Of a stretch of DNA of 64,000 nt, positions 1 to 64,000 are shown one piece after another (position 1 is the first letter of the stretch; the number at the start of each line of letters is the position of its first letter). Origin of the DNA: Shinella kummerowiae. Lineage in GTDB: Bacteria; Pseudomonadota; Alphaproteobacteria; Rhizobiales; Rhizobiaceae. The position numbers and the translations under genes are program-made. The stretch lies in contig NZ_WUMK01000006.1 in assembly GCF_009827055.1 (NCBI RefSeq), positions 124,001 through 188,000 on the forward strand, given 5' to 3'. A model generated the notes under the pieces. The model ran no database searches. It was given only the letters and a program-made list of their open reading frames with translations, and was not told the origin of the DNA.

Positions 1-132
1 GTTTCGGATCAGTCATCACGGAATTTGCCGCGCACATCACGAAATTTGCTGGAAATCCCGATTGCAAAACCCAGCCTTTGGGCAGATGAAGGGCGCTTCC
101 TCCGCCCGTGCCTTCCCCCTCGAGGTTCCAGA

Positions 133-969
133 TTGCCGCTAGACGTTCTCTTTCTCGTGCTGTTCGGCGCGGCCTTGCATGCGACCTGGAATGCGCTCGT
201 CAAATCCGGCACAGACAAGTCGCTCGATGCCGCGATGGTCTCGCTTGGCGGCGGCATGGTGGGCCTCGCCTTCCTTGCCTTCGTGCCCCTGCCCCATCCG
301 GATTCCTGGCCGTTCATCCTGACGTCGGCCGTCCTCCAGTTCGCCTATTTCCAGCTCGTCGCCGCGGCCTATCGGGCCGGCGACATCGGTCTCGTCTATC
401 CGCTGATGCGCGGTGCCGCACCGTTGCTGGTCGCCACCACGAGCGGTTTCATTCTTGGTGAACATCTCACGCCCACCGCGATGGCCGGCGTCCTGGTCAT
501 CTCCGCCGGCGTGCTGACGCTGGCCTTCGAATCCCGGCACGGCAGCCGGCGCGCCATCGTCTACGCGCTGGCGAACGCCGCCGTCATCGCCACCTATACC
601 TTCGTGGACGGCGCGGGCGCGCGCGTCTCCGGCAACGCCGTGTCCTATACGCTGTGGATGTCACTGCTGCCGCCCGTCCTGCTTTTCGGCTGGGCAATCC
701 TTCGGCGCGGCAGCCGCCCGGTCTGGAACCATGTCCGTCACAACTGGGCACGTGGCCTGTTCGGCGGCGCCGGTTCCATCGCCTCCTATGGCCTCGCGCT
801 CTGGGCGATGACAAAGGCGCCCGTCGCGACCGTCGCGGCGCTGCGCGAAACCGCCATCCTCTTCGCCCTCCTCATCTCGGTCTTCATTCTCAAGGAGAAG
901 GCCAGCATCTGGCGCTACATCGCCGGTGCGGTGATTGCGGCGGGCGTGCTGGTGCTGAAGCTGGCGTGA
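133..969 (+). CDS. EamA/DMT-family membrane transporter
   Basis: Predicted inner-membrane drug/metabolite transporter of the EamA type, substrate unknown. The protein is almost entirely hydrophobic, with about ten membrane segments in two halves. The first begins LFLVLFGAALHATWNALVKSG, as in this family. The frame is open upstream to 25, but that extension is polar and unlike the family. A TTG at 133 behind a CGAGG sequence gives a normal 278-residue protein, so I prefer that start, with moderate certainty. It ends 3 bases before the convergent antitoxin gene. The family call is firm; direction of transport and substrate cannot be read from sequence. Confidence 0.82.
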   Translation: MPLDVLFLVLFGAALHATWNALVKSGTDKSLDAAMVSLGGGMVGLAFLAFVPLPHPDSWPFILTSAVLQFAYFQLVAAAYRAGDIGLVYPLMRGAAPLLVATTSGFILGEHLTPTAMAGVLVISAGVLTLAFESRHGSRRAIVYALANAAVIATYTFVDGAGARVSGNAVSYTLWMSLLPPVLLFGWAILRRGSRPVWNHVRHNWARGLFGGAGSIASYGLALWAMTKAPVATVAALRETAILFALLISVFILKEKASIWRYIAGAVIAAGVLVLKLA

Positions 970-972
970 GCG

Positions 973-1260
973 TCACGCCGCGGTCTGCGCAGGCAGGACC
1001 TCACGTATGATCTTTTCACCGCTTTCGCGCTGGGCAACCGCTAGATCGTAAGCACCCTGCAATCCAAGCCAGAATTGCGGATCGTTTCCGAAGTAGCGCC
1101 CCAAACGAAGTGCGGTGTCCGCTGAAATTCCACGTTTTCCATTCAGGACTTCCGACACTCGCCCGGAATTGATCCGCAGCGCAAGCGCAAGCGCATTGCC
1201 ACTCATTTGCCGCGCCTCCAGTTCTTCCTTCAAGATCGAACCGGGATGAACTTCAAACAT
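973..1260 (-). CDS. higA: HigA-family antitoxin (XRE type)
   Basis: Antitoxin of a type II toxin-antitoxin pair: expected to bind and neutralise the HigB toxin and to repress the operon. The 95-residue protein opens with the HigA signature FEVHPGSILKEELEAR and carries a Cro/CI helix-turn-helix at about residues 14-58 (MSGNALALALRINSGRVSEVLNGKRG), followed by WLGLQGAYDL. It lies 12 bases downstream of the toxin gene on the same strand, the toxin-first order typical of higBA. An inverted repeat just before higB is its likely operator. Chromosomal copy, intact. Confidence 0.92.
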   Translation of the reverse strand: MFEVHPGSILKEELEARQMSGNALALALRINSGRVSEVLNGKRGISADTALRLGRYFGNDPQFWLGLQGAYDLAVAQRESGEKIIREVLPAQTAA

Positions 1261-1272
1261 CCGTCTTCTCCT

Positions 1273-1551
1273 TCAATGATAGTCGACGATCTCGACGTCG
1301 TAGGCATCGCCGTTCTCGAACAGAAAACAGAGGCGCCACGGGCCGTTGATCGTCATTGCCCATTGGCCTTTGCGGTTGCCGCTCAATTTGTGAAGGCCGA
1401 TCGAACGCAGCGGCGAAATGTCATCCAGACTTCGTGCCGCATTGAGAACATTCAGACGCGCCATCGCCTTGGCGGCGTCAAGTCCGGAAAATCTGGATTT
1501 TCCCGTTTCCAAGAACTGTCGCGTTGCCGTATCCGCAATGGACTTGATCAT
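1273..1551 (-). CDS. higB: HigB-type toxin (RelE superfamily mRNA interferase)
   Basis: Predicted ribosome-dependent mRNA endonuclease. The 92-residue protein matches the HigB/plasmid-maintenance-killer family along its length: FLETGKSRFSG near the N-terminus, ARLNVLNAARSLDDI in the middle helix, LHKLSGNRKGQWAMTINGPWRLCF in the core and a C-terminal EIVDYH ending in the histidine conserved in this family. It starts 46 bases after the crotonase-fold gene on the same strand. The only GGAG upstream is about 12 bases from the ATG and falls inside a perfect inverted repeat, so repressor binding and translation could interact. No damage to the frame. Confidence 0.92.
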   Translation of the reverse strand: MIKSIADTATRQFLETGKSRFSGLDAAKAMARLNVLNAARSLDDISPLRSIGLHKLSGNRKGQWAMTINGPWRLCFLFENGDAYDVEIVDYH

Positions 1552-1561
1552 CGGGTGAGCA

Positions 1562-1580
1562 TACTCCGCTTCCCGGAGTA
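1562..1580. promoter_or_regulatory. Inverted repeat upstream of higBA (candidate HigA operator)
   Basis: Perfect 7-bp arms TACTCCG and CGGAGTA separated by CTTCC, ending 10 bases before the higB start codon and lying in the short gap to the upstream gene. XRE antitoxins usually bind such dyads to autoregulate. The assignment to HigA is inference from position. Confidence 0.5.
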
Positions 1581-1596
1581 CATCCAGCGGAAAACC

Positions 1597-2418
1597 TCAC
1601 GGCTTTTTCCACTCCGGCATGCGCTTGTCGAGAAAGGCGCCGATGCCCTCCTGCGCGTCGTCGGCGAACATGTTGTCCACCATGGTGGCGACGGCGACGT
1701 CGTAGGCATCCGCCAGCGGCAGACCGGCCTGGGCGCGCATCGCGGCCTTGCCGATGCGCAACGCCTGCGGCGACTTCGAGGCGATGACGGCGGCGTATTT
1801 GTCGACGACCTGGCGGAGATATTGCTGCGGCACGATACGATTGACGAGGCCGAAATCCTTCGCGGTCGAGGCGTCGATGGTCTCGCCGGTGAGCAGCATC
1901 TCCATCGCCTGCTTGGGATGGGCGGCGCGGGTGACGGCAACCATCGGCGTCGAGCAGAACAGGCCGATATTGACGCCCGGCGTGCAAAAGGTCGAGGTAT
2001 CGGTGCAGATGGCGAGGTCGCAGCTGGCGACGAGCTGGCAGCCGGCCGCGGTCGCAAGGCCGTCGATCTCCGCCACGACGGGCTGCGGCAGTGCGGCGAT
2101 TTTCAGCATGAGGTCCGCCGCCATGCGCATGGTTTTCTCGAAGAAGGCGCGGCCGCCATCCGCGTCGCTGCGGCGTGCGGTCATCTCCTTGAGGTCGTGG
2201 CCGGCGGAAAAGACCTTTCCCGTCGAGGCAAGCACGACGATGCGAATGGCCTCGTCGGCGGCCACGGCGTCCAGCGCATCAGCCAGCGCCTCCATGACGG
2301 CAATGGAGAGGGCGTTGGCGGGCGGGTTGTTGAGCGTTATCCGCAGGATCGGCTCGTAGCGTTCGACCCGCAACAGCCCCGCCGGCTCCTCTTTCCTGAA
2401 CGACACCACATCCGCCAT
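1597..2418 (-). CDS. Enoyl-CoA hydratase/isomerase-family protein (ECHDC3-like)
   Basis: Crotonase-fold protein of 273 residues that should bind an acyl-CoA thioester. The oxyanion-hole segments are present (SAGHDLKEM near residue 70 and IDGLATAAGCQL near 118). The two glutamates that catalyse hydration in classical enoyl-CoA hydratases are not: the usual GCEL is GCQL and the usual PEINIG is PGVNIG. Hydration is therefore unlikely; another crotonase reaction such as thioester hydrolysis or isomerisation, or a binding role, is possible. Start supported by AAGGAGG 8 bases before the ATG. A divergent PaaI-type thioesterase follows on the other strand. Confidence 0.82.
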   Translation of the reverse strand: MADVVSFRKEEPAGLLRVERYEPILRITLNNPPANALSIAVMEALADALDAVAADEAIRIVVLASTGKVFSAGHDLKEMTARRSDADGGRAFFEKTMRMAADLMLKIAALPQPVVAEIDGLATAAGCQLVASCDLAICTDTSTFCTPGVNIGLFCSTPMVAVTRAAHPKQAMEMLLTGETIDASTAKDFGLVNRIVPQQYLRQVVDKYAAVIASKSPQALRIGKAAMRAQAGLPLADAYDVAVATMVDNMFADDAQEGIGAFLDKRMPEWKKP

Positions 2419-2559
2419 GACCGGCCTCCTTCATTGCTTTCGTCCCACGGTCCTACGCTTGGCCACAGGCGGTTTCAAGCCAGGCAGCATAGACTTTGAG
2501 GGGGCTTGCCGCCGCCGCCAAATCGGTCTGTAAACGCTGGCGACAGGAGATGAGATATT

Positions 2560-2991
2560 ATGGACCTGAAACCGATCATGGACGCGCAAGCGCTCAATCG
2601 CTTCCTTGAAACCGATTTTCCGCAAACTCACACCGACGGCAAGGTCTTCGACGTCACGATGGTCAGCCCCGGCATGGTCGTCATGCAGCTTGTTCCAAAC
2701 GAGCGCCACCTGCGTCCCGGCGGCACGGTTTCCGGCCCCACGCTGTTCGCGCTTGCCGATGTGGCGGCCTATTGCGTGGTACTCGCCCATATCGGCCCGG
2801 TGGCGCTGGCCGTCACCACCAATCTCAATATCAATTTCCTGCGCAAGCCGAAGCCTGGCCCCCTCTCCTGCACGTGCCGGCTTCTGAAGCTCGGCAAGCG
2901 GCTGGCGGTGATAGACGCGTCTATTTTCGATGAAGACGGCGGCAATCTGGTGGCCCACGCCACCGCGACCTATTCAATTCCGCCGCGATAA
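2560..2991 (+). CDS. PaaI-family thioesterase (hotdog fold)
   Basis: Predicted acyl-CoA thioesterase of 143 residues with one hotdog domain. Visible family features are the central helix segment GPTLFALADVAAYCVVLAHIG and the strand region AVTTNLNINFLRKP, followed by a C-terminal strand ending VAHATATYSIPPR. AGGAG stands 10 bases before the ATG. It is divergent from the crotonase-fold gene and lies just upstream of rplM, an arrangement common in rhizobia. Substrate is not evident; a phenylacetate role is only a family label because no other paa genes are here. Confidence 0.87.
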   Translation: MDLKPIMDAQALNRFLETDFPQTHTDGKVFDVTMVSPGMVVMQLVPNERHLRPGGTVSGPTLFALADVAAYCVVLAHIGPVALAVTTNLNINFLRKPKPGPLSCTCRLLKLGKRLAVIDASIFDEDGGNLVAHATATYSIPPR

Positions 2992-2994
2992 TAT

Positions 2995-3012
2995 GTGGTA
3001 TTAAAATACCAC
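2995..3012. repeat. AT-rich inverted repeat between thioesterase and rplM
   Basis: Arms GTGGTATT and AATACCAC with a 2-base centre, followed by TTT. It starts 4 bases after the thioesterase stop codon. It could be an operator dyad or part of a weak terminator; the two-base centre argues against a stable RNA hairpin at full stem length. Confidence 0.45.
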
Positions 3013-3068
3013 TTTCGTAACGCATTGTTTTTGCTAATCTATCTTTAGCACCAACCAAGCGGCATCCC

Positions 3069-3097
3069 TTGACGCCCAATCGGCTCTCGCTTATAAG
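3069..3097 (+). promoter_or_regulatory. Sigma-70-type promoter for rplM-rpsI
   Basis: TTGACG at 3069-3074, a 17-base spacer and TATAAG at 3092-3097. A start near 3104 would leave a leader of roughly 115 bases before rplM. No known ribosomal-protein leader fold was recognised in it. Confidence 0.65.
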
Positions 3098-3220
3098 CCG
3101 CTCCAGATCGCGGTCCTCAGGGGCCGCGTTCGATTTTTGGTATCCGCAAGGGGCCAAACCAAGCAACAAGAAGCGCCCAGGGCCGCAAGGCTTCGGGACC
3201 CTAAAGAAAGAGTTACTCCC

Positions 3221-3685
3221 ATGGCAACCTTCGTACAGAAGCCCGCCGAGGTAGAGAAGCAGTGGATCCTCATCGACGCCGAAGGCCTCGTTGTCGGTCG
3301 CCTCGCTACCCTCATTGCAAACCGCCTGCGCGGCAAGCACAAGGCAACCTTCACGCCCCACGTCGACGACGGTGACAACATCATCGTTATCAACGCCGAC
3401 AAGGTCGTCTTCACCGGCAAGAAGTACTCCGACAAGACGTACTACTGGCACACCGGTTACCCGGGTGGCATCAAGGAGCGTACGGCTCGCCAGATCATCG
3501 AAGGCCGCTTCCCGGAGCGCGTTCTCGAGAAGGCTGTTGAGCGCATGGTTCCGCGCGGCCCGCTCGGCCGTCGCCAGATGAAGAACCTGCGCGTCTACGC
3601 CGGCGCCAACCACCCGCATGAAGCCCAGCAGCCCGTCACCCTCGACGTCGCCAAGCTGAACAGCAAGAACACAAGGAGCGCCTGA
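3221..3685 (+). CDS. rplM: 50S ribosomal protein L13
   Basis: Large-subunit ribosomal protein that binds 23S rRNA early in assembly. The 154-residue product is full length for rhizobial L13. It begins [22 protein letters not shown] and contains the L13 core [18 protein letters not shown] and [18 protein letters not shown]. The frame is open further upstream, but the ATG at 3221 matches the family N-terminus, with an AAAGAAAGAG purine tract before it. It is followed after 2 bases by rpsI, the nearly universal rplM-rpsI operon. A good promoter lies about 125 bases upstream. Confidence 0.98.
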
Positions 3686-3687
3686 TA

Positions 3688-4164
3688 ATGGCCGACCTCT
3701 CCTCGCTCAAGGACCTCGGCGTCGCTGCCGCAGCTCCCGCTGCCTCCGCCCCGGTTCACGTCAAGAAGGTTGACGCCCAGGGCCGTTCCTACGCCACCGG
3801 CAAGCGCAAGGACGCCGTTGCCCGCGTGTGGGTCAAGCCGGGTTCCGGCAAGATCACCGTCAACGGCAAGTCGTTCGAAGCTTACTTCGCCCGTCCGGTT
3901 CTGCAGATGATCCTGCAGCAGCCGATCATCGCGGCTGCCCGTGATGGCCAGTTCGACATCGACGCCACCGTCGCTGGCGGCGGTCTGTCCGGCCAGGCCG
4001 GTGCCGTTCGTCACGGCATCTCCAAGGCACTGACCTACTTCGAGCCGGGCCTGCGCTCGGTCCTCAAGAAGGGCGGCTTCCTGACCCGCGATTCGCGCGT
4101 CGTCGAACGCAAGAAGTACGGCCGTGCAAAGGCACGCCGTTCGTTCCAGTTCTCCAAGCGTTAA
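3688..4164 (+). CDS. rpsI: 30S ribosomal protein S9
   Basis: Small-subunit ribosomal protein whose basic C-terminal tail reaches the P-site tRNA. The 158-residue protein has an alanine/proline-rich N-terminal extension of about 35 residues typical of alphaproteobacteria, then [20 protein letters not shown], the [21 protein letters not shown] loop, and the invariant C-terminus [21 protein letters not shown] precedes the ATG. Second gene of the rplM-rpsI operon, ended by a strong hairpin terminator 28 bases past the stop codon. Confidence 0.98.
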
Positions 4165-4184
4165 TCGCTCGGAAGACTTGTTCT

Positions 4185-5144
4185 TCAGGAAAGGCCGGGG
4201 TTCGCCCCGGCCTTTTCGTTTTCAGGCTCGGCTTTTTCGGCTTGTGGCGTGCTGAAGAGGGCAACAGCTGCCGCCACGCCGACGAGTTGCAGAACCGCTC
4301 CGATCCATTCGGCCGCCTGCGGCCACCGCGCTTCGAACAGAAAGCCGTAGGCAAGGCCGAATACGGTTTCCGCCACGATGAGCTGCGCGGCGAGTGCAAG
4401 CGGCAATCGGCCGGATGCGACCACCCAGCAGAACGTCGCGATCCATGAGCCCGCGACACCCATGACCAGCGCCCAGCCTAGAAAATTGGCCATTTCAGCC
4501 CCGGCGACAGCCTGTGCCGAAAAGGAGGTCAGCGGCAGGAGCGCCATGCTGCCGATCGCCGCCCCGATGCCCTGCACCCCCGTCCAGTGCACGCCGTCCG
4601 GCGCATCCGGCGCGTGCATCACCGCAGCATTGGCAAGACCGTAGACGATCCAGATCGCAAGCCCGGCCGTTGCAGCCAGGACGCCGAGCAGCAAGGATCC
4701 CCGCCCTTCCGGACCGGCTGCCTCGATGACCGAGAGGTTGACGATCGCCACGCCGGCGGTGATCAGCACGAGCGGCGGGGCGAGCGTGCGCCACGGGACG
4801 GACCGGTCCCGCCAGTTGGCGATCAACGCCAGCAGCACCGGCATGGTACCGATGACGAGCGGCGGAACAGCGGCGCCCGCCAGCCTGACCGCGAAGGCAA
4901 CCGCGACAAAATATCCGACATAACCGGCGCCACCGAGAAGCAGCCCGATCAGCCAAAGGCGGACGCTAAGACCGCGGGGGCGAAAGCGCGGATGCAGCAT
5001 GAGCAGCACGGACACCAGACCGAATATCCCGTATCGCGCGACGGTCAGGTCCCAAGTGGAAAACGGATCGACGATGCGCGGGGCAATGAATGTCAGCCCC
5101 CACAACGCGCATGTTGCAAGGCCGGCTAGAATACCAATCAGCAT
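4185..5144 (-). CDS. EamA/DMT-family transporter
   Basis: Inner-membrane transporter of 319 residues with ten predicted membrane segments in two EamA repeats; the first is LIGILAGLATCALWGLTFIAP. The frame extends upstream to 5195, but the ATG at 5144 has AGGAGGG directly ahead and gives the family N-terminus, so it is the preferred start. The polar tail after about residue 300 (KAEKAEPENEKAGANPGLS) is encoded by DNA that also forms the rpsI terminator. It is divergent from an Lrp/AsnC regulator with an 85-base gap, so control by that regulator, perhaps with amino-acid export as the job, is a reasonable inference. Confidence 0.87.
   Translation of the reverse strand: MLIGILAGLATCALWGLTFIAPRIVDPFSTWDLTVARYGIFGLVSVLLMLHPRFRPRGLSVRLWLIGLLLGGAGYVGYFVAVAFAVRLAGAAVPPLVIGTMPVLLALIANWRDRSVPWRTLAPPLVLITAGVAIVNLSVIEAAGPEGRGSLLLGVLAATAGLAIWIVYGLANAAVMHAPDAPDGVHWTGVQGIGAAIGSMALLPLTSFSAQAVAGAEMANFLGWALVMGVAGSWIATFCWVVASGRLPLALAAQLIVAETVFGLAYGFLFEARWPQAAEWIGAVLQLVGVAAAVALFSTPQAEKAEPENEKAGANPGLS
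4193..4220 (+). terminator. Rho-independent terminator after rpsI
   Basis: GGCCGGGG, loop TTCG, CCCCGGCC (4193-4212), then TTTTCGTTTT. The hairpin lies inside the last codons of the convergent EamA gene that ends at 4185, so it is also coding sequence on the minus strand. Confidence 0.9.
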
Positions 5145-5229
5145 GGGTCCCTCCTGGAATGCACGATCATGAGGGGTGAGATGGCTGATTTCCATGGATA
5201 AGCAGAGGTGGAACGGCTATATTGCCACC

Positions 5230-5709
5230 ATGTCTGGCCCCAAACGCCCCCATCACCTTCAAAATGAAAACTCGACAATCGACGCCGTCGATTCCCGCAT
5301 ATTGGCGGTGCTCGATGCGGATTCGCGTCTGTCGATGAGTGAACTCGCGCGTCTCGTCGGCATGTCTGCGCCAGCCGTATCGGAGCGTGTGCGGCGGCTG
5401 GAAGCTGGCGGCGTCATCCGCGCCTTCACGCTCGACGTGGATGCGCGCGCCCTCGGTTATCAGATACGGGCTTTGGTGCGCATCCGGCCGTTACCGGGCA
5501 AGTTGCATGTGGTGGAGCGGCTGATCCAGGACACCCCGCAATTCATCGAATGCGACAAGATCACCGGGGACGACCCCTTTCTCGCCCGCCTCGTCGTGCA
5601 TTCGATCGAGGAAATGGACGATGTCCTCGAGGCGCTTTCCGACCATGCCGTCACCAGCACCGCCGTCATCAAGGGAACATCGGTCGCAAGGCGCCTGCCG
5701 CCCCTCTAG
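5230..5709 (+). CDS. Lrp/AsnC-family transcriptional regulator
   Basis: DNA-binding regulator that probably senses an amino acid. N-terminal winged helix-turn-helix at about residues 17-65 (DSRILAVLDADSRLSMSELARLVGMSAPAVSERVRRLEAGGVI) and a C-terminal RAM ligand-binding/oligomer domain. The frame is open back to 5176, but the ATG at 5230 gives a standard 159-residue family member. No Shine-Dalgarno is seen there; TATATT ends 6 bases before the ATG, which would fit a leaderless message. Divergent partner is an EamA transporter, a common regulator-exporter pairing. Confidence 0.88.
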   Translation: MSGPKRPHHLQNENSTIDAVDSRILAVLDADSRLSMSELARLVGMSAPAVSERVRRLEAGGVIRAFTLDVDARALGYQIRALVRIRPLPGKLHVVERLIQDTPQFIECDKITGDDPFLARLVVHSIEEMDDVLEALSDHAVTSTAVIKGTSVARRLPPL

Positions 5710-5831
5710 GAAGAGGCGTCCTTAACACCGGCGCCCTCTTTCTTTTCAGCAGCGGGGCTTGCCGTCGCGCCGGCATTTTGCTGAAACAGAGCAACCTTTC
5801 CAGAGGGATGTCAGAAACCGGGAGCCTCATC

Positions 5832-6785
5832 GTGGCCAACAAGACGATCGATCATGCCATCACCGCCAAGACGCTGAAGAGCGCCGCCTCGGACCCCACC
5901 CATGCGGGCATTCTGTCCTTCATGCGCCGGCGCTACACGAAGATCTTGAAGGATGTCGACGCGGTCGTCTGGGGCATTCCCTTCGATGCCGCGACCTCAA
6001 ACCGCCCCGGCACGCGATTCGGACCGCAGGCGATCCGTCGTGCCTCGGCGATCATGGACAACGACCCGCAGTACCCCTTCGAGCGCGACCTTTTCGAAGA
6101 CATGGCCGTGATCGATTACGGCGATTGCCTGCTCGACTACGGCAATCACCAGAAGACGCCGGCGACGATCGAGCGCGAGGCGAAGAAGATCCTGAAATCC
6201 GGCGCCTATATGCTGACGCTCGGCGGCGACCATTTCATCACGCTGCCGCTGTTGCGCGCGCATGCGGAAAAATACGGCCCCCTCTCGCTCGTCCAGTTCG
6301 ATGCCCACCAGGACACCTGGGCGGACGAAAAAGGCCGCATCGACCACGGCTCCTTCGTCGGCACCGCCGTGCGCGAGGGCCTGATCGATGCCGAGACGTC
6401 GATCCAGATCGGCATCCGCACCCACGCGCCGGAAGATTGCGGCATCCGCATCCTCTATGGCTACGACGTCGAAGAGATGAGCGCCGCCGACATTGCCGAC
6501 GCGATCGTCCACCATGTCGGCGACAGGGCGACCTATCTCACCTTCGATATCGACTGCCTCGACCCTGCCTTTGCACCCGGCACCGGCACGCCGGTCTCCG
6601 GCGGCCCCTCGAGCGCCCGCATCCTTTCGGTCCTGCGCAAGCTCGGCGCGCTCAACATCGTCGGCTCCGACGTCGTCGAGGTGGCCCCCGCTTACGACCA
6701 CGCCGACATCACCGCCATCGCCGCCTCCAACATCGCCATGTACATGCTGGGCCTTCACGCCGAGACACTGGCGGAGCGGCGCTGA
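5832..6785 (+). CDS. speB: Agmatinase / ureohydrolase (SpeB-like)
   Basis: Manganese ureohydrolase expected to split agmatine into putrescine and urea. All metal-binding motifs are intact: GGDHF, QFDAHQDT and FDIDCLDPAFAPGTG. The GTG at 5832 (product MANKTIDHAITAKTL...) has GGGAG at a good distance and matches rhizobial relatives; an in-frame ATG at 5808 would add eight residues. Length of 317 residues is normal. It stands alone on the plus strand ahead of argC, 131 bases away. Guanidinobutyrase or a related ureohydrolase activity cannot be excluded, since substrate is hard to predict in this family. Confidence 0.9.
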   Translation: MANKTIDHAITAKTLKSAASDPTHAGILSFMRRRYTKILKDVDAVVWGIPFDAATSNRPGTRFGPQAIRRASAIMDNDPQYPFERDLFEDMAVIDYGDCLLDYGNHQKTPATIEREAKKILKSGAYMLTLGGDHFITLPLLRAHAEKYGPLSLVQFDAHQDTWADEKGRIDHGSFVGTAVREGLIDAETSIQIGIRTHAPEDCGIRILYGYDVEEMSAADIADAIVHHVGDRATYLTFDIDCLDPAFAPGTGTPVSGGPSSARILSVLRKLGALNIVGSDVVEVAPAYDHADITAIAASNIAMYMLGLHAETLAERR

Positions 6786-6916
6786 CGACGCGGCATTGAA
6801 TGCGACGGTTCAAGCGTCTATATCGGGCCGCGAAATCTCTTTTTCGCACGTCCAGACGCAAAACCGTCGCACAGTTTTGCTGGAATGCTTGAAGCTCTGA
6901 CAGGATTGGATTGCAG

Positions 6917-7849
6917 ATGAAACCGAAGATCTTCATCGATGGCGAACACGGCACAACGGGTCTGCAGATCCGCACGCGCATGGCCGGCCGCAGCGATGTC
7001 GAGCTGCTCTCCATCCCGGAAGCCGAGCGTCGCAACGCGACGATGCGCGAAGACATGCTCAACAGCGCCGACGTCGCCATCCTCTGCCTGCCGGACGATG
7101 CGGCGAAGGAAGCCGTGGCCATGGTTTCCGGCAACAATTCCGTTCGCATCATCGACACCTCGACGGCGCACCGCGTCGACCCGAACTGGGCCTATGGCTT
7201 CGCCGAGATGGATCGCGACCAGCCGAAGAAGATCGCGGATGCGCGTTGCGTCGCCAATCCGGGCTGCTACCCGACCGGCGCGATCGGTCTCCTGCGCCCG
7301 CTGCGGCTTGCCGGGATCCTGCCGGAAGACTATCCAGTCACGGTGAACGCCGTTTCCGGCTATACCGGCGGCGGCAAGCAGATGATCGCGCAGATGGAAG
7401 ATGCCGGGCATCCGGAACACATCGCCTCGCCGCATTTCCTCTACGGCCTGCCGCTCAAGCATAAGCATGTGCCGGAAATGCAGGTGCATGGCATGCTGTC
7501 GCGCGCGCCGCTCTTCTCACCCTCCGTCGGCAAGTTCGCCCAGGGCATGATCGTGCAGGTCCCGCTCTATCTGGCGGACCTCAACGACCACGCCTCGCTC
7601 GGCTCCATCCATGAGGCGCTCGCCGACCATTATGCCGGCCAGGACATCGTCGAGGTGGTGGACCTGAAGGAAAGCGCTGCCCTTCCCCGCGTCAACGCCG
7701 TGGAACTCGCCGATACCGATCGCATGAAGCTCTACGTCTTCGGCACCGCGGGTGCGCCGCACGTCAACCTCGTCGCCCTGCTCGACAATCTCGGCAAGGG
7801 TGCGTCGGGTGCGGCCGTGCAGAACATGGACCTGATGCTGAAGGGATGA
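6917..7849 (+). CDS. argC: N-acetyl-gamma-glutamyl-phosphate reductase
   Basis: NADPH-dependent third step of arginine biosynthesis, giving N-acetylglutamate semialdehyde. The 310-residue protein is of the shorter AGPR class. It has the nucleotide-binding start [14 protein letters not shown] and the catalytic cysteine at residue 117 in [24 protein letters not shown] lies near the active-site histidine. The ATG at 6917 is chosen over a TTG two codons earlier. The stop codon overlaps the start of the next gene as ATGA, so the downstream kinase is probably translated by coupling. Confidence 0.97.
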
Positions 7850-8688
7850 CGAACGGATTCCCGGCCTTCCCCGCCGCGTGGCGCATCGAAAGTGCCGGCC
7901 TTATCGCCGACACCCCTGCCGGCATAGTCTATGACGCGACGCTCGCCGACGGCGCGCGCGCGATCGTCAAACATCTGAAACCGAAGGTCCTGGAAGACAG
8001 CTTACGCGGTGCAGACTTCCTGGATTGGCGCGATGGTACCGGCTGCGTCAGGCTCCTTGCCCGCACCGACGACATGCTATTGATGGAACATGCCGGCACG
8101 ACGACGCTGCGGGACCATATGCTTTCGCACGGCGACACGGACGCGACGCGCATCGCCGCCGAAGTGCTGCTGGACTATCATCGCCCTTCCGACACCCCGC
8201 CGCCGGCAAGCCTGCTGTCGCTGCCGCGCTATTTCGCCAGCCTGTTCGACAAGGCCGAGCGGGATCGCCGCGCGGGCGTCGACGGTCCGTATTCTGAGGC
8301 GGCGGCCATCGCCGATGCGCTGATCGCCGACCAGCGGGACATCAAGCCCCTGCACGGCGACCTGCACCACGAGAACATCGTGTCCGGCCCGCGCGGCTGG
8401 CTCATCATCGACCCGGCGGGACTGATCGGCGACCCAGCGCTCGACGTCGCCAACATGTTCTCCAACCCACTCGACCGTTTCGACCTCACCCGTAACGAGG
8501 AGAGGATCGCATCGATGGCGGATATCTTCGCCGAAACGCTCGGCCGTGATGTTCGCACCATACTGCGCTACGGCTTCGCCTATGGCTGCCTGTCAGCCGC
8601 CTGGCATGACGAAGACGCAAACGAAGGAGATCGCGACGACGAACTTGCCGTTGCCGCTGCGGTCCGCAACGTCCTCATGCAGGCCTGA
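7846..8688 (+). CDS. Aminoglycoside/hydroxyurea resistance-type kinase, APH(6) family
   Basis: Small-molecule phosphotransferase of 280 residues resembling streptomycin 6-kinase and hydroxyurea kinase. The catalytic loop [10 protein letters not shown] lies near residue 167 and the metal-binding [17 protein letters not shown] follows; both are intact. The start overlaps the argC stop codon (ATGA), placing it in an operon with an arginine gene. That context argues for a housekeeping substrate rather than a dedicated resistance gene, but this is inference. It ends 6 bases before the convergent ctaA. Confidence 0.85.
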
Positions 8689-8694
8689 TCGCGA

Positions 8695-9786
8695 TCAGTC
8701 GTCCGCCATGTCGCGCGGATATTCTCCATAAAACCCGCGCCAATGCGCCATGGCAAAACCGAGCACGATCAGCGCTCCGCCCTGGTGGGCGAGCGCCCAG
8801 CCGAGCGGCACCTGCCAGATCAGCGTCAGGATGCCGATCGTCGCCTGAAGACAGACGAGACCGAAGAGCACGAGGGCGCGGCGGGCATGGGGCGTTTCGG
8901 GGGCAGCGCGCAGCGATGAGATCATGTGGATGACGACCAGCGCGAAGAGCACGTAGGCGCCGATGCGGTGAACGAACTGCACGGTCTTCGGGTTTTCGAA
9001 GAGATTGATCCACCAGGGCTGCTGCACGAAGAGCCCGCCCGGCACCACGGCGCCGTCCATGAGCGGCCAGGTGTTGTAGGTGAGACCTGCGTCGAGGCCG
9101 GCGACGAGCGCGCCGAGATAGATCTGGAAGATCGCCATGCAGGCGATGATGCCGGCCATGCGCTGCGACGTCGCCGTCGGAGCCGCATCGTCACTGTGCG
9201 GCGAGAGCGCGCGCATCAGCCACACCGTCCAGGCAAAGATCAGACAGGCGATGGTGAGGTGGGTGGCAAGCCGGTACTGGCTGACGGAAACCCGATCCGC
9301 GAGACCGGAAGAGACCATCCACCAGCCGATGAAGCCCTGGAAACCGCCGAGCGCCAGAAGGCCGACCAGCGGCCAGCGCAATCTCTTCTCGATGCGGCCG
9401 GTCAGCCAGAAGAAGGCGAGCGGCACGGCGAAGACGAAGCCGATGGAGCGCGCGATCAGCCGGTGTGCCCATTCCCACCAGAAGATCGTCTTGAACTCCT
9501 CGACGGTCATGTCCTTGTTGATCTGCTCGTATTGCGGAATGCGCTTGTAGAGGTCGAACTCCTCCTGCCATTCCGCGGCGCTGAGCGGGGGGATGGCGCC
9601 ATGGATCGGCTTCCATTCGGTGATGGAAAGGCCGGATTCGGTGAGCCGCGTCGCGCCGCCGACGAGCACCAGCACGAACAGCGTGAACAGCACGAAGCCC
9701 AGCCACCGGCGCACCTGCCGGCGATTGCGGTCGGTCATGTCCGTTTCGTTGTGGCTGCGATATGCGGTCGCGGTGGTGGCGCTCAT
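8695..9786 (-). CDS. ctaA: Heme A synthase (CtaA)
   Basis: Inner-membrane monooxygenase that converts heme O to heme A for cytochrome c oxidase. The 363-residue protein has eight predicted membrane segments and the conserved histidine segments [34 protein letters not shown] and [11 protein letters not shown], plus the early [11 protein letters not shown] loop. The start at 9786 is supported by AGGAG; the frame further upstream is not conserved. It is divergent from a DUF2842 gene. This is the type 2 CtaA common in alphaproteobacteria. Confidence 0.96.
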
Positions 9787-9903
9787 GATGGCTGCTCCTG
9801 TTCTTGGCGTTGATTTGCCTGACCAGCCCGTGCAAAACAAGGCCCGAAGCTTTGCGGCATGCCGTCGCGCCCTTGCTCGCATGATCGAATTGAAAGACCG
9901 CCA

Positions 9904-10122
9904 ATGCCCCCTCGCCTGCGAAAACTGATCGGCACCGTGCTGATCATCATCCTCGTCCTCCTCTACGCGCTGGTCGCAACCACCGTCGCCGTCGCCACGC
10001 TGGGACAATCGCCCTGGTACATCCACCTTCTCTATTTCACGGTCACCGGCGTGCTGTGGATTCTGCCGGCTATGTTCATCATCAAGTGGATGGAAAAGCC
10101 CGGCAAGCCGCGCGACGAATAA
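9904..10122 (+). CDS. DUF2842 small membrane protein
   Basis: A 72-residue protein with two membrane segments ([20 protein letters not shown] and [20 protein letters not shown]) and a short basic/polar tail [10 protein letters not shown]. This is the whole of the alphaproteobacterial DUF2842 family; function unknown. The ATG at 9904 is chosen because the family begins at PRLRKL. It is divergent from ctaA, which may point to a cytochrome oxidase or membrane role, but nothing direct shows that. It ends 6 bases before the convergent Nudix gene. Confidence 0.88.
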
Positions 10123-10128
10123 GCGCCG

Positions 10129-10575
10129 TTACAGCGGGGCAAGATGCGCCGCGAGGCCGGATGGATACAGCTCCACCCCTTCCGGCAAGGCCTGCGGCAT
10201 GAACCAGCGCGCCGTCCAGACCGAGCGGTCGTGTTCGACAAGCGTGATTTCCGAGCGCCGGTAGAGGCTTTCGTCGAGCAGGCGGATGTTGGCTGCGAAG
10301 ATGAATTCGTGACCCCGCGCGCCCTCGTGCCAGAACAGGTTTTCGAAGGTCCTCCAGGATCCCTCGATTGCGATGCCGCAGCCGAATTCCTCCTGGAATT
10401 CCCGCGCCAGCGCCTCTTCCCGCGTCTCACCGAATTCGATGGTGCCGCCGGGCGGGCGAATCCCCTTCACGGTGCCGTCGTCGCGCGTCACTTCCGCCGC
10501 CAGCAGGCGGTCCTGGTGCCAGGCAAGGCCTAATACCTTCGCGTGGATTTTCTGCGGTGGCCGCCATGTCTGCAT
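10129..10575 (-). CDS. Nudix hydrolase
   Basis: Predicted hydrolase of a nucleoside-diphosphate-linked compound. The 148-residue protein has a complete Nudix box, GTIEFGETREEALAREFQEEFG (two halves: GTIEFGE and REFQEEFG), at about residues 44-65. C-terminal sequence WTARWFMPQALPEGVELYP is typical of small Nudix proteins acting on unknown substrates. GGGAGA precedes the ATG. Single gene, convergent with DUF2842 on one side and divergent from the polysaccharide cluster on the other. Confidence 0.9.
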   Translation of the reverse strand: MQTWRPPQKIHAKVLGLAWHQDRLLAAEVTRDDGTVKGIRPPGGTIEFGETREEALAREFQEEFGCGIAIEGSWRTFENLFWHEGARGHEFIFAANIRLLDESLYRRSEITLVEHDRSVWTARWFMPQALPEGVELYPSGLAAHLAPL

Positions 10576-10753
10576 GTCTGTCTCCCATCCCCTCGGCTTT
10601 TGTCGGATTTCGTTATGAAATCGCTAACCGATCCGGTTGATTTCCCCGGAGCGGTCCGGCGGGACCGGTGGATTTAAACTCTTTTCGCAAGCCTAGTCCC
10701 TATGATGTTCTTGCGGCGATGCGGCCGCTGGCCAGAGGCATAAGGGTCGAGCC

Positions 10754-12019
10754 ATGGGAGCGATGCAACTCAATTTCCAGATCATGCCGTCCGAGCGCGA
10801 GCTTGCGGCACGGTATCTGGGATCGATTGAGGGCGACGAACGGGCTCCCAACGTCGTGCCGCTGTCCATCCGCCTGCATGACCGCATGGAACCGCTGGAG
10901 GCCCGCTGGCGGGCCCTTGAATCCGAAAACAATCTCTCGCTTCACCAGAGCTACGACTGGTGCCGTGCCTGGGCGGACACCCATGCCTGCAAGCTGCTGA
11001 TCGTCGAGGGTGTTTCCGGCGGAAAGACGCATCTCATCCTGCCACTGGAAATCGTGCGCCATGGGCCCGTGCGCACCGCGCGTTTCCTCGCAACGCCCTT
11101 CAGCAATATCAATACGGGCCTCTATAGCGAAGAATTCCGTTTTCTGGCGGCTCCGCCGCGGCTGCGTCAGGCCTTCGAGCATGCGCGCACCCAGTTTGCC
11201 CGTTATTTCGACCTCTTCCTCCTGGAAAAGGTGCCGCTCGACTGGCGCGGCGAGACGAACTCCTTTGCCGACCTGCCATCGGTCTTGAACCAGAATGCCG
11301 CCTTCCAGCTCGAACTGTTCGACAGTTTCGAGCGCACGCTGGCGCAGGTGAACGCCAAGCGCCGCCGCAAGAAATTCCGCAACTCCGAACGCCGCCTCGA
11401 GGCGCATGGCGGTTACGAGCACGTCGTCGCCCACACGCCCGAAGAGGGGCACCGCCTGCTGGAAACCTTCTTCCAGCAGAAGGCGGCCCGTTTCGATGCG
11501 ATGGGCCTGCCGGATGTCTTTCGCGACGAGGAAACGCGCAACTTCTTCCGCAAGCTGATCGCGGTCGAGAGCGGCCCGGAAACCTATCCGCTCCAGCTTC
11601 ACGCGGTGCGCCTCAAAGGCACGCATGAGGGGCATGTCGTGGCGATCGCCGGCCTCTCGCGCAAGGGCGATCACGTGATCTGCCAGTTCGGCTCGATCGA
11701 CGAGAGCATCGCCGCCGATGCCAGCCCCGGCGAATTCCTGTTCTATCTGGCGATCCGCAAGCTGTGCGGCGAAGGCGTCCGCCTCTTCGATTTCGGCATC
11801 GGCGACCAAGCGTACAAGCGCTCCTGGTGCACGATCGAGACGCCGCAGCACGACCTGCTCTGGCCGACGACGGTGGCCGGCAGCATTGTTGCCGCCCTGC
11901 ACCGGGCAAAGTCCGGGGCAAAACGCCTCATCAAGCAGAACCCGCAGGCCTACGCCTTCCTGCAGCGTATCCGTTCCTGCAAGACGGAGTTCGTCCGCAC
12001 CGCCGAGGACGCGGACTGA
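10754..12019 (+). CDS. CelD/BcsL-type GNAT acyltransferase of a polysaccharide cluster
   Basis: Cytoplasmic acyltransferase of 421 residues with the GNAT-like fold of the CelD/BcsL (GNAT_6) family. Features include LSLHQSYDWCRAWADTH near residue 60, the basic helix NAKRRRKKFRNSERRLE near 200 and LFDFGIGDQAYKRSWC near 345, typical of this group. The holdfast modifier HfsK belongs to the same family, so acylation of a sugar intermediate is likely. AAGGG sits before the ATG. It runs into the convergent Wzz/kinase-like gene with only 4 bases between stop codons. Confidence 0.82.
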   Translation: MGAMQLNFQIMPSERELAARYLGSIEGDERAPNVVPLSIRLHDRMEPLEARWRALESENNLSLHQSYDWCRAWADTHACKLLIVEGVSGGKTHLILPLEIVRHGPVRTARFLATPFSNINTGLYSEEFRFLAAPPRLRQAFEHARTQFARYFDLFLLEKVPLDWRGETNSFADLPSVLNQNAAFQLELFDSFERTLAQVNAKRRRKKFRNSERRLEAHGGYEHVVAHTPEEGHRLLETFFQQKAARFDAMGLPDVFRDEETRNFFRKLIAVESGPETYPLQLHAVRLKGTHEGHVVAIAGLSRKGDHVICQFGSIDESIAADASPGEFLFYLAIRKLCGEGVRLFDFGIGDQAYKRSWCTIETPQHDLLWPTTVAGSIVAALHRAKSGAKRLIKQNPQAYAFLQRIRSCKTEFVRTAEDAD

Positions 12020-12023
12020 ACCG

Positions 12024-14273
12024 TCAGGCCGCGCGGCGGCGGGGACGGCGGGGCGGTTCGGCTCCCTCGCCCGTCATCAGCACGATCTCGCTGTAGCCGG
12101 CTTCGCCAAAGGCGCTGATCAGGTCGACGATCTCGTCTTCATCTGCACCCGGAATGGAGAGGATGATGTCGGTCTCCTCCCCCCGTGTCAGGCGACGCAC
12201 GCCTTCTACTTCGGCCGGGCCGCACTCGACAATCACCGTGTCATAGGCGTCGGCAAGCGAATCGATCACCATGGCCAGCCGGTCGATGCCGCGCATCGCA
12301 CGTTTGATGTTGGCATTGCCGCGCGGAATGACATGCGCGCTGGAGAGCCGATCGCCATGGATGATGTCACCGAAGGCGGCATCGCCGACGAGAAGGTCCG
12401 TGATACCAGGCACATGGGTCGATTGCGCCATCAGACGTGTCGGGCAGGCCGAACCGGTCAGGTCGATCAGAAGCGTCTTGCGATGGTCTTCGGCAATCCG
12501 GCGGGCCAGCATGACCGTCGCCGTCGAGCCGCGGTCGCCGGACGGCGAGACGGAAATCGCAACGGAAACATTGTTCTCGATCATGTGCCGGGCAACCGCC
12601 GCGACCGAAAAATCGCCTTCGTCTTCGAAGGCGGGCATATCAATCAGGGAAGGACGCATGCTCTGCTCCTCTTCTTCCGCATCGTCGTCCTCTTCCGGAC
12701 CGATGTCCGACAGGAGGGATTTTGCCGGGGCGTGGATGTCTTTGATGGCGCCGAGGTCCTGCTGTGCCAGCGGCGCCCGCTTGACGACGGGTTCGACGAC
12801 GAGGGGCTCGGCTTCATCTTCGTCGATCTCCTCCTCCTCGCGCCGACGCGCGCCAACGGCCGGCGCACCGACCGGCTTCAGGGCGCGGCCGCTGAACAGT
12901 TCGGCAAGCAGGACCGCGATGGCACTGAGGGAAAAGCCCACGACACCGCCGACAATGGTGATCGGCACGACCTTCGGGAAGGCGGCTTCCGTCGGGATCG
13001 CGGCAGCGGAGATGATGCGGGCATCGGCCGGCGTCGAGCCGCTGTCGGTGCGCGACGTCGCCTCGCGGTAGCGGGCGAGGTAGGTTTCGAGGAGCTGGCG
13101 TTGCGCCGTTGCCTCGCGCTCCAGCGCCTTGAGGCCGACTTCGTCCTCGCCGGCGCGCGCGCTGTCCGCCTTCAGCGTGTTGAGCTGCTGGACAAGCTGG
13201 GCTTCGCGCAGCCGCGCCGTGTTGGCCTCGTTTTCAAGGCTGGCCAGGATTTTCTGGGTTTCCGCCTTTATCTGCGTGCGAATACCGGTGAGCTGCGAAC
13301 GCAGCCCCTTGAGGCGCGGATGTCCATCGAGCAGCGACGTCGAAAGATCGGAAATCTGGCCCTGGATCTGCGCTTCGCTTTCCTTGAGCCGCTGGATCAT
13401 CTGCGAGCCGACGACATCGGCCAGCGTGTCCGGTGCGCCGCCGCTCTTCAGCACGGCGCGCACGCTTTCGGCCCGCGCCTCCGCATTGGCACGCTCGCCG
13501 CGCACGCGGGCGACTTCGGTCGAGATGTCCGTCAATTGCCGCACGGCAAACGTGCTGTTCTCCCCTGTCGGCAGAAGATCGGATTGCGAGCGGTACTCGG
13601 CGACCTTCTGTTCGGCTTCGCGCACCTTTTCGCGCAGGTTGGCGATTTCCGGCTCCAGCCAGCGTGTCGCCTCGGAATTGGTGTCCAGCTTGGCGCCGCT
13701 CTGCAGCGACAGGAAGACCTTCGCCATCTCGTTCGGGATCGCCGCCGCAAGGCGCGGATCCTTCGAGCTGAACTCGATCGCCACCACGCGCGAGCGTTCC
13801 ACCTGATAGACGGTCAGCTTTTCGGAAAACTCCTTCAGCACGCGGTCTTCCGGCGCGAGATCGAGCGGGTTGCTCTTGAGGCCGAAGAGCACGAGCAGGT
13901 CGGAGACAGCCGATGGCTGCGCGGTCGGATCGAATTCCTCCAGCTCGGACAGCTTCAGGTTCCGAGCGACCTGCTTGATGAGATCGGCGGATTTCAGGAT
14001 CTGTACCTGGCTGGCAATGCCAAGTTCGTCGAAGGGCGGTTGTTCCCGGGCCTGCGTGCGGTCCGTACCGGTCGTGAAGGCGGGTTCGCGCGTTTCGATG
14101 AGGAGCCGTGCTTCGCTCTTGAATTTGGGCGCAATCAGGCTCGCACCGGCGAAGGCCAGCCCCGCACAGGCCACGGTCGCCAAGAGCACGCGCATGCGGT
14201 TACGCCAGATCGCGCCGAAAAGACCGCCAAGGTCGATATCGACATCCTGCTGGCTTCCCTGAACGCCTGACAT
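12024..14273 (-). CDS. Wzz-type polysaccharide co-polymerase with degenerate BY-kinase domain
   Basis: Inner-membrane chain-length/export protein of 749 residues. N-terminal Wzz domain begins DIDLGGLFGAIWRNRM with a first membrane helix near residue 35; a long coiled-coil periplasmic region follows; the second helix (VVPITIVGGVVGFSLSAIAV) is near 430; then an acidic linker and a C-terminal ParA/BY-kinase-like fold from about 550. All three nucleotide motifs are altered: P-loop SPSGDRGSTA lacks the lysine, A' motif is LLIDLTGS, and Walker B is VIVECGP. No tyrosine cluster is present at the end. Start 14273 has GGAG. Divergent from the Wza gene. Confidence 0.9.
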   Translation of the reverse strand: MSGVQGSQQDVDIDLGGLFGAIWRNRMRVLLATVACAGLAFAGASLIAPKFKSEARLLIETREPAFTTGTDRTQAREQPPFDELGIASQVQILKSADLIKQVARNLKLSELEEFDPTAQPSAVSDLLVLFGLKSNPLDLAPEDRVLKEFSEKLTVYQVERSRVVAIEFSSKDPRLAAAIPNEMAKVFLSLQSGAKLDTNSEATRWLEPEIANLREKVREAEQKVAEYRSQSDLLPTGENSTFAVRQLTDISTEVARVRGERANAEARAESVRAVLKSGGAPDTLADVVGSQMIQRLKESEAQIQGQISDLSTSLLDGHPRLKGLRSQLTGIRTQIKAETQKILASLENEANTARLREAQLVQQLNTLKADSARAGEDEVGLKALEREATAQRQLLETYLARYREATSRTDSGSTPADARIISAAAIPTEAAFPKVVPITIVGGVVGFSLSAIAVLLAELFSGRALKPVGAPAVGARRREEEEIDEDEAEPLVVEPVVKRAPLAQQDLGAIKDIHAPAKSLLSDIGPEEDDDAEEEEQSMRPSLIDMPAFEDEGDFSVAAVARHMIENNVSVAISVSPSGDRGSTATVMLARRIAEDHRKTLLIDLTGSACPTRLMAQSTHVPGITDLLVGDAAFGDIIHGDRLSSAHVIPRGNANIKRAMRGIDRLAMVIDSLADAYDTVIVECGPAEVEGVRRLTRGEETDIILSIPGADEDEIVDLISAFGEAGYSEIVLMTGEGAEPPRRPRRRAA

Positions 14274-14486
14274 ATCCCTACTCCAAACACGACGATTTGC
14301 CCGCACCGTAAACAAACATGGTAACCTAAGCGTTAACTACCATTGATTGCACGCAGATCGATTAACGCGCGTCGCACGAAAAAATCTGCGATTCCGCGCC
14401 TACCCGCCCGTATCCTTTACCAGCCATTAACCCTAACGGATCGATAACGAAGGCCAGACTTCTGATTTCCGGGATTGGGAAAGCGA

Positions 14487-15062
14487 ATGGCGTTCGCAAC
14501 GATCAACAAGGGCATGCTGCTCGCGCTGGCACTCATCGTGCCGGCCGTTTCGAGCTGCAGCGGTTACCGCCCTGCCCCCAAGGCCTTCCACGAGGCAACC
14601 ATCCAGCCCTATCGCCTCGACAGCGGCGACCGCTTGCGCGTCACCGTGTTCGAGCAGACGGGCCTTAGCAACACCTATACGATCGATCAGGCCGGCTACG
14701 TCGCCTTCCCGCTTATCGGTGCGGTGCCGGCGCGCGGCCAGACGATCCAGGAGCTGGAAAGCATCATCGCGGCGAAACTCCGCCAGGGCTATCTGCGCGA
14801 TCCCGACGTCTCCATCGAGGTCGACCGCTACCGCTCCATCTACATGATGGGCGAAGTCGGCCAGGCCGGGCAGTACAGCTATGTCGCGGGCATGACGATC
14901 CAGAACGCCATCGCGGTTGCCGGCGGCTTCTCGCCACGCGCCAACCAGCGCGATGTCGATGTCACGCGCAAAATTAACGGAAAGATCATCACGGGCCGTG
15001 TATCGATTTCCGATCCGGTCCTGGCCGGCGATACGATTTATGTCCGCGAACGGCTGTTCTGA
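14487..15062 (+). CDS. Wza-type polysaccharide export lipoprotein
   Basis: Outer-membrane polysaccharide export protein of 191 residues. A lipoprotein signal ends at the lipobox VSSC (cysteine near residue 25). The Poly_export domain (YRLDSGDRLRVTVFEQTGLSNTY) and one SLBB domain (YMMGEVGQAGQYSYVAGMTI) follow. It is short beside E. coli Wza, as are HfsD-like proteins of alphaproteobacteria, and lacks the C-terminal membrane helix. ATG at 14487 has GGGA at 6 bases. First gene of a plus-strand operon; the next gene begins 5 bases after the stop. Confidence 0.93.
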   Translation: MAFATINKGMLLALALIVPAVSSCSGYRPAPKAFHEATIQPYRLDSGDRLRVTVFEQTGLSNTYTIDQAGYVAFPLIGAVPARGQTIQELESIIAAKLRQGYLRDPDVSIEVDRYRSIYMMGEVGQAGQYSYVAGMTIQNAIAVAGGFSPRANQRDVDVTRKINGKIITGRVSISDPVLAGDTIYVRERLF

Positions 15063-15067
15063 GAAAC

Positions 15068-16234
15068 ATGACGGACGATCGTCCACTGCGCATCATTCAT
15101 TGTTTCCGGTCGCCGATTGGCGGGATCTTCCGCCATGTGCGCGATCTGGCCGAGTTTCATGCGAAGGCCGGCCATGACGTGGGCATCGTCTGCGACAGCC
15201 TCACCGGAGGCTCGTTCGAGGATTCGCTGTTCGATGAAATCCGCCCCTATCTGTCGCTCGGCCTCGTTCGCGTGCCGATCAGCCGCGCCGTCAGTCCGCG
15301 CGATATCGGCGCTTTCTGGAAATCCTATCGTGAAATAAAAAGTTTGCAGCCGGATGTCCTGCACGGGCACGGCGCCAAGGGTGGCGCCATTGCCCGTCTC
15401 ATCGGCTCAGCCCTGCGGGTGAACAGGTATTGCGTAGCCCGCCTCTATTCGCCGCACGGCGGCAGCCTGCACTATGATCGAAAGACCACGACCGGTTTCT
15501 CGATCCTCGCCGCGGAACGCATGCTCGAAAGGTTGGGCGATGCGCTCGTCTTCGTCTGCGATTTCGAGCGTGATGCCTATCTTACCCGCGTGGGCAAGCC
15601 ACGCATTCGCGCCGAACGCATCTATAACGGCATCCACGACCGGGACTTCGAGACCGTCTATTCCCGGGAGGACGCGGTCGACTTCCTCTATATCGGCATG
15701 CTGCGCGACCTGAAGGGGCCGGACGTCTTCGTCGACGCCTTCGCCCGCACCGAGCGCCTCGTCGGCCGCCCGCTCTCCGCTCTGATGATCGGTGACGGGC
15801 CGGACAAGGAAAAATACCAGAAGATGATGCTGCGCTGGGGGCTTGGCCGCCGGATCGGCCTGCTGCCCGCCATGAAGGCGCATGATGCCTTCGCACTGAC
15901 CCGCAACGTCGTGGTGCCGTCGCGCGCCGAGGCGATGCCCTATATCGTTCTGGAGGCGCTTGCCGCCCGCAAGCCCGTTATCGCCAGCCGCGTCGGCGGC
16001 ATTCCGGAAGTGCTTGGACCAAACAGCATCGCCCTTGCCGAGCCCGGCGATGCGGACGCGCTTGCCAGGGTCATGGTCAACGCCGTCAGCGATCCCGGAT
16101 GGTTCGCCAAGGTGATGCCGGAGTCCACCGCCTTCAAGCAGACGTTTTCCGCTTCGGTTATGTCGACGTCCCTGCTGCGCCTCTATCGCGATATTCTCGC
16201 CACGCAGAGTGGCGGAAATCGGCACGCTTCCTGA
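15068..16234 (+). CDS. Glycosyltransferase family 4
   Basis: Predicted retaining glycosyltransferase of 388 residues that adds a sugar to a lipid-linked repeat unit. GT-B fold: N-terminal half with IIHCFRSPIGGIFRHVRDLAEFH, linker DFLYIGMLRDLKGPDVFVDA near residue 200, and the nucleotide-sugar site around VVPSRAEAMPYIVLEALAARKPV, whose E...E spacing fits the EX7E motif of GT4. Tightly packed after the export lipoprotein. Donor sugar and acceptor cannot be predicted. Unlike the next genes there is a 78-base gap downstream before the sugar-phosphate transferase. Confidence 0.92.
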   Translation: MTDDRPLRIIHCFRSPIGGIFRHVRDLAEFHAKAGHDVGIVCDSLTGGSFEDSLFDEIRPYLSLGLVRVPISRAVSPRDIGAFWKSYREIKSLQPDVLHGHGAKGGAIARLIGSALRVNRYCVARLYSPHGGSLHYDRKTTTGFSILAAERMLERLGDALVFVCDFERDAYLTRVGKPRIRAERIYNGIHDRDFETVYSREDAVDFLYIGMLRDLKGPDVFVDAFARTERLVGRPLSALMIGDGPDKEKYQKMMLRWGLGRRIGLLPAMKAHDAFALTRNVVVPSRAEAMPYIVLEALAARKPVIASRVGGIPEVLGPNSIALAEPGDADALARVMVNAVSDPGWFAKVMPESTAFKQTFSASVMSTSLLRLYRDILATQSGGNRHAS

Positions 16235-16312
16235 TCCGACAACTTCCGCTGCGTAAACGTTTCTTAGGGGCTTCGTGCTATCTCCGGTGCAAAGCCTCTG
16301 CAGGTGCGTGCC

Positions 16313-17887
16313 ATGAACCATGTCGACAAGCCCGACTCCTTCGACCCCGAAGCTCTGAGACGAAAAGTCTCCGAAATCCGCACGATCACGCCCAGCGCGC
16401 CATCGGAGGACTACGACGGCGGCAAAACGGTCGATCTCAACCCGCTCGCCCAGAAAATCGCGCAGCAGTTTCGTGCCGACACCTATTCGCCGAGCATGAT
16501 CATCGGTTTGCTGCGCCTCTTCGAATTCCTGACGCTGCTGGCGATCGGCTACGGCATCCACCTCCTCTATGTCAGCACCCCCGGCATGGGCGTGACCATT
16601 TTCTACCTTTCCGTGCTCGTTGGCGGCGCGGCCATCGGCGTCCTGCTGCTCCAGCTCGCCGATGCGTATCAGGTGCCGGCCCTGCGCTCGCCCTGGCGCA
16701 TGACGCCAAGGATCCTCGCAGCCTGGGCGATCGCCTTCGGCGCCATGGCAATCGTCGTGTTCTTCTTCAAATCCGGCGAGGAATATTCCCGCGTCTGGTT
16801 CGCGTCGTGGTTTGCCACCGGCGCGGTCTACCTCGTCATCGAGCGGCAGGTGATCGCCTATTCGATCCGCCGCTGGGCCCGCAACGGCACGATGGAGCGG
16901 CGCGCCGTCATCGTCGGCGGCGGCGAGCCCGCCAAGGAACTCATCCGCACGCTCGAACAGCAGCCGGAAAACGATATCCGCATCTGCGGCATCTTCGATG
17001 ATCGTGACGAACGCCGTTCCCCCTCCATCGTCGCCGGCTATCCGAAGCTCGGCACCGTCGCCGAACTCGTCGAGTTCGCCCGGCTTGCCCGCATCGACAT
17101 GCTCATCATCTCGCTGCCGCTTTCGGCGGAGGCGCGCATCCTGGCGCTGCTCAAGAAACTCTGGGTGCTGCCGGTCGATATTCGCCTTGCCGCGCACGCC
17201 AAGGGCCTGCGCTTCCGGCCGCGCAGCTATTCGCAGGTCGGCAGCCTGCCGATGCTCGATATCTTCGACAAGCCGATCGCCGACTGGGACAATGTCGCCA
17301 AGCGCATCTTCGATGTCTTCTTCAGCGTGGTCGCACTCCTGCTGCTCTGGCCGGTGCTGATCGGCGCGGCACTTGCGGTGAAGTTCACCTCGCCCGGCCC
17401 GATCATCTTCAAGCAGAAGCGCCACGGCTTCAACAACGAGATCATCGAGGTCTACAAGTTCCGCTCGATGTTCACCAACATGTCCGACCCGACCGCCAAG
17501 GCCGCGGTGACGAAGGGCGATCCGCGCGTGACCCCCGTCGGCCGCTTCCTGCGCAAATCCTCGATTGACGAACTGCCGCAGCTCTTCAACGTGCTGAAGG
17601 GCGAGCTTTCCCTCGTCGGTCCCCGCCCGCACGCCATCCAGGCCCAGTCGCACGACCGCAAATATGTCGACGTCGTCGAGGGCTATTTCGCCCGCCATCG
17701 CGTCAAGCCCGGCGTCACTGGCTGGGCGCAGATCAACGGCTGGCGCGGCGAGATCGACCATGACGACAAGATCCGCTTCCGCACCGAATTCGACCTGTAC
17801 TACATCGAGAACTGGTCACTCTGGCTGGATCTGAAAATCCTGTTCCTGACGCCCTTCCGCCTGCTCAATACGGAAAACGCGTATTGA
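16313..17887 (+). CDS. Undecaprenyl-phosphate sugar phosphotransferase (WcaJ/HfsE-like)
   Basis: Initiating enzyme of polysaccharide synthesis: moves a hexose-1-phosphate from a nucleotide sugar to undecaprenyl phosphate. The 524-residue protein has a cytoplasmic N-terminus, four membrane helices (about residues 60-190), a Rossmann-like CoA-binding-type domain ([19 protein letters not shown]), a re-entrant helix near 345 and the catalytic bacterial sugar transferase domain with [31 protein letters not shown] and [14 protein letters not shown]. Start at ATG 16313. Its stop overlaps the TTG start of the next gene. Confidence 0.95.
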
Positions 17888-19131
17888 GCGACACGGCGCT
17901 CCCCTATGCCCCGCCGTTCCGGCCGCATCTTGCGGCCGTCGGCATTATCGGCTCGTTGCTGGTGGCCGCCGGCGTCTTCCTGTCGGGCTTCGTCATCAGC
18001 GAACCGGCACCTTACGAAGTCTTCATGGCCGGCCTCATCGGCCTCTGGGCGATCATCGGCCTGCGCATCTCGCGGGGCATTGCGCCGCTTTTGGTGCTCA
18101 TCGTGCTTTTCAATGTCGGCGGCATGCTGTCGCTCACCGTGCTGGACGATTTCTCCGTCGGGCCGATGTACATTGCCGTCTCGCTGTTCCTCGCCTTGTC
18201 CAGCGTGTTCTTCGCCGCCATCATCGAGGCCAAGCCGGCGCGGCTCGAGCTCATTTTCCGCGCCTGGGTGGCGAGCGCGCTCATCACCTCTCTTCTCGGC
18301 ATTCTCGGTTATTTCCACGCCTTTCCCGGTGCGGAAGCCTTCACGCTCTACGACCGTGCCAAGGGCGCCTTCCAGGATCCGAACGTCTTCGGCCCGTTTC
18401 TCGTCGCCCCCTCGCTCTACCTGATGCACGGGCTGCTTGCCGGCCGTATTCTCGGCGCGCCGCTGAAGGTCATCGGCGTGCTCATCCTCGCACTCGGCCT
18501 GTTCCTGTCCTTCTCGCGCGCCGCCTGGGCACTCTACCTGTTTTCGGTGGTGGCCCTCGTCTTCGTCATGCTGCTCAAGGAGCGCACCGGCGCGTTCCGG
18601 CTGAAGATCCTCGTGCTCAGCCTGTCGGCTGCCGCCATCCTGATCCTCGCGCTGATCGTCGCGCTGCAATTCGACAAGGTGGCCGACCTGTTCTCCAGCC
18701 GAACACAGTTGGTGCAGGAGTATGACGGCGGGCATCTCGGCCGCTTCGAGCGTCACCGCATCGGCTTCCTGATGGCCATGGAAAAACCCTTCGGCATCGG
18801 CCCCATGGTGTTCAGCACGATCTTCCCGGAAGACGAACACAATATCTGGCTGAAATCGCTGACGAGCTACGGCTGGCTCGGCTTTGCCTGCTATCTCACC
18901 CTCATCATCTGGACGCTGCTCGCCGGTTTCAAGGCGCTGCTGCGCGACCGGCCCTGGCAGCCCTTCCTGATGATCTCCCTCATCACCCTTGTCGGCCATA
19001 CCGCGATCGGCTTCGTCATCGACACGGATCACTGGCGCCACTTCTATCTCTTGCTGGGCATCGTCTGGGGCTGCATCGCACTCGAACGGCGCCACAACCG
19101 GCAGACCGCATCGGGCCGCACCCCATCATGA
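17884..19131 (+). CDS. O-antigen ligase / Wzy-like polymerase
   Basis: Polytopic membrane protein of 415 residues with ten or more helices and the Wzy_C signature LFLSFSRAAWALYLFSVVAL near residue 200, followed by a large periplasmic loop (QFDKVADLFSSRTQLVQEYDGGHLGRFERHRIG). In this cluster it most likely polymerises lipid-linked repeat units. Translation starts at a TTG that overlaps the preceding stop codon, and its own stop overlaps the next start (ATGA), so three genes are translationally coupled. Ligase versus polymerase cannot be separated by sequence alone. Confidence 0.9.
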   Translation: MSDTALPYAPPFRPHLAAVGIIGSLLVAAGVFLSGFVISEPAPYEVFMAGLIGLWAIIGLRISRGIAPLLVLIVLFNVGGMLSLTVLDDFSVGPMYIAVSLFLALSSVFFAAIIEAKPARLELIFRAWVASALITSLLGILGYFHAFPGAEAFTLYDRAKGAFQDPNVFGPFLVAPSLYLMHGLLAGRILGAPLKVIGVLILALGLFLSFSRAAWALYLFSVVALVFVMLLKERTGAFRLKILVLSLSAAAILILALIVALQFDKVADLFSSRTQLVQEYDGGHLGRFERHRIGFLMAMEKPFGIGPMVFSTIFPEDEHNIWLKSLTSYGWLGFACYLTLIIWTLLAGFKALLRDRPWQPFLMISLITLVGHTAIGFVIDTDHWRHFYLLLGIVWGCIALERRHNRQTASGRTPS

Positions 19132-20282
19132 CCCCCTCCCCGGACAAGACCCCACGGCATATGCGTCTGCTTCAGGTGCTGGAACCGAGCGGTGGCGGCT
19201 CGGGCCGGCATTTCATCGATCTGTGCCGGGGCATGAAGGCGCGCGGCCACGACGTGCATGCCGTCTATTCGCCGGTGCGCGCGGAAAGCCGTTTCGTCGA
19301 AGAGCTGTCCTCTCTCGATCTGAAGGGTGTGCACGTAGTCGCCATGGCCCGTTCCCCCGGCCCCTCGGACCTGCCCGCCTGGCGGGCGCTGCGCGCGGTC
19401 ATCCGCAAGGAGGGCCCCTTCGATGTCATTCACGGGCATAGCTCCAAGGCGGGCGCCCTTTCGCGCCTGCGCCTTCCCGGCCACCATGTGCCCCGCGTGT
19501 ACACCCCACACGCCTTCCGCACGATGGATCCCGGTCTCGGCACATTCGGCCAGAAGATCTATGGCGCGATCGAAAAGCTGCTCGCCCGCGGCTTCACCGA
19601 ACGGCTGATCTGCGTTTCCGCCGATGAATATGCGCATGCGCGCGCCCTCGGCATGCCGCGTAACAAACTGTCGATCGTCGTCAATGGCGTCGAAACACCG
19701 CCGGCGGATTCGCGCGCAACGGTGCGCGAAGCACTCGCCATTCCCCCGGATGCCCTGCTGTACGGTTTTGTCGGCCGGCTCTGTCACCAGAAGGCGCCGG
19801 AACGCTTGCTTGCGGCCTTCCAGCGCGTCGCGGAACGCCTCCCCAACGCCCATCTCGTAATGATCGGCACCGGCGAGATGCAGGACGCCGTCAACCGCCA
19901 GATCGAGGCCGGCGGCCATGCAGGCCGCATCCATCTCACCACTCACTTCACCGGCCCGCAGGCCATGGCGGCGATCGACGTGCTTGTCATGCCAAGCCGT
20001 TACGAGGCGATGTCCTATGTCATGCTGGAAGCTGCGGCGGCGGGAAAACCGATGGTGCTCACCGATGTCGGCGGCGCCTCCATGGTGCTGAAGGATGGCG
20101 TCAACGGCGTGCTTGTCGAAAACGACGACGATCCGAAGCGCCTCGCCGACGCCATGATCCGCCTGAGCGACCCCTCGCGCCTCGCCCGTCACACCGCCGC
20201 CGCCTGTGCCCGCAGTGGTGACTACAGCCTGGAACGCATGATCGGCGAGACGGAAGCGATCTATCGCGCCCTGGTCGCCTGA
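19128..20282 (+). CDS. Glycosyltransferase family 4
   Basis: Second GT-B glycosyltransferase of the cluster, 384 residues. It starts RLLQVLEPSGGGSGRHFIDLCRGM, a glycine-rich loop typical of GT4, with VIHGHSSKAGALSRL near residue 103, GFVGRLCHQKAPERLLAAF near 205 and VMPSRYEAMSYVMLEAAAAGKPM (EX7E) near 290. The start overlaps the preceding stop as ATGA. It ends the operon; only a weak hairpin with TTTT follows near 20312-20338. Related in sequence style to the GT4 at 15.1 kb but not a close duplicate. Confidence 0.93.
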   Translation: MTPSPDKTPRHMRLLQVLEPSGGGSGRHFIDLCRGMKARGHDVHAVYSPVRAESRFVEELSSLDLKGVHVVAMARSPGPSDLPAWRALRAVIRKEGPFDVIHGHSSKAGALSRLRLPGHHVPRVYTPHAFRTMDPGLGTFGQKIYGAIEKLLARGFTERLICVSADEYAHARALGMPRNKLSIVVNGVETPPADSRATVREALAIPPDALLYGFVGRLCHQKAPERLLAAFQRVAERLPNAHLVMIGTGEMQDAVNRQIEAGGHAGRIHLTTHFTGPQAMAAIDVLVMPSRYEAMSYVMLEAAAAGKPMVLTDVGGASMVLKDGVNGVLVENDDDPKRLADAMIRLSDPSRLARHTAAACARSGDYSLERMIGETEAIYRALVA

Positions 20283-20336
20283 CGCCAAAGGTCGCCCCTC
20301 CTCCCGGAGAGACGGCCTTGAAGAATAACAGCCGTT

Positions 20337-20588
20337 TTAGCGCCTGATCGCTCGTGCCAGGGCAATCAGGATGCAGGCACCGATAAAGCCCGCGACGAGA
20401 TAACCGAGCCAGCCGCCGAGCGAAACACCGATCAGCCCGAGCAGAAGATTGGCCACGGCCGCGCCGACAATGCCGAGAACAATATTCATCAGCACGCCCA
20501 TATTGCTCTTCATGAACATTTCGGCGAGCCAGCCGGCAATACCGCCGACAATGATGGCTGCGATCCAGCCGATACCTGCGTCTTCCAT
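20337..20588 (-). CDS. GlsB/YeaQ/YmgE-family stress membrane protein
   Basis: Small inner-membrane protein of 83 residues with three glycine-rich helices: GWIAAIIVGGIAGWLAEMFM, MNIVLGIVGAAVANLLLGLIG and LGYLVAGFIGACILIALARAI. This is the transglycosylase-associated/GlsB family, induced by stress in many bacteria; biochemical role unknown. GAGGAG precedes the ATG at 20588. A perfect EcfG-type promoter lies 50-75 bases upstream, which supports a place in the alphaproteobacterial general stress response. Convergent with the last glycosyltransferase gene. Confidence 0.9.
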   Translation of the reverse strand: MEDAGIGWIAAIIVGGIAGWLAEMFMKSNMGVLMNIVLGIVGAAVANLLLGLIGVSLGGWLGYLVAGFIGACILIALARAIRR

Positions 20589-20637
20589 GCGCGTCTCCTC
20601 AAGCTCCTGACAGACCGGCAAAGGCCGGCGGCAGGTA

Positions 20638-20662
20638 AACGTGAAAACACGCGCAAAGTTCC
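20638..20662 (-). promoter_or_regulatory. EcfG (general stress sigma) promoter for the GlsB-like gene
   Basis: On the minus strand GGAAC (20662-20658), 16 bases, then CGTT (20641-20638). This matches exactly the EcfG/RpoE2 consensus of alphaproteobacteria, GGAAC-N16/17-CGTT. It stands about 50 bases before the start codon of a stress-family gene. Confidence 0.8.
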
Positions 20663-20702
20663 AATTGAACTTGCGAATATACTTTGGAACAGGGAGGAGA
20701 AT

Positions 20703-20779
<77 letters not shown>

Positions 20780-21144
20780 GACCGCCGAAACCCCTATAGT
20801 CTCAAGGTTTTCGATGCAAGCCCAAAAATCGAGGGAAGGATCAAAAGTGGAGAATTGTCAGTCGGCGGAACCTTTACGCACAGGAACTCACACGGAAAAT
20901 ACCACGGACAGTTCCAATGGATTTCGCTCTGAGCCTGCGTTCGGCGCAGGCGCGAACGAGCGTATCACCTTGCATCGTCACGAATAGCGACGTCGCCTTG
21001 CGCCAATGACGAGCGTTCAACCTGTCGCGGGCAACCCTCCTCGCAATCAGGGTTCGTATGTCCGTCGCGTGTCACTTTCTTTTCACATCCGTACCGGAAT
21101 CGCCGAATCAGACCTTCCCGCGCATTAGACGAAAGTCGTAGGAT
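20780..21144. other. Intergenic stretch without a recognisable gene
   Basis: Between the tRNA and the candidate small RNA I see no open frame with coding character or Shine-Dalgarno. There is a short inverted repeat around GCCTGCG...CGCAGGC (20934-20952) and nothing else I can name. Confidence 0.6.
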
Positions 21145-21240
21145 TGCCCGGCTCGTTTGTCATTTGCGAGCACTCCCCCGCGTCACGGAGAGCCAAGCGT
21201 GACGCCTGTTTGCCCCGCCATCGTGCGGGGCTTTTTCTTC
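21145..21240 (+). ncRNA. Candidate small RNA with three stem-loops and own terminator
   Basis: No protein gene lies upstream of this terminator, yet the sequence folds well. Hairpin 1 is GCTCG/CGAGC (21151-21171). A single-stranded CACTCCCCC linker follows, resembling the CU-rich anti-Shine-Dalgarno loops of rhizobial trans-acting RNAs. Hairpin 2 is GCGTCACG/CGTGACGC (21180-21205). Hairpin 3 is GCCCCGC/GCGGGGC (21212-21231) followed by TTTTTCTTC. The 5' end is a guess and no clear promoter was found. I do not recognise the family. Confidence 0.5.
21212..21240 (+). terminator. Rho-independent terminator of the small-RNA candidate
   Basis: GCCCCGC, loop CATCGT, GCGGGGC, then TTTTTCTTCTTTT. Strong intrinsic terminator on the plus strand with no annotated gene before it for 900 bases other than minus-strand ones. 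Confidence 0.85.
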
Positions 21241-21260
21241 TTTTGCGACGGCTAGGTGCG

Positions 21261-21288
21261 TTGACTCTTCGCAAAAACAGAACATAAT
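21261..21288 (+). promoter_or_regulatory. Sigma-70-type promoter for the 72-residue protein gene
   Basis: TTGACT (21261-21266), 16 bases, CATAAT (21283-21288), about 70 bases before the GTG start at 21362. The stretch is locally AT-rich. Confidence 0.6.
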
Positions 21289-21361
21289 AAGAACAAATAC
21301 GGCCGAATTTCCTTGTTCCTCGAGCTCAAAGACGACTGTGTCCCCACAGGAGAATGCTGAC

Positions 21362-21580
21362 GTGCGACCGCTTCCCGAGTATGAAGCGCCGGCAGAGCCG
21401 GTCGAAAATGAGGGGGATGCCGTACGCGCCGCCCTTGCCTGGCATGACGGAGATGCACAGGCGACGATCGCGACGCTGCTTGCCGATTGCGCCCACCTTC
21501 GGCGCCAGCTCGATCTGACCCGGGCGGCGATGGGCCATGGCTTCGTGCGGGGCTGGGAGCCAACGCCGCTGCGCGACTGA
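21362..21580 (+). CDS. Conserved-looking small hypothetical protein, 72 residues
   Basis: I do not recognise a named family. The product is acidic at the N-terminus (RPLPEYEAPAEPVENEGDAVR) and then forms one amphipathic helical stretch (AALAWHDGDAQATIATLLADCAHLRRQLDLTRAAM) ending HGFVRGWEPTPLRD. No signal peptide or membrane segment. GGAG stands 8 bases before a GTG at 21362, and a good promoter lies upstream, so expression is likely. An earlier in-frame GTG at 21338 has no ribosome-binding site. Convergent with the MerR gene. Confidence 0.7.
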   Translation: MRPLPEYEAPAEPVENEGDAVRAALAWHDGDAQATIATLLADCAHLRRQLDLTRAAMGHGFVRGWEPTPLRD

Positions 21581-21734
21581 TGGAGGACCGTGCGCGAAGA
21601 GAGGGCTTCCGTTCGGCAAGGAGGCAAAAGCCGACGCGCTTTCCATATTCGCAGATGGCACCGGACGCGGGCTAGTGGGCGATGACTGCAGGGGAGTTCC
21701 CAGCCGGCGGCCTATAGCCACCCCGCCGACAGGC

Positions 21735-22265
21735 TCAACGCACCTGGTCGAGCAGGCGCTTGCACTCCAGAAGGTCGTAGAGCGCCTCCTGGAGCAGTGC
21801 GCGATCTTCCTTGCCGACGCTGGTCTTGCCGATCGAGATTTCCGGCGGATCGTCCGTGCCGCCAACGAAGGAGAAGAAGCGGCGGCTGGCCGGGGCCTTG
21901 GCGCGGCCGACGATCTGGTCTTCGTCGCTGCCCGCCTTGGGCGGCGCCGGATCCTCATGATTTGCCGCGGCCAGCGCCTCGACGGTGGCGAGGTCGCCGC
22001 TGGCGATCGCCGCCACGAACTTGTTGCCGTTGACCTTCAGCAGCTTCTGCACGCCCTTGATCGTATAGCCATGGTCATAGAGCAGGTGGCGGATGCCCTT
22101 CAGGAGATCCACGTCTTCCGGGCGGTAATAGCGACGCCCGCCGCCACGCTTCATCGGCTTGATCTGGACGAAGCGCGTCTCCCAGAAGCGCAGCACATGC
22201 TGCGGCAGGTCGAGATCGTCGGCGACTTCGCTGATGGTACGGAAAGCGTCCGGACTCTTGTCCAT
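21735..22265 (-). CDS. MerR-family transcriptional regulator
   Basis: DNA-binding regulator of 176 residues. The N-terminal MerR helix-turn-helix and wing are clear: [25 protein letters not shown] ... [38 protein letters not shown] (residues about 9-75). The rest is low in conserved features, with no cysteine metal site; a C-terminal helix [19 protein letters not shown] may dimerise. It lies downstream of ihfA, a placement conserved in rhizobia. Effector and targets are unknown. Confidence 0.92.
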
Positions 22266-22394
22266 TCTATCCTCGATGAAAGTTCAAGGCGGCAGCATAC
22301 GATAACCGCCACCGATTCGTATTCATTTCAGCGAGTTGTCGGACGATATTCAAGTTTCAAATTGCTGATGGAGCAGCAATGGCGCAAAAATCGC

Positions 22395-22733
22395 TCAGGA
22401 AGCGGGCGAAGCCGGCTTCTGTTTCGCCTTCCGCGAGAGGTGTGACTTCAGCACCCGCTGCTTCAGCACGTTCGATGCCTTGAAGGTCATCACGCGGCGC
22501 GGCGAGATCGGCACTTCCTCGCCGGTCTTCGGATTGCGGCCGATGCGTTCGTTCTTGTCGCGCACCTGGAAGGTGGCGAAGGAGGAAAGCTTGACGCTCT
22601 CGCCCCGGACGATGGCGTTGCAGATCTCGTCAATGACGGTTTCAACAAGCTCTGCGGATTCGGTCCTGGAAAGGCCGACCTTCCGGAAAACCGATTCGGC
22701 CAAATCTGCGCGTGTCACCGTCTTGCCGCTCAT
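22395..22733 (-). CDS. ihfA: Integration host factor subunit alpha
   Basis: DNA-bending nucleoid protein, partner of IhfB. The 112-residue product has the full HU/IHF fold: [22 protein letters not shown], then [22 protein letters not shown] with the DNA-intercalating proline arm, then [19 protein letters not shown] basic tail of about 15 residues follows. The upstream region on its strand contains TTAACCAT, one half of a CtrA-type site, as a possible cell-cycle input, but only a half-site. It follows fabH by about 200 bases in the plsX-fabH-ihfA-merR order. Confidence 0.96.
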
Positions 22734-22931
22734 CGTCCCTCACCAATTTCTTATTGAAAGCGCATGGTTAAGTGGTGGGAGACTATTGCCCTTCCCCCGC
22801 GCGGTCAAGCGGCCCTGAGAGCCAACCCAGACCGTTCCGCCCCCCATCCCGCCGTAATTATCCCACAAGCGCGCAAGACGGCGGCGGGGCCAGGCCGCCC
22901 TCTCGTCAGGAGCGTTCAGACGCGGGAGATT

Positions 22932-23903
22932 CTACCAGCGCAGAAGGACCGCGCCCCAGGTGAAGCCGCCACCCATGGCTTCCAGCAGAACGATATCGCC
23001 TTCCTTGATTCGCCCGTCACGCGCCGCAGTGGCCAGCGCAAGCGGGATGGAGGCGGCGGAGGTGTTGCCATGCAGATCGACGGTGACGACGACCTTTTCG
23101 AGCGGAATGCCAAGCTTCTTGGCCGAACCGTCGATAATGCGCTTGTTGGCCTGATGCGGCACCAGCCAATCGATGTCCTCGGCGGTGAAGCCGGTCGCAT
23201 CGAAGGCGGAGACGACCACATCGGTGATCATGCCGACGGCGTGTTTGAAGACCTCTCGGCCCTCCATGCGCAGATGGCCGACCGTGCCCGTCGTGGATGG
23301 ACCGCCATCGACATAGAGTTTTTCGCGATGCGCGCCGTCCGAACGAAGCTGCGTCGTCAGCACGCCACGGTCCGCAACGGTGCCCTTGCCCTCCTGGGCT
23401 TCCAGCACGATGGCGCCCGCGCCGTCGCCGAACAGCACGCAGGTCGTGCGGTCCGTCCAGTCGAGGATGCGCGAGAAGGTCTCGGCACCGATGACGAGCA
23501 CACGCTTGGCAAGGCCACCGCGAATATAGGCATCCGCCGTCGTCACGGCATAAACGAAGCCGGAGCAGACGGCCTGCACGTCGAAGGCAAAGCCGTGGTG
23601 CATGCCGAGACGGTTCTGGATGTTAACGGCGGTCGCCGGGAACGTGTTGTCCGGTGTCGAGGTCGCAACGATGATCAGGTCGATGTCTGCGGCCGTCAGG
23701 CCGGCCTTGTCGAGCGCGTCGCGTGCCGCCGCCTCACCGAGCGAGGCGGTCGTTTCGCCCTCGCCGGCAATGTAGCGCTGGCGAATGCCGGTCCGTTGCA
23801 CGATCCATTCGTCGGACGTGTCGACCATGCTTTCCAGTTCGGCATTGGTGAGTACCCGCTTCGGAAGCGCCGTTCCGAAACCGCGGACCACTGATCGGAT
23901 CAT
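22932..23903 (-). CDS. fabH: Beta-ketoacyl-ACP synthase III
   Basis: Condenses acetyl-CoA with malonyl-ACP to start fatty acid synthesis. The 323-residue protein has the complete Cys-His-Asn triad: [11 protein letters not shown] (near residue 112), VPHQANKRI (near 248) and GNTSAASIP (near 278). The C-terminus [13 protein letters not shown] is canonical. It begins one base after the plsX stop codon, so the two are co-transcribed and probably coupled. No unusual substitution seen. Confidence 0.98.
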
Positions 23904-23904
23904 T

Positions 23905-24963
23905 CTATACCTCGTCCGTCATGCCCTGAGCGGCGCCCTCGACGGGGCGGCCGGCATGATACTTCTGCAAATCGTTTTCGATCTTTTCCTTGAGGCCGTT
24001 GCGGACCATGTCGTAACCGACATCCACCGCCGCCGCGAACCCTTCGGCATCCGTGCCGCCATGGCTCTTGATGACGATGCCGTTGAGGCCGAGGAAGACG
24101 CCGCCGTTCACCTTGCGCGGATCCATCTTCTCGCGCACGCGGTCGAACGCGCTCTTGGCCAGGATATAGCCCAGCTTGGCAAGCCAGGTGCGTGTCATGG
24201 CCGCCCGCAGATATTCCGCGATCTGCCGCGCCGTGCCTTCGGCCGCCTTGAGCGCAATATTGCCGGCAAAACCTTCCGTGACCACCACGTCCACCGTGCC
24301 GCGACCGATATCGTCGCCTTCGACAAAGCCATAATAGTCAATCGTGTCGAAATTGGCCTCGCGGATGAGCTGGCCGGCGGCCTTGACCTCTTCCTGGCCC
24401 TTGATTTCCTCTACACCGACATTCAGCAGGCCGAGCGTCGGCTTGTCGATCTCGAACAGCGCGCGCGCCATCGCGCCGCCCATCAGCGCGAAGTCGAAGA
24501 GCTGATTGGCGTCGGCGCCGATCGTCGCGCCGATGTCGAGCACGATGCTCTCCCCTTTCAGGGTCGGCCAGATGCCGGCGATCGCCGGGCGTTCGATATT
24601 GGCCATCATGCGCAGGCAGAATTTCGACATCGCCATCAGCGCGCCGGTATTGCCGGCGGAAACGGCCACGTCGGCGCTGTTCTTCGCCACCGCGTCGATC
24701 GCCTGCCACATGGAGGACTTGCCGCGGCCGCGGCGCAGCGCCTGGCTTGGCTTTTCGTCCATGGCGACGGCGACGTCGCAATGATGGAAGGTGCTTGCAG
24801 CCTTCAGCTTCGGGTGCTGCGCCAGAAGCGGTTCGCATTCGGCAGCATTGCCGAAAAGCAGAAAGCGGATGTCGGGATGGCGCTCGAGAGCCTTGGCTGC
24901 GCCAGAGATCGCGACTTTCGGACCGAAATCGCCTCCCATGACATCGATGGAAATTCTGACCAC
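23905..24963 (-). CDS. plsX: Phosphate acyltransferase PlsX
   Basis: Peripheral membrane enzyme that makes acyl-phosphate from acyl-ACP for phosphatidic acid synthesis with PlsY. The 352-residue protein starts [23 protein letters not shown] and contains [31 protein letters not shown] and [16 protein letters not shown], all PlsX hallmarks. Second or third gene of the yceD-plsX-fabH set; the 118-base gap to the DUF177 gene lacks rpmF, which sits there in many other bacteria. Confidence 0.98.
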
Positions 24964-25081
24964 GCGTGTCTTGCCTTAATTCTTGTTTTCCAGCGGCGGA
25001 AAAGCCACCGTGGCCGAATTCGGCCAAAATACCGCTTTTCGCGGGGTGCACAACTGAATTATCGGACGCTTACGAACCGGT

Positions 25082-25636
25082 TCAGTCTTTTTTCCAGTCC
25101 TTCAGAACGGCAAAAGGCGACGGTTTTTTGTCGTCCTCGTCCGTGCTTTCGATATGGCCCGAAAAGGCGACATCGGCCCGGCGCGGATAGGGATCGAGCG
25201 CGAGCGCCACATGTTCGGCGGCGACCACGCCCGCATCGATCGTATCGCCGGTGAAGATTTCCGGCGCATCGGGACCTTCGGGATCAAGCAGCATTTCGCC
25301 GCTCTCCGTCGAAATCGCAGGCCGGGCGAGTTTGGAGCCCTCCGGCACGAAGACGATCTCGACCGCCTCGTCGATATGGGCCGGGACCGGGTCGAGCGTG
25401 ACGACGCAAGCCTGCACGACATCCGCCGTGACTTGGCCCTTGAGGCGCACACCATCGCGCTTCCAGCGCTGCAACGTAAACGTCGCGGAGAGCGCCTTCA
25501 CCTCCAGCACCGACCAGAGTTTTGCCAGCCCAGCCCTTTCCTCCGCGTCGGCGCTGATCGTCACCTCGACCGGATTGGCCGAAATGCGCCCCACCTTGAC
25601 CGCATAGGAGAACGGAATGTCGTCATCGTTTTTCAT
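25082..25636 (-). CDS. DUF177 / YceD-family protein
   Basis: A 184-residue relative of YceD (large ribosomal RNA subunit accumulation protein in E. coli and plants). The central region VQACVVTLDPVPAHIDEAVEIVFVPE corresponds to the family's cysteine-containing strand; in many members a second cysteine is found but here it is absent. An acidic stretch ending PEIFTGDTIDAGVVAAEHVALALDPYPR follows. Placement directly before plsX-fabH is the conserved one. Role in 23S rRNA processing is inferred from the family only. Confidence 0.88.
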   Translation of the reverse strand: MKNDDDIPFSYAVKVGRISANPVEVTISADAEERAGLAKLWSVLEVKALSATFTLQRWKRDGVRLKGQVTADVVQACVVTLDPVPAHIDEAVEIVFVPEGSKLARPAISTESGEMLLDPEGPDAPEIFTGDTIDAGVVAAEHVALALDPYPRRADVAFSGHIESTDEDDKKPSPFAVLKDWKKD

Positions 25637-25655
25637 CGTCCTGCCTTCCCTGCCC

Positions 25656-26213
25656 TTAGGCAGTGCGTCCGTCGCGACCGGGTTCCGCTATTGTGAGCGC
25701 GCCGATCCCGATATTGTCTTCGCCGACGGCAGTCATCGCCGCCTCGGCCGCAAAGAGATAGCCGGCAAGCCCGTCCATGGTGGGGGCAGCCTCGCCCCCT
25801 TCCGGATAGATATTGCGTCGAAGTGCTGCCGCCAAGGCTTCGCGATCATTGGAATCGAGCGCCACGGCATAGGATTCGAGCCGGCCGTAGAACATGCCGG
25901 CAAATTTCTTCATGCGCTTCGGCACGCCGACGTCACCCACGCCAAGCTCGCGAATCGAATGATCGACATCCTCGAAGAAGGCATCGACGATCTCTTGTGC
26001 AATCTCCTGGCCCGACGTGCCGCTTTTGCGGGTGCGCCGGAAGTACAGGATCAAGATCGCCGAGAGCATCTCGAAGCGACCCATCACCGTGTCCGGAACA
26101 TCAAGCACTTCATAGAGATAGGGATGCCGCGCCGCTTTCGTCAGCGTCGCATACTGCTTTTCGACGATACGCCGGTTGCCGTTTTTTTTGCCGAACAGGC
26201 CGAAAATCATCAT
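25656..26213 (-). CDS. Ubiquinol-cytochrome c chaperone (CBP3-like)
   Basis: Assembly factor for the cytochrome bc1 complex, 185 residues. It starts MMIFGLFGKKNGNRRIVEKQYATLTKAARHPYLYEVLDVPDT and includes YFRRTRKSGTSGQEIAQEIVDAFFEDVDHSIRELGVGDVGVPKRMKK, which is diagnostic of the ubiquinol-cytochrome c chaperone family. Two ATG codons stand in tandem; either may be used. The frame is open for 150 more codons upstream but that part overlaps bamE antisense and has no conservation. First gene of the operon leading to plsX-fabH; divergent from bamE. Confidence 0.92.
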   Translation of the reverse strand: MMIFGLFGKKNGNRRIVEKQYATLTKAARHPYLYEVLDVPDTVMGRFEMLSAILILYFRRTRKSGTSGQEIAQEIVDAFFEDVDHSIRELGVGDVGVPKRMKKFAGMFYGRLESYAVALDSNDREALAAALRRNIYPEGGEAAPTMDGLAGYLFAAEAAMTAVGEDNIGIGALTIAEPGRDGRTA

Positions 26214-26363
26214 AAAGCCTAGTTTTGCCCGATTCAAACCATGGTGCCGTCGCAAGTCATGTTGCATGACGGTCGAAGCTGGTTTACCGAAGCAGGCATG
26301 AATTGCAATGGCTTCGCGGCCATCACAGTCCTGGGGATGTCGTTGAAGAGAGATGCTCTGAAC

Positions 26364-26840
26364 ATGAAACTGTTGCGTAGCGCCGCCATTGCCGTCACCC
26401 TCTCCGCGACCGTTCTGACCGCCTGCCAAGGACCGAGCGAGGTTCTGCATCAGGGTTATGTCGTCGACCAGGAAACGCTGGCGCTGGCTCCGGTCGGTTC
26501 GTCGCGCGAGCAGGTTCTGCTTTCCCTCGGCTCGCCGTCTGCGACCGCGACCTTCGACAACGAAGTCTTCTATTACGTTTCGCAGACGCGCAAGCGCGCT
26601 GCAGCCTTCCTGAAGCCGAAGATTATCGACCAGAGCGTGCTGGCCGTCTATTTCGACAAGGAAGGTGTGGTCGAGCGTCTCGCGCACTACACGCTGAAGG
26701 ACGGCCGGGTCTTCGACATGATCAGCCGTGTCACGCCGACCGGTGGCCGGGAACTCACCTTCCTCGGGCAGCTGCTGCGCGGCGGTGGCGCCAACCCCGC
26801 ATCGGCGCTGCAGAACGTTTTTGGCAACACACCACAGTAG
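26364..26840 (+). CDS. bamE: Outer-membrane assembly lipoprotein BamE (OmlA)
   Basis: Small lipoprotein of the BAM complex. A signal peptide MKLLRSAAIAVTLSATVLTAC ends at the lipobox LTAC, giving a mature protein with the SmpA/OmlA fold: HQGYVVDQETLALAPVGSSREQVLLSLGSPSATATFDNEVFYYVSQ. A possible earlier start at 26337 (MSLKRDALN added) cannot be excluded. The C-terminal tail (GGGANPASALQNVFGNTPQ) is extended, as in rhizobial members. Divergent from the cytochrome bc1 chaperone gene; followed by a strong bidirectional hairpin. Confidence 0.93.
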   Translation: MKLLRSAAIAVTLSATVLTACQGPSEVLHQGYVVDQETLALAPVGSSREQVLLSLGSPSATATFDNEVFYYVSQTRKRAAAFLKPKIIDQSVLAVYFDKEGVVERLAHYTLKDGRVFDMISRVTPTGGRELTFLGQLLRGGGANPASALQNVFGNTPQ

Positions 26841-26864
26841 GCCGCATCAATATTGCTGCATAAA

Positions 26865-26892
26865 AAACCGCGGGGATCGCTCCCCGCGGTTT
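26865..26892. terminator. Bidirectional terminator between bamE and hppA
   Basis: Perfect 12-bp stem AAACCGCGGGGA / TCCCCGCGGTTT with loop TCGC, flanked by T and A runs, located between two convergent genes. It can stop transcription from both sides. Confidence 0.92.
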
Positions 26893-26912
26893 CTTTTTGG
26901 CCAGCCTTCCGA

Positions 26913-29048
26913 TCAGGCAAGGATGGCGAGCAACAAGAGTGCCACGATGTTGGTGATCTTGATGGCCGGGTTCACCGCCGGGCCTGCCGTGTCCTTGTAG
27001 GGATCGCCGACGGTATCGCCGGTGACGGATGCCTTGTGGGCGTCCGATCCCTTCATGTGACGCTGGCCGTCCTTGTCGACGAAGCCGTCTTCAAAGCTCT
27101 TCTTGGCATTGTCCCACGCACCGCCGCCGGAAGTCATGGAAATCGCCACGAAGAGGCCGTTGACGATGACGCCGAGCAGCGATGCGCCGAGCGCCGCGAA
27201 GGCCGAGGCCTTCGAACCGGAAATCAGCAGCACGCCGAAATAGACGACGAGCGGTGCCAGGACCGGCAGCAGCGACGGAACGATCATTTCGCGGATCGCC
27301 GCCTTGGTGAGGAGGTCAACCGCACGGCCGTAATCCGGCCGCTCCGTGCCCGCCATGATACCGGGCTTGTCGCGGAACTGCCTGCGCACCTCTTCCACGA
27401 TGGCCCCTGCCGCGCGGCCGACGGCCGTCATGGCGATGCCGCCGAACAGATACGGGATGAGGCCGCCGAAGATGAGACCGGCGACGACATAGGGATTGGA
27501 CAGGTCGAAGGAGACCGGCCCCATATCCGCGAAATAGGGATATTTGTCCCCGTTTGCCGCGAAGTAGGCGAGGTCGTTCGAATAGGCAGCAAACAGCACC
27601 AGCGCGCCGAGGCCGGCCGAACCGATCGCATAGCCCTTGGTGACCGCCTTGGTCGTGTTGCCGACGGCATCGAGCGCGTCGGTCGATTTGCGCACTTCCG
27701 GCGGCAGGTGCGACATTTCGGCGATGCCGCCGGCATTGTCGGTAACCGGACCGAAGGCGTCGAGCGCGACGATCATGCCGGCAATGCCGAGCATGCCGGT
27801 GACGGCGATGCCGGTGCCGAACAGGCCGGCAAGCTGGTAGGTCGCGATGATGCCACCGACGATGACGATGGCCGGCAGCGCGGTCGATTCCAGCGAAACG
27901 GCAAGGCCCTGGATGACGTTGGTGCCGTGGCCGGTGACGGAGGCTTGGGCGATCGAGTTCACCGGGCGCTTGTTGGTGCCGGTGTAATACTCGGTGATCA
28001 CCACGATGAGCGCGGTGACGACGAGGCCGAGCAGGCCGCAGATGAACAGGTTCGTGCCCGTGATCTCCTTGCCTGCCACGGTGCCGACGACACCCCAGCC
28101 GATGGTGAGCGACGTCGCGGCCCCGAGGCCGACGATCGACAATGCGCCCGTGACAATGAGGCCGCGGTAGAGGGCGCCCATGATCGAGGCGTTCGAGCCG
28201 AGCTTCACGAAGAAGGTACCGATGATCGAGGTGATGATGCAGGCACCGCAGATGGCCAGCGGATAGATCATCGCGCTTGCAAGAACCGGCGTGCCGGCAA
28301 AGAAGATCGCCGCAAGGACCATGGTGGCGACGACGGTCACCGCATAGGTCTCGAACAGGTCGGCGGCCATGCCGGCGCAGTCGCCGACATTGTCGCCGAC
28401 ATTGTCGGCGATGGTTGCGGGGTTGCGCGGGTCGTCTTCCGGAATGCCGGCTTCGACCTTGCCGACGAGGTCCCCGCCGACATCCGCACCCTTGGTAAAG
28501 ATACCGCCGCCGAGACGGGCGAAGATGGAAATCAGTGAAGCGCCGAAGCCGAGCGCGACGAGCGAATCAATGACCTCACGCGCGGCCGGATCCAGACCGA
28601 GAACGCCGGTGAGATACCAGTAGTAAATCGAAACACCCAACAGAGCGAGACCGGCCACCAGCATGCCGGTGATCGCGCCCGACTTGAAGGCGATGTCGAG
28701 GCCGGAGGACAGGCTGACGGACGAGGCCTGCGCGGTGCGCACATTGGCGCGGACGGAGACGTGCATGCCGATGAAGCCGGCGGCACCCGAAAGCACGGCG
28801 CCGATCAGGAAACCGACGGCAGCCGTTGCGGAAAGCAGAAGCCAGGTGCCGATGAAGACGACGCCCCCGACAATGGCAATGGTCTTGTATTGCCGGGTGA
28901 GATAGGCCTGCGCCCCTTCCCGGATATAACCTGCAATTTCCTGCATGCGGGCATTCCCCTGATCGGCGGCAAGCACCGACCTCGTCGCCCAGATGGCATA
29001 AACCACCGAGAGCAACCCGCATGCGATAACGCCAAGCAATATGGTCAT
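26913..29048 (-). CDS. hppA: Membrane-bound H+-translocating pyrophosphatase, K+-independent type
   Basis: Couples pyrophosphate hydrolysis to proton pumping across the inner membrane (or acidocalcisome). The 711-residue protein has about 16 helices. Catalytic segments are present: [20 protein letters not shown] with [20 protein letters not shown], and DNAGGIAEM later in the protein. The sequence [10 protein letters not shown] has lysine where K+-dependent enzymes have alanine (GNTTAA), which classes it as K+-independent. AGGAGG precedes the ATG at 29048; the longer frame upstream is not conserved. Followed by a bidirectional terminator shared with bamE. Confidence 0.97.
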
Positions 29049-29239
29049 TTCGCTCTGTCCTCCTTGAAGACCACAGGGTCCTCTCCCCGCAGCCGAATAC
29101 GCGCCCGCTCCCGTTTGCCTCCTCACAAGGCGGGGGCCGGCGCGGGGCCAGAGTGCGTTTGCGAATCGGCTGCGTCAAGCCGCCGCACTGCGGCAAGCTG
29201 TGCTGAGCGCTGGATTTTTCGGCGTCGACCGGTGGCGGC

Positions 29240-30466
29240 TCAGGCCGTGGCGCGGCGGGCGCGCAAAATAAGAAGAAGAACGAGGATGAGGCTCACCCCG
29301 GTGATCGGCCAGAACATCAGGTTGATCGCCTGCCAGCCATAGGCGTTGAACACCTTGCCGGAGGAGAAGGAGGCGAGCGCCACCGCGCCGAAGAGCACGA
29401 TATCGTGAAAACCCTGCACCTTGTCGGCCTCGTGCGGCCGGTAGCTGGAGGCGACGATCGCGGTGGCTCCGATGAAGCCGAGGTTCCATCCAAGGCCGAG
29501 CAGGATCAGCGCACCCCAGAAGTTCCACAACTCGATGCCGGCATGGGCAACGCCCGCGCAGGCCATGAGAATGACGAGGCCCGCAGCCACCACCTTTTCC
29601 GTACCGAAACGCTGGATCAGGATGCCGGTGAAGAAGCTCGGCGCGAACATGGCAAGCACATGCCACTGAATGCCGAGGGTGGCGAGTTCCGGCGAGAAGC
29701 CGCAGCCGATGACCATGGCGAGCGGTGCGCCCGTCATCATGAAGGTCATCAGCGCGTAGGAGGAAATGCCGCAGAACATGCCCGTCAGGAAACGCTGGGT
29801 CAGCACGATTTCCTTCAGCGGCCGCGCAACCTGGCCGCTTGCGGTGGCGGCGGCCTTGTGGTCGGGCAGGCGCAGGAACAGGAAGAGCGGAATGGCGGCA
29901 AGGCAAAGCGGCAGCAGCGCCACGAAGGCGCCGGCAAACAGCACCGGCTCGAACAGGTCCTTGGTGAAGATGACGACCTGTGGGCCGAGTACCGCCGAAA
30001 TCACACCGCCGGCCAGAATCCAGGAAATGGCGCGCGGCTTGTAGAACGACGGCGACGCATCGGCGGCGGCAAAGCGGATTTTTTGCGCAAAACCGCCCGA
30101 AATGCCGATGAACACAAAGCCGAACGCAAAGAGCCAAAAATCGCCGCGGAAAAGCGCGATGGCGGCGATGAGCCCACCGGAGGCCCCCAGCAGCGCGCCG
30201 ACGATGAAGCCATGGGTCCGGCCGAGCAGACGCGCAGCGATAGCGACGAGGACAGCCCCGAGCGCGACACCGATATTGAAGCCGGTCAGCGGGGCGGTGG
30301 CGAGGGATTTGTCCTCGCCGAGCAGATTGTAGCCGGCAAGGCCGCCGATCGAAAAGGCAATGGGGCCGGCCGAGGCGAGCAATGCCTGTGCAAATGTCAG
30401 CAGGAACACGTTGCGGCGCGCGGCCGAAAGTTCCCGTTCAAGACCTTCGACCGTACCCGTGCTCAT
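29240..30466 (-). CDS. MFS transporter
   Basis: Major facilitator transporter of 408 residues with twelve predicted helices, substrate unknown. The first helices read FLLTFAQALLASAGPIAFSIGGLAGYNLLG, and a loop VAIAARLLGRTHGF corresponds to the conserved cytoplasmic loop 2-3 with arginines. A long central loop (HKAAATASGQVARPLKEIV) separates the halves. Start at ATG 30466; the frame further upstream overlaps nusB antisense and is not convincing. It ends shortly before hppA on the same strand (190-base gap) and follows nusB by 14 bases. Confidence 0.9.
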   Translation of the reverse strand: MSTGTVEGLERELSAARRNVFLLTFAQALLASAGPIAFSIGGLAGYNLLGEDKSLATAPLTGFNIGVALGAVLVAIAARLLGRTHGFIVGALLGASGGLIAAIALFRGDFWLFAFGFVFIGISGGFAQKIRFAAADASPSFYKPRAISWILAGGVISAVLGPQVVIFTKDLFEPVLFAGAFVALLPLCLAAIPLFLFLRLPDHKAAATASGQVARPLKEIVLTQRFLTGMFCGISSYALMTFMMTGAPLAMVIGCGFSPELATLGIQWHVLAMFAPSFFTGILIQRFGTEKVVAAGLVILMACAGVAHAGIELWNFWGALILLGLGWNLGFIGATAIVASSYRPHEADKVQGFHDIVLFGAVALASFSSGKVFNAYGWQAINLMFWPITGVSLILVLLLILRARRATA

Positions 30467-30480
30467 GCCATTCCACCAAT

Positions 30481-30963
30481 CTACTTGCGGACATCCGTCC
30501 GGACCTGCTTGGCGATGCGGTCGAGTACCGCGTTCACCAGCTTCGGTTCCTCGTCTTCGAAGAACGCCTTGGCGATCTCGACATATTCCGTGACGATCAC
30601 GGCGATCGGCACGTCCTTGCGTTCTTTCAGTTCGAACGTGCCGGCTCGCAGGATGGCGCGCACGGTGGAGTCGACCCGCGACAGCGCCCAGTCGTCCTGA
30701 AGCGCCGCGCCGATCATCGGGTCGAGCAGGCGCTGATCGCGCACGACACCCGAGACGATCGAGCGGAACCACGAGGCGTCCGCCTTGAGATAGGTGTCCC
30801 CGTCGAGTTCCTGGCCGAGGCGGTGCGCCTCGTATTCCGCCACGACCTCGAGCACACCAGCGCCGCCGACATCCATCTGATAGAGCGCCTGCACGGCGGC
30901 AAGGCGCGCCGCGCCGCGCTGGTTGGCCGGCTTGACCGGTTGCTGGTCTTTGTCCGTCGTCAC
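30481..30963 (-). CDS. nusB: Transcription antitermination factor NusB
   Basis: RNA-binding component of the rRNA antitermination complex with NusE. The 160-residue all-helical protein has [19 protein letters not shown] at the arginine-rich N-terminus, [22 protein letters not shown] in the core, and [32 protein letters not shown] at the C-terminus. The start is GTG and overlaps the ribH stop codon (GTGA), indicating coupling in the ribH-nusB operon. Confidence 0.97.
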
Positions 30964-31421
30964 TGTTCGCCGCCCAGTTTCTTCTTCAGGTCGATCATGG
31001 TGAGTGCCGCGCGGGCGGCAAAACCGCCCTTGTCACCCTCCGAACGGCGCGCACGCGCCCAGGCCTGCGCGTCGTTCTCGACGGTCAGGATGCCGTTGCC
31101 GATCGGCAGGCTCTCGCTGACGGCGAGGTCCATCAGCGCGCGGCTGGATTCGTTGGCGACGATGTCGAAATGATAGGTCTCGCCACGGATGACCATGCCG
31201 AGTGCGACGAAGCCGTCATACCAGGTGCCGCCGTTTTCCGCACCATCGAGCGCCATGGCGACGGCTGCGGGGATTTCTAGCGCGCCCATGACGGTCACGA
31301 TATCGTAGGTGGCGCCGGCGGCGTCGAGCGCATGTTTGGCGCCGTCGAGCATCGCATCGGCCATGTCATCGTAGAAGCGGGCTTCGACGATGAGGAGATG
31401 GGGATTATCGGTGTCGGCCAT
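30960..31421 (-). CDS. ribH: 6,7-dimethyl-8-ribityllumazine synthase
   Basis: Penultimate step of riboflavin synthesis. 153 residues, with [20 protein letters not shown] near the start, VPG-type substrate loop replaced by [14 protein letters not shown], and [29 protein letters not shown] containing the catalytic histidine. Full length and coupled to nusB. No FMN riboswitch was found in the 199 bases upstream. In this genome it is separated from ribE/ribD by a cupin gene and a GGDEF gene. Confidence 0.97.
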
Positions 31422-31563
31422 AAATCACCTGAAAAATTGGAAGCAAGCCACGCATCTGCGGGCAGAGGCGGCGGTCAAACCACGCCCGACGGTGCTTGGC
31501 AAGCATTTTCCGCCCCGCATTGCGATTTCAGCCCCCGGCAGAGGCCCGCCGCATGAAACGGGA

Positions 31564-31599
31564 TTGACATATCGGAACAAAATGAGAACGATATGTCAA
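31564..31599. promoter_or_regulatory. Inverted repeat overlapping the cupin-gene promoter (candidate operator)
   Basis: Perfect 11-bp arms TTGACATATCG (31564-31574) and CGATATGTCAA (31589-31599) with a 14-base spacer, 22 bases before the cupin start codon. The left arm contains a consensus -35 hexamer TTGACA, so a protein bound to the dyad would probably block or position RNA polymerase. It lies between divergent ribH and the cupin gene. Confidence 0.65.
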
Positions 31600-31620
31600 C
31601 CCCGGCACGAGGAAATTGCA

Positions 31621-32124
31621 ATGAGCGAACAGCAATCCCCAATCGTCAACATTGCCCGACTGAAACTCGAACACTGGAGCCAGGGCACGCTCTATGAATC
31701 CCGCGACACATCCTTCGGCGCCCTTCTCGGCCTCAAGGACCTCGGCATCGGTTATGGCGAGGTGCCGCCGGGCAAATCGGGCTGCCCTTTCCACAACCAC
31801 CACGTCGAAGACGAGCTTTTCATCATCCTCGAGGGTCACGGGACCTATCGCTTCGGCACGGAGCGGCATCTCGTCGGCCCCGGCGACGTCCTTGGTGCAC
31901 CCGCCGGCGGCACGGAAACCGCGCATCAGATCATCAACACCGGCACGGTCCCGCTCAAATATCTCTCGATCTCCTCGATGGCGGCCACTGAGATTTGCGG
32001 ATATCCCGATTCCGGCAAATTCCTTGCCAAGACGAGGATCGCGACGGGGGGCAGGACGGCGTTCAGCACCATGGGCCGCATGGGTGAGGACATCGACTAC
32101 TGGGAGGGCGAACCCGGCGCGTAG
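31621..32124 (+). CDS. Cupin-domain protein
   Basis: A 167-residue protein with one cupin barrel. Motif 1 is GKSGCPFHNHHVEDELFIILEG, with two or three histidines and a glutamate for metal; motif 2 is GPGDVLGAPAGGTETAHQIINTG. The C-terminal 45 residues (SGKFLAKTRIATGGRTAF ... DYWEGEPGA) are typical of cupins of unknown substrate in rhizobia. GAGGA precedes the ATG. A perfect 11-bp inverted repeat covers its promoter, so its expression is likely ligand-controlled. Stop codon is 6 bases from the convergent GGDEF gene. Confidence 0.88.
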   Translation: MSEQQSPIVNIARLKLEHWSQGTLYESRDTSFGALLGLKDLGIGYGEVPPGKSGCPFHNHHVEDELFIILEGHGTYRFGTERHLVGPGDVLGAPAGGTETAHQIINTGTVPLKYLSISSMAATEICGYPDSGKFLAKTRIATGGRTAFSTMGRMGEDIDYWEGEPGA

Positions 32125-32130
32125 AGCCGG

Positions 32131-33267
32131 TCACGCCGCCAGCGAAACGCGGTTCCGGCCGTTGCGCTTGGAAATATAGAGCGCCTTGTCGGCATTGCTC
32201 AGCAGGGAATCGAAGCTCGCGCAATCCTCACCACCCATGGCGATGCCGGCGCTGACGGTGCAGGTGATCGAGCGGCCGCCGATGGGAATGAGCTTTGCTG
32301 CGAAATCCATGCGGACGCGTTCGGCGATGCGCTGGGCGCGTTCCGGCATGGTGCGGTCGAGCACGACGATGAACTCCTCGCCACCGAGACGGGCGGCGCA
32401 GGCGGCCGTGCCACAGACGTCCCGCAGAACCTCGGCGAAAACCTTCAGCACCGCGTCGCCCGCCGCATGCCCGTGGCGGTCGTTGACCGACTTGAAACTG
32501 TCGAGGTCGAAGGCGATGGCCGCGGTGTGTGGCTTGACCGGTTCATCGCCATAGGTGTCGAAGAGGGCGCGGCGGTTCAGCAGGCCCGTCAGCGCATCGG
32601 TCATGGCGGCGCGCTGGTGGTTGCCGGCCACGCGCCACTGGTTGAGGGCGAGCGACATAGCGCCGATGCCGGTAATGCCCATGATCGCGGCAATCAGGTT
32701 GAGATTTTCCGCCCAGTTCTCCGGCGCGTGTCCCATCACCCACTGCCCGTCATGGATCAGCACGCCTGCGCAAAGCAGGAATGAAACAGCCGTCAGCAGG
32801 TAGAGCATGACGATGCCGGTCAGCGGCAGCGGCGCCTCCGCGCGGCCCTGCCAATATTCGCGCGCCGTCGCAACGAGGCATCCCGCCAACAGCAGATTGA
32901 GCGCGATAAAACCGACACCGTCGTAACCTGAAGCCAGCGGCGGCAATGCAATGGCAGAGCATGCCAGAAACACCGCGGCAATACGCTGGCGCCCGCTCTT
33001 GCCGGAGCGGAACCGGTAGGCGGCACCGTAGATGAAGGCGAATCCAAGGAACTGCAGGACGAAAGCGAGGCACGCAACGGCGACGATCGGATGCTCGACA
33101 TAGACGCTGTAGACGATGACGGCCGGCACGATGAAGCCGATTCCGATCGACCAGGACAGAAGAAAACGCTCGACGCGCGCCGACATCCACGACGCAAAGA
33201 GCGTCGCCGACAGGCAGAAGCCTGCAAGGCCGATCGCCAACAAAAGAGTGTGGTAGTGAGGCGCCAT
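32131..33267 (-). CDS. Membrane-bound diguanylate cyclase (GGDEF)
   Basis: Predicted c-di-GMP synthase of 378 residues. Six or more membrane helices fill residues 1-205; the GGDEF domain occupies about 210-378 with DALTGLLNRRALFD, AIAFDLDSFKSVNDRHGHAAGD and the active-site motif LGGEEFIVVL. The RxxD inhibitory site normally five residues before the motif is absent (sequence there is ACAAR), so product inhibition may be lacking. It lies between ribE and the cupin gene. c-di-GMP could feed into the polysaccharide cluster at 10-20 kb, but that is only inference. Confidence 0.93.
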   Translation of the reverse strand: MAPHYHTLLLAIGLAGFCLSATLFASWMSARVERFLLSWSIGIGFIVPAVIVYSVYVEHPIVAVACLAFVLQFLGFAFIYGAAYRFRSGKSGRQRIAAVFLACSAIALPPLASGYDGVGFIALNLLLAGCLVATAREYWQGRAEAPLPLTGIVMLYLLTAVSFLLCAGVLIHDGQWVMGHAPENWAENLNLIAAIMGITGIGAMSLALNQWRVAGNHQRAAMTDALTGLLNRRALFDTYGDEPVKPHTAAIAFDLDSFKSVNDRHGHAAGDAVLKVFAEVLRDVCGTAACAARLGGEEFIVVLDRTMPERAQRIAERVRMDFAAKLIPIGGRSITCTVSAGIAMGGEDCASFDSLLSNADKALYISKRNGRNRVSLAA

Positions 33268-33400
33268 GCGGCAACGGTCTCCAGCGATCCGATGCGCGCA
33301 CCCTAGGGAGGCAGAGGTATCGATATCGTTACCGCAACCGTTGGGTTTTTATCGACGACCGTCCCTCTTCATGACAACGCCCGTATCTGTCACGCCGACG

Positions 33401-34018
33401 TCACGCCTTGGCTGTGGGAAACTCGGCAAGCCGGGCTGCATAGCGCGCCATCGTGTCGACCTCGAAGTTGACGAAGTCGCCGGCCTTGCGCTCGCCCCAG
33501 GTGGTCACTTCCAGGGTGTGACGGATCAAAAGCACGTCGAAGACGGCGCCGTCGACCGCATTGACGGTGAGCGAGGTGCCGTCCAGCGCGACCGAGCCCT
33601 TTGGCGCCACGAAGCGCTCCAGACCTTCCGGCGCGCGGATGCGGTAACGGGTCGCATCGCCCTCTGCCTCGACGGAGAGGATTTCCGCCTTGCCGTCGAC
33701 ATGACCGGAGACGATGTGGCCGCCCAGTTCGTCACCGATCTTGAGCGAACGCTCCAGATTGATCTTCGTGCCGGCCTTCCAGCCGGCGATCGTCGTCAGC
33801 CGCAGCGCCTCTTCCCAGGCTTCCACCTCGAACCAGCGGGCATTCGCCCCCTCTTCCGGCAAGGCGGTGACGGTGAGGCAGGTGCCGGAATGGGCAATCG
33901 ACGCGCCCATGTCGATGGTGGCCGGGTCATAGTTGGTGCGCACGCGAAGGCGGACGCCTTCGTTCATGGGCTCGACCTTTTCGACCGTTCCGATATCCGT
34001 GACAATGCCGGTAAACAT
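33401..34018 (-). CDS. ribE: Riboflavin synthase, alpha subunit
   Basis: Dismutates two lumazine molecules to riboflavin. The 205-residue protein has the N-terminal MFTGIVTDIGTVEKVEP and two lumazine-binding barrels, the first with ASIAHSGTCLTVTA and GGHIVSGHVDGKAEI, the second with VALDGTSLTVNAVDGAVFDVLLIRHTLEVTTWG. The start at 34018 overlaps the ribD stop codon (TGATG), so translation is coupled. The longer frame upstream lies inside ribD and is not used. Confidence 0.97.
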   Translation of the reverse strand: MFTGIVTDIGTVEKVEPMNEGVRLRVRTNYDPATIDMGASIAHSGTCLTVTALPEEGANARWFEVEAWEEALRLTTIAGWKAGTKINLERSLKIGDELGGHIVSGHVDGKAEILSVEAEGDATRYRIRAPEGLERFVAPKGSVALDGTSLTVNAVDGAVFDVLLIRHTLEVTTWGERKAGDFVNFEVDTMARYAARLAEFPTAKA

Positions 34019-35115
34019 CACTCGTCTCTTTCGTAATCGTGCAAAACATCCGCACCATAGCGGGCCGTGTGGCGGAGCGAAAACCCGTCCGGCATCCGCC
34101 CGGACACACATGGGGATGCAACCCCGTCTTTGCCAATGGTGCCAGCGCCGCTAGACAGCAGGATGCGGTCGACGAGACCGGCATCGAGAAAGGATCGCGC
34201 CGCCCGCGCGCCGCCTTCGACGAGCAGCGAGGAAATGCCGCGCGTCGCAAGCGCCGGCAGCAGCGCATCGAGCCGGCGCGGATCGCAGATCAGCACCTCG
34301 ACGCCGAGCGCCTCCAGCGCTGCATGACGGCCATCAAGCGCCGGATCGTCCAGGCTCTCCTTCGACGTCACGACAATGACCGGCACGACGCGGGCGGTGC
34401 TGGCAAGCTTCGAGGCGGGCGGCAGTTCCAGGCGCGGATCGAGCACGATACGGACGGGCGAGCGCGCTTCCAGCCCGGGCAGACGGCAGGTCAGTTCCGG
34501 GTCGTCGGCAAGCGCCGTGCCGATGCCGATCAGGATGGCATCCGTCTCGGCGCGCAGGATATGGACTTGTCCGCGCGATACCGGCCCGGTGATGGCCACC
34601 TGCCCTGCCCCCAGCCGTCCGAGCATGCCATCGGCCGAAACGGCAAGTTTCAGAGTCACATAGGGCTGCTTCCTCGTCTGGCGATTCAAGTAGGCGGCAA
34701 GTGCCGCACGGCCTTCGGCCTCCAGCACGCCGGTCTCGACAGAAATACCGGCATCGCGCAGCATCGAAAGCCCCCTGCCCGCCACCCGCTCATCCGGGTC
34801 GGTGACCGAGACGACGACGCGCGCGACGCCCGAAGCGATCAGCGCATCGGCGCAGGGCGGCGTCTTGCCGTGATGGGAGCAGGGTTCGAGCGTGACATAG
34901 GCTGTTGCACCGCGCGCAGCCTCACCGGCTTCGGCAAGCGCCTGCGTTTCCGCATGCGGTCGGCCGCCCGGTGCTGTCACGGCGGAGCCGAGGATCACGC
35001 CGTCCTTGACGATGAGGCAGGCGACGGAGGGATTGGTGGAGGTCAGCCCGAGATTGCGGCGGCAGAGGCGGATTGCCGCTGCCATGAAGCGTTCATCTTC
35101 GGCCAGGCCGGACAT
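34018..35115 (-). CDS. ribD: Bifunctional pyrimidine deaminase/reductase RibD
   Basis: Two consecutive early riboflavin steps. N-terminal zinc deaminase domain has GGRPHAETQALAEAG and TLEPCSHHGKTPPCADALI with the His/Cys/Cys metal set; C-terminal reductase domain from about residue 150 includes VTLKLAVSADGMLG and LLVEGGARAARSFLDAGLVDR. Length of 365 residues is normal. Its start codon directly abuts the nrdR stop codon, and its end overlaps ribE: a nrdR-ribD-ribE operon. Confidence 0.97.
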   Translation of the reverse strand: MSGLAEDERFMAAAIRLCRRNLGLTSTNPSVACLIVKDGVILGSAVTAPGGRPHAETQALAEAGEAARGATAYVTLEPCSHHGKTPPCADALIASGVARVVVSVTDPDERVAGRGLSMLRDAGISVETGVLEAEGRAALAAYLNRQTRKQPYVTLKLAVSADGMLGRLGAGQVAITGPVSRGQVHILRAETDAILIGIGTALADDPELTCRLPGLEARSPVRIVLDPRLELPPASKLASTARVVPVIVVTSKESLDDPALDGRHAALEALGVEVLICDPRRLDALLPALATRGISSLLVEGGARAARSFLDAGLVDRILLSSGAGTIGKDGVASPCVSGRMPDGFSLRHTARYGADVLHDYERDE

Positions 35116-35595
35116 CTAGCCGTCCGCGCCCGGATCGCGGGCAATCTTGGCGGCGACTTCCGAGAGGATCTTCTCGAAATCGTCGACATGGGAGAAGTCG
35201 CGATAAACCGAGGCGTAGCGCACGAAGCCCACGTCATCGAGCGCTTTCAGGGCTTCCAGCACCTGGAGGCCGATTTCCTCGGACGAGATTTCGGTCTCGC
35301 CGGAGCTTTCCAGGCGCCGGACGATGCCCGAGACCGCGCGTTCGATGCGGTCCCGGTCGACGGGCCGCTTGCGAAGCGCGATCTCGAAGGATTTCACGAG
35401 CTTGTTGCGGTCGAAGGGGGCCTTGCGGCCCGTCTTCTTGGCAACCATCAGCTCGCGCAGCTGCACCCGTTCGAAGGTCGTGAACCGACCGCCGCAATCC
35501 GGGCAGATGCGCCGGCGGCGAATGGCGGCCCCGTCCTCTGCGGGACGGGAATCCTTCACCTGCGTATCTTCCGAGCCGCAATAGGGGCAGCGCAT
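35116..35595 (-). CDS. nrdR: Transcriptional repressor NrdR
   Basis: Zinc-finger/ATP-cone repressor of ribonucleotide reductase genes. The 159-residue protein has the four-cysteine zinc ribbon [17 protein letters not shown] ... [19 protein letters not shown] and an ATP-cone from about residue 49 ([26 protein letters not shown]). AAGGAG precedes the ATG. It follows glyA with a 67-base gap and abuts ribD, the usual rhizobial order. Confidence 0.97.
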
Positions 35596-35662
35596 GAACT
35601 CTCCTTGTTTCTACGCAGTTCCGGACGGAAAACCGCGCGACACTTTTCTTGGAACTGCTGCC

Positions 35663-36961
35663 TTACATGTAGGAGTACATCGGAAAGCGGTTCGTCAGAG
35701 CGACGACCTTTTCCCGAACGGCAGCTTCAACGCCCGCATTGCCCTCGTCGGAATTGGCGACCTTCAGGCCGTCGAGAACTTCGACGATCAGGTTGCCGAT
35801 TTCCTTGAACTCGGCTTCCTTGAAGCCGCGGGTCGTGCCGGCCGGCGTGCCGAGGCGGACACCGGAGGTGACGAACGGCTTTTCAGGGTCGAACGGGATG
35901 CCGTTCTTGTTGCAGGTGACATAGGCGCGACCAAGCGCTGCTTCCGCCCGCTTGCCGGTGGCGTTCTTCTTGCGAAGGTCGACCAGCATCAGGTGGTTGT
36001 CGGTGCCGCCGGAAACGATGTCGAGACCGCCGGCCTTCAGCGTTTCGGCCAGCGTCTTGGCGTTCTTGACGATCTGCGCGGCGTATTCCTTGAATTCCGG
36101 CTGCAGCGCCTCGCCGAAGGCCACGGCCTTGGCGGCGATGATGTGCATCAGCGGACCGCCCTGCAGGCCCGGGAAGACGGCCGAGTTGATCTTCTTGGCG
36201 ATATCCTCGTCGTTCGTCAGAACGACGCCACCACGCGGGCCGCGCAGCGACTTGTGCGTCGTGGTCGTCGCAACATGGCAGTGCGGGAACGGCGACGGAT
36301 GCTGGCCACCGGCGACGAGGCCGGCGATGTGGGCCATGTCGACCATCAGGTAGGCGCCGACTTCATCGGCGATCTCGCGGAAACGCTTCCAGTCCCAGAT
36401 ACGGGAATAGGCGGTGCCGCCGGCGATGATGAGCTTGGGCTTGTTCTTGCGCGCCTTTTCGGCAACGTCGTCCATGTCGAGAAGGTGGTCGCCTTCACGC
36501 ACGCCGTAGGACACGACGTTGAACCATTTGCCGGACATGTTGACCGGCGAACCGTGCGTCAGGTGGCCACCCGAATTGAGGTCGAGGCCCATGAAGGTGT
36601 CGCCCGGCTGCAGCAGCGCGAGGAAGACGGCCTGGTTCATCTGCGAACCGGAGTTCGGCTGGACGTTGGCGAAGTCGACGCCGAACAGCTTTTTCGCACG
36701 CTCGATGGCAAGCTCTTCGGCAATGTCGACGAACTGGCAGCCGCCATAATAGCGCTTGCCCGGATAACCTTCGGCATACTTGTTCGTCATGATCGAGCCC
36801 TGGGCTTCGAGCACGGCGCGCGAAACGATGTTTTCCGAGGCGATCAGTTCGATCTCGTGGCGCTGGCGACCGAGTTCCTTCTGGATCGAGCCGAAAATGT
36901 CCGGGTCGGTATCGGCAAGGGAACGCGTGAAGAAAACGTCGGTGGCGGAAGACTGGCTCAT
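35663..36961 (-). CDS. glyA: Serine hydroxymethyltransferase
   Basis: PLP enzyme interconverting serine and glycine and charging tetrahydrofolate with a one-carbon unit. The 432-residue protein has [29 protein letters not shown], and the PLP-lysine segment [22 protein letters not shown] precedes the ATG. First gene of the glyA-nrdR-ribD-ribE group. Nothing unusual in motif content. Confidence 0.98.
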
Positions 36962-37096
36962 CCTCGAGGCTCCTTAAGGGTGGGTGGCACGGTGTTTATC
37001 GTCCTCGCATGGCAAGGGCAATATCCGCTCCACGGTTTGCGCCATTTCCACGCGCCTTATGCGATAAAAACGACAAGCGGCAAAAAGCCGAAACGA

Positions 37097-37133
37097 CAAA
37101 GGCCCCGCATTCCCGTGGAACGCGAGGCCTTTG
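37097..37133 (-). terminator. Hairpin after the L,D-transpeptidase gene
   Basis: Stem CAAAGGCC / GGCCTTTG with further internal pairing of CGC with GCG and a loop of about 14 bases, 20 bases past the stop codon. On the minus strand it is followed only by TCGTTT, so termination may be partial. Confidence 0.6.
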
Positions 37134-37153
37134 AAAAAATCAGACGATTTGCC

Positions 37154-38476
37154 TTATTGCGGCAGAAGGTCGCTGTCGACGGCCTGGCCGCCTTCCTGGT
37201 TGTAGCCGGTCTGGAGGGCAAGCTCGGTTGCGCCGTCCTTCTGGTAGATATCGTCGCGGAACTGCACGACGCGGTCCTTGGCCGACCAGGCGGTGACGTA
37301 GGTGAAGAAGACCGGCACTTCCTCGGCAAGCTTGATCGGCGTGTTGACGCCGCCCTTGATCGTCGCTTCCATCTGCGAACGCGACCAGCCCGGGGTTTCC
37401 TTGAGCAGCCAGACCGAGAGGTCGCGCACGTTCTGCACGCGCACGCAGCCCGACGATTCGAAACGCATCAGCTTGTTGAACAGGCCCTGCTGCGGCGTGT
37501 CGTGCATGTAGACCTGATGCTCGTTGTGGAAGTTGATCTTCGTCGATGACATCGCGTTGATCTTGCCCGGATCCTGGCGGAACATCAGGTTCGGTGCCTT
37601 TTCGGCATTCCAGTCGACCGTTTCCGGCGACACTTCGCCGCCCGAACCGTCGAACAGGCGGATGGAGTTGCGCGAAAGATAGGTCGGATCCTTGCGCATC
37701 AGCGGCATGATGTCCTTCTGGATGATCGAGCGCGGCGCGGTCCAGTAAGGGTTCAGGATCACTTCGTAGATCTTGGAGTTCAGCACCGGCGACTGGCGGT
37801 CGATCTTGCCGACGATGGCGGTGTGGCGCGAGGCGACGCGGCCGTTCTCGACAGCCTCGATATAGGCGGCCGGGATATTGACCACGACATAGCGGCGGCC
37901 AAGGTCGCCGGACATGGCCTGAAGGCGCACGAGATTCGTCTGGAGCTGGCCGAGGCGAACGACGGCGGTCACGTTGAGGGCCTTCTGCGTATATTCGCCG
38001 ACGGCACCGTCGGCCGGCAGGCCGTGACGCGCCTGGAAGCGCTTGACGGCGCCATCCACGTAGGAATCGAAGGCGCCATTGGTGCCGGCGGAGCGCGGCA
38101 GGTCGCCGGAAATGATCAGGCGCTGGCGCAGCTGCTGGACGGCAGGGTCGGCGACGCCCATTTCAAGCTTCTGCTGCGTATTGACCATCGGCCAGCCGCC
38201 GTTGGAGACGATGTTCTGGTAGTCGGCGATCGCCTGCTGGAGATAACCGGAGCTGCCGGAACCGAAAATCGGGTTGTTGGAGACGACGGCAGTGGCGGTA
38301 CGCGAGGCCTCGGCGTCGAACTGGTCGTCCCAGTTGCCGCGGCGCGGCGCATTGAGGATTTCGTCGAGCGCTGTCTGGGCGAGCGCGGGGCCGGCCACGG
38401 CGGCGGCACCGAAGGTTGCGGCGGAGCGCAGGAAGGCGCGGCGCGAGAACACATCAAATCCGGTTTTGCGAGACAT
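37154..38476 (-). CDS. L,D-transpeptidase (YcbB-type, LdtR-associated)
   Basis: Periplasmic enzyme that makes 3-3 crosslinks in peptidoglycan. The 440-residue protein begins with a Tat-like signal (SRRAFLRSAATFGAAAVAGPALA), has a peptidoglycan-binding domain near residues 130-170 (KRFQARHGLPADGAVGEYTQKALN) and a YkuD catalytic domain with YMHDTPQQGLFNKLMRFESSGCVRVQN, where the histidine and cysteine are catalytic. It corresponds to LdtP of Liberibacter and Sinorhizobium. A MarR-type regulator (ldtR) lies 290 bases upstream on the same strand. Confidence 0.93.
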   Translation of the reverse strand: MSRKTGFDVFSRRAFLRSAATFGAAAVAGPALAQTALDEILNAPRRGNWDDQFDAEASRTATAVVSNNPIFGSGSSGYLQQAIADYQNIVSNGGWPMVNTQQKLEMGVADPAVQQLRQRLIISGDLPRSAGTNGAFDSYVDGAVKRFQARHGLPADGAVGEYTQKALNVTAVVRLGQLQTNLVRLQAMSGDLGRRYVVVNIPAAYIEAVENGRVASRHTAIVGKIDRQSPVLNSKIYEVILNPYWTAPRSIIQKDIMPLMRKDPTYLSRNSIRLFDGSGGEVSPETVDWNAEKAPNLMFRQDPGKINAMSSTKINFHNEHQVYMHDTPQQGLFNKLMRFESSGCVRVQNVRDLSVWLLKETPGWSRSQMEATIKGGVNTPIKLAEEVPVFFTYVTAWSAKDRVVQFRDDIYQKDGATELALQTGYNQEGGQAVDSDLLPQ

Positions 38477-38700
38477 TTATCCTACCATCTCCTGAGCGCC
38501 GCAAAGGGCGACGAGGTGCACGCGGCACATCGACCAAAGGTCCATACCCGATGCAGCTATCACGAACAGGGTTAACAAACGCAAACCGGACCTGCCTGCC
38601 GCGCATACCTTAAGCCCCATGCTCGGGTGTCACAGCAATATGGCCAATTCGTGTCTCGGGGCTTTTCGCACAGTCCACGCGGAGCGGCGGGAGACGAATC

Positions 38701-38735
38701 GAAAAGCCGGACGCGCAGGGAACGCGGCCGGCTTT
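38701..38735 (-). terminator. Terminator after ldtR
   Basis: AAAAGCCGG / CCGGCTTTT stem with an inner CGCG/CGCG pairing, about 32 bases past the ldtR stop codon. It separates ldtR from the transpeptidase gene, which therefore probably has its own promoter. Confidence 0.75.
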
Positions 38736-38766
38736 TAAGGGCGGAGGTCGAGAAACGGGCCTGGAA

Positions 38767-39279
38767 TTACAGGCGGTAAAGGATCGAGTCGTTCCAGAAG
38801 CGATCGAGGCGCTGGAGCAGCTTGTTCATCTGGTTGAACTCGCCCTCGCCGATGCCGCCGACCTTCTGGATCGAGCCGGTATGGCGCTCATAGAGCTTGG
38901 CGACGGTTTCCGCGATTTCCTGGCCGCTTTCCGTCAGGCTGATGCGGACCGAACGACGGTCGATGCGCGAGCGCTGGTGGTTGATGAAACCGAGGTCGAC
39001 CAGCTTCTTGACGTTGTAGGAGACGTTCGAGCCGAGATAGTAGCCGCGCGAGCGAAGTTCGCCGGCGGTGAGTTCGGAATTGCCGATGTTGAAAAGGAGC
39101 AGCGCCTGGACGGCGTTGACGTCGGAGCGACCGGCGCGGTCGAACTCGTCCTTGATGACGTCGAGCAGACGACGGTGCAGACGCTCGACGAGGTGGAGGG
39201 ATTCCAGATAGAGGTTGCGGATCGCGTCTTCCTGCGGGTCGACGACGGGGGCCTGCTGCGGCTTCATCTTGGTGTTCAT
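38767..39279 (-). CDS. ldtR: MarR-family regulator LdtR
   Basis: Winged-helix regulator of 170 residues. It matches LdtR of Candidatus Liberibacter, which controls an L,D-transpeptidase and stress tolerance: EDAIRNLYLESLHLVERLHRRLLDVIKDEFDR at the N-terminus, ELTAGELRSRGYYLGSNVSYNVKKLVDLGFINHQRSRIDRRSVRISLT as the wing-helix, and C-terminal LLQRLDRFWNDSILYRL. GAGG stands 8 bases before the ATG. Its likely target gene is directly downstream, with a terminator between them. Confidence 0.93.
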   Translation of the reverse strand: MNTKMKPQQAPVVDPQEDAIRNLYLESLHLVERLHRRLLDVIKDEFDRAGRSDVNAVQALLLFNIGNSELTAGELRSRGYYLGSNVSYNVKKLVDLGFINHQRSRIDRRSVRISLTESGQEIAETVAKLYERHTGSIQKVGGIGEGEFNQMNKLLQRLDRFWNDSILYRL

Positions 39280-39409
39280 GGTTACTGCCTCACTGTTTTG
39301 TTTGGCGGTGTGGTTTGTTTTCCCGCCTTGAGTGAGAACCTAACGAATGCATCTAAAATTCTACTTAAACCGCAGGCTTAACAGCGCCTTACCGGAAGGC
39401 GAACCTGTC

Positions 39410-39847
39410 TCAGGGTGAATCAGGTCTTACCGTGCGGGCCTGCCGGCGCCGCTGAAGGAAGAGCGCCGCCTGGAAAAGAACGAAGACGATGGCCACCGCG
39501 CCATGTGCAAAAACAAGCAGCCGGTCGATGCCGAAAATCGACGGATAGACCTCATGCATGGCGACCTCGGTCGCTGCCGCCAGCAGCCAGATCACCGGCC
39601 CCCAGGAGACGAGAAGCCAGAGGCCGACGGCGGCCACGGGGAAAAGCACGGCAAGCGCCGTATAGGCTGCCTTCCACGCCGGCGGCAACAGATCGAACCG
39701 CCCCTGCCCGTTGAAAGAGAAGCCCGTCAGCATCGCCCAGTATTGCAGCGCGAACCACAGCGAGCCCACCGCCACCAGGCGCAGGAACAGCATGAACAGC
39801 GTTTCGGTCAGGCTCGGTCTGGGGCCCTTGGCAGAATCAGCAACCAT
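39410..39847 (-). CDS. DUF6163-like membrane protein
   Basis: A 145-residue membrane protein with four predicted helices, including LFLRLVAVGSLWFALQYWAML and VVSWG-type segment LVSWGPVIWLLAAATEVAMHEVYPSIFG. It resembles the rhizobial family DUF6163; function unknown. The start at 39847 (MVADSAKGPRPSL) is chosen because upstream residues are variable; a start 33 bases earlier is possible. Located between ldtR and hemB and divergent from hemB. Confidence 0.78.
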   Translation of the reverse strand: MVADSAKGPRPSLTETLFMLFLRLVAVGSLWFALQYWAMLTGFSFNGQGRFDLLPPAWKAAYTALAVLFPVAAVGLWLLVSWGPVIWLLAAATEVAMHEVYPSIFGIDRLLVFAHGAVAIVFVLFQAALFLQRRRQARTVRPDSP

Positions 39848-39915
39848 GGCCCGGACACTAAGGGCAAGGCCGACCGGCATAAAGCCCGCCCGTGCATTTA
39901 GCTGCCGAACGGGAA

Positions 39916-39936
39916 CATATGCTTTTGCACATATGC
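39916..39936. repeat. Direct repeat CATATGC x2 upstream of hemB
   Basis: CATATGC at 39916-39922 and again at 39930-39936 (14-base period), joined by TTTTGCA. Parts also form a dyad (TGC-TTTT-GCA). It lies about 90 bases upstream of hemB in the divergent intergenic region and may be a regulator site. Confidence 0.35.
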
Positions 39937-40023
39937 CGCAGGCCTCGCCTCCCCTGGCGATTTGATTGCCGGACCCGGCATGATAAGGAGGCGTCAATCG
40001 GATCGTGCAGAGGAAAAGGCAAC

Positions 40024-41037
40024 ATGACCGGCAGAACCATTGTCGACGACATCACCGGCAGCCGCCGCATGCGGCGCAACCGGAAGGCCGACTGGACGCG
40101 TCGCCTCGTGCAGGAAAACCGCCTGACGGCCGACGATCTCATCTGGCCGGTCTTCGTCGTGCCGGGCACGAACGTGGTCGATCCGGTCGCTGCCATGCCG
40201 GGCGTCAACCGCATGAGCGTGGACAAGCTGGTCGAAGCGGCGAAAGAGGCCGCCGACCTCGGCATTCCCGCACTTGCCACCTTCCCGAATATCGAGATGT
40301 CGCTGCGCGACGAGACCGGCTCCCACTGTCTTGCCGCCGACAACCTCATCAATGAAGCCACGCGCGCCATCAAGAAGGCCGTGCCGAACATAGGCGTGAT
40401 CACCGATGTCGCGCTCGATCCCTTCACCAGCCACGGCCATGACGGCGTGCTGCGCGGCGATGTCATCGTCAATGACGAGACGGTCGAACTGGTCGCCAGG
40501 GCGGCCGTCATCCAGGCCGATGCCGGCTCCGACATCATCTCGCCCTCGGAAATGATGGACGGCCGCGTCGGTGCGATCCGTCGCGCCCTCGACGAGGCCG
40601 GGCACCAGAATGTCGGCATCATGTCCTATGCGACGAAGTTCGCCTCCGCCTTCTACGGCCCCTATCGCGATGCGATCGGCACCGGCGGCCTGCTGAAGGG
40701 CGACAAGAAGACCTATTACATCGATCCCGCCAACGGCACCGAGGCGATGCGTGACGCCGCACTCGACGTCGAGGAAGGCGCGGACATGCTGATGGTCAAG
40801 CCCGGCCTGCCCTATCTCGACATCTGCTGGCGCATGAAAGAGGCCTTCAGCCTGCCGGTCTTCGCCTATCAGGTCTCGGGCGAATACAGCCAGATCAAGG
40901 CCGCCGCGATGAACGGCTGGATCGATGGCGAGCGCGTCATGCTCGAAACCCTGCTCGCCTTCAAACGGGCGGGCTGTGATGGGGTTCTGACGTATTTTGC
41001 GATGGATGTCGCACGGCATCTGGCGAAAAAGGCCTGA
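40024..41037 (+). CDS. hemB: Delta-aminolevulinic acid dehydratase (porphobilinogen synthase)
   Basis: Joins two aminolevulinic acid molecules to porphobilinogen in heme synthesis. The 337-residue enzyme has the Schiff-base lysine in MVKPGLPYLDICW and a second active-site region YATKFASAFYGPYRDA. The metal loop reads DVALDPFTSHGHDG with aspartates where zinc enzymes have cysteines, so it is the magnesium type found in rhizobia. Start at ATG 40024. Followed 89 bases on by an RDD membrane protein. Confidence 0.98.
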   Translation: MTGRTIVDDITGSRRMRRNRKADWTRRLVQENRLTADDLIWPVFVVPGTNVVDPVAAMPGVNRMSVDKLVEAAKEAADLGIPALATFPNIEMSLRDETGSHCLAADNLINEATRAIKKAVPNIGVITDVALDPFTSHGHDGVLRGDVIVNDETVELVARAAVIQADAGSDIISPSEMMDGRVGAIRRALDEAGHQNVGIMSYATKFASAFYGPYRDAIGTGGLLKGDKKTYYIDPANGTEAMRDAALDVEEGADMLMVKPGLPYLDICWRMKEAFSLPVFAYQVSGEYSQIKAAAMNGWIDGERVMLETLLAFKRAGCDGVLTYFAMDVARHLAKKA

Positions 41038-41126
41038 ACGGACAGTATCGGCCGCAACGCCGCAGCCGTTGTTTTCCACCGAAGCATCCCCATATCAGAG
41101 GCATGTTCCATTCGGGAGACAACGAG

Positions 41127-41591
41127 ATGAGTGCCGATTTCAACGAAACGCGGGTTCCGACGACGGACTGGCAGGCCTATCGTGGCGTGCTGTCGCGCCG
41201 TATCTTCGCGTTTCTGATCGACTATGCGATCGTCGCACTGCTCTGGATTCCGGCCGCTGTCGTGGTCTTCTTCCTCGGCATCCTGACGCTCGGCCTCGGT
41301 TTCTTCTTGTATCCCGCGCTTTTCGCCATCGTCGCCATGCTCTATTTCGGCCTGACCATGGGTGGCCCCAGCCAGGCGAGCGCCGGCATGAACGTCATGG
41401 GTCTTGCGCTGGCCCGCGTCGATGGTCGCCCCGTGGATTTCCTGACGGCGATCGTGCACCTCGTGCTCTTCTGGATCGGCAATGCGCTGCTGACGCCGTT
41501 CGTCGTGCTCGTCGGCCTGTTCACCGATCGTGGCCGCCTGTTGCACGACCTGCTGCTCGGCACCGTGGTGGTTCGCCGCGACCGTTATTGA
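41127..41591 (+). CDS. RDD-family membrane protein
   Basis: A 154-residue inner-membrane protein with an RDD domain: RRIFAFLIDYAIVALLWIPA with conserved Arg and Asp, then GFFLYPALFAIVAMLYFGLTMGG and HLVLFWIGNALLTPFVVLVGLF with DRGRLLHDLLLGTVVVRR. Function unknown; some members are Na+/H+ or compatible-solute related. GGGAG precedes the ATG. Placed between hemB and bpt, as in other rhizobia. Confidence 0.9.
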   Translation: MSADFNETRVPTTDWQAYRGVLSRRIFAFLIDYAIVALLWIPAAVVVFFLGILTLGLGFFLYPALFAIVAMLYFGLTMGGPSQASAGMNVMGLALARVDGRPVDFLTAIVHLVLFWIGNALLTPFVVLVGLFTDRGRLLHDLLLGTVVVRRDRY

Positions 41592-41693
41592 CAACAGCCA
41601 AAACGGACGGGCGAAATCCTCCAGTTGACCTTTTTTTGATCTAGGCCATGGTATTGGCATGGAAGTGTCACAGACGGAGTCGCCTCACGGCCC

Positions 41694-42464
41694 ATGAATA
41701 CGCAGGCAACATCCTCTCCGCAGTTCTATCTCACCGCGCCGGCGGCTTGCCCCTATCTGCCGCAGGAGATGGAAAGGAAGGTGTTTACCCATCTGGTGGG
41801 CGAGCGCGCGCCGGAGCTGAACGATCTTCTCACCCAGGGCGGTTTTCGCCGCTCGCAGAACATCGCCTACCGCCCGGCCTGCGAGACGTGCCGCGCCTGC
41901 ATCTCCGTGCGCATCCTCGTCAACGAGTTCAAACCGCGCCGTTCCATGCGCCGGGTGCTCGCGACAAATGCCGATCTCATCGCCTACGAATATCCGGCCG
42001 AGCCGTCGAGCGAGCAGTATTCCCTCTTCCGCCACTATCTCGATGCCCGTCACCAGAAGGGCGGCATGTCGGACATGTCGGTGCTCGACTACGCGATGAT
42101 GGTGGAAGACACCCACGTCAACACGAAGATCATCGAATACCGCCTGCGCGAGGAAGGCTCCGGCCTGCACGAACGACCGCAGGGTGAGCTGCTGGCCGTG
42201 GCGCTCACCGACCGCATGGGCGACGGGCTGTCGATGGTCTATTCCTTCTACAATCCGGAGCGCACCGACCGCTCGTTCGGCACCTTCATGATCCTCGACC
42301 ATATTCGTCGCGCCAAGGCGTTGGGCCTGCCGCACGTCTATCTCGGCTATTGGGTCAAGGGTTCGCGCAAAATGGACTACAAAACAAAGTTTTTGCCGCA
42401 GGAACACCTGATGCCGCGCGGTTGGGAGCGCTATGATGGGGAAGAAAGCGAAACCCAGCCGTAG
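41694..42464 (+). CDS. bpt: Aspartate/glutamate leucyltransferase (Bpt)
   Basis: Transfers leucine from Leu-tRNA to proteins with N-terminal Asp or Glu, marking them for ClpS/ClpAP. The 256-residue protein has the ATE_N region [26 protein letters not shown], the cysteine pair [13 protein letters not shown] and the C-terminal GNAT part [26 protein letters not shown]. Length and motifs fit bacterial Bpt rather than eukaryotic arginyltransferase. TTGACC at 41625 followed 18 bases later by TGGTAT is a possible promoter. Confidence 0.96.
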
Positions 42465-42478
42465 AATCGACCCCCGCC

Positions 42479-43396
42479 TTGTCCCAGACGAATGATCCCG
42501 CCCTTCACCGCAAGGGCCTTCTCATCACCGCCATCGGCGGCCTCGCCCTCTCCTTCGACATCCCGCTGATCCGCTCCGCCCATGGCGAGGTCTGGTCGGT
42601 GCTCGCCACCCGCAGCATAGCCACCTTCGTGACGGCGCTCGCCGCCTGGGCCGTCATCCGTTTTGCGCTCGGCAAGCGCGTGACGCTGATCCCCGGCCCT
42701 GTCGGTGTGCTGGCCGGGATTCTCTACGGCGTCGTGTCGCTGACCTACATGCTGGCGGTGTTCAACACGACGACCGCGAACGTCGTGTTCATCCTCGCCT
42801 TCACCTCGATGTTCGCGGCGATCCTCTCCTGGATCTTCCTCGGCGAGCGGCCGTCGAACGCCACCTTCGCCACCATGGCGGCGATGGTCGCAGGTGTCGC
42901 GCTGATCGTGCAGGACGGGCTTGCCAGCGGCAACATCTTCGGCGACGCCATGGCGGCCTGCACGGCTTTTCTGCTTGCATCCGCCATCACGCTCAGCCGA
43001 AAGAGCGGCCGGGACATGGGCTTCGTGCCGCTCATCACGGCGATCTTCCCGGGCATTGCCGCGCTGATCCTGCTGCCCAACACCGGTTTCCAGGTCGCCT
43101 CCCCCGGCTTCATCCTGTTCAACGGGCTCATCATGATCCCGCTCGCCTTCTGGTGCCTGGCGACGGGTCCGCGCTACCTGTCGGCGCCGGAAGTCGGCAT
43201 GTTCTACCTGCTCGAAACGGTGCTCGCCCCCATCTGGGTCTGGATCGCCTTTGCCGAGACACCCACCACGCAAACACTCATTGGCGGCTCCATCCTCATC
43301 CTCGCGCTGCTTGCCCATTCCTTCTGGCAAATGCGCTCGAAAGCCCGCGCCGCCAGGGAAAGCAACGCGGCGGCCGAGTTTCCGTTTACGGGGTGA
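42479..43396 (+). CDS. EamA/DMT-family transporter
   Basis: Inner-membrane transporter of 305 residues with ten helices in two EamA halves (ITAIGGLALSFDIPLIRSAHGEVWSV near the start; LSAPEVGMFYLLETVLAPIWVW near the end of the second half). Start is TTG at 42479, 14 bases after the bpt stop; no ATG fits better. Substrate unknown. The gene may be read through from bpt. Third DMT-type transporter in the window, not closely similar in sequence to the other two. Confidence 0.88.
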   Translation: MSQTNDPALHRKGLLITAIGGLALSFDIPLIRSAHGEVWSVLATRSIATFVTALAAWAVIRFALGKRVTLIPGPVGVLAGILYGVVSLTYMLAVFNTTTANVVFILAFTSMFAAILSWIFLGERPSNATFATMAAMVAGVALIVQDGLASGNIFGDAMAACTAFLLASAITLSRKSGRDMGFVPLITAIFPGIAALILLPNTGFQVASPGFILFNGLIMIPLAFWCLATGPRYLSAPEVGMFYLLETVLAPIWVWIAFAETPTTQTLIGGSILILALLAHSFWQMRSKARAARESNAAAEFPFTG

Positions 43397-43447
43397 AATG
43401 ATAGAATCTCTCAAGCAGCCAGAGCGCGCACGGAGCTTCGAACCATT

Positions 43448-43576
43448 ATGACGCAAAAAGACGAAAAGCGAGATGAACCGCCGCCTTGCGACGAAGATAT
43501 GGCGAGACAGTTGCAAGCGGCCCGTTTGGGGGCGCAGAAGTACAAAGAGGCACTTCGGGAACTCGCAAAAGGCTGA
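43448..43576 (+). CDS. Small hypothetical protein, 42 residues
   Basis: A short open frame with a charged N-terminus (MTQKDEKRDEPPPCDEDMAR) and a helical basic C-terminus (QLQAARLGAQKYKEALRELAKG). GGAG lies about 11 bases before the ATG. The stop codon coincides with the start of a long hairpin, as at the end of a real transcript. Amino-acid composition (Glu/Lys/Ala helix, no rare runs) is protein-like. I do not recognise the family. It stands between a DMT gene and convergent parC. Confidence 0.55.
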   Translation: MTQKDEKRDEPPPCDEDMARQLQAARLGAQKYKEALRELAKG

Positions 43577-43602
43577 CGACGCGCTTCCTGCGCGACGTCA
43601 GC
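43572..43602. terminator. Hairpin between the 42-codon gene and parC
   Basis: GCTGACG-A-CGCGC / GCGCG-A-CGTCAGC with loop TTCCT; 12 pairs interrupted by one A/A mismatch. No T run follows on either strand, so it may be a 3' stabilising or Rho-assisted element rather than a classical terminator. Confidence 0.6.
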
Positions 43603-43620
43603 ATCCCCTATTCCGGCTGA

Positions 43621-45873
43621 TCAGCCGCCGAATTTGCCGCTCCGCGGAAAGCCCTTCGGCACGGTGCGGCCGGCCGTCGCGCGGTCGGCGAGCCATTCGG
43701 CGAGCTCGTCCTTGGTGCGCACGAAGTTGCGGCCGGCGCTGTCGTCCCAGGTGAGGCCGTCGGCGAGCGCGAAGCAGCGCAGGTCGGATATGCCGCCGTC
43801 CTTGTAGCGCTGCAGGCGCACGCCCTTGCCGCGCGACATTTCCGGCAGTTGCGCGAGCGGGAAGACGAGCATCTTGCGGTTCTCGCCAACGACCGCGACG
43901 TGATCGCCGCGCACCGGCACCACGAGCTTCGCCTCGTCGGGCATGCCGACATTCATCACCTGCTTGCCCTTGCGGGTATTGGCGACCATGTCGGTTTCCG
44001 AAACGATGAATCCGTTGCCGGCCTGCGAGGCGATGACGACCTTGCGCGACGCGTCGTGCACGAAAGCGGTCAGCACGGCCTGGTCGTTTTCCATGTCGAC
44101 CATGATGCGCAGCGGCTCGCCATGGCCGCGGCCACCCGGCAGCTTGTCCGCGCCGAGGGTGAAGACCTTGCCGCCCGTCGTGACGATCAGCACCTTGTCC
44201 GTCGTCTGCGCCGGGAAGGCCACCTTGAGCGCATCGCCTTCCTTGAACTGGAGGCCGGACGTATCGGTCATATGGCCCTTCAGCGCGCGGATCCAGCCCT
44301 TCTCCGAGATGACGACCGTCACCGGCTCCTTCTCGATCATGGCCTGCTGGATCGCCTCGACATCGGCTTCCGGCGCGCTTGCGAACTGCGTGCGGCGGCG
44401 GCCGAGCTCGGTCGCCTTGGCGAACTTCTTGCGGACCTCGCCGATTTCCCAGGCGACGGTCTGCCACTGTTTCTCGTCGGAAGCGAGCAGCGCCTCGATC
44501 TCCGCTTTCTCCTTCGACAGGGTGTCGAATTCGGTGCGGATCTCGAATTCCTCCAGCTTGCGCAAGGAGCGCAGGCGCATGTTGAGGATGGCTTCAGCCT
44601 GAACATCCGTCAGCGAGAAGGTCTCCATCAGGGAGACCTTCGGCTCATCTTCCTCGCGGATGATGCGGATCACCTCGTCGAGGTTGAGATAGGCGACGAG
44701 ATAGCCGCCGAGGATTTCGAGCCGGCGGTCGATCGCAGCGAGCCGGTGGCGCGAGCGGCGCTGGAGCACCTCGCGCCGGTGGGCGAGCCACTCGACCAGC
44801 ACGTCCCTCAGACCCATGACACGCGGCACGCGGCCCATGGACAGCACGTTCATGTTGAGGGGAATACGGTTTTCCAGCTCCGAAAGCTTGAACAGCGATT
44901 CCATCAGGATCGTCGGATCGACGGTGCGGCTCTTCGGCACCAGCACGATGCGCACATCTTCGGCCGATTCGTCCCTGATATCCTCGAGCAGCGGCAGCTT
45001 GCGGGCAATCAGCAGCTCGGCGATCTTCTCGATCAGCCGCGACTTCTGCACCTGATAGGGAATTTCGGTGACGACGATCTGATAGCCGCCGCGCCCGAGA
45101 TCCTCGGTCTGCCATTTGGCGCGCACGCGGAAACCGCCGCGCCCTGTCCGGTAGGCCTCAAGGATGCTCTCGCGGCTGTCGATGATGATGCCGCCGGTCG
45201 GCAGGTCCGGGCCCTGCACGAATTCGACGAGCTTTTCCACCGGCGCGTCAGGTTGACGGATCAGATGCAGCGCCGCGTCGCAGAGTTCATGCGCATTGTG
45301 CGAGGGAATGGACGTCGCCATGCCGACGGCGATGCCGGACGACCCGTTCGCCAGCAGATTCGGGAAGGCGCCCGGCAGGACGACCGGCTCTTCGTCCTCT
45401 TCGTTGTAGGTCGGACGGAAATCGACGGCGTCCTGGTCAATGCCTTCGAGCAGCAGCGTCGCGACATCCGTCATGCGCGCTTCGGTGTATCGGTAGGCGG
45501 CCGCATTATCGCCATCGATGTTGCCGAAATTGCCCTGGCCGTCGACGATCGGGTAGCGCTGCGAAAAATCCTGAGCGAGGCGCACCAGCGCATCGTAGAC
45601 CGACTGGTCGCCGTGCGGGTGGAACTTACCGATGACGTCGCCGACGATACGGGCGCACTTCTTGAAGGAGGAATTGGACCGCAGGCCCATTTCACTCATC
45701 GCGTGGATGATGCGCCGATGCACCGGCTTCAGACCGTCGCGGACATCCGGCAGCGCGCGTTGGGTGATGGTCGACAGCGCATAGGCAAGGTAGCGCTCTT
45801 CCAGCGCCGCCTTGAGGTCGACCGGCAGGATGTTGTCGTCTCCGCCATCCGGCGGCAAAGTGTTTTGTCCCAT
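43621..45873 (-). CDS. parC: DNA topoisomerase IV subunit A
   Basis: Catalytic subunit that decatenates daughter chromosomes with ParE. The 750-residue protein has [19 protein letters not shown], the quinolone region [18 protein letters not shown], and the active-site tyrosine at residue 129 ([13 protein letters not shown]). The C-terminal domain has beta-pinwheel repeats and ends in [10 protein letters not shown]. At the position of E. coli ParC Ser80 it has Gln90, and at Glu84 it has Asp94. GyrA is excluded by the ParC-type C-terminus lacking the GyrA box. Confidence 0.96.
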
Positions 45874-46084
45874 GCCACTTGACTAACGGCCCAACCGATT
45901 CGCGGCAAGGAATCCGGGCGATCCAGCTGTGGATAGCAGTTTGTAAAGCCTGCCGCGAAAATACCGTCCGGGATCGAGAATTCCATGGAAAGTTACTCCG
46001 ACCCGAATATAGTCGCCGCACCGCACGTCTATGAGCGGTAAACGGCAAGGCAGCCGTCCAAAAATCCAGAAAGAGAGCCAATTC

Positions 46085-47281
46085 ATGATGCGCACCTCCC
46101 ATTTCCGCACTCTCCTCGCCGGCGCCGCGCTCGCCACCCTGGCAAGCCCTGCATTCGCCCTCGATGGCGCGGATCTGCTGGCCAAGCTGAATGCCACCTA
46201 TGCCACGAGCGGCGTCACCGTCAGCTCGTCGAACGTCGCCGTCGACGGCTCGACCGTCACCCTCGAAGGCACCGAGATGAAGGCGACCGGTGCCGAAGCG
46301 CCGATCAAGCTCGGCACCGTCACCATGGACGGCGTCGAGGAAGATGGCAAAGGCGGCTACACGATCGAAACCATCGCCTTCCAGGACATCAACACAACGG
46401 AAGGCGACACATCGGTCTCCGCCAAGGATATCGCGCTGAATGGCGTCGCCATTCCCGGCACGGTCGTTTCCGGCACGCTCGACTCGCTGGTGATGTACGA
46501 ATCGGCCACCGCCGGCCCGGTCAGCGTCACCGCCAAGGGCAAGGAAGTCTTCTCCATGTCCGGCATGGAGGCGAACATCACGCGCATGGACGCCGATGCC
46601 GGCCTCGAATTCGACGCGACCGTGTCCGACCTCAAGGCCGACCTGACTGCCGTCGAGGACCCGAAGACCAAGGACGCGCTGACCAAGCTCAACATGCAGA
46701 CGCTGGAAGGCAAGGTTTCCATGTCCGGCAGCTGGGAACTGGCGAGCGGCAAGATGGCCGTCGATGAATATGCCTTCGACTTCAAGGATGTCGGCCGGCT
46801 CAACATCGGGCTGGAAATCTCCGGCTACACGCTCGACTTCGTGAAGGGCATCCAGGAAGCCATGAAGGCCGCCGAAGCCAACCCGAACAAGGAAGAAGCC
46901 AACGCTGCTATGGGCATGTCCATGATGGGCCTCGTCCAGCAGTTGACCTTCAATAGCGCCACGATTTCCTACGAGGACGCCTCGATCACCAAGAAGCTGC
47001 TCGACTATGCCGGTGGCGAACAGGGTGTCACGGGCGACCAGATGGCCCAGTCGCTGAAGGGTCTGGTTCCGATCATGATCGCCCAGCTCAACATGCCTGA
47101 CCTGCAGAACCAGATCTCGGCCGCCGTCAACACCTATCTCGACGACCCGAAGAGCCTGACGATCAGCGCCGAGCCGAAGGAACCCGTTCCGTTCCCGATG
47201 ATCATGGGCGCCGCCATGGGCGCACCGCAGACCATCCCGCAGGTGCTGGGCGTCACCGTCACGGCAAACGACGAGATGTAA
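46085..47281 (+). CDS. Exported protein of unknown function, 398 residues
   Basis: I do not recognise a named family. A Sec signal peptide (MRTSHFRTLLAGAALATLASPAFA, cut after AFA) leads a mature protein rich in beta-strand-like repeats of the pattern V-x-S-x-x-G-x-V-x-L (for example AVDGSTVTLEGTEMKATGA, KDIALNGVAIPGTVVSGTLD). The C-terminal half (DFVKGIQEAMKAAEANPNKEEANAAMG...) is more helical. No membrane segment after the signal. It is likely periplasmic or outer-membrane-associated. Single gene, divergent from parC, with a strong terminator. Confidence 0.75.
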   Translation: MMRTSHFRTLLAGAALATLASPAFALDGADLLAKLNATYATSGVTVSSSNVAVDGSTVTLEGTEMKATGAEAPIKLGTVTMDGVEEDGKGGYTIETIAFQDINTTEGDTSVSAKDIALNGVAIPGTVVSGTLDSLVMYESATAGPVSVTAKGKEVFSMSGMEANITRMDADAGLEFDATVSDLKADLTAVEDPKTKDALTKLNMQTLEGKVSMSGSWELASGKMAVDEYAFDFKDVGRLNIGLEISGYTLDFVKGIQEAMKAAEANPNKEEANAAMGMSMMGLVQQLTFNSATISYEDASITKKLLDYAGGEQGVTGDQMAQSLKGLVPIMIAQLNMPDLQNQISAAVNTYLDDPKSLTISAEPKEPVPFPMIMGAAMGAPQTIPQVLGVTVTANDEM

Positions 47282-47305
47282 GCCGTTCGGCAATTTGCCT
47301 GAAAA

Positions 47306-47334
47306 GAAAGCCCGGAGCGTCGCTCCGGGCTTTC
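47306..47334. terminator. Bidirectional terminator between the 398-residue protein gene and creD
   Basis: Perfect 13-bp stem GAAAGCCCGGAGC / GCTCCGGGCTTTC with loop GTC, flanked by A and T tracts, between two convergent genes. Confidence 0.88.
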
Positions 47335-47354
47335 TGCTTTTGAGGTGACGCTCG

Positions 47355-48809
47355 TCAGCGGGCGTCTGCCGCCTCCGGTACCGGCGCCGACCACTCGACG
47401 CGGCGCGTCGCATACATGGTGGCCGCGATGGTGACGAAGGAAATCAGCGCGCCAGCGAGCAGTGCATATTCGTCCTCCCGGAGCACGAGATACATCACGC
47501 CATAGGCGGACAGCAGCACGGCACCGAGCGACAGCCCGTTCTTGCGGCTCCCCGTCGCGCTGCCGAGATAAGCTGCGATCAACAGCGTCGTAGCAAGGGC
47601 GGCGACGATGTAGGCAATGGTGAAGCCGGTATGTTCCGCCAGTGCCAGCAGCAGCACGTAGAAGACGATCAGCGCCAGGCCCGTCAGCACATACTGGATC
47701 CAGTGCACCATGCGGCCGCCCTTCAGCTCGACGACGAAGACGGCGAGGAAGACGAGCGAGATGAAGCCGATCGAGTATTTCAGCGTGCGGGAGATGACCT
47801 GGTAGAACTGGACTGGCTCGACGAGGTTGATCGACATCATGCTTCCCGACAGCGGCAGCGTCGAACCGGCCGCGACCCGGTCGATGCCGCGGGCGAGATA
47901 GGGGATCGTCCACTTGGCGGAGAAATCCGTGGCCGTGATCGTCTTGTGCTCCGGCAGGAAGAGACCTTCGAAGCCCGGATGTGGCCAATTGGCCTTCGCC
48001 GCGAAACTCGTCGTCTGGCCGGCCGGTGCCACGGCAAAGCTGCGCGAGCCGTTGAGCGACAGGGCGATCTCGAAGGCAAAGCCGCGTTCGACGAGCGGCC
48101 GTTCGATCGGCCGGTGCACGCCGGCGCTGGACCGCGGTGTGGCATAGCCATCGGTACCGGCAACGGTCATGGCGGAAATCTGCCGCATGCCCGGATCGAA
48201 CGGCCGCACGGCACCATTGTCGATCTTCACGCCGGCATCGGAGCGGATGCCGGTAATGTCGTTGATGTTGAGCACGAGGATGGCGCGGTCGAGCTGCGGC
48301 GTGCCGGCGAATTGTGCGAGATCCTCAAGGATGTTGCTGCCGAAGCGGCCCTTCAGCGCCAGCGCACCATTGTAGACCGGCAGCGCATAGATCGACAGCC
48401 GGCGCTCCTCTGCCTTCAGATCCGCGGTGACGTCCAGCGTTTCCGGCATGACGAGCGCCCATTCGGTCGTCTGCTCGACGATCGTGCGTCCATCCACTTC
48501 GCGGCTGCGCTGCACCTCGAAGGGTACGGCAAGATAAGGCCCATTGATCGCCTGTTCGCCGCCCCAGCCGTTGGCGATGCGGCGCGACACATCCGTTGCC
48601 CTTTGCGCGCGCTCCTCCGTCAGGCCCCAGACGAGCAGCAGCGGAACGAGCAGCGCCACCGAGATGATGCCGATCATGATGAACTTGACACCGGGCGAGC
48701 GCAGGAAGGCGGCGACGTTGCCACGCGTCTCCTGGCCGCGGGTCTCTGGATAGTGGAAATGCCGGGATGAGGTGGCGGCGATGGGATCGCCCGATTCCGT
48801 CTCTGTCAT
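47355..48809 (-). CDS. creD: Inner-membrane protein CreD
   Basis: Cell-envelope integrity protein of 484 residues. An N-terminal helix (FIMIGIISVALLVPLLLVWGL) is followed by a large periplasmic domain with NGPYLAVPFEVQRSREVDGRT, GRFGSNILEDLAQF and SGSRSFAVAPAGQTT-like segments, then five or more C-terminal helices (SIGFISLVFLAVFVVELKGG ...). This is the PF06123 CreD layout. GGAGGG stands 8 bases before the ATG at 48809; a start ten codons earlier is less likely. No creB/creC neighbours. Confidence 0.92.
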   Translation of the reverse strand: MTETESGDPIAATSSRHFHYPETRGQETRGNVAAFLRSPGVKFIMIGIISVALLVPLLLVWGLTEERAQRATDVSRRIANGWGGEQAINGPYLAVPFEVQRSREVDGRTIVEQTTEWALVMPETLDVTADLKAEERRLSIYALPVYNGALALKGRFGSNILEDLAQFAGTPQLDRAILVLNINDITGIRSDAGVKIDNGAVRPFDPGMRQISAMTVAGTDGYATPRSSAGVHRPIERPLVERGFAFEIALSLNGSRSFAVAPAGQTTSFAAKANWPHPGFEGLFLPEHKTITATDFSAKWTIPYLARGIDRVAAGSTLPLSGSMMSINLVEPVQFYQVISRTLKYSIGFISLVFLAVFVVELKGGRMVHWIQYVLTGLALIVFYVLLLALAEHTGFTIAYIVAALATTLLIAAYLGSATGSRKNGLSLGAVLLSAYGVMYLVLREDEYALLAGALISFVTIAATMYATRRVEWSAPVPEAADAR

Positions 48810-48999
48810 TGAAAGTCCCTCCAGTCTTTGAAACGCCATTGTAAGGCAGCTTCACGCTAGGGGTGCATTTCGACTGATTGCGCGCGGAATTGGGATCGAC
48901 TGGCGGCGAATTCACGGCTTTGTGGCGTCTTTTCGCAAAAGCCGACGCTTGCGGCTGAACCCGACGCGACGCGCCGGGTTCTCGCCATGTCTGTGCGGA

Positions 49000-49326
49000 C
49001 TATTCCAGAACCTGGACGACCGTGCGGGTCTGCGGGTTCACGATGACCCGGCGTTCGTTGACGACGGTGTAGGCATAGTCATTGTAACCATCAACCGGGT
49101 GAACTTCCACGGTGTCGGGGATGACCTTGCCGATCAGCACATCACCCTCATAGGCGACGGACGGAACCTGCTGCTCCAGCACATAGGTGCGGACTTCACC
49201 CGGCACGACCACGGTCGATTCGGTCATGACCGGATCGGTTTCCTCGACGATGACCGTGCTCTGGGCATAGGCGGCGGTGGACAGCGTCATGAGGGCTGCC
49301 GTGGCAAGGATGATTTTGTTTCGCAT
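49000..49326 (-). CDS. DUF1236-type exported stress protein
   Basis: A 108-residue secreted protein: signal peptide MRNKIILATAALMTLSTAAYA, then STVIVEETDPVMTESTVVVPGEVRTYVLEQ and a C-terminal DUF1236-like core GKVIPDTVEVHPVDGYNDYAYTVVNERRVIVNPQTRTVVQVL. Function unknown; DUF1236 proteins are frequent in rhizobia and often stress-induced. AGAGGAG precedes ATG 49326 with good spacing; an ATG two codons earlier overlaps the ribosome-binding site. A perfect EcfG promoter lies just upstream. Confidence 0.88.
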   Translation of the reverse strand: MRNKIILATAALMTLSTAAYAQSTVIVEETDPVMTESTVVVPGEVRTYVLEQQVPSVAYEGDVLIGKVIPDTVEVHPVDGYNDYAYTVVNERRVIVNPQTRTVVQVLE

Positions 49327-49355
49327 GTTCATTCTCCTCTGCTTGACGGGAAGAG

Positions 49356-49380
49356 AACGGCCGGACCGGGCAAGTGTTCC
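49356..49380 (-). promoter_or_regulatory. EcfG (general stress sigma) promoter for the DUF1236 gene
   Basis: On the minus strand GGAAC (49380-49376), 16 bases, then CGTT (49359-49356), identical in spacing to the promoter before the GlsB-like gene. It lies between the aspS stop codon and the DUF1236 start, about 30 bases before the gene. Confidence 0.8.
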
Positions 49381-49419
49381 GACGGGCGGAAACCAAGTGG
49401 CTTCCGCCCGGTCGGGCGA

Positions 49420-51210
49420 TCAGTCCTTTTTCTGCGTCGGCACGACGCGCAACGCCAGTTCGCGCAGCTGCGCCGGCGTCGCCGGGCTCGGCGCATTCAT
49501 CAGCAGATCCTGCGCCTGCTGGTTCATCGGGAAGATCGAAATCTCGCGCAGGTTCTTTGCGCCGACGAGCAGCATGACGACACGGTCGATACCGAAAGCG
49601 CAACCGCCGTGCGGCGGCGCACCGTACTGGAACGCGCGGTAGAGGCCGCCAAAACGCTCTTCCACGTCCGCCTGGCTGAGGCCGACCTTCTCGAACGCCT
49701 TGACCATCAGGTCCGGCGACTGGTTACGGATCGAGCCCGAGGCGATTTCGAAGCCGTTGCAGACCGCGTCGTACTGGTAGGCCTTGAGGTCCAGCGGGTC
49801 CTTGCTGTCGAACGCCTCGATGCCGCCCTGCGGCATGGAGAAGGGGTTGTGCGCGAAGTCGATCTTCTTTTCGTCTTCGTTGTATTCGTAGAACGGGAAG
49901 TCGACGATCCAGCAGAAGTCGTAACGATCGCGATCGACGAGGTTCAGCTCCTCGCCGGCGCGGGTGCGGGCTTCGCCGGCGAACTTGTAGAACTTTGCCG
50001 GATCGCCGGCGACGAAGAAGCAGGCATCGCCGTCATCGAGGCCGAGCTGCGTGCGGATGGCTTCCGTGCGCTCCTCGCCGATGTTTTTCGCCAGCGGGCC
50101 GGCGCCCTCGATCTTGTCGGCTTCCTTGCGCCAGAAGATATAGCCGAGGCCCGGCTGGCCCTGGCTCTGCGCCCAGGCGTTCATGCGGTCGCAGAAGGCG
50201 CGCGAGCCGCCGGTCCGGGCAGGGATCGCCCAGACCTGCACCTTCGGGTTCGATGCGATCATGTTGGCGAAGACCTTGAAGCCGGAGCCGGCAAAATGGT
50301 CCGTCACCGCTTCCATGACGATCGGGTTGCGCAGGTCCGGCTTGTCGGAGCCGTATTTGCGGATCGCCTCGTCATAGGGAATGCGCGGCCAGTTCTTCGT
50401 CACCGGCTTGCCTTCGGCAAACTCCTCGAAGACGGCCGTCATCATCGGCTCCATCGTGTCCCAGACGTCTTCCTGGGTAACGAAGCTCATCTCGACGTCG
50501 AGCTGGTAGAATTCGCCCGGCAGGCGGTCGGCGCGCGGGTCCTCGTCGCGGAAGCACGGCGCGATCTGGAAGTAACGGTCGAAACCCGCAACCATCAGCA
50601 GCTGCTTGTACTGCTGCGGTGCCTGCGGCAGCGCGAAGAACTTGCCTTCATGGATGCGCGACGGCACGAGGAAGTCGCGCGCACCCTCCGGCGAGGAGGC
50701 GGTCAAGATCGGCGTCGTGTATTCGGCAAAACCCGCCTCGCCCATGCCCTTGCGCATGGAGGAGATGATCTGCGTACGCTTGACGATGTTCTTGTGCAGC
50801 GTCTCGCGGCGCAGGTCGAGGAAGCGGTACTTGAGGCGCACGTCTTCCGGGTAATCCGGCTCGCCGAACACCGGCAGCGGCAATTCCTTGGCGGCCGAAA
50901 GCACTTCGATTTCCAGCGCGTAAAGCTCGATCTCGCCGGTCGGCATGGTCTTGTTGACGGTCTCCTCGGTGCGCGCCTTGACGCGACCGTCGATGCGGAT
51001 CACCCATTCGCCACGCACCGTCTCGGCCATCTTGAAGGCCGGGCTGTCCGGATCGGCGACGACCTGGGTGATGCCGTAGTGGTCACGCAGGTCGATGAAG
51101 AGCACGCCGCCATGATCTCGAACGCGGTGAACCCAGCCGGAAAGGCGGACAGTGCCGCCGACATCGGACTTGCGGAGAGCGGCGCAGGTGTGGCTGCGGT
51201 AAGGGTGCAT
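49420..51210 (-). CDS. aspS: Aspartyl-tRNA synthetase
   Basis: Charges tRNA-Asp (and probably tRNA-Asn where the amidotransferase route is used). The 596-residue protein has the N-terminal OB-fold [37 protein letters not shown], the class II motif 2 [11 protein letters not shown] and flipping region [15 protein letters not shown], a bacterial GAD insert, and motif 3 [16 protein letters not shown]. Start at 51210; the extension upstream is unconserved. TTGACA on the minus strand at 51309-51304 is a likely -35 element. Confidence 0.97.
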
Positions 51211-51280
51211 CGTGGTATCCTGAAATGCTGAAAGGCCGCGCGAGAAGAACCCGGCGCAGCGACCAAGAAAAATCGGGCGG

Positions 51281-51309
51281 AAAAGCGCATGGTAGGGCCG
51301 ATTTGTCAA
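51281..51309 (-). promoter_or_regulatory. Possible aspS promoter
   Basis: Consensus TTGACA (51309-51304) on the minus strand, 17 bases, then GCTTTT, a poor -10, about 70 bases before the start codon. Supported mainly by the perfect -35 and position. Confidence 0.4.
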
Positions 51310-51334
51310 GGCTTGGCGGCTTTGGGCAGGTAGC

Positions 51335-51378
51335 CCTCTGCCGTGTCTTTCGGATCATCCGGCAAGACACGGCAGAGG
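51335..51378. repeat. Perfect 15-bp inverted repeat with an inner palindrome
   Basis: Arms CCTCTGCCGTGTCTT (51335-51349) and AAGACACGGCAGAGG (51364-51378), around a 14-base centre that itself contains CGGAT-C-ATCCG. It lies between divergent aspS and the PD-(D/E)XK-like gene, upstream of the likely aspS promoter. No T run on either side, and no gene ends here, so it is not an ordinary terminator. Confidence 0.7.
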
Positions 51379-51481
51379 TGCCGCGAAATCTACAGCCGAA
51401 TGTTCACGGCCTAGAAAGTAGCCTGTGGCAAACCACGTCGACATTCACGCCATACTCGCCGCTAGGTAAAAGCATCATCTC

Positions 51482-52399
51482 ATGAGACATTTGGACGCCA
51501 ACGCGCTTCGCCAATCCAACGGCTATGTTGGAGAAAAAAGAACGGCCGGCATTGTGGCACGCCATTTCCTCGTACTCAAAAAAAGCGTCGACAGTGATGG
51601 CGCCGATTTCGTCCTTGGCCTCCCCATACAGTCGGTCGAACACGAGAGGGAAAGGGCGAAGGGCATTCCGACCTTCGCGGTCGTTCAGGCGAAATTCTTC
51701 GAACGCGGCACGACTGTCTACGTCAACCCATCGTACGCAATCGATGATGGTGGAGCGCGGTCGAATTTCTTTCTGTTCCTCCACACGGACGACGAGCACG
51801 GCGAACACATCAAATATTTTCTGACGGCGGAGGAGGTCATCAGCCTTCCGACCGGTGAGAACGGACTAAAACGGTTCTCACTCACCGCCGAGAACGATAG
51901 GAGCGAGTTTCGAGAGCGAACCATTGAACAGATCATCACGCTCATGCACAGCGGCATGGAAGCGTACCATGACCGTTGCACGACCGAGTACTTCGAAAAG
52001 GTCACCCTGCCGCTGCGTATGAGGTCAAGTTCCAACGCACGGGAGCTCCGTACCGAGTACCTTCTCATGCGGATTTCCCTGCCATGCACACCTATTCGCC
52101 CGGAAGACGACGACGAACGTGTGGTCTTTGCGCGTTCAGCCAACAACTCCGTCACCCGCCCGCTAGATGCGCGCTGGGATCTCTTTCAAACCACGGGCAC
52201 GTGGAATTGGGGTGGCAAGGGAGAAGGCTCGAAATTGCTGGCGATGAGCATTCTTGCTCACTATCTTGGTTGGGACGCTGCGCCCACCCACGAGCAGCAG
52301 ATGGCCTTCCTTTTGAAGGTCGTTGCAAAGCTCGACAAAGATCGCGACCACGTCGTCATCGGCGAACAAATTGAGGCCGCTCTTTCAGGCCTGATCTGA
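51482..52399 (+). CDS. Orphan PD-(D/E)XK (DUF4365-like) nuclease protein with C-terminal DUF6166-like domain
   Basis: Function unknown; 305 residues. The N-terminal part fits a DUF4365-type nuclease core: NGYVGEKRTAGIVARHFL (Glu18), GADFVLGL (Asp42) and FAVVQAKFF (Gln69, Lys71), an E...D...QxK set of the PD-(D/E)XK superfamily. Residues 235-305 contain WNWGGKGEGSKLLAMSILAHYLG, like the W-x-WG-x-x-G-x-G signature I associate with DUF6166. The region between (120-230) is unassigned. The gene is visibly richer in A/T than its neighbours (tracts such as GAGAAAAAAGAA), pointing to transfer. The upstream ribosome-binding site is weak. It stands alone between aspS and an MFS gene. Confidence 0.68.
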   Translation: MRHLDANALRQSNGYVGEKRTAGIVARHFLVLKKSVDSDGADFVLGLPIQSVEHERERAKGIPTFAVVQAKFFERGTTVYVNPSYAIDDGGARSNFFLFLHTDDEHGEHIKYFLTAEEVISLPTGENGLKRFSLTAENDRSEFRERTIEQIITLMHSGMEAYHDRCTTEYFEKVTLPLRMRSSSNARELRTEYLLMRISLPCTPIRPEDDDERVVFARSANNSVTRPLDARWDLFQTTGTWNWGGKGEGSKLLAMSILAHYLGWDAAPTHEQQMAFLLKVVAKLDKDRDHVVIGEQIEAALSGLI

Positions 52400-52484
52400 C
52401 GCTCACGGAGAGGAGGCCTGCTGGCATACCTACCTTTTCCATTTGCCCCCTCCCATTCCAAAAATCCTCCGCCATAGTGCCGGC

Positions 52485-53726
52485 ATGTCCACGATTCGCC
52501 CCCTGATTCCCCTTCTCGTCACCGCCGGCATTCTTATCGGGGGCAATGGCCTTCAGGGCACGTTCATTGCGCTGCGCGCCTCGCAGGAGGGGTTTTCGAC
52601 CTCCGTCATCGGCTTTGTCGGGGCGGGCTACAGCATCGGCTTTGCGATCGGCTGCATCTATGTGACGCGGGTGCTGCGGGCGATCGGGCATATCAGGACG
52701 TTTTCGGCCATGGCGGCGATCGCCTCGGCATCGGCCATTGCCATGGTGCTGGTGATCGATCCGATCTTCTGGCTCGTGATGCGGCTTGTCGCCGGCATCT
52801 GTTTTGCGAGCCTGTTTGCCACCGTCGAGAGCTGGCTGAACGCCTCCGTCACCAATGCCAACCGGGCGCGCACGCTCTCCGTCTACCGTCTCGTCGACCT
52901 CGGCTCGGTGACGGCGGCGCAATATCTCATTCCGGGCATCGGCATCGGCGGCTTCGAGCTGTTTGCCATCGTCGCCATGGCGCTGTCGCTCTCGCTCGTG
53001 CCGATTTCGCTGGCCGACCGCTCCAGCCCGACCGTGCCGGAGGCGATCCGCTTCGACGTCAAGAAACTCTGGAACATCTCGCCGCTCGCGACCGTCGGCT
53101 GCATCGTCGTCGGGCTCACCAATGCCTCCTTCCGCAATCTCGGGCCGATCTATGCCCATGATATCGGGCTTTCCGTCACGGCGATCGCGAGTTTCATGAG
53201 TGCCGGCATCGTCGGCGGCGTCGTGCTGCAATATCCGCTCGGCATCTATTCCGACCGACTGGACCGGCGGCTGATCATCCTGCTTGCGACCCTCGGCTCG
53301 GCCTTCGCAGCACTCTACCTGGCGTTTTTCGCCGGCGGCGACGAGGTGAAGAACCTGATCGGCATCTTCGTCTTCGGCGCCTTCGCCATGCCGCTCTATT
53401 CGCTCTGCTCGGCGCATGCCAACGATCATGCGGGCGAAGGCGAACATGCGCTGGTTTCCGCCGGCATGCTGTTCTTCTGGTCGTGCGGGGCGATCATCGG
53501 CCCGCTCTTCGCCTCGGTGCTGCTGCAGTTCTTCGGGCCGCAGGCGCTTTTCCTCTATACGGCCGTCATCCTCGTCGCCTTCATGGGCTATACGGCGCTG
53601 CGCATGAGCGCGCGGCCGGCGGTGCCCACCGGGGCGCGGCACAGCCGTTTCCGCAATCTGCTGCGCACCTCCTTCTTCTTCAACAAGCTTGCCGCATCGG
53701 AAAAGGACCGCAACGGCAAGCCCTGA
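52485..53726 (+). CDS. MFS transporter (YcaD-like)
   Basis: Major facilitator of 413 residues with twelve helices. The first is LIPLLVTAGILIGGNGLQGTFIALRASQEGFS, and loop 2-3 carries YVTRVLRAIGHIRTF; helix 5 contains VESWLNASVTNANRARTLSVY, typical of the YcaD-type subgroup. A polar C-terminal tail of about 40 residues follows helix 12. Start ATG 52485 gives the family N-terminus. Substrate unknown. It lies between the nuclease-like orphan and a multicopper oxidase. Confidence 0.9.
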   Translation: MSTIRPLIPLLVTAGILIGGNGLQGTFIALRASQEGFSTSVIGFVGAGYSIGFAIGCIYVTRVLRAIGHIRTFSAMAAIASASAIAMVLVIDPIFWLVMRLVAGICFASLFATVESWLNASVTNANRARTLSVYRLVDLGSVTAAQYLIPGIGIGGFELFAIVAMALSLSLVPISLADRSSPTVPEAIRFDVKKLWNISPLATVGCIVVGLTNASFRNLGPIYAHDIGLSVTAIASFMSAGIVGGVVLQYPLGIYSDRLDRRLIILLATLGSAFAALYLAFFAGGDEVKNLIGIFVFGAFAMPLYSLCSAHANDHAGEGEHALVSAGMLFFWSCGAIIGPLFASVLLQFFGPQALFLYTAVILVAFMGYTALRMSARPAVPTGARHSRFRNLLRTSFFFNKLAASEKDRNGKP

Positions 53727-53787
53727 ACTGCGGCAATCTGGTCAAGGGCCGGTTATTGCTGAGCCTTGCCGTCAGGTTTAGAAGCGG

Positions 53788-55194
53788 ATGATGCACCGGA
53801 GGGACGCCATGCTGAATCGCCGCACGCTGATGAAGGGCGCACTCGTCGCCGGAGCCTATGCCGGAGGCATCGGCCTTGCAGGCCGCATCAACGGGCCGGC
53901 AAAGGCGCAGGCGGCAACGACGCTCGTCGCCCGAAGCAGTGAGGCGATGATCACCGACAAGGGGCCGACGAAGGGAATCATGACCTATGGCGAGGGCGAG
54001 ATGCCGCCGGTGCTGCGCATGCGGCGCGGCGCGGCCTTTTCGCTGCGCCTCGACAACAGGCTCGACGAACCGACGACCGTGCACTGGCATGGCCTGCGCA
54101 TCGACAACAGGATGGACGGCGTGCCCTTCCTGACGCAGCCCTATGTCTATGGCGGCGACAGCTTCGATTATGCCTTCACGCCGCCCGATGCCGGCACCTT
54201 CTGGTATCACCCCCATTGCAACACGCTGGAACAGATCGGCCGCGGCCTGACCGGCGTGATCGTCGTGGAAGATCCTGATGATCCCGTCTTCGATGCCGAA
54301 ATCGTGCTCAACCTGCGCGACTGGCGGCTCGGCGGCGACGGACAGTTCATCGCCCAGTTCAAGCCGCGCGATGCCGCCCGCGCCGGCACGTTCGGCACCG
54401 TGCGCACCGCCAACTGGCGGCAATCGCCGCAATATGACGCGCCGGCCGGCGGGTTGATGCGCCTGCGGCTTGCGGCGACGGACGTCACGCGCATCCTCGC
54501 GCTTTCGGTCGAAGGCGCCGAGGCACAGGTCATCGCGCTCGACGGCAATCCGGTGGCGGACCGGTTTGTGCTCGATCACCTGATGATCGGCCCCGGCCAG
54601 CGCCTCGACCTCGCCTTGCGCATGCCCGACACGGAGGGCGCCATCGCGACGTTGAAGGACCTGCGCGGCACCAAGCCCGCCACACTCGCAACGTTCCGCG
54701 CGGTCGGCGCCTCATTGAAGCGCAACATCGGCGACCTGCCGGCACTTGCCGCCAATCCCCTGCCCGAGCCGGACCTGGCGGCGGCGACCGAAATCCCCTT
54801 CATCCTCAGCGCCTCGGCGGAGGAACGGCCGAAGGACGGCATCTGCGGCTCGCTCGGCTATAATTTCTGGGCCATCAACAAGGTGCCGTGGGCGGACGAT
54901 ACGGGCGACCCGACCGCGCCGCTCGCCGAGATGAAGACCGGCCGGACCTATATCTTCAATGTCGAGAACCCGACGCCGCAGGTGCATCCCCTCCACCTGC
55001 ATGGCCTGGCCTTCCGCCCGCTCACCTCGAACAAGCAGCCGATCCGCCCACATTTTTCCGATACCTATCTCATCCTGCCGGACGAAAAGGTGCAACTTGC
55101 GCTCGTTGCCGACAATCCGGGCGACTGGGTGTTCCACTGCCACATCATCGAACACCAGAAGACCGGCATGACGAGCTATGTGCGCGTAACCTGA
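53788..55194 (+). CDS. Tat-exported multicopper oxidase
   Basis: Periplasmic laccase-like oxidase of 468 residues (461 if the ATG at 53809 is used). A twin-arginine signal (NRRTLMKGALVAGAYAGGIGLAG) precedes three cupredoxin domains. All four copper motifs are present: HWHGLRID, FWYHPHCN, HPLHLHG and HCHIIEHQKTGM, the last with the type 1 cysteine, histidine and axial methionine. Likely roles are copper tolerance or oxidation of a phenolic or metal ion. No methionine-rich insert as in CueO is seen. Confidence 0.93.
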   Translation: MMHRRDAMLNRRTLMKGALVAGAYAGGIGLAGRINGPAKAQAATTLVARSSEAMITDKGPTKGIMTYGEGEMPPVLRMRRGAAFSLRLDNRLDEPTTVHWHGLRIDNRMDGVPFLTQPYVYGGDSFDYAFTPPDAGTFWYHPHCNTLEQIGRGLTGVIVVEDPDDPVFDAEIVLNLRDWRLGGDGQFIAQFKPRDAARAGTFGTVRTANWRQSPQYDAPAGGLMRLRLAATDVTRILALSVEGAEAQVIALDGNPVADRFVLDHLMIGPGQRLDLALRMPDTEGAIATLKDLRGTKPATLATFRAVGASLKRNIGDLPALAANPLPEPDLAAATEIPFILSASAEERPKDGICGSLGYNFWAINKVPWADDTGDPTAPLAEMKTGRTYIFNVENPTPQVHPLHLHGLAFRPLTSNKQPIRPHFSDTYLILPDEKVQLALVADNPGDWVFHCHIIEHQKTGMTSYVRVT

Positions 55195-55284
55195 CGTTTT
55201 ACCGGGCAAGTTTTCGATTGTGGCAAAACCGTGGAACGTCTAAAGCTGCCCGATCCAAAATTCGAGAAAAGTCCGCCCGAGCCC

Positions 55285-56436
55285 ATGCAGATCATCGAGA
55301 CCACCGCAGCCCTCGCCGAAGCCTGTGAGACACTCGCCCGTTCCGAGTATCTGACGATCGATACGGAATTCCTGCGGGAGACGACCTTCTGGCCGGAACT
55401 CTGCCTGGTTCAGCTTGCCGGCCCGGAACTCGAGGTCATCGTCGATCCGCTCGCCAAGGGCCTCGACCTGGCACCGTTCTTCGAACTGATGGCCAACACG
55501 GCAGTGCTGAAGGTCTTCCACGCCGCCCGGCAGGACATCGAAATCATCTTCAACCGCGGCAATCTCATTCCGCACCCGATCTTCGACACCCAGGTCGCCG
55601 CCATGGTGTGCGGCTTCGGCGACAGCGTCTCCTATGACCAGCTCGTGCAGAAGATCAAGGGCGTGCATATCGACAAGTCCTCGCGCTTCACCGACTGGAG
55701 CCGCCGGCCGCTGACCGACAAGCAGCTCGAATATGCGCTGGCCGACGTGACGCACCTGCGCGATGTCTATCTGACCCTCAAGCAAAAACTGGAACAGGCC
55801 GGCCGCTCGCTGTGGCTGACCGAGGAAATGGCGGTTCTCGAATCGCGCGAGACCTACGACCTGCATCCGGACGACGCCTGGAGGCGGCTCAAGATGCGCG
55901 TCAAGAAGCCGATCGAGCTTGCCGTGCTGCAGAAGGTCGCCGCCTGGCGTGAACGCGAGGCGCGCGCCCGCAACGTGCCGCGCTCGCGCATCCTGAAGGA
56001 CGATACGATCTACGAAATCGCCCAGCAGCAGCCCGTCGATGCCGAGGCGCTCGGCCGCCTACGCACCATCCCGAAGGGGTGGGAACGCTCGCAATCGGGC
56101 GGTGCGCTTCTGGAGGCGATCGGCGAGGCGCTGGCCATCCCCAAGGCCGACCTGCCGCGCCTGCCCCGCCAGAACCATGTGCCGGAGGGTGCCGCCGCCG
56201 CCAGCGAAATGCTGAAAGTGCTGCTGAAGATCGTTTCCGAGCGGGAGGGCGTCGCCGCCAAGATCATCGCCAACACCGACGATCTCGAAAAGATCGCCGT
56301 CGAGGGCGAATCCGCCGATGTCGCGGCCCTGCATGGCTGGCGCCGGGAGCTTTTCGGCGACACCGCCCTCAACCTGATCGGTGGCAAGGTGGCGCTCCGC
56401 TTCGTCGACAAGAAGATCGAAGCGGTGGAGCTGTAA
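55285..56436 (+). CDS. rnd: Ribonuclease D
   Basis: 3'-5' exoribonuclease for tRNA maturation. 383 residues: DEDD exonuclease domain with LTIDTEFLRETTFWPELCLVQL, VFHAARQDIEIIF and YALADVTHLRDVYLTL, then an HRDC helical domain starting near 205 (KPIELAVLQKVAAWREREARARNVPRSRILKDDTIYEIA). The ATG at 55285 (MQIIETTAALAEA) fits the family; an in-frame start 18 codons earlier adds unconserved residues. It is followed by a hairpin shared with the convergent RTX gene. Confidence 0.96.
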   Translation: MQIIETTAALAEACETLARSEYLTIDTEFLRETTFWPELCLVQLAGPELEVIVDPLAKGLDLAPFFELMANTAVLKVFHAARQDIEIIFNRGNLIPHPIFDTQVAAMVCGFGDSVSYDQLVQKIKGVHIDKSSRFTDWSRRPLTDKQLEYALADVTHLRDVYLTLKQKLEQAGRSLWLTEEMAVLESRETYDLHPDDAWRRLKMRVKKPIELAVLQKVAAWREREARARNVPRSRILKDDTIYEIAQQQPVDAEALGRLRTIPKGWERSQSGGALLEAIGEALAIPKADLPRLPRQNHVPEGAAAASEMLKVLLKIVSEREGVAAKIIANTDDLEKIAVEGESADVAALHGWRRELFGDTALNLIGGKVALRFVDKKIEAVEL

Positions 56437-56460
56437 GAGGGCCGAGGCTCTCGGCCCTCT
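56436..56460. terminator. Hairpin between rnd and the first RTX-type gene
   Basis: Perfect 11-bp stem AGAGGGCCGAG / CTCGGCCCTCT with loop GCT, starting within the rnd stop codon, between convergent genes. T tracts are short, but stem strength and position favour a bidirectional terminator. Confidence 0.7.
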
Positions 56461-56474
56461 CGGGAAACCTTTTC

Positions 56475-57626
56475 TCAGAGGATGAAATCACCCACCTTGA
56501 GAGCGACGCTGGCGTCGAGGATGATGGAGAAATCCCTGACGCCATCGCCGTTGATATCGCCCTGGATGATGGTGTCACCCGAGGAAAGCTGGTAGCGCAG
56601 CTGGCCTGCCTTGTCGCTGAAGGCCGCGGTGCCGATGAAGGTGAAGGCCTGCTCGCCGCTCACGAGCGAGTTGGCATCCATGCCCGAGACGTCGATCCTG
56701 TCCTTCTCCGTCTGGCTGAAGTCGAGAATCTTGTCGCCATGAGCGGCCGTCTTAGTATCGAAAACGAAGGTATCGGCGGCGGTGCCGCCCTTGAAGATAT
56801 TGGCCACATCATTGGCGATGAATGTGTCCTTGCCCTTGCCGCCCGTTGCATTCTCGAAATTGGAGATAACAAACTCGCCGTGTGTGCCCTCGACGGTGCG
56901 CCGGCCGTTCAGATCGATGGTCACCCCTATGGTGAACGCCGAGAAGTCGACGGTGTCGGAATCCTTGGCACCCGGCAGATCGTCGGATATGCCATTGCCA
57001 CCATGCAGGACCGCGCCCTGCGAGTTGGCGCTGATTTTGATGATATCCGCATCCTGCCCCATGTGGATGAAGTGAGCGCCACCCGCCCCAAGCGAAACGA
57101 CGTCATTGCCGCGCCCGGTATAGGCAGATCCGACCCAGGCATTTTCGGTGGTCGTCAGTCGGTCGTTGCCCCGGCCGAGGTCCATGCTGCCGACTTCACC
57201 GTTGCCGACCACGGTCACCGTGTCGTCACCCCGGTTCAGACCAATATAGCTCGCCCAGTAGCCGATGGTCACCTTCTGGGAGGCGCCGCTGCCAACCAGC
57301 GTCTCCACTTCGGCATTCTTCAGGACGATTGTGCTCGTCGCGCTGGTGCCGAGCGCAATATGGCTGATGTAGACGCGGTCGCTATCGCCAACGCCGGTTG
57401 TTGCATCGGTGATGTTCACGCTGGCGTTCCCGGCGAAGCGCAGCACGTCCGCACCCCATGACTTGCTGCTGAGCGTCAGATTTACCGTGCGCAGCGGCGC
57501 GTCGGTGGGCGCCCATATCGACAACATGTCCAGCCATCGGCCAGACCACGTATAAGTGTCACTTCCGACCGTAAATGCCGTCGATCCGTTCAGCGTCCTG
57601 CTGATGTTCGAAGTAATGGTGCTCAC
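56475..57626 (-). CDS. RTX-type secreted protein, degenerate repeats (paralogue 1)
   Basis: Putative type I-secreted calcium-binding protein of 383 residues, without a Sec signal. The middle has repeats of the form V-G-S-x-D-L-G-R-G-N-D (GRGNDRLTTTENAWVGS, GRGNDVVSLGAGG) and a GGKGKDTFIANDVANIFKGG stretch, looser than canonical GGxGxDxLx. The C-terminal 90 residues (KILDFSQTEKDRIDVSGMDAN ... DGVRDFSIILDASVALKVGDFIL) match the serralysin-type M10 C-terminal secretion domain. Start is GTG at 57626 with AGGGGG 8 bases ahead. No secretion genes are nearby. Its C-terminus is shared with the two other RTX genes at 60.7-62.7 kb. Confidence 0.8.
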   Translation of the reverse strand: MSTITSNISRTLNGSTAFTVGSDTYTWSGRWLDMLSIWAPTDAPLRTVNLTLSSKSWGADVLRFAGNASVNITDATTGVGDSDRVYISHIALGTSATSTIVLKNAEVETLVGSGASQKVTIGYWASYIGLNRGDDTVTVVGNGEVGSMDLGRGNDRLTTTENAWVGSAYTGRGNDVVSLGAGGAHFIHMGQDADIIKISANSQGAVLHGGNGISDDLPGAKDSDTVDFSAFTIGVTIDLNGRRTVEGTHGEFVISNFENATGGKGKDTFIANDVANIFKGGTAADTFVFDTKTAAHGDKILDFSQTEKDRIDVSGMDANSLVSGEQAFTFIGTAAFSDKAGQLRYQLSSGDTIIQGDINGDGVRDFSIILDASVALKVGDFIL

Positions 57627-57884
57627 GTTCAAGTCCCCCTTGTCCCGATGGTTCAAGACCGCACCGGAGGCCCTCTGCCCCGGGTCTGGTTCTGAAAGTC
57701 TGATCAGGGCACCGGAGCAATTCGCGGCTGCGTGCATGAGCAGAACAGTCAGCCTGTCCCGCTGCCCGTCCACTCGTGTTCACGAACAATAAGTCGCGTT
57801 GGCTCCCCCGGCGCCCCTATATTCCATCGTCGATTGAACAAGCTTTTTCTAAAAAATCAAGTTCATTCCATCGCCTCGCCAAAC

Positions 57885-58292
57885 TCAAGCGTGCAATTTT
57901 GCCCCCTTGGTGATGCGATCGACGGTCTTCTTGTCGGCGTGCAGTGCGATGCCGACGATCTTGGCGTCGCTTGGGCCGCAGGCGGCGAAGACGGCACGGT
58001 TGGCGGCGTCATGGCCGGTGGAAAACATCTCTTCGATGTAGACGGCGGCCGGGACCTCGCGCTCCAGGGCACGTGCGTGGATTTTCGACAGGGTCGCACC
58101 GTCGGACGCGAGCACGATGATCGGCTGGACGCTCAAGGCATTATAGACATTGCCCGCAGCATCGCGGTAGGCTTCGCCGATCAGCTCCGGCTTCTGGCCA
58201 ATGATGCCGCTCGACAGGAAAGCGGTGACATTCAACTTCTGCCAGACCTCCAGATCCTCACGCAGGATGACGGCGAACTTGGTATCGAACAT
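57885..58292 (-). CDS. DUF2000-family protein
   Basis: A 135-residue cytoplasmic protein of the DUF2000 family (FDTKFAVILREDLEVWQKLNVTAFLSSGI ... REVPAAVYIEEMFSTGHDAANRAVFAACG ... IGIALHADKKTVDRI). Related to peptidyl-tRNA hydrolase-like folds; function unknown. Its start codon lies back to back with the start of a divergent AraC gene, the two ATGs overlapping as CATG. A regulator-target relation is likely. Confidence 0.88.
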   Translation of the reverse strand: MFDTKFAVILREDLEVWQKLNVTAFLSSGIIGQKPELIGEAYRDAAGNVYNALSVQPIIVLASDGATLSKIHARALEREVPAAVYIEEMFSTGHDAANRAVFAACGPSDAKIVGIALHADKKTVDRITKGAKLHA

Positions 58293-59193
58293 GCAGGTAT
58301 ACTCCCGAAAAAAGGCTGCGGACCACTCCGCGGCCAATGCCGTAGCAGGCGCGCTCGATGCGCCGCTTGAACGTTCGTGCGTGGAGAAGGACCGCATCGT
58401 CATCGCGCCGGAGCTTGCCGGCATCGAGCGCATCGAGGCGCGGTTCCACGGCAAGGGCTTCGAACCGCACCGGCACGATACCTATGCACTCGGCGTCACC
58501 ATGGCCGGCATCCAGACCTTTCGTTATCGCGGCGAAGCGCGCTTCAGCCTCCCCGGCAACGTGATCGTCCTGCACCCGGACGAGATGCATGACGGCGGCG
58601 CCGGCACCGATGACGGGCTGACCTACCGCATGATGTACATCCCGCCCGAGCGCTTTTTGCCGGTGACGGCCAAACGCGGCCGCACATTGCCCTTTGTCGC
58701 CGCGCCGGTCGTCGCAGATCCACGACTGGCCCGGCTGCTGCTGGAAGCGATCGGCAGCATGGATGCGGCGATCGAGCCGCTCAAGCTGGACGAGATGGTC
58801 GAAGAGATCGCCGCCGCGTTGCTCGATCATGCGGGTGTGCCGCAAGCCCGCCGGGGACGGCTCGCGCGGGCGGAGGTGCTGAAGGCCTGCGATTTCCTGC
58901 GGGAGAACCTGTCGCAGCAGGTGAGTTCGACGGAGCTGGAGGCGGTGACGGGGCTCGACCGTTTCACCCTCGCCCGGCAGTTCCGCCAGGTGCTCGGCAC
59001 CAGCCCGCACCGCTACCTCGTCATGCGTCGGCTGGAACAGGCAAAGGGTCTGATCGCCGCCGGCGAAAGCCTTGCCGAAGCCGCCTTTGCCAGCGGCTTT
59101 GCCGACCAGGCGCACCTCAACCGCCATTTCAAGAAGGCGCTCGGCATGACGCCGGGACGCTTTGCGGCGCTCGCCGGCGGGCGCGCACGCTAA
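58291..59193 (+). CDS. AraC-family transcriptional regulator
   Basis: Regulator of 300 residues with an N-terminal cupin sensor (HRHDTYALGVTMAGIQTFRYRGE ... NVIVLHPDEMHDGG) and a C-terminal double helix-turn-helix from about 205 (KACDFLRENLSQQVSSTELEAVTGLDRFTLARQFRQVLGTSPHRYLVMRRLEQAK ... ASGFADQAHLNRHFKKALGMTPGRF). The usual family N-terminus begins near VEKDRIVIAPELAG, so the true start may be a GTG at 58381; the ATG at 58291 is the only ATG. Divergent from the DUF2000 gene. Confidence 0.87.
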   Translation: MQVYSRKKAADHSAANAVAGALDAPLERSCVEKDRIVIAPELAGIERIEARFHGKGFEPHRHDTYALGVTMAGIQTFRYRGEARFSLPGNVIVLHPDEMHDGGAGTDDGLTYRMMYIPPERFLPVTAKRGRTLPFVAAPVVADPRLARLLLEAIGSMDAAIEPLKLDEMVEEIAAALLDHAGVPQARRGRLARAEVLKACDFLRENLSQQVSSTELEAVTGLDRFTLARQFRQVLGTSPHRYLVMRRLEQAKGLIAAGESLAEAAFASGFADQAHLNRHFKKALGMTPGRFAALAGGRAR

Positions 59194-59289
59194 CCCTCTC
59201 TCCGTCACGAAAGCGACAAGGAACTGTCAAGCGGCAGTCATGCGCGGCGCCTATCAACGGGCATCATTTGCCGAACCATGGGACCTGTT

Positions 59290-60648
59290 ATGACCAAACA
59301 TCTTTTCACCACCGCTGCCCTTTCGCTGCTGATGACGAGCGCAGCGTTGGCTGCCGACAAGGAATTTCCGGCAACGCTGAAGGCCCACGCGATCCTTCCG
59401 GCCAACACGATCATCGCCGCCCCCGCCGACGCCGCCGATTACCTGAAGACCTCCGGCAAGTTTTCCACCGCCGACCGCAAGCGCGTCGATGCGCTGGGCA
59501 CCGTCATGGGCAAGGATGGCGTGCGCGAAACGGGTCTTTCGTTGCCGTTCGACGGCCAGCCGATGCAGGGTTTTTCGGGCATCAAGACCATGGAAGACGG
59601 CACGTTCTGGACGCTCTCCGACAACGGCTTCGGCAACAAGCTGAACTCGACCGACGCCATGCTGATGATCCACAATGTGCGCTTCGACTGGGACAAGGGC
59701 ACGATGGAGCCGGTCAAGACCGTGTTCCTGTCCGACCCGGACAAGAAGGCACCCTTCCCCATCGTCATGGAAGGTGCCGCCCAGCGTTACCTGACGGGCG
59801 GCGACTTCGACGTTGAGTCCATCCAGCCGGTTGCCGATGGTTTCTGGATCGGCGAGGAATTTGGCCCCTACATCCTGAAGTTCGACCTCGACGGCAAGCT
59901 GACCGACGTGATCGGAACGCAAGTCGACGGCAAGCCGGTCACCTCGCCGGACAACCCGACACTCGCCGTGCAGGCCGACCCGTCCAAGAAGATGCCTGTC
60001 TTCAACGTAAAGCGCTCCGGCGGTTATGAGGGACTTGCCCTGTCGAAGGACGGCACGAAGCTTTACGGCCTGCTGGAAGGCCCGCTCTGGGTCGATAACG
60101 AATCCGTCGAGCAGGCAGACGGCCGCCCGGCGCTGCGCATCATCGAGCTCGATGTTGCCTCCAAGGCCTGGACGGGCCGCAGCTGGCTCTATCCGCTGGT
60201 CGAAGGCGGCGAGGCGATCGGCGACTTCAACATGCTGGACGCCACCACCGCCCTGGTGATCGAGCGCGACAACGGCGCCGGCACGGCCGACAAGGCCTGC
60301 GCCGATCCGAAGGATCCCAAGCCGGATTGCTTCGCCACCGCATCCAAGGTCAAGCGCATCTACAAGATCGCCATGACCGACGACAATGTCGGCAAGGCCG
60401 TCCGCAAGATCGGCTATATCGACCTCTTGAAGATCGCCGATCCGGACAACAAGAAGCGCCAGGGCGGCGGTGACGGTTTCTACGACATGCCGTTCGTGAC
60501 GATCGAGAATGTCGACCGCGTGGACGAGACGCACATCATCGTCGGCAACGACAACAACCTGCCCTTCTCGGCCGGCCGCGCGCTCGACAAGGCCGACGAC
60601 AACGAATTCGTGCTGCTGGACGTCAGCGAATTCCTGAAGGCCGAGTGA
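59290..60648 (+). CDS. Exported esterase-like/phytase-like protein
   Basis: Periplasmic protein of 452 residues with a Sec signal (MTKHLFTTAALSLLMTSAALA). It matches the 'esterase-like activity of phytase' family, a beta-propeller group: GFSGIKTMEDGTFWTLSDNGFGNKLNSTDA, SIQPVADGFWIGEEFGPYILKFD, RSGGYEGLALSKDGTKLYGLLEG and FYDMPFVTIENVDRVDETHIIVGNDNNLPFS. Substrate and reaction are uncertain, phosphate ester hydrolysis being the family hypothesis. Single gene with its own strong terminator. Confidence 0.9.
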   Translation: MTKHLFTTAALSLLMTSAALAADKEFPATLKAHAILPANTIIAAPADAADYLKTSGKFSTADRKRVDALGTVMGKDGVRETGLSLPFDGQPMQGFSGIKTMEDGTFWTLSDNGFGNKLNSTDAMLMIHNVRFDWDKGTMEPVKTVFLSDPDKKAPFPIVMEGAAQRYLTGGDFDVESIQPVADGFWIGEEFGPYILKFDLDGKLTDVIGTQVDGKPVTSPDNPTLAVQADPSKKMPVFNVKRSGGYEGLALSKDGTKLYGLLEGPLWVDNESVEQADGRPALRIIELDVASKAWTGRSWLYPLVEGGEAIGDFNMLDATTALVIERDNGAGTADKACADPKDPKPDCFATASKVKRIYKIAMTDDNVGKAVRKIGYIDLLKIADPDNKKRQGGGDGFYDMPFVTIENVDRVDETHIIVGNDNNLPFSAGRALDKADDNEFVLLDVSEFLKAE

Positions 60649-60668
60649 TCCGGCTAATATAAAAGGAA

Positions 60669-60696
60669 AGGGGCGGCCAGTGCCGCCCCTTTTTTG
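60669..60696 (+). terminator. Rho-independent terminator after the esterase-like gene
   Basis: AGGGGCGGC, loop CAGT, GCCGCCCCT, then TTTTTGC. It ends 18 bases before the convergent RTX gene's stop codon. Confidence 0.92.
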
Positions 60697-60713
60697 CATC
60701 TCACGGATAGACC

Positions 60714-61541
60714 TCAGAGAATGAAGTCAGTCGCCTTGAAGTCGATGCTGCCATCAACCAGGATGGAGAAATCCGCATTGCCGTCACCGTTCATGTCGGC
60801 GTGGATGAGGGTGTCGCCACCCACCTTTTCATAGCGCAGTTCGCCAGCGACCTTGTGGAACTTTTCCGCGCCTATAAAGGCGAAAGCCTGATCGCCGGCG
60901 ATCTTGGTGTTAGCGTCGATTACCGACAGGCTGACGCGATCCTTCTCCGACTGGCTGAAATCGGAGATCGTGTCACGACCGGATGCACCCACGGTCGATT
61001 CTGCAATCGACCTGAAGACGAATGTGTCGGCACCAGCACCCCCGACAAGCTTGTCCGCACCAATGCCGCCACGAAGCTGATCGTTACCGATATTGCCTTC
61101 GAGCACATCGTTACCAGCTCCGCCAAAAATGGCGTCGTTGCCGGCACCGCCGAAGAGATAGTCAGCATATTGAGTGCCAGTGATCGTATCATTGCCGGAG
61201 AACAGATAGTCCCACGCCCCCTTCGTGTCGGCGGCCATGAAGTAGTCGAAGAACACCTTGGCAGAAAGGTTGAGGCCGCTGAAGGCAATCTGGTTGACGC
61301 CGCCCTGGCCGATATCGAGCTTCGTGACGGTACCGTTCAGGACGTCCTCGATCGTATTGCCGTTCGTCCTGAACGAGAAATTCGTGCCGCTGAAGAGCGC
61401 ATAGTTGCTACCGCTTGCATCGTGCAATTTGATGCTCGATGGCGTCAGCTGCCAGTGATCGTAACCGGCGAGAACGCGAATATCGAGAAGTGAAAAATTC
61501 ACGCCCTGGTTTCCCACGGGCTGCGTCTTCACGGTTGCCAT
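60714..61541 (-). CDS. RTX-type secreted protein (paralogue 2)
   Basis: Predicted calcium-binding, type I-secreted protein of 275 residues, no N-terminal signal. After a 130-residue N-terminal domain (VNFSLLDIRVLAGYDHW ... ALFSGTNFSFRTNGNTIEDVLNGTVTKLDIG), it has RTX nonapeptides: GGAGNDAIF, GGAGNDVLE, GNIGNDQLR, GGIGADKLV, GGAGADTFVF. The C-terminal DFSQSEKDRVSLSVIDAN ... GNADFSILVDGSIDFKATDFIL is the M10-type secretion domain. AGGAGAG precedes ATG 61541. Paralogue of the gene at 61.8-62.7 kb. Confidence 0.9.
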   Translation of the reverse strand: MATVKTQPVGNQGVNFSLLDIRVLAGYDHWQLTPSSIKLHDASGSNYALFSGTNFSFRTNGNTIEDVLNGTVTKLDIGQGGVNQIAFSGLNLSAKVFFDYFMAADTKGAWDYLFSGNDTITGTQYADYLFGGAGNDAIFGGAGNDVLEGNIGNDQLRGGIGADKLVGGAGADTFVFRSIAESTVGASGRDTISDFSQSEKDRVSLSVIDANTKIAGDQAFAFIGAEKFHKVAGELRYEKVGGDTLIHADMNGDGNADFSILVDGSIDFKATDFIL

Positions 61542-61829
61542 GCCTGATCTCTCCTGTTTTTCCAACGGGTCAATCCGTCGTTTGGGAAGATTGGATAGCG
61601 GAAGAACGGCAGAAAGCAATGAAAGCGGTGTGTTTACGTTTCATAAACCACACGGCGTGATTAACTTGCCCCAAAGCGGAACATATCGGCAATTTCAAAC
61701 ACTTGGGTCTCTGTCCGAATACGGCTCATGTTTCAAAATCGTGCGGGTGGTTGGACCACGGCAAACACGGCGGACGGATTTACGCGGATGAGGGCGGGAT
61801 TCGCCCTCACCGTCCTGACAACGGATCCT

Positions 61830-62708
61830 TCAGAGAAGAAAATCGCCGGACTTCAGGGTAACGCTTGGGTCGAGAACGATCGAGAAATCAGCCTTGCCGT
61901 CGCCGTTGGTGTCGCCGTGGATGAAGGTGTCACCGGACTTCTTCTCATAGCGCAATTCGCCGGCCTTGTTGTGGAACACGTCCGTTCCAATGAACTTGAA
62001 AGCCTGGTCACCCGCGACCTTGGTATTGGCGTCGATGGATTTCAGATCGATCCGGTCCTTTTCCGACTGGCTGAAGTCGAAGATCTTGTCGCGGCCGGAG
62101 GAAGCGACCGTGGATTCGCTCGCGGCTTTGAAGATGAAGGTGTCCGCGCCCACGCCGCCATAAAGCTTGTCAGCGCCCTTGCCGCCGTACAGCTTGTCGA
62201 TGCCGGACTCACCACGCAGCACGTCATTGCCGGCATCGCCATTCAGGGTGTCGTTTCCGGTGTTGCCATAGAGGGTATCATTGCCACTTCCGCCCGAAAC
62301 GACATCATTTCCGCCACCGCTCGAAATCACGTCGGCAAAACCCGTGCCGGTGATCGTATCATTGCCTGCAAAGACATAGTTGCGCGCACCGGTAGGATTT
62401 CCGGCAATGTAGAAATCGAAGAGTTTGGCCGCCGACAGATTGGCATCCGAGAAGGCGAAGACCTTGACGCCGCTGATAACCAGGTCAAACTTCGTGACCG
62501 TTCCGGCCGTGATATCCTGGATGAACGGGCCGCTCTTGAGATATTTGAAACCTGTGCCCGTGAAGAGCGCGTAGTTGCTGCCGTTGTCGAAAAACTTGGC
62601 GCTCGTCGTGGACGTCGTCGCGAAATCGTAATCGCCCAGCAGACGTATATCGAGATCCACCGTATTTACTCCGCGTCCGCCCAAAGCCTGCAGCTTCAAA
62701 ATGGCCAT
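61830..62708 (-). CDS. RTX-type secreted protein (paralogue 3)
   Basis: Predicted calcium-binding secreted protein of 292 residues, similar throughout to paralogue 2: N-terminal domain (VDLDIRLLGDYDFATT ... YALFTGTGFKYLKSGPFIQDITAGTVTKFDLV), then at least seven RTX repeats such as GGSGNDTLY, GNTGNDTLN, GDAGNDVLR and GGKGADKLY, and the C-terminus DFSQSEKDRIDLKSIDANTK ... DFSIVLDPSVTLKSGDFLL. GGGGGG-type ribosome-binding site before ATG 62708. No exporter genes are in the window. Function not evident; the shared N-terminal fold is unassigned. Confidence 0.9.
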   Translation of the reverse strand: MAILKLQALGGRGVNTVDLDIRLLGDYDFATTSTTSAKFFDNGSNYALFTGTGFKYLKSGPFIQDITAGTVTKFDLVISGVKVFAFSDANLSAAKLFDFYIAGNPTGARNYVFAGNDTITGTGFADVISSGGGNDVVSGGSGNDTLYGNTGNDTLNGDAGNDVLRGESGIDKLYGGKGADKLYGGVGADTFIFKAASESTVASSGRDKIFDFSQSEKDRIDLKSIDANTKVAGDQAFKFIGTDVFHNKAGELRYEKKSGDTFIHGDTNGDGKADFSIVLDPSVTLKSGDFLL

Positions 62709-62825
62709 GTCATTCCCCCCAACCCTGAACGCGCCGTCAGCGCCTATTTCCGCTACCACGGATTGAACAAGCAAGTACGAAAAAACACAAGCGCGTTTCT
62801 TTGCCGTCGCGACCTGGACGGTGAA

Positions 62826-63410
62826 TTATCTCGGGTCGACCAGTTGCAGGACGAGCTGGTGTACATTGCCGCCGTCGTTCAGTTCGACCTGGTCGAAATC
62901 GCGGCTGCGGGCGCGCTGGGCCTGGGAGAGTTCGCCGAGGCGGGCCTGGAGCTGGGGGCGGATTTTCCGGCAGTTCGGATCGCTCTCGACCGTCATGCCG
63001 ACGCTCATCGCCTCGATCTCCTTCACCATGTCCTTGATGAAGTCACCATGCACCTTTTCGTGCGCCGTCACGCCGGAAATGAAGGTCCCCCAACGATCCT
63101 TCAGCGGCCCCGAAAGCTTCGATTTCAGCCTGGGCAGCGTGTAGGTGATGATGAGCTTCGGCTTGTTGACCGTAATCACGCAGGCATCGCCCTGGCGCTC
63201 ATATTTGCGCGTCCAGGTGAGCTTGAAGCCGGTATGGGCGATGACGCGGGCGACACCGAGTTTCGGGCCGCGCGCGCCGATCGACTGGTAGATTTCCAGG
63301 CCCGTCGTGCCTTGCACCGAATAGGGCTCGACCCGCTCCACCGCCTGCCAATCCTGCGCGGCGGCACCTGTCGCAAGGAAGACGGCGGCGAGGAAGGAGA
63401 CGATCCGCAT
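62826..63410 (-). CDS. DUF922-family exported Zn-protease-like protein
   Basis: A 194-residue periplasmic protein: signal peptide MRIVSFLAAVFLATGAAAQ, then YSVQGTTGLEIYQSIGARGPKLGVARVIAHTGFKLTW and the HExxH-like motif TAHEKVHGDFIKDM, which gives the family its putative zinc-protease label. Activity is unproven. GAGG stands 7 bases before ATG 63410, inside the last codons of the ppx gene, so the two overlap in expression signals. An ATG four codons earlier is possible. Confidence 0.87.
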   Translation of the reverse strand: MRIVSFLAAVFLATGAAAQDWQAVERVEPYSVQGTTGLEIYQSIGARGPKLGVARVIAHTGFKLTWTRKYERQGDACVITVNKPKLIITYTLPRLKSKLSGPLKDRWGTFISGVTAHEKVHGDFIKDMVKEIEAMSVGMTVESDPNCRKIRPQLQARLGELSQAQRARSRDFDQVELNDGGNVHQLVLQLVDPR

Positions 63411-63418
63411 GCCGGGCC

Positions 63419-64000
63419 TCACTGGAAGCGGAAAGCGAGCTTCTTGCCGGTCAGTCTGGCAAGCTGCTGGAGGCGGCCGTCGAGGCGTTCGCCGGCAAGT
63501 TCGGAATAGTCCGACGGCACGATCAGTTCCAGATCCGCGTCCGATCCCGCCGCCTTGCGGAAAACGAGATGCGGCACGACGCCGGGCATCGAGGCGGAGA
63601 ACAGATAGACGATGCGCAGCAGACCACCGACGAGCTTTGCCAGTTCACGCAGGCGCGGTGTCGCGATGCCCGCCAGCGAACTGCTGACGGCATCGTCGTT
63701 GAGGCCTTCGAAGCGATAGTAGTTGGTGAGCGCAATGAAGGCGCGGCCAGGATGGGTGATGCCGATGAACGTACCATGCGCGATGAGGTTCAGTGCCTGG
63801 AGACCGCGATAATCCGGATGCGCGCGCCAGCTGATGTCGGCCAGCAGGCAGGCGGCCTCGCGGTAACGGCGCTCCTCATCCGTCTCGGTGACGCCGAACA
63901 GCGGCATCATGCGGCCGGTCCATTCGGCAAGCTCACGGGCATGCTCCGGCGAGCGGGCGCGCAGGATGGCGAGTTCGCTCGCCGCAGCGAGCAGCGGGTC
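63419..64000 (-). CDS. ppx: Exopolyphosphatase/GppA-type phosphatase, 3' part (truncated by window end)
   Basis: Partial gene; the frame runs off the right edge of the window. The 193 residues visible are the C-terminal part of rhizobial Ppx/GppA proteins: DPLLAAASELAILRARSPEHAREL, then MMPLFGVTETDEERRYREAACLLADISWRAHPDYRGLQALNLIAHGTFIGITHPGRAFIAL. It hydrolyses polyphosphate (or pppGpp) if the missing N-terminal actin-like domain is intact. Its stop codon lies 8 bases before the DUF922 start. Confidence 0.9.
   Translation of the reverse strand, partial: DPLLAAASELAILRARSPEHARELAEWTGRMMPLFGVTETDEERRYREAACLLADISWRAHPDYRGLQALNLIAHGTFIGITHPGRAFIALTNYYRFEGLNDDAVSSSLAGIATPRLRELAKLVGGLLRIVYLFSASMPGVVPHLVFRKAAGSDADLELIVPSDYSELAGERLDGRLQQLARLTGKKLAFRFQ

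Follow-up and report, generated by a model that had tools for sequence, protein, structure and literature searches.

The window, a 64,000-nt stretch of a Shinella kummerowiae contig, harbours an isolated gene (51482..52399, + strand) encoding a 305-aa fusion protein, the N-terminal domain of which is, on the predicted structure, almost certainly a PD-(D/E)XK nuclease of a family without a Pfam model, and the C-terminal domain of which is DUF6166. Comparison with 20 relatives indicates that the gene was very probably acquired horizontally, as the lone cargo of a variable slot. We favour, with modest confidence, the reading that this acquired gene acts on its own as an effector against phages or plasmids, in which DUF6166 may gate or target the nuclease.

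Identification of the gene

The gene comprises 305 codons with no internal stop and is present as a single copy in the 6.34-Mb genome; an earlier note on this DNA, made from the letters of the window, had given the ORF, its coordinates and its length correctly. As that note had also claimed, the gene stands alone, between the divergent aspS upstream, whose identity was confirmed, and downstream a membrane-type ORF resembling an MFS transporter by eye, for which a search for a solved relative found none. Genes for a multicopper oxidase and ribonuclease D lie farther away. Among the ORFs of at least 80 aa there was no candidate for an adjoining partner gene, and no sigma-70 promoter-like site was found for the gene by a simple scan.

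The gene had been described as AT-richer than its neighbours, which holds for the GC content (0.559, whereas the 45 window ORFs, the nuclease gene among them, average 0.629, sd 0.027). Only one window ORF is lower and one more is nearly as low, both inside 60714-62774. The GC3 is unremarkable (0.667 against 0.778, sd 0.080), being lower in 6 of the 45 ORFs. Three ORFs of the window, at 56475-57773, 60714-61619 and 61830-62774, carry RTX-like repeats by eye, and homologous stretches cross-match in relatives; two of the three equal the nuclease gene in AT-richness.

DUF6166 is the sole domain that Pfam calls in the protein, with neither a secretion nor an adaptor domain. The protein matched 0 families of PADLOC-DB 2.0.0 at E <= 10, nothing in NCBIfam and nothing below E 0.26 in PHROGs.

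Fold and predicted active site of the nuclease module

The nuclease module covers residues 1-171 (51482..51994, + strand), as delimited by the match to the N-terminal profile A4 and supported by an AlphaFold2 model and a fold match. In the model it comprises a helix (residues 6-25) and strands at residues 30-37, 40-46 and 66-72. Glu18 (51533..51535) is in helix 1, Asp42 (51605..51607) in the second strand and Gln69-Ala70-Lys71 (51686..51694), a Q-x-K motif, in the third, all on the + strand and at the residue numbers given in the earlier note. Glu18, Asp42 and Lys71 are present in 72 of 72 rows and Gln69 in 71, the sole exception being a fragment; these counts, from a set that excludes the short match P0071 and P0001 (a near-duplicate of the window protein) and includes both L003 and P0012, apparently one protein, are generous, since the word-based search prefers relatives keeping the motif words. 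In an alignment of 70 sequences the only invariant columns were G14, G17, E18, D42 and K71, and therefore the motif is not a product of chance. Outside it the rows of the relatives diverge strongly, with a mean column identity of 32%. The invariant columns of a nine-sequence alignment, one sequence being from Gramella, include G14, G17, E18, D37, D39, G40, D42, Q69 and K71.

The model and the fold match, the latter given as aligned ranges, yielded the PD-(D/E)XK core with its putative active site spread over neighbouring strands, in which D42, Q69 and K71, together with E18, supply the conserved acidic residue and the (E/Q)-x-K signature, and the fold comparison showed the N-domain to be DREN-like. 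The PD-(D/E)XK core proposed in the earlier note is thus supported as a fold type, by the model, the fold match and the near-invariant set of putative catalytic residues. Neither of the outcomes named there as speaking against it was seen, as a nuclease fold was matched and Glu18, Asp42 and Lys71 were not poorly conserved. We infer that Glu18, Asp42, Gln69 and Lys71 form the active site, catalysis being predicted from the modelled fold and the conservation.

The likeness to DUF4365 noticed earlier stands for fold and motif and falls at the level of the Pfam family: none of the 70 members scanned matched PF14280 (DUF4365) at E <= 10 (HMMER, filters on). Assignment of the N-domain to DUF4365 by sequence was therefore rejected, and 'DREN-like, unnamed PD-(D/E)XK family' is the better label.

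The DUF6166 domain and the C-terminal classes

The DUF6166 domain (PF19663) spans residues 226-301 (52157..52384, + strand) and was called with 30.1 bits (E 5e-7; curated cut-off 27), a call that the genome search repeated at this position; the C-terminal motif described as DUF6166-like is thus real. A separate model of residues 177-305 reached a pLDDT of 86.1 and a pTM of 0.82. DUF6166 is also found without this nuclease: in seven other loci whose frames were read, it either forms part of a short ORF or follows sequence with no assignment, and this nuclease never precedes it. At L005, L006 and L007 a longer open frame ends in DUF6166, its unassigned N-terminal part starting with MKKYVVKLRF or a similar sequence.

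Among about 5.8 billion clustered proteins, 5 relatives were obtained by single-sequence search and 8 by profile, and profile A4 found 65 in the clustered protein search. When 70 members were scanned with Pfam, matches at E < 0.001 were obtained to DUF6166 in 7 and to an IS66 element in one, and the others showed nothing convincing. P0002-P0006, with 37-65% identity, retain both parts, the DUF6166 score of P0006 being under the cut-off. The C-termini of 63 sequences, including the doubles (P0001 and the window protein; L003 and P0012), were clustered by single linkage (BLASTP E <= 1e-4, at least 40 columns). They fell into eight clusters, an upper figure, as the small cluster of P0062, P0064 and P0065 (396-399 aa) may have diverged from the 398-aa kind: 45 sequences of the approximately 398-aa kind (some shorter), nine comprising the window protein, P0001-P0006, P0010 and P0014, and six small clusters, including that of an 882-aa protein from Gramella. 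P0010 joined by BLASTP and has no Pfam call of DUF6166. Since the C-termini cluster into up to eight classes, we consider the N-domain a module with exchangeable C-termini.

The 45-sequence class (P0012, P0015-P0055 and others) carries the same nuclease N-domain and a common C-terminus with no convincing Pfam match; its sources include Bradyrhizobium, Mesorhizobium, Xanthobacter and Ensifer. Of the claim that the window protein is an orphan of undescribed architecture, the first part is not quite right, given the nine sequences clustering by C-terminus; the second agrees with the lack of a PADLOC match and with the literature library searched, in which no mention of DUF6166 by name was found.

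Probable acquisition in a variable slot

The gene lies in a slot (51316..52446) bounded by conserved sequence at aspS on one side and at the MFS-like gene on the other; from one relative to another these edges shift by as much as about 17 bases. Twenty same-genus genomes were compared at the slot, 7 of them also being searched whole with the protein profile. Homology on the aspS side stops in these 20 at about 51314-51332 of the window, and no copy of the window protein was detected past this edge (13.1-14.9 kb fetched, tblastn E <= 1e-3). Six of the 20 have 1.1-2.5 kb of different cargo and then the MFS-like, multicopper oxidase and ribonuclease D genes known from the window; the remaining 14 have, next to aspS, a gene of about 200 aa, of one family by eye. 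No two of the seven genomes with the same flanks (the window's; L035, L050-L054) have the same cargo, those of the six relatives being a transporter-like gene together with a LysR-like one, a GIY-YIG-looking gene, an RTX-like, a zinc-ribbon and a glycosyltransferase-like gene, and a gene with a weak DUF5677 match. Because the flanks are common to six relatives and the cargo differs, the nuclease gene is one of many cargoes of this slot, and its low GC agrees with this status. The GIY-YIG-looking motif (by eye) belongs to an AT-rich orphan protein of 253 aa (L050:1463-2224, genome G315), which has no Pfam, PDB or PADLOC match.

Of 394 genomes of the family, only the one from which the window comes contained full-length relatives. 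Beyond that genome the N-domain was matched in 1/394 and 1/398 sampled genomes, in overlapping samples in which only the best first-look candidates were scored per genome; it had no match in phage records and one record among plasmids. The recent acquisition proposed in the earlier note is supported by the slot comparison and by this rarity, and the fixed core locus with aspS that it had set against the proposal was not observed. Upstream of the gene, the slot contains an inverted repeat with perfect 15-bp arms (51335..51378), the 10-bp arm core of which occurs once in the genome, and the stretch 51300-51490 spanning it folds far better than shuffled sequences (z -5.29).

Gene neighbourhoods of the N-domain relatives

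Of the five loci read around N-domain relatives, four gave strong matches to defence genes, none of the five being of the DUF6166 kind, a count that stands without a random-locus control. At L060 a 398-aa gene is followed by PD-T7-1 and, farther, by GajB and GajA. In L067, an IMG/VR contig, the N-domain gene adjoins an OLD-family ATPase and an HNH effector-like gene, and in L002 (Gramella) an AriA/OLD-like ATPase and a control-protein-like HTH gene. At L059 the 398-aa gene has a type IIG RM system on one side and PDC-S32/AbiJ_NTD4 on the other, and farther out lie BovA, a phage-type integrase and tRNA-Leu. L064 (Klebsiella pKP187) has annotated recombinase, PP2C and kinase-family genes near the N-domain gene, and no strong defence match among the 5 of 9 annotated genes tested. 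The region L059:4931-15175 is a compact defence island at a tRNA-Leu, made up of the type IIG RM system, the N-domain nuclease, PDC-S32, BovA and the integrase.

The defence loci that the earlier note associated with such nucleases were thus found around relatives, whereas a place among defence genes is not supported for the window gene itself, which is accompanied by aspS, the MFS-like ORF, multicopper oxidase and ribonuclease D. Anti-virus genes are present in most of the few neighbourhoods seen for relatives of the nuclease half, which makes the window gene a promising candidate for a new bacterial defence consisting of one gene.

Possible function and alternative explanations

A role in defence or otherwise against mobile elements appears fairly probable. 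The gene very probably entered the genome as the lone cargo between aspS and the MFS-like gene, and in the mechanism that we propose residues 1-170 would act as a Mg2+-dependent PD-(D/E)XK nuclease carrying out metal-dependent DNA cleavage. DUF6166, in the place taken by APAZ in DREN-APAZ and by other C-termini in its own family, would most likely serve in trigger sensing, target recognition or oligomerisation, so that the nuclease would be unleashed only during invasion. That DUF6166 is the gating or targeting part is, by analogy with DREN-APAZ, about as likely as not. More tentatively still, the gene might belong to an as yet unnamed superfamily of single-gene DREN-APAZ-like defence effectors, with one conserved PD-(D/E)XK nuclease and up to eight kinds of interchangeable C-terminal sensors; DUF6166 would then be one of these, a sensor module directed against mobile elements.

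A restriction-like nuclease, in which DUF6166 reads a DNA modification or sequence and the PD-(D/E)XK domain cuts the same DNA, as in Mrr/type IV or NhoI-type enzymes, would defend by direct recognition, with no triggered collateral cutting. We consider this unlikely, as the best SPARDA DREN rows scored higher in the fold comparison (9.8 and 9.0) and a search for a DNA-reading domain in DUF6166 turned up none, although such a search cannot exclude one. Less likely again is a structure-specific nuclease of the Hjc kind, serving DNA recombination or mobile-element upkeep outside defence; the rarity in sampled genomes, the matchless phage records and single plasmid record, and the defence genes in four of the five relatives' loci all argue against it.

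It is very improbable that the protein supplies the nuclease part of a toxin-antitoxin system or of a toxin acting between bacteria: DUF4365 is mentioned in a paper on contractile injection system toxins (PMC11297309), but the ORFs of at least 80 aa include no adjacent partner candidate and Pfam calls no secretion or adaptor domain in the protein. Just as improbable is a neutral or decaying acquired gene with no selected function in its host; the lone cargo, the variable slot and the negative promoter scan would suit it, but the frame is intact, every motif residue is retained and P0002-P0006 keep both parts.

The single-gene effector that we prefer, if its defence role is true, would provide the first function for DUF6166 and a compact one-gene effector whose trigger could be traced by swapping C-termini. 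What was an isolated hypothetical gene becomes a nuclease family open to testing: its predicted active site is named, its C-terminus is modular, and an independent hint connects it with defence loci; even if the defence role is wrong, the relatives (65 proteins) gain a fold and a catalytic prediction.

Comparison with known systems

The fold is similar to that of archaeal Hjc Holliday junction resolvases, whose listed chains have 115-126 residues; from these and from Mrr-type nucleases the window protein differs by its further domain and patchy distribution. OLD/Gabija-type ATPases are near N-domain relatives in three of five loci (L002, L060, L067), whereas no ATPase is apparent beside the window gene, and by PADLOC the N-domain itself is no Gabija part. 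With DUF6166 (PF19663) the C-terminus shares the WG-x-x-G-x-G / LA-x-x-IL core, above the curated cut-off. In SPARDA a short Argonaute gene is adjacent, whereas the neighbours here are aspS and the MFS-like ORF. Concerning APAZ, the C-terminus carries the DUF6166 call and PADLOC had no match; the silence of Pfam on APAZ is not leaned on, because an excerpt of PMC6299218 reports APAZ missing from its domain databases. According to an excerpt of PMC12205087, DREN of DREN-APAZ has undetectable activity on its own and is switched on by assembly. The DREN (DUF4365) of SPARDA DREN-APAZ is alike in fold and motif, though PF14280 is in 0/70 relatives, and the window protein has DUF6166 at the place of APAZ.
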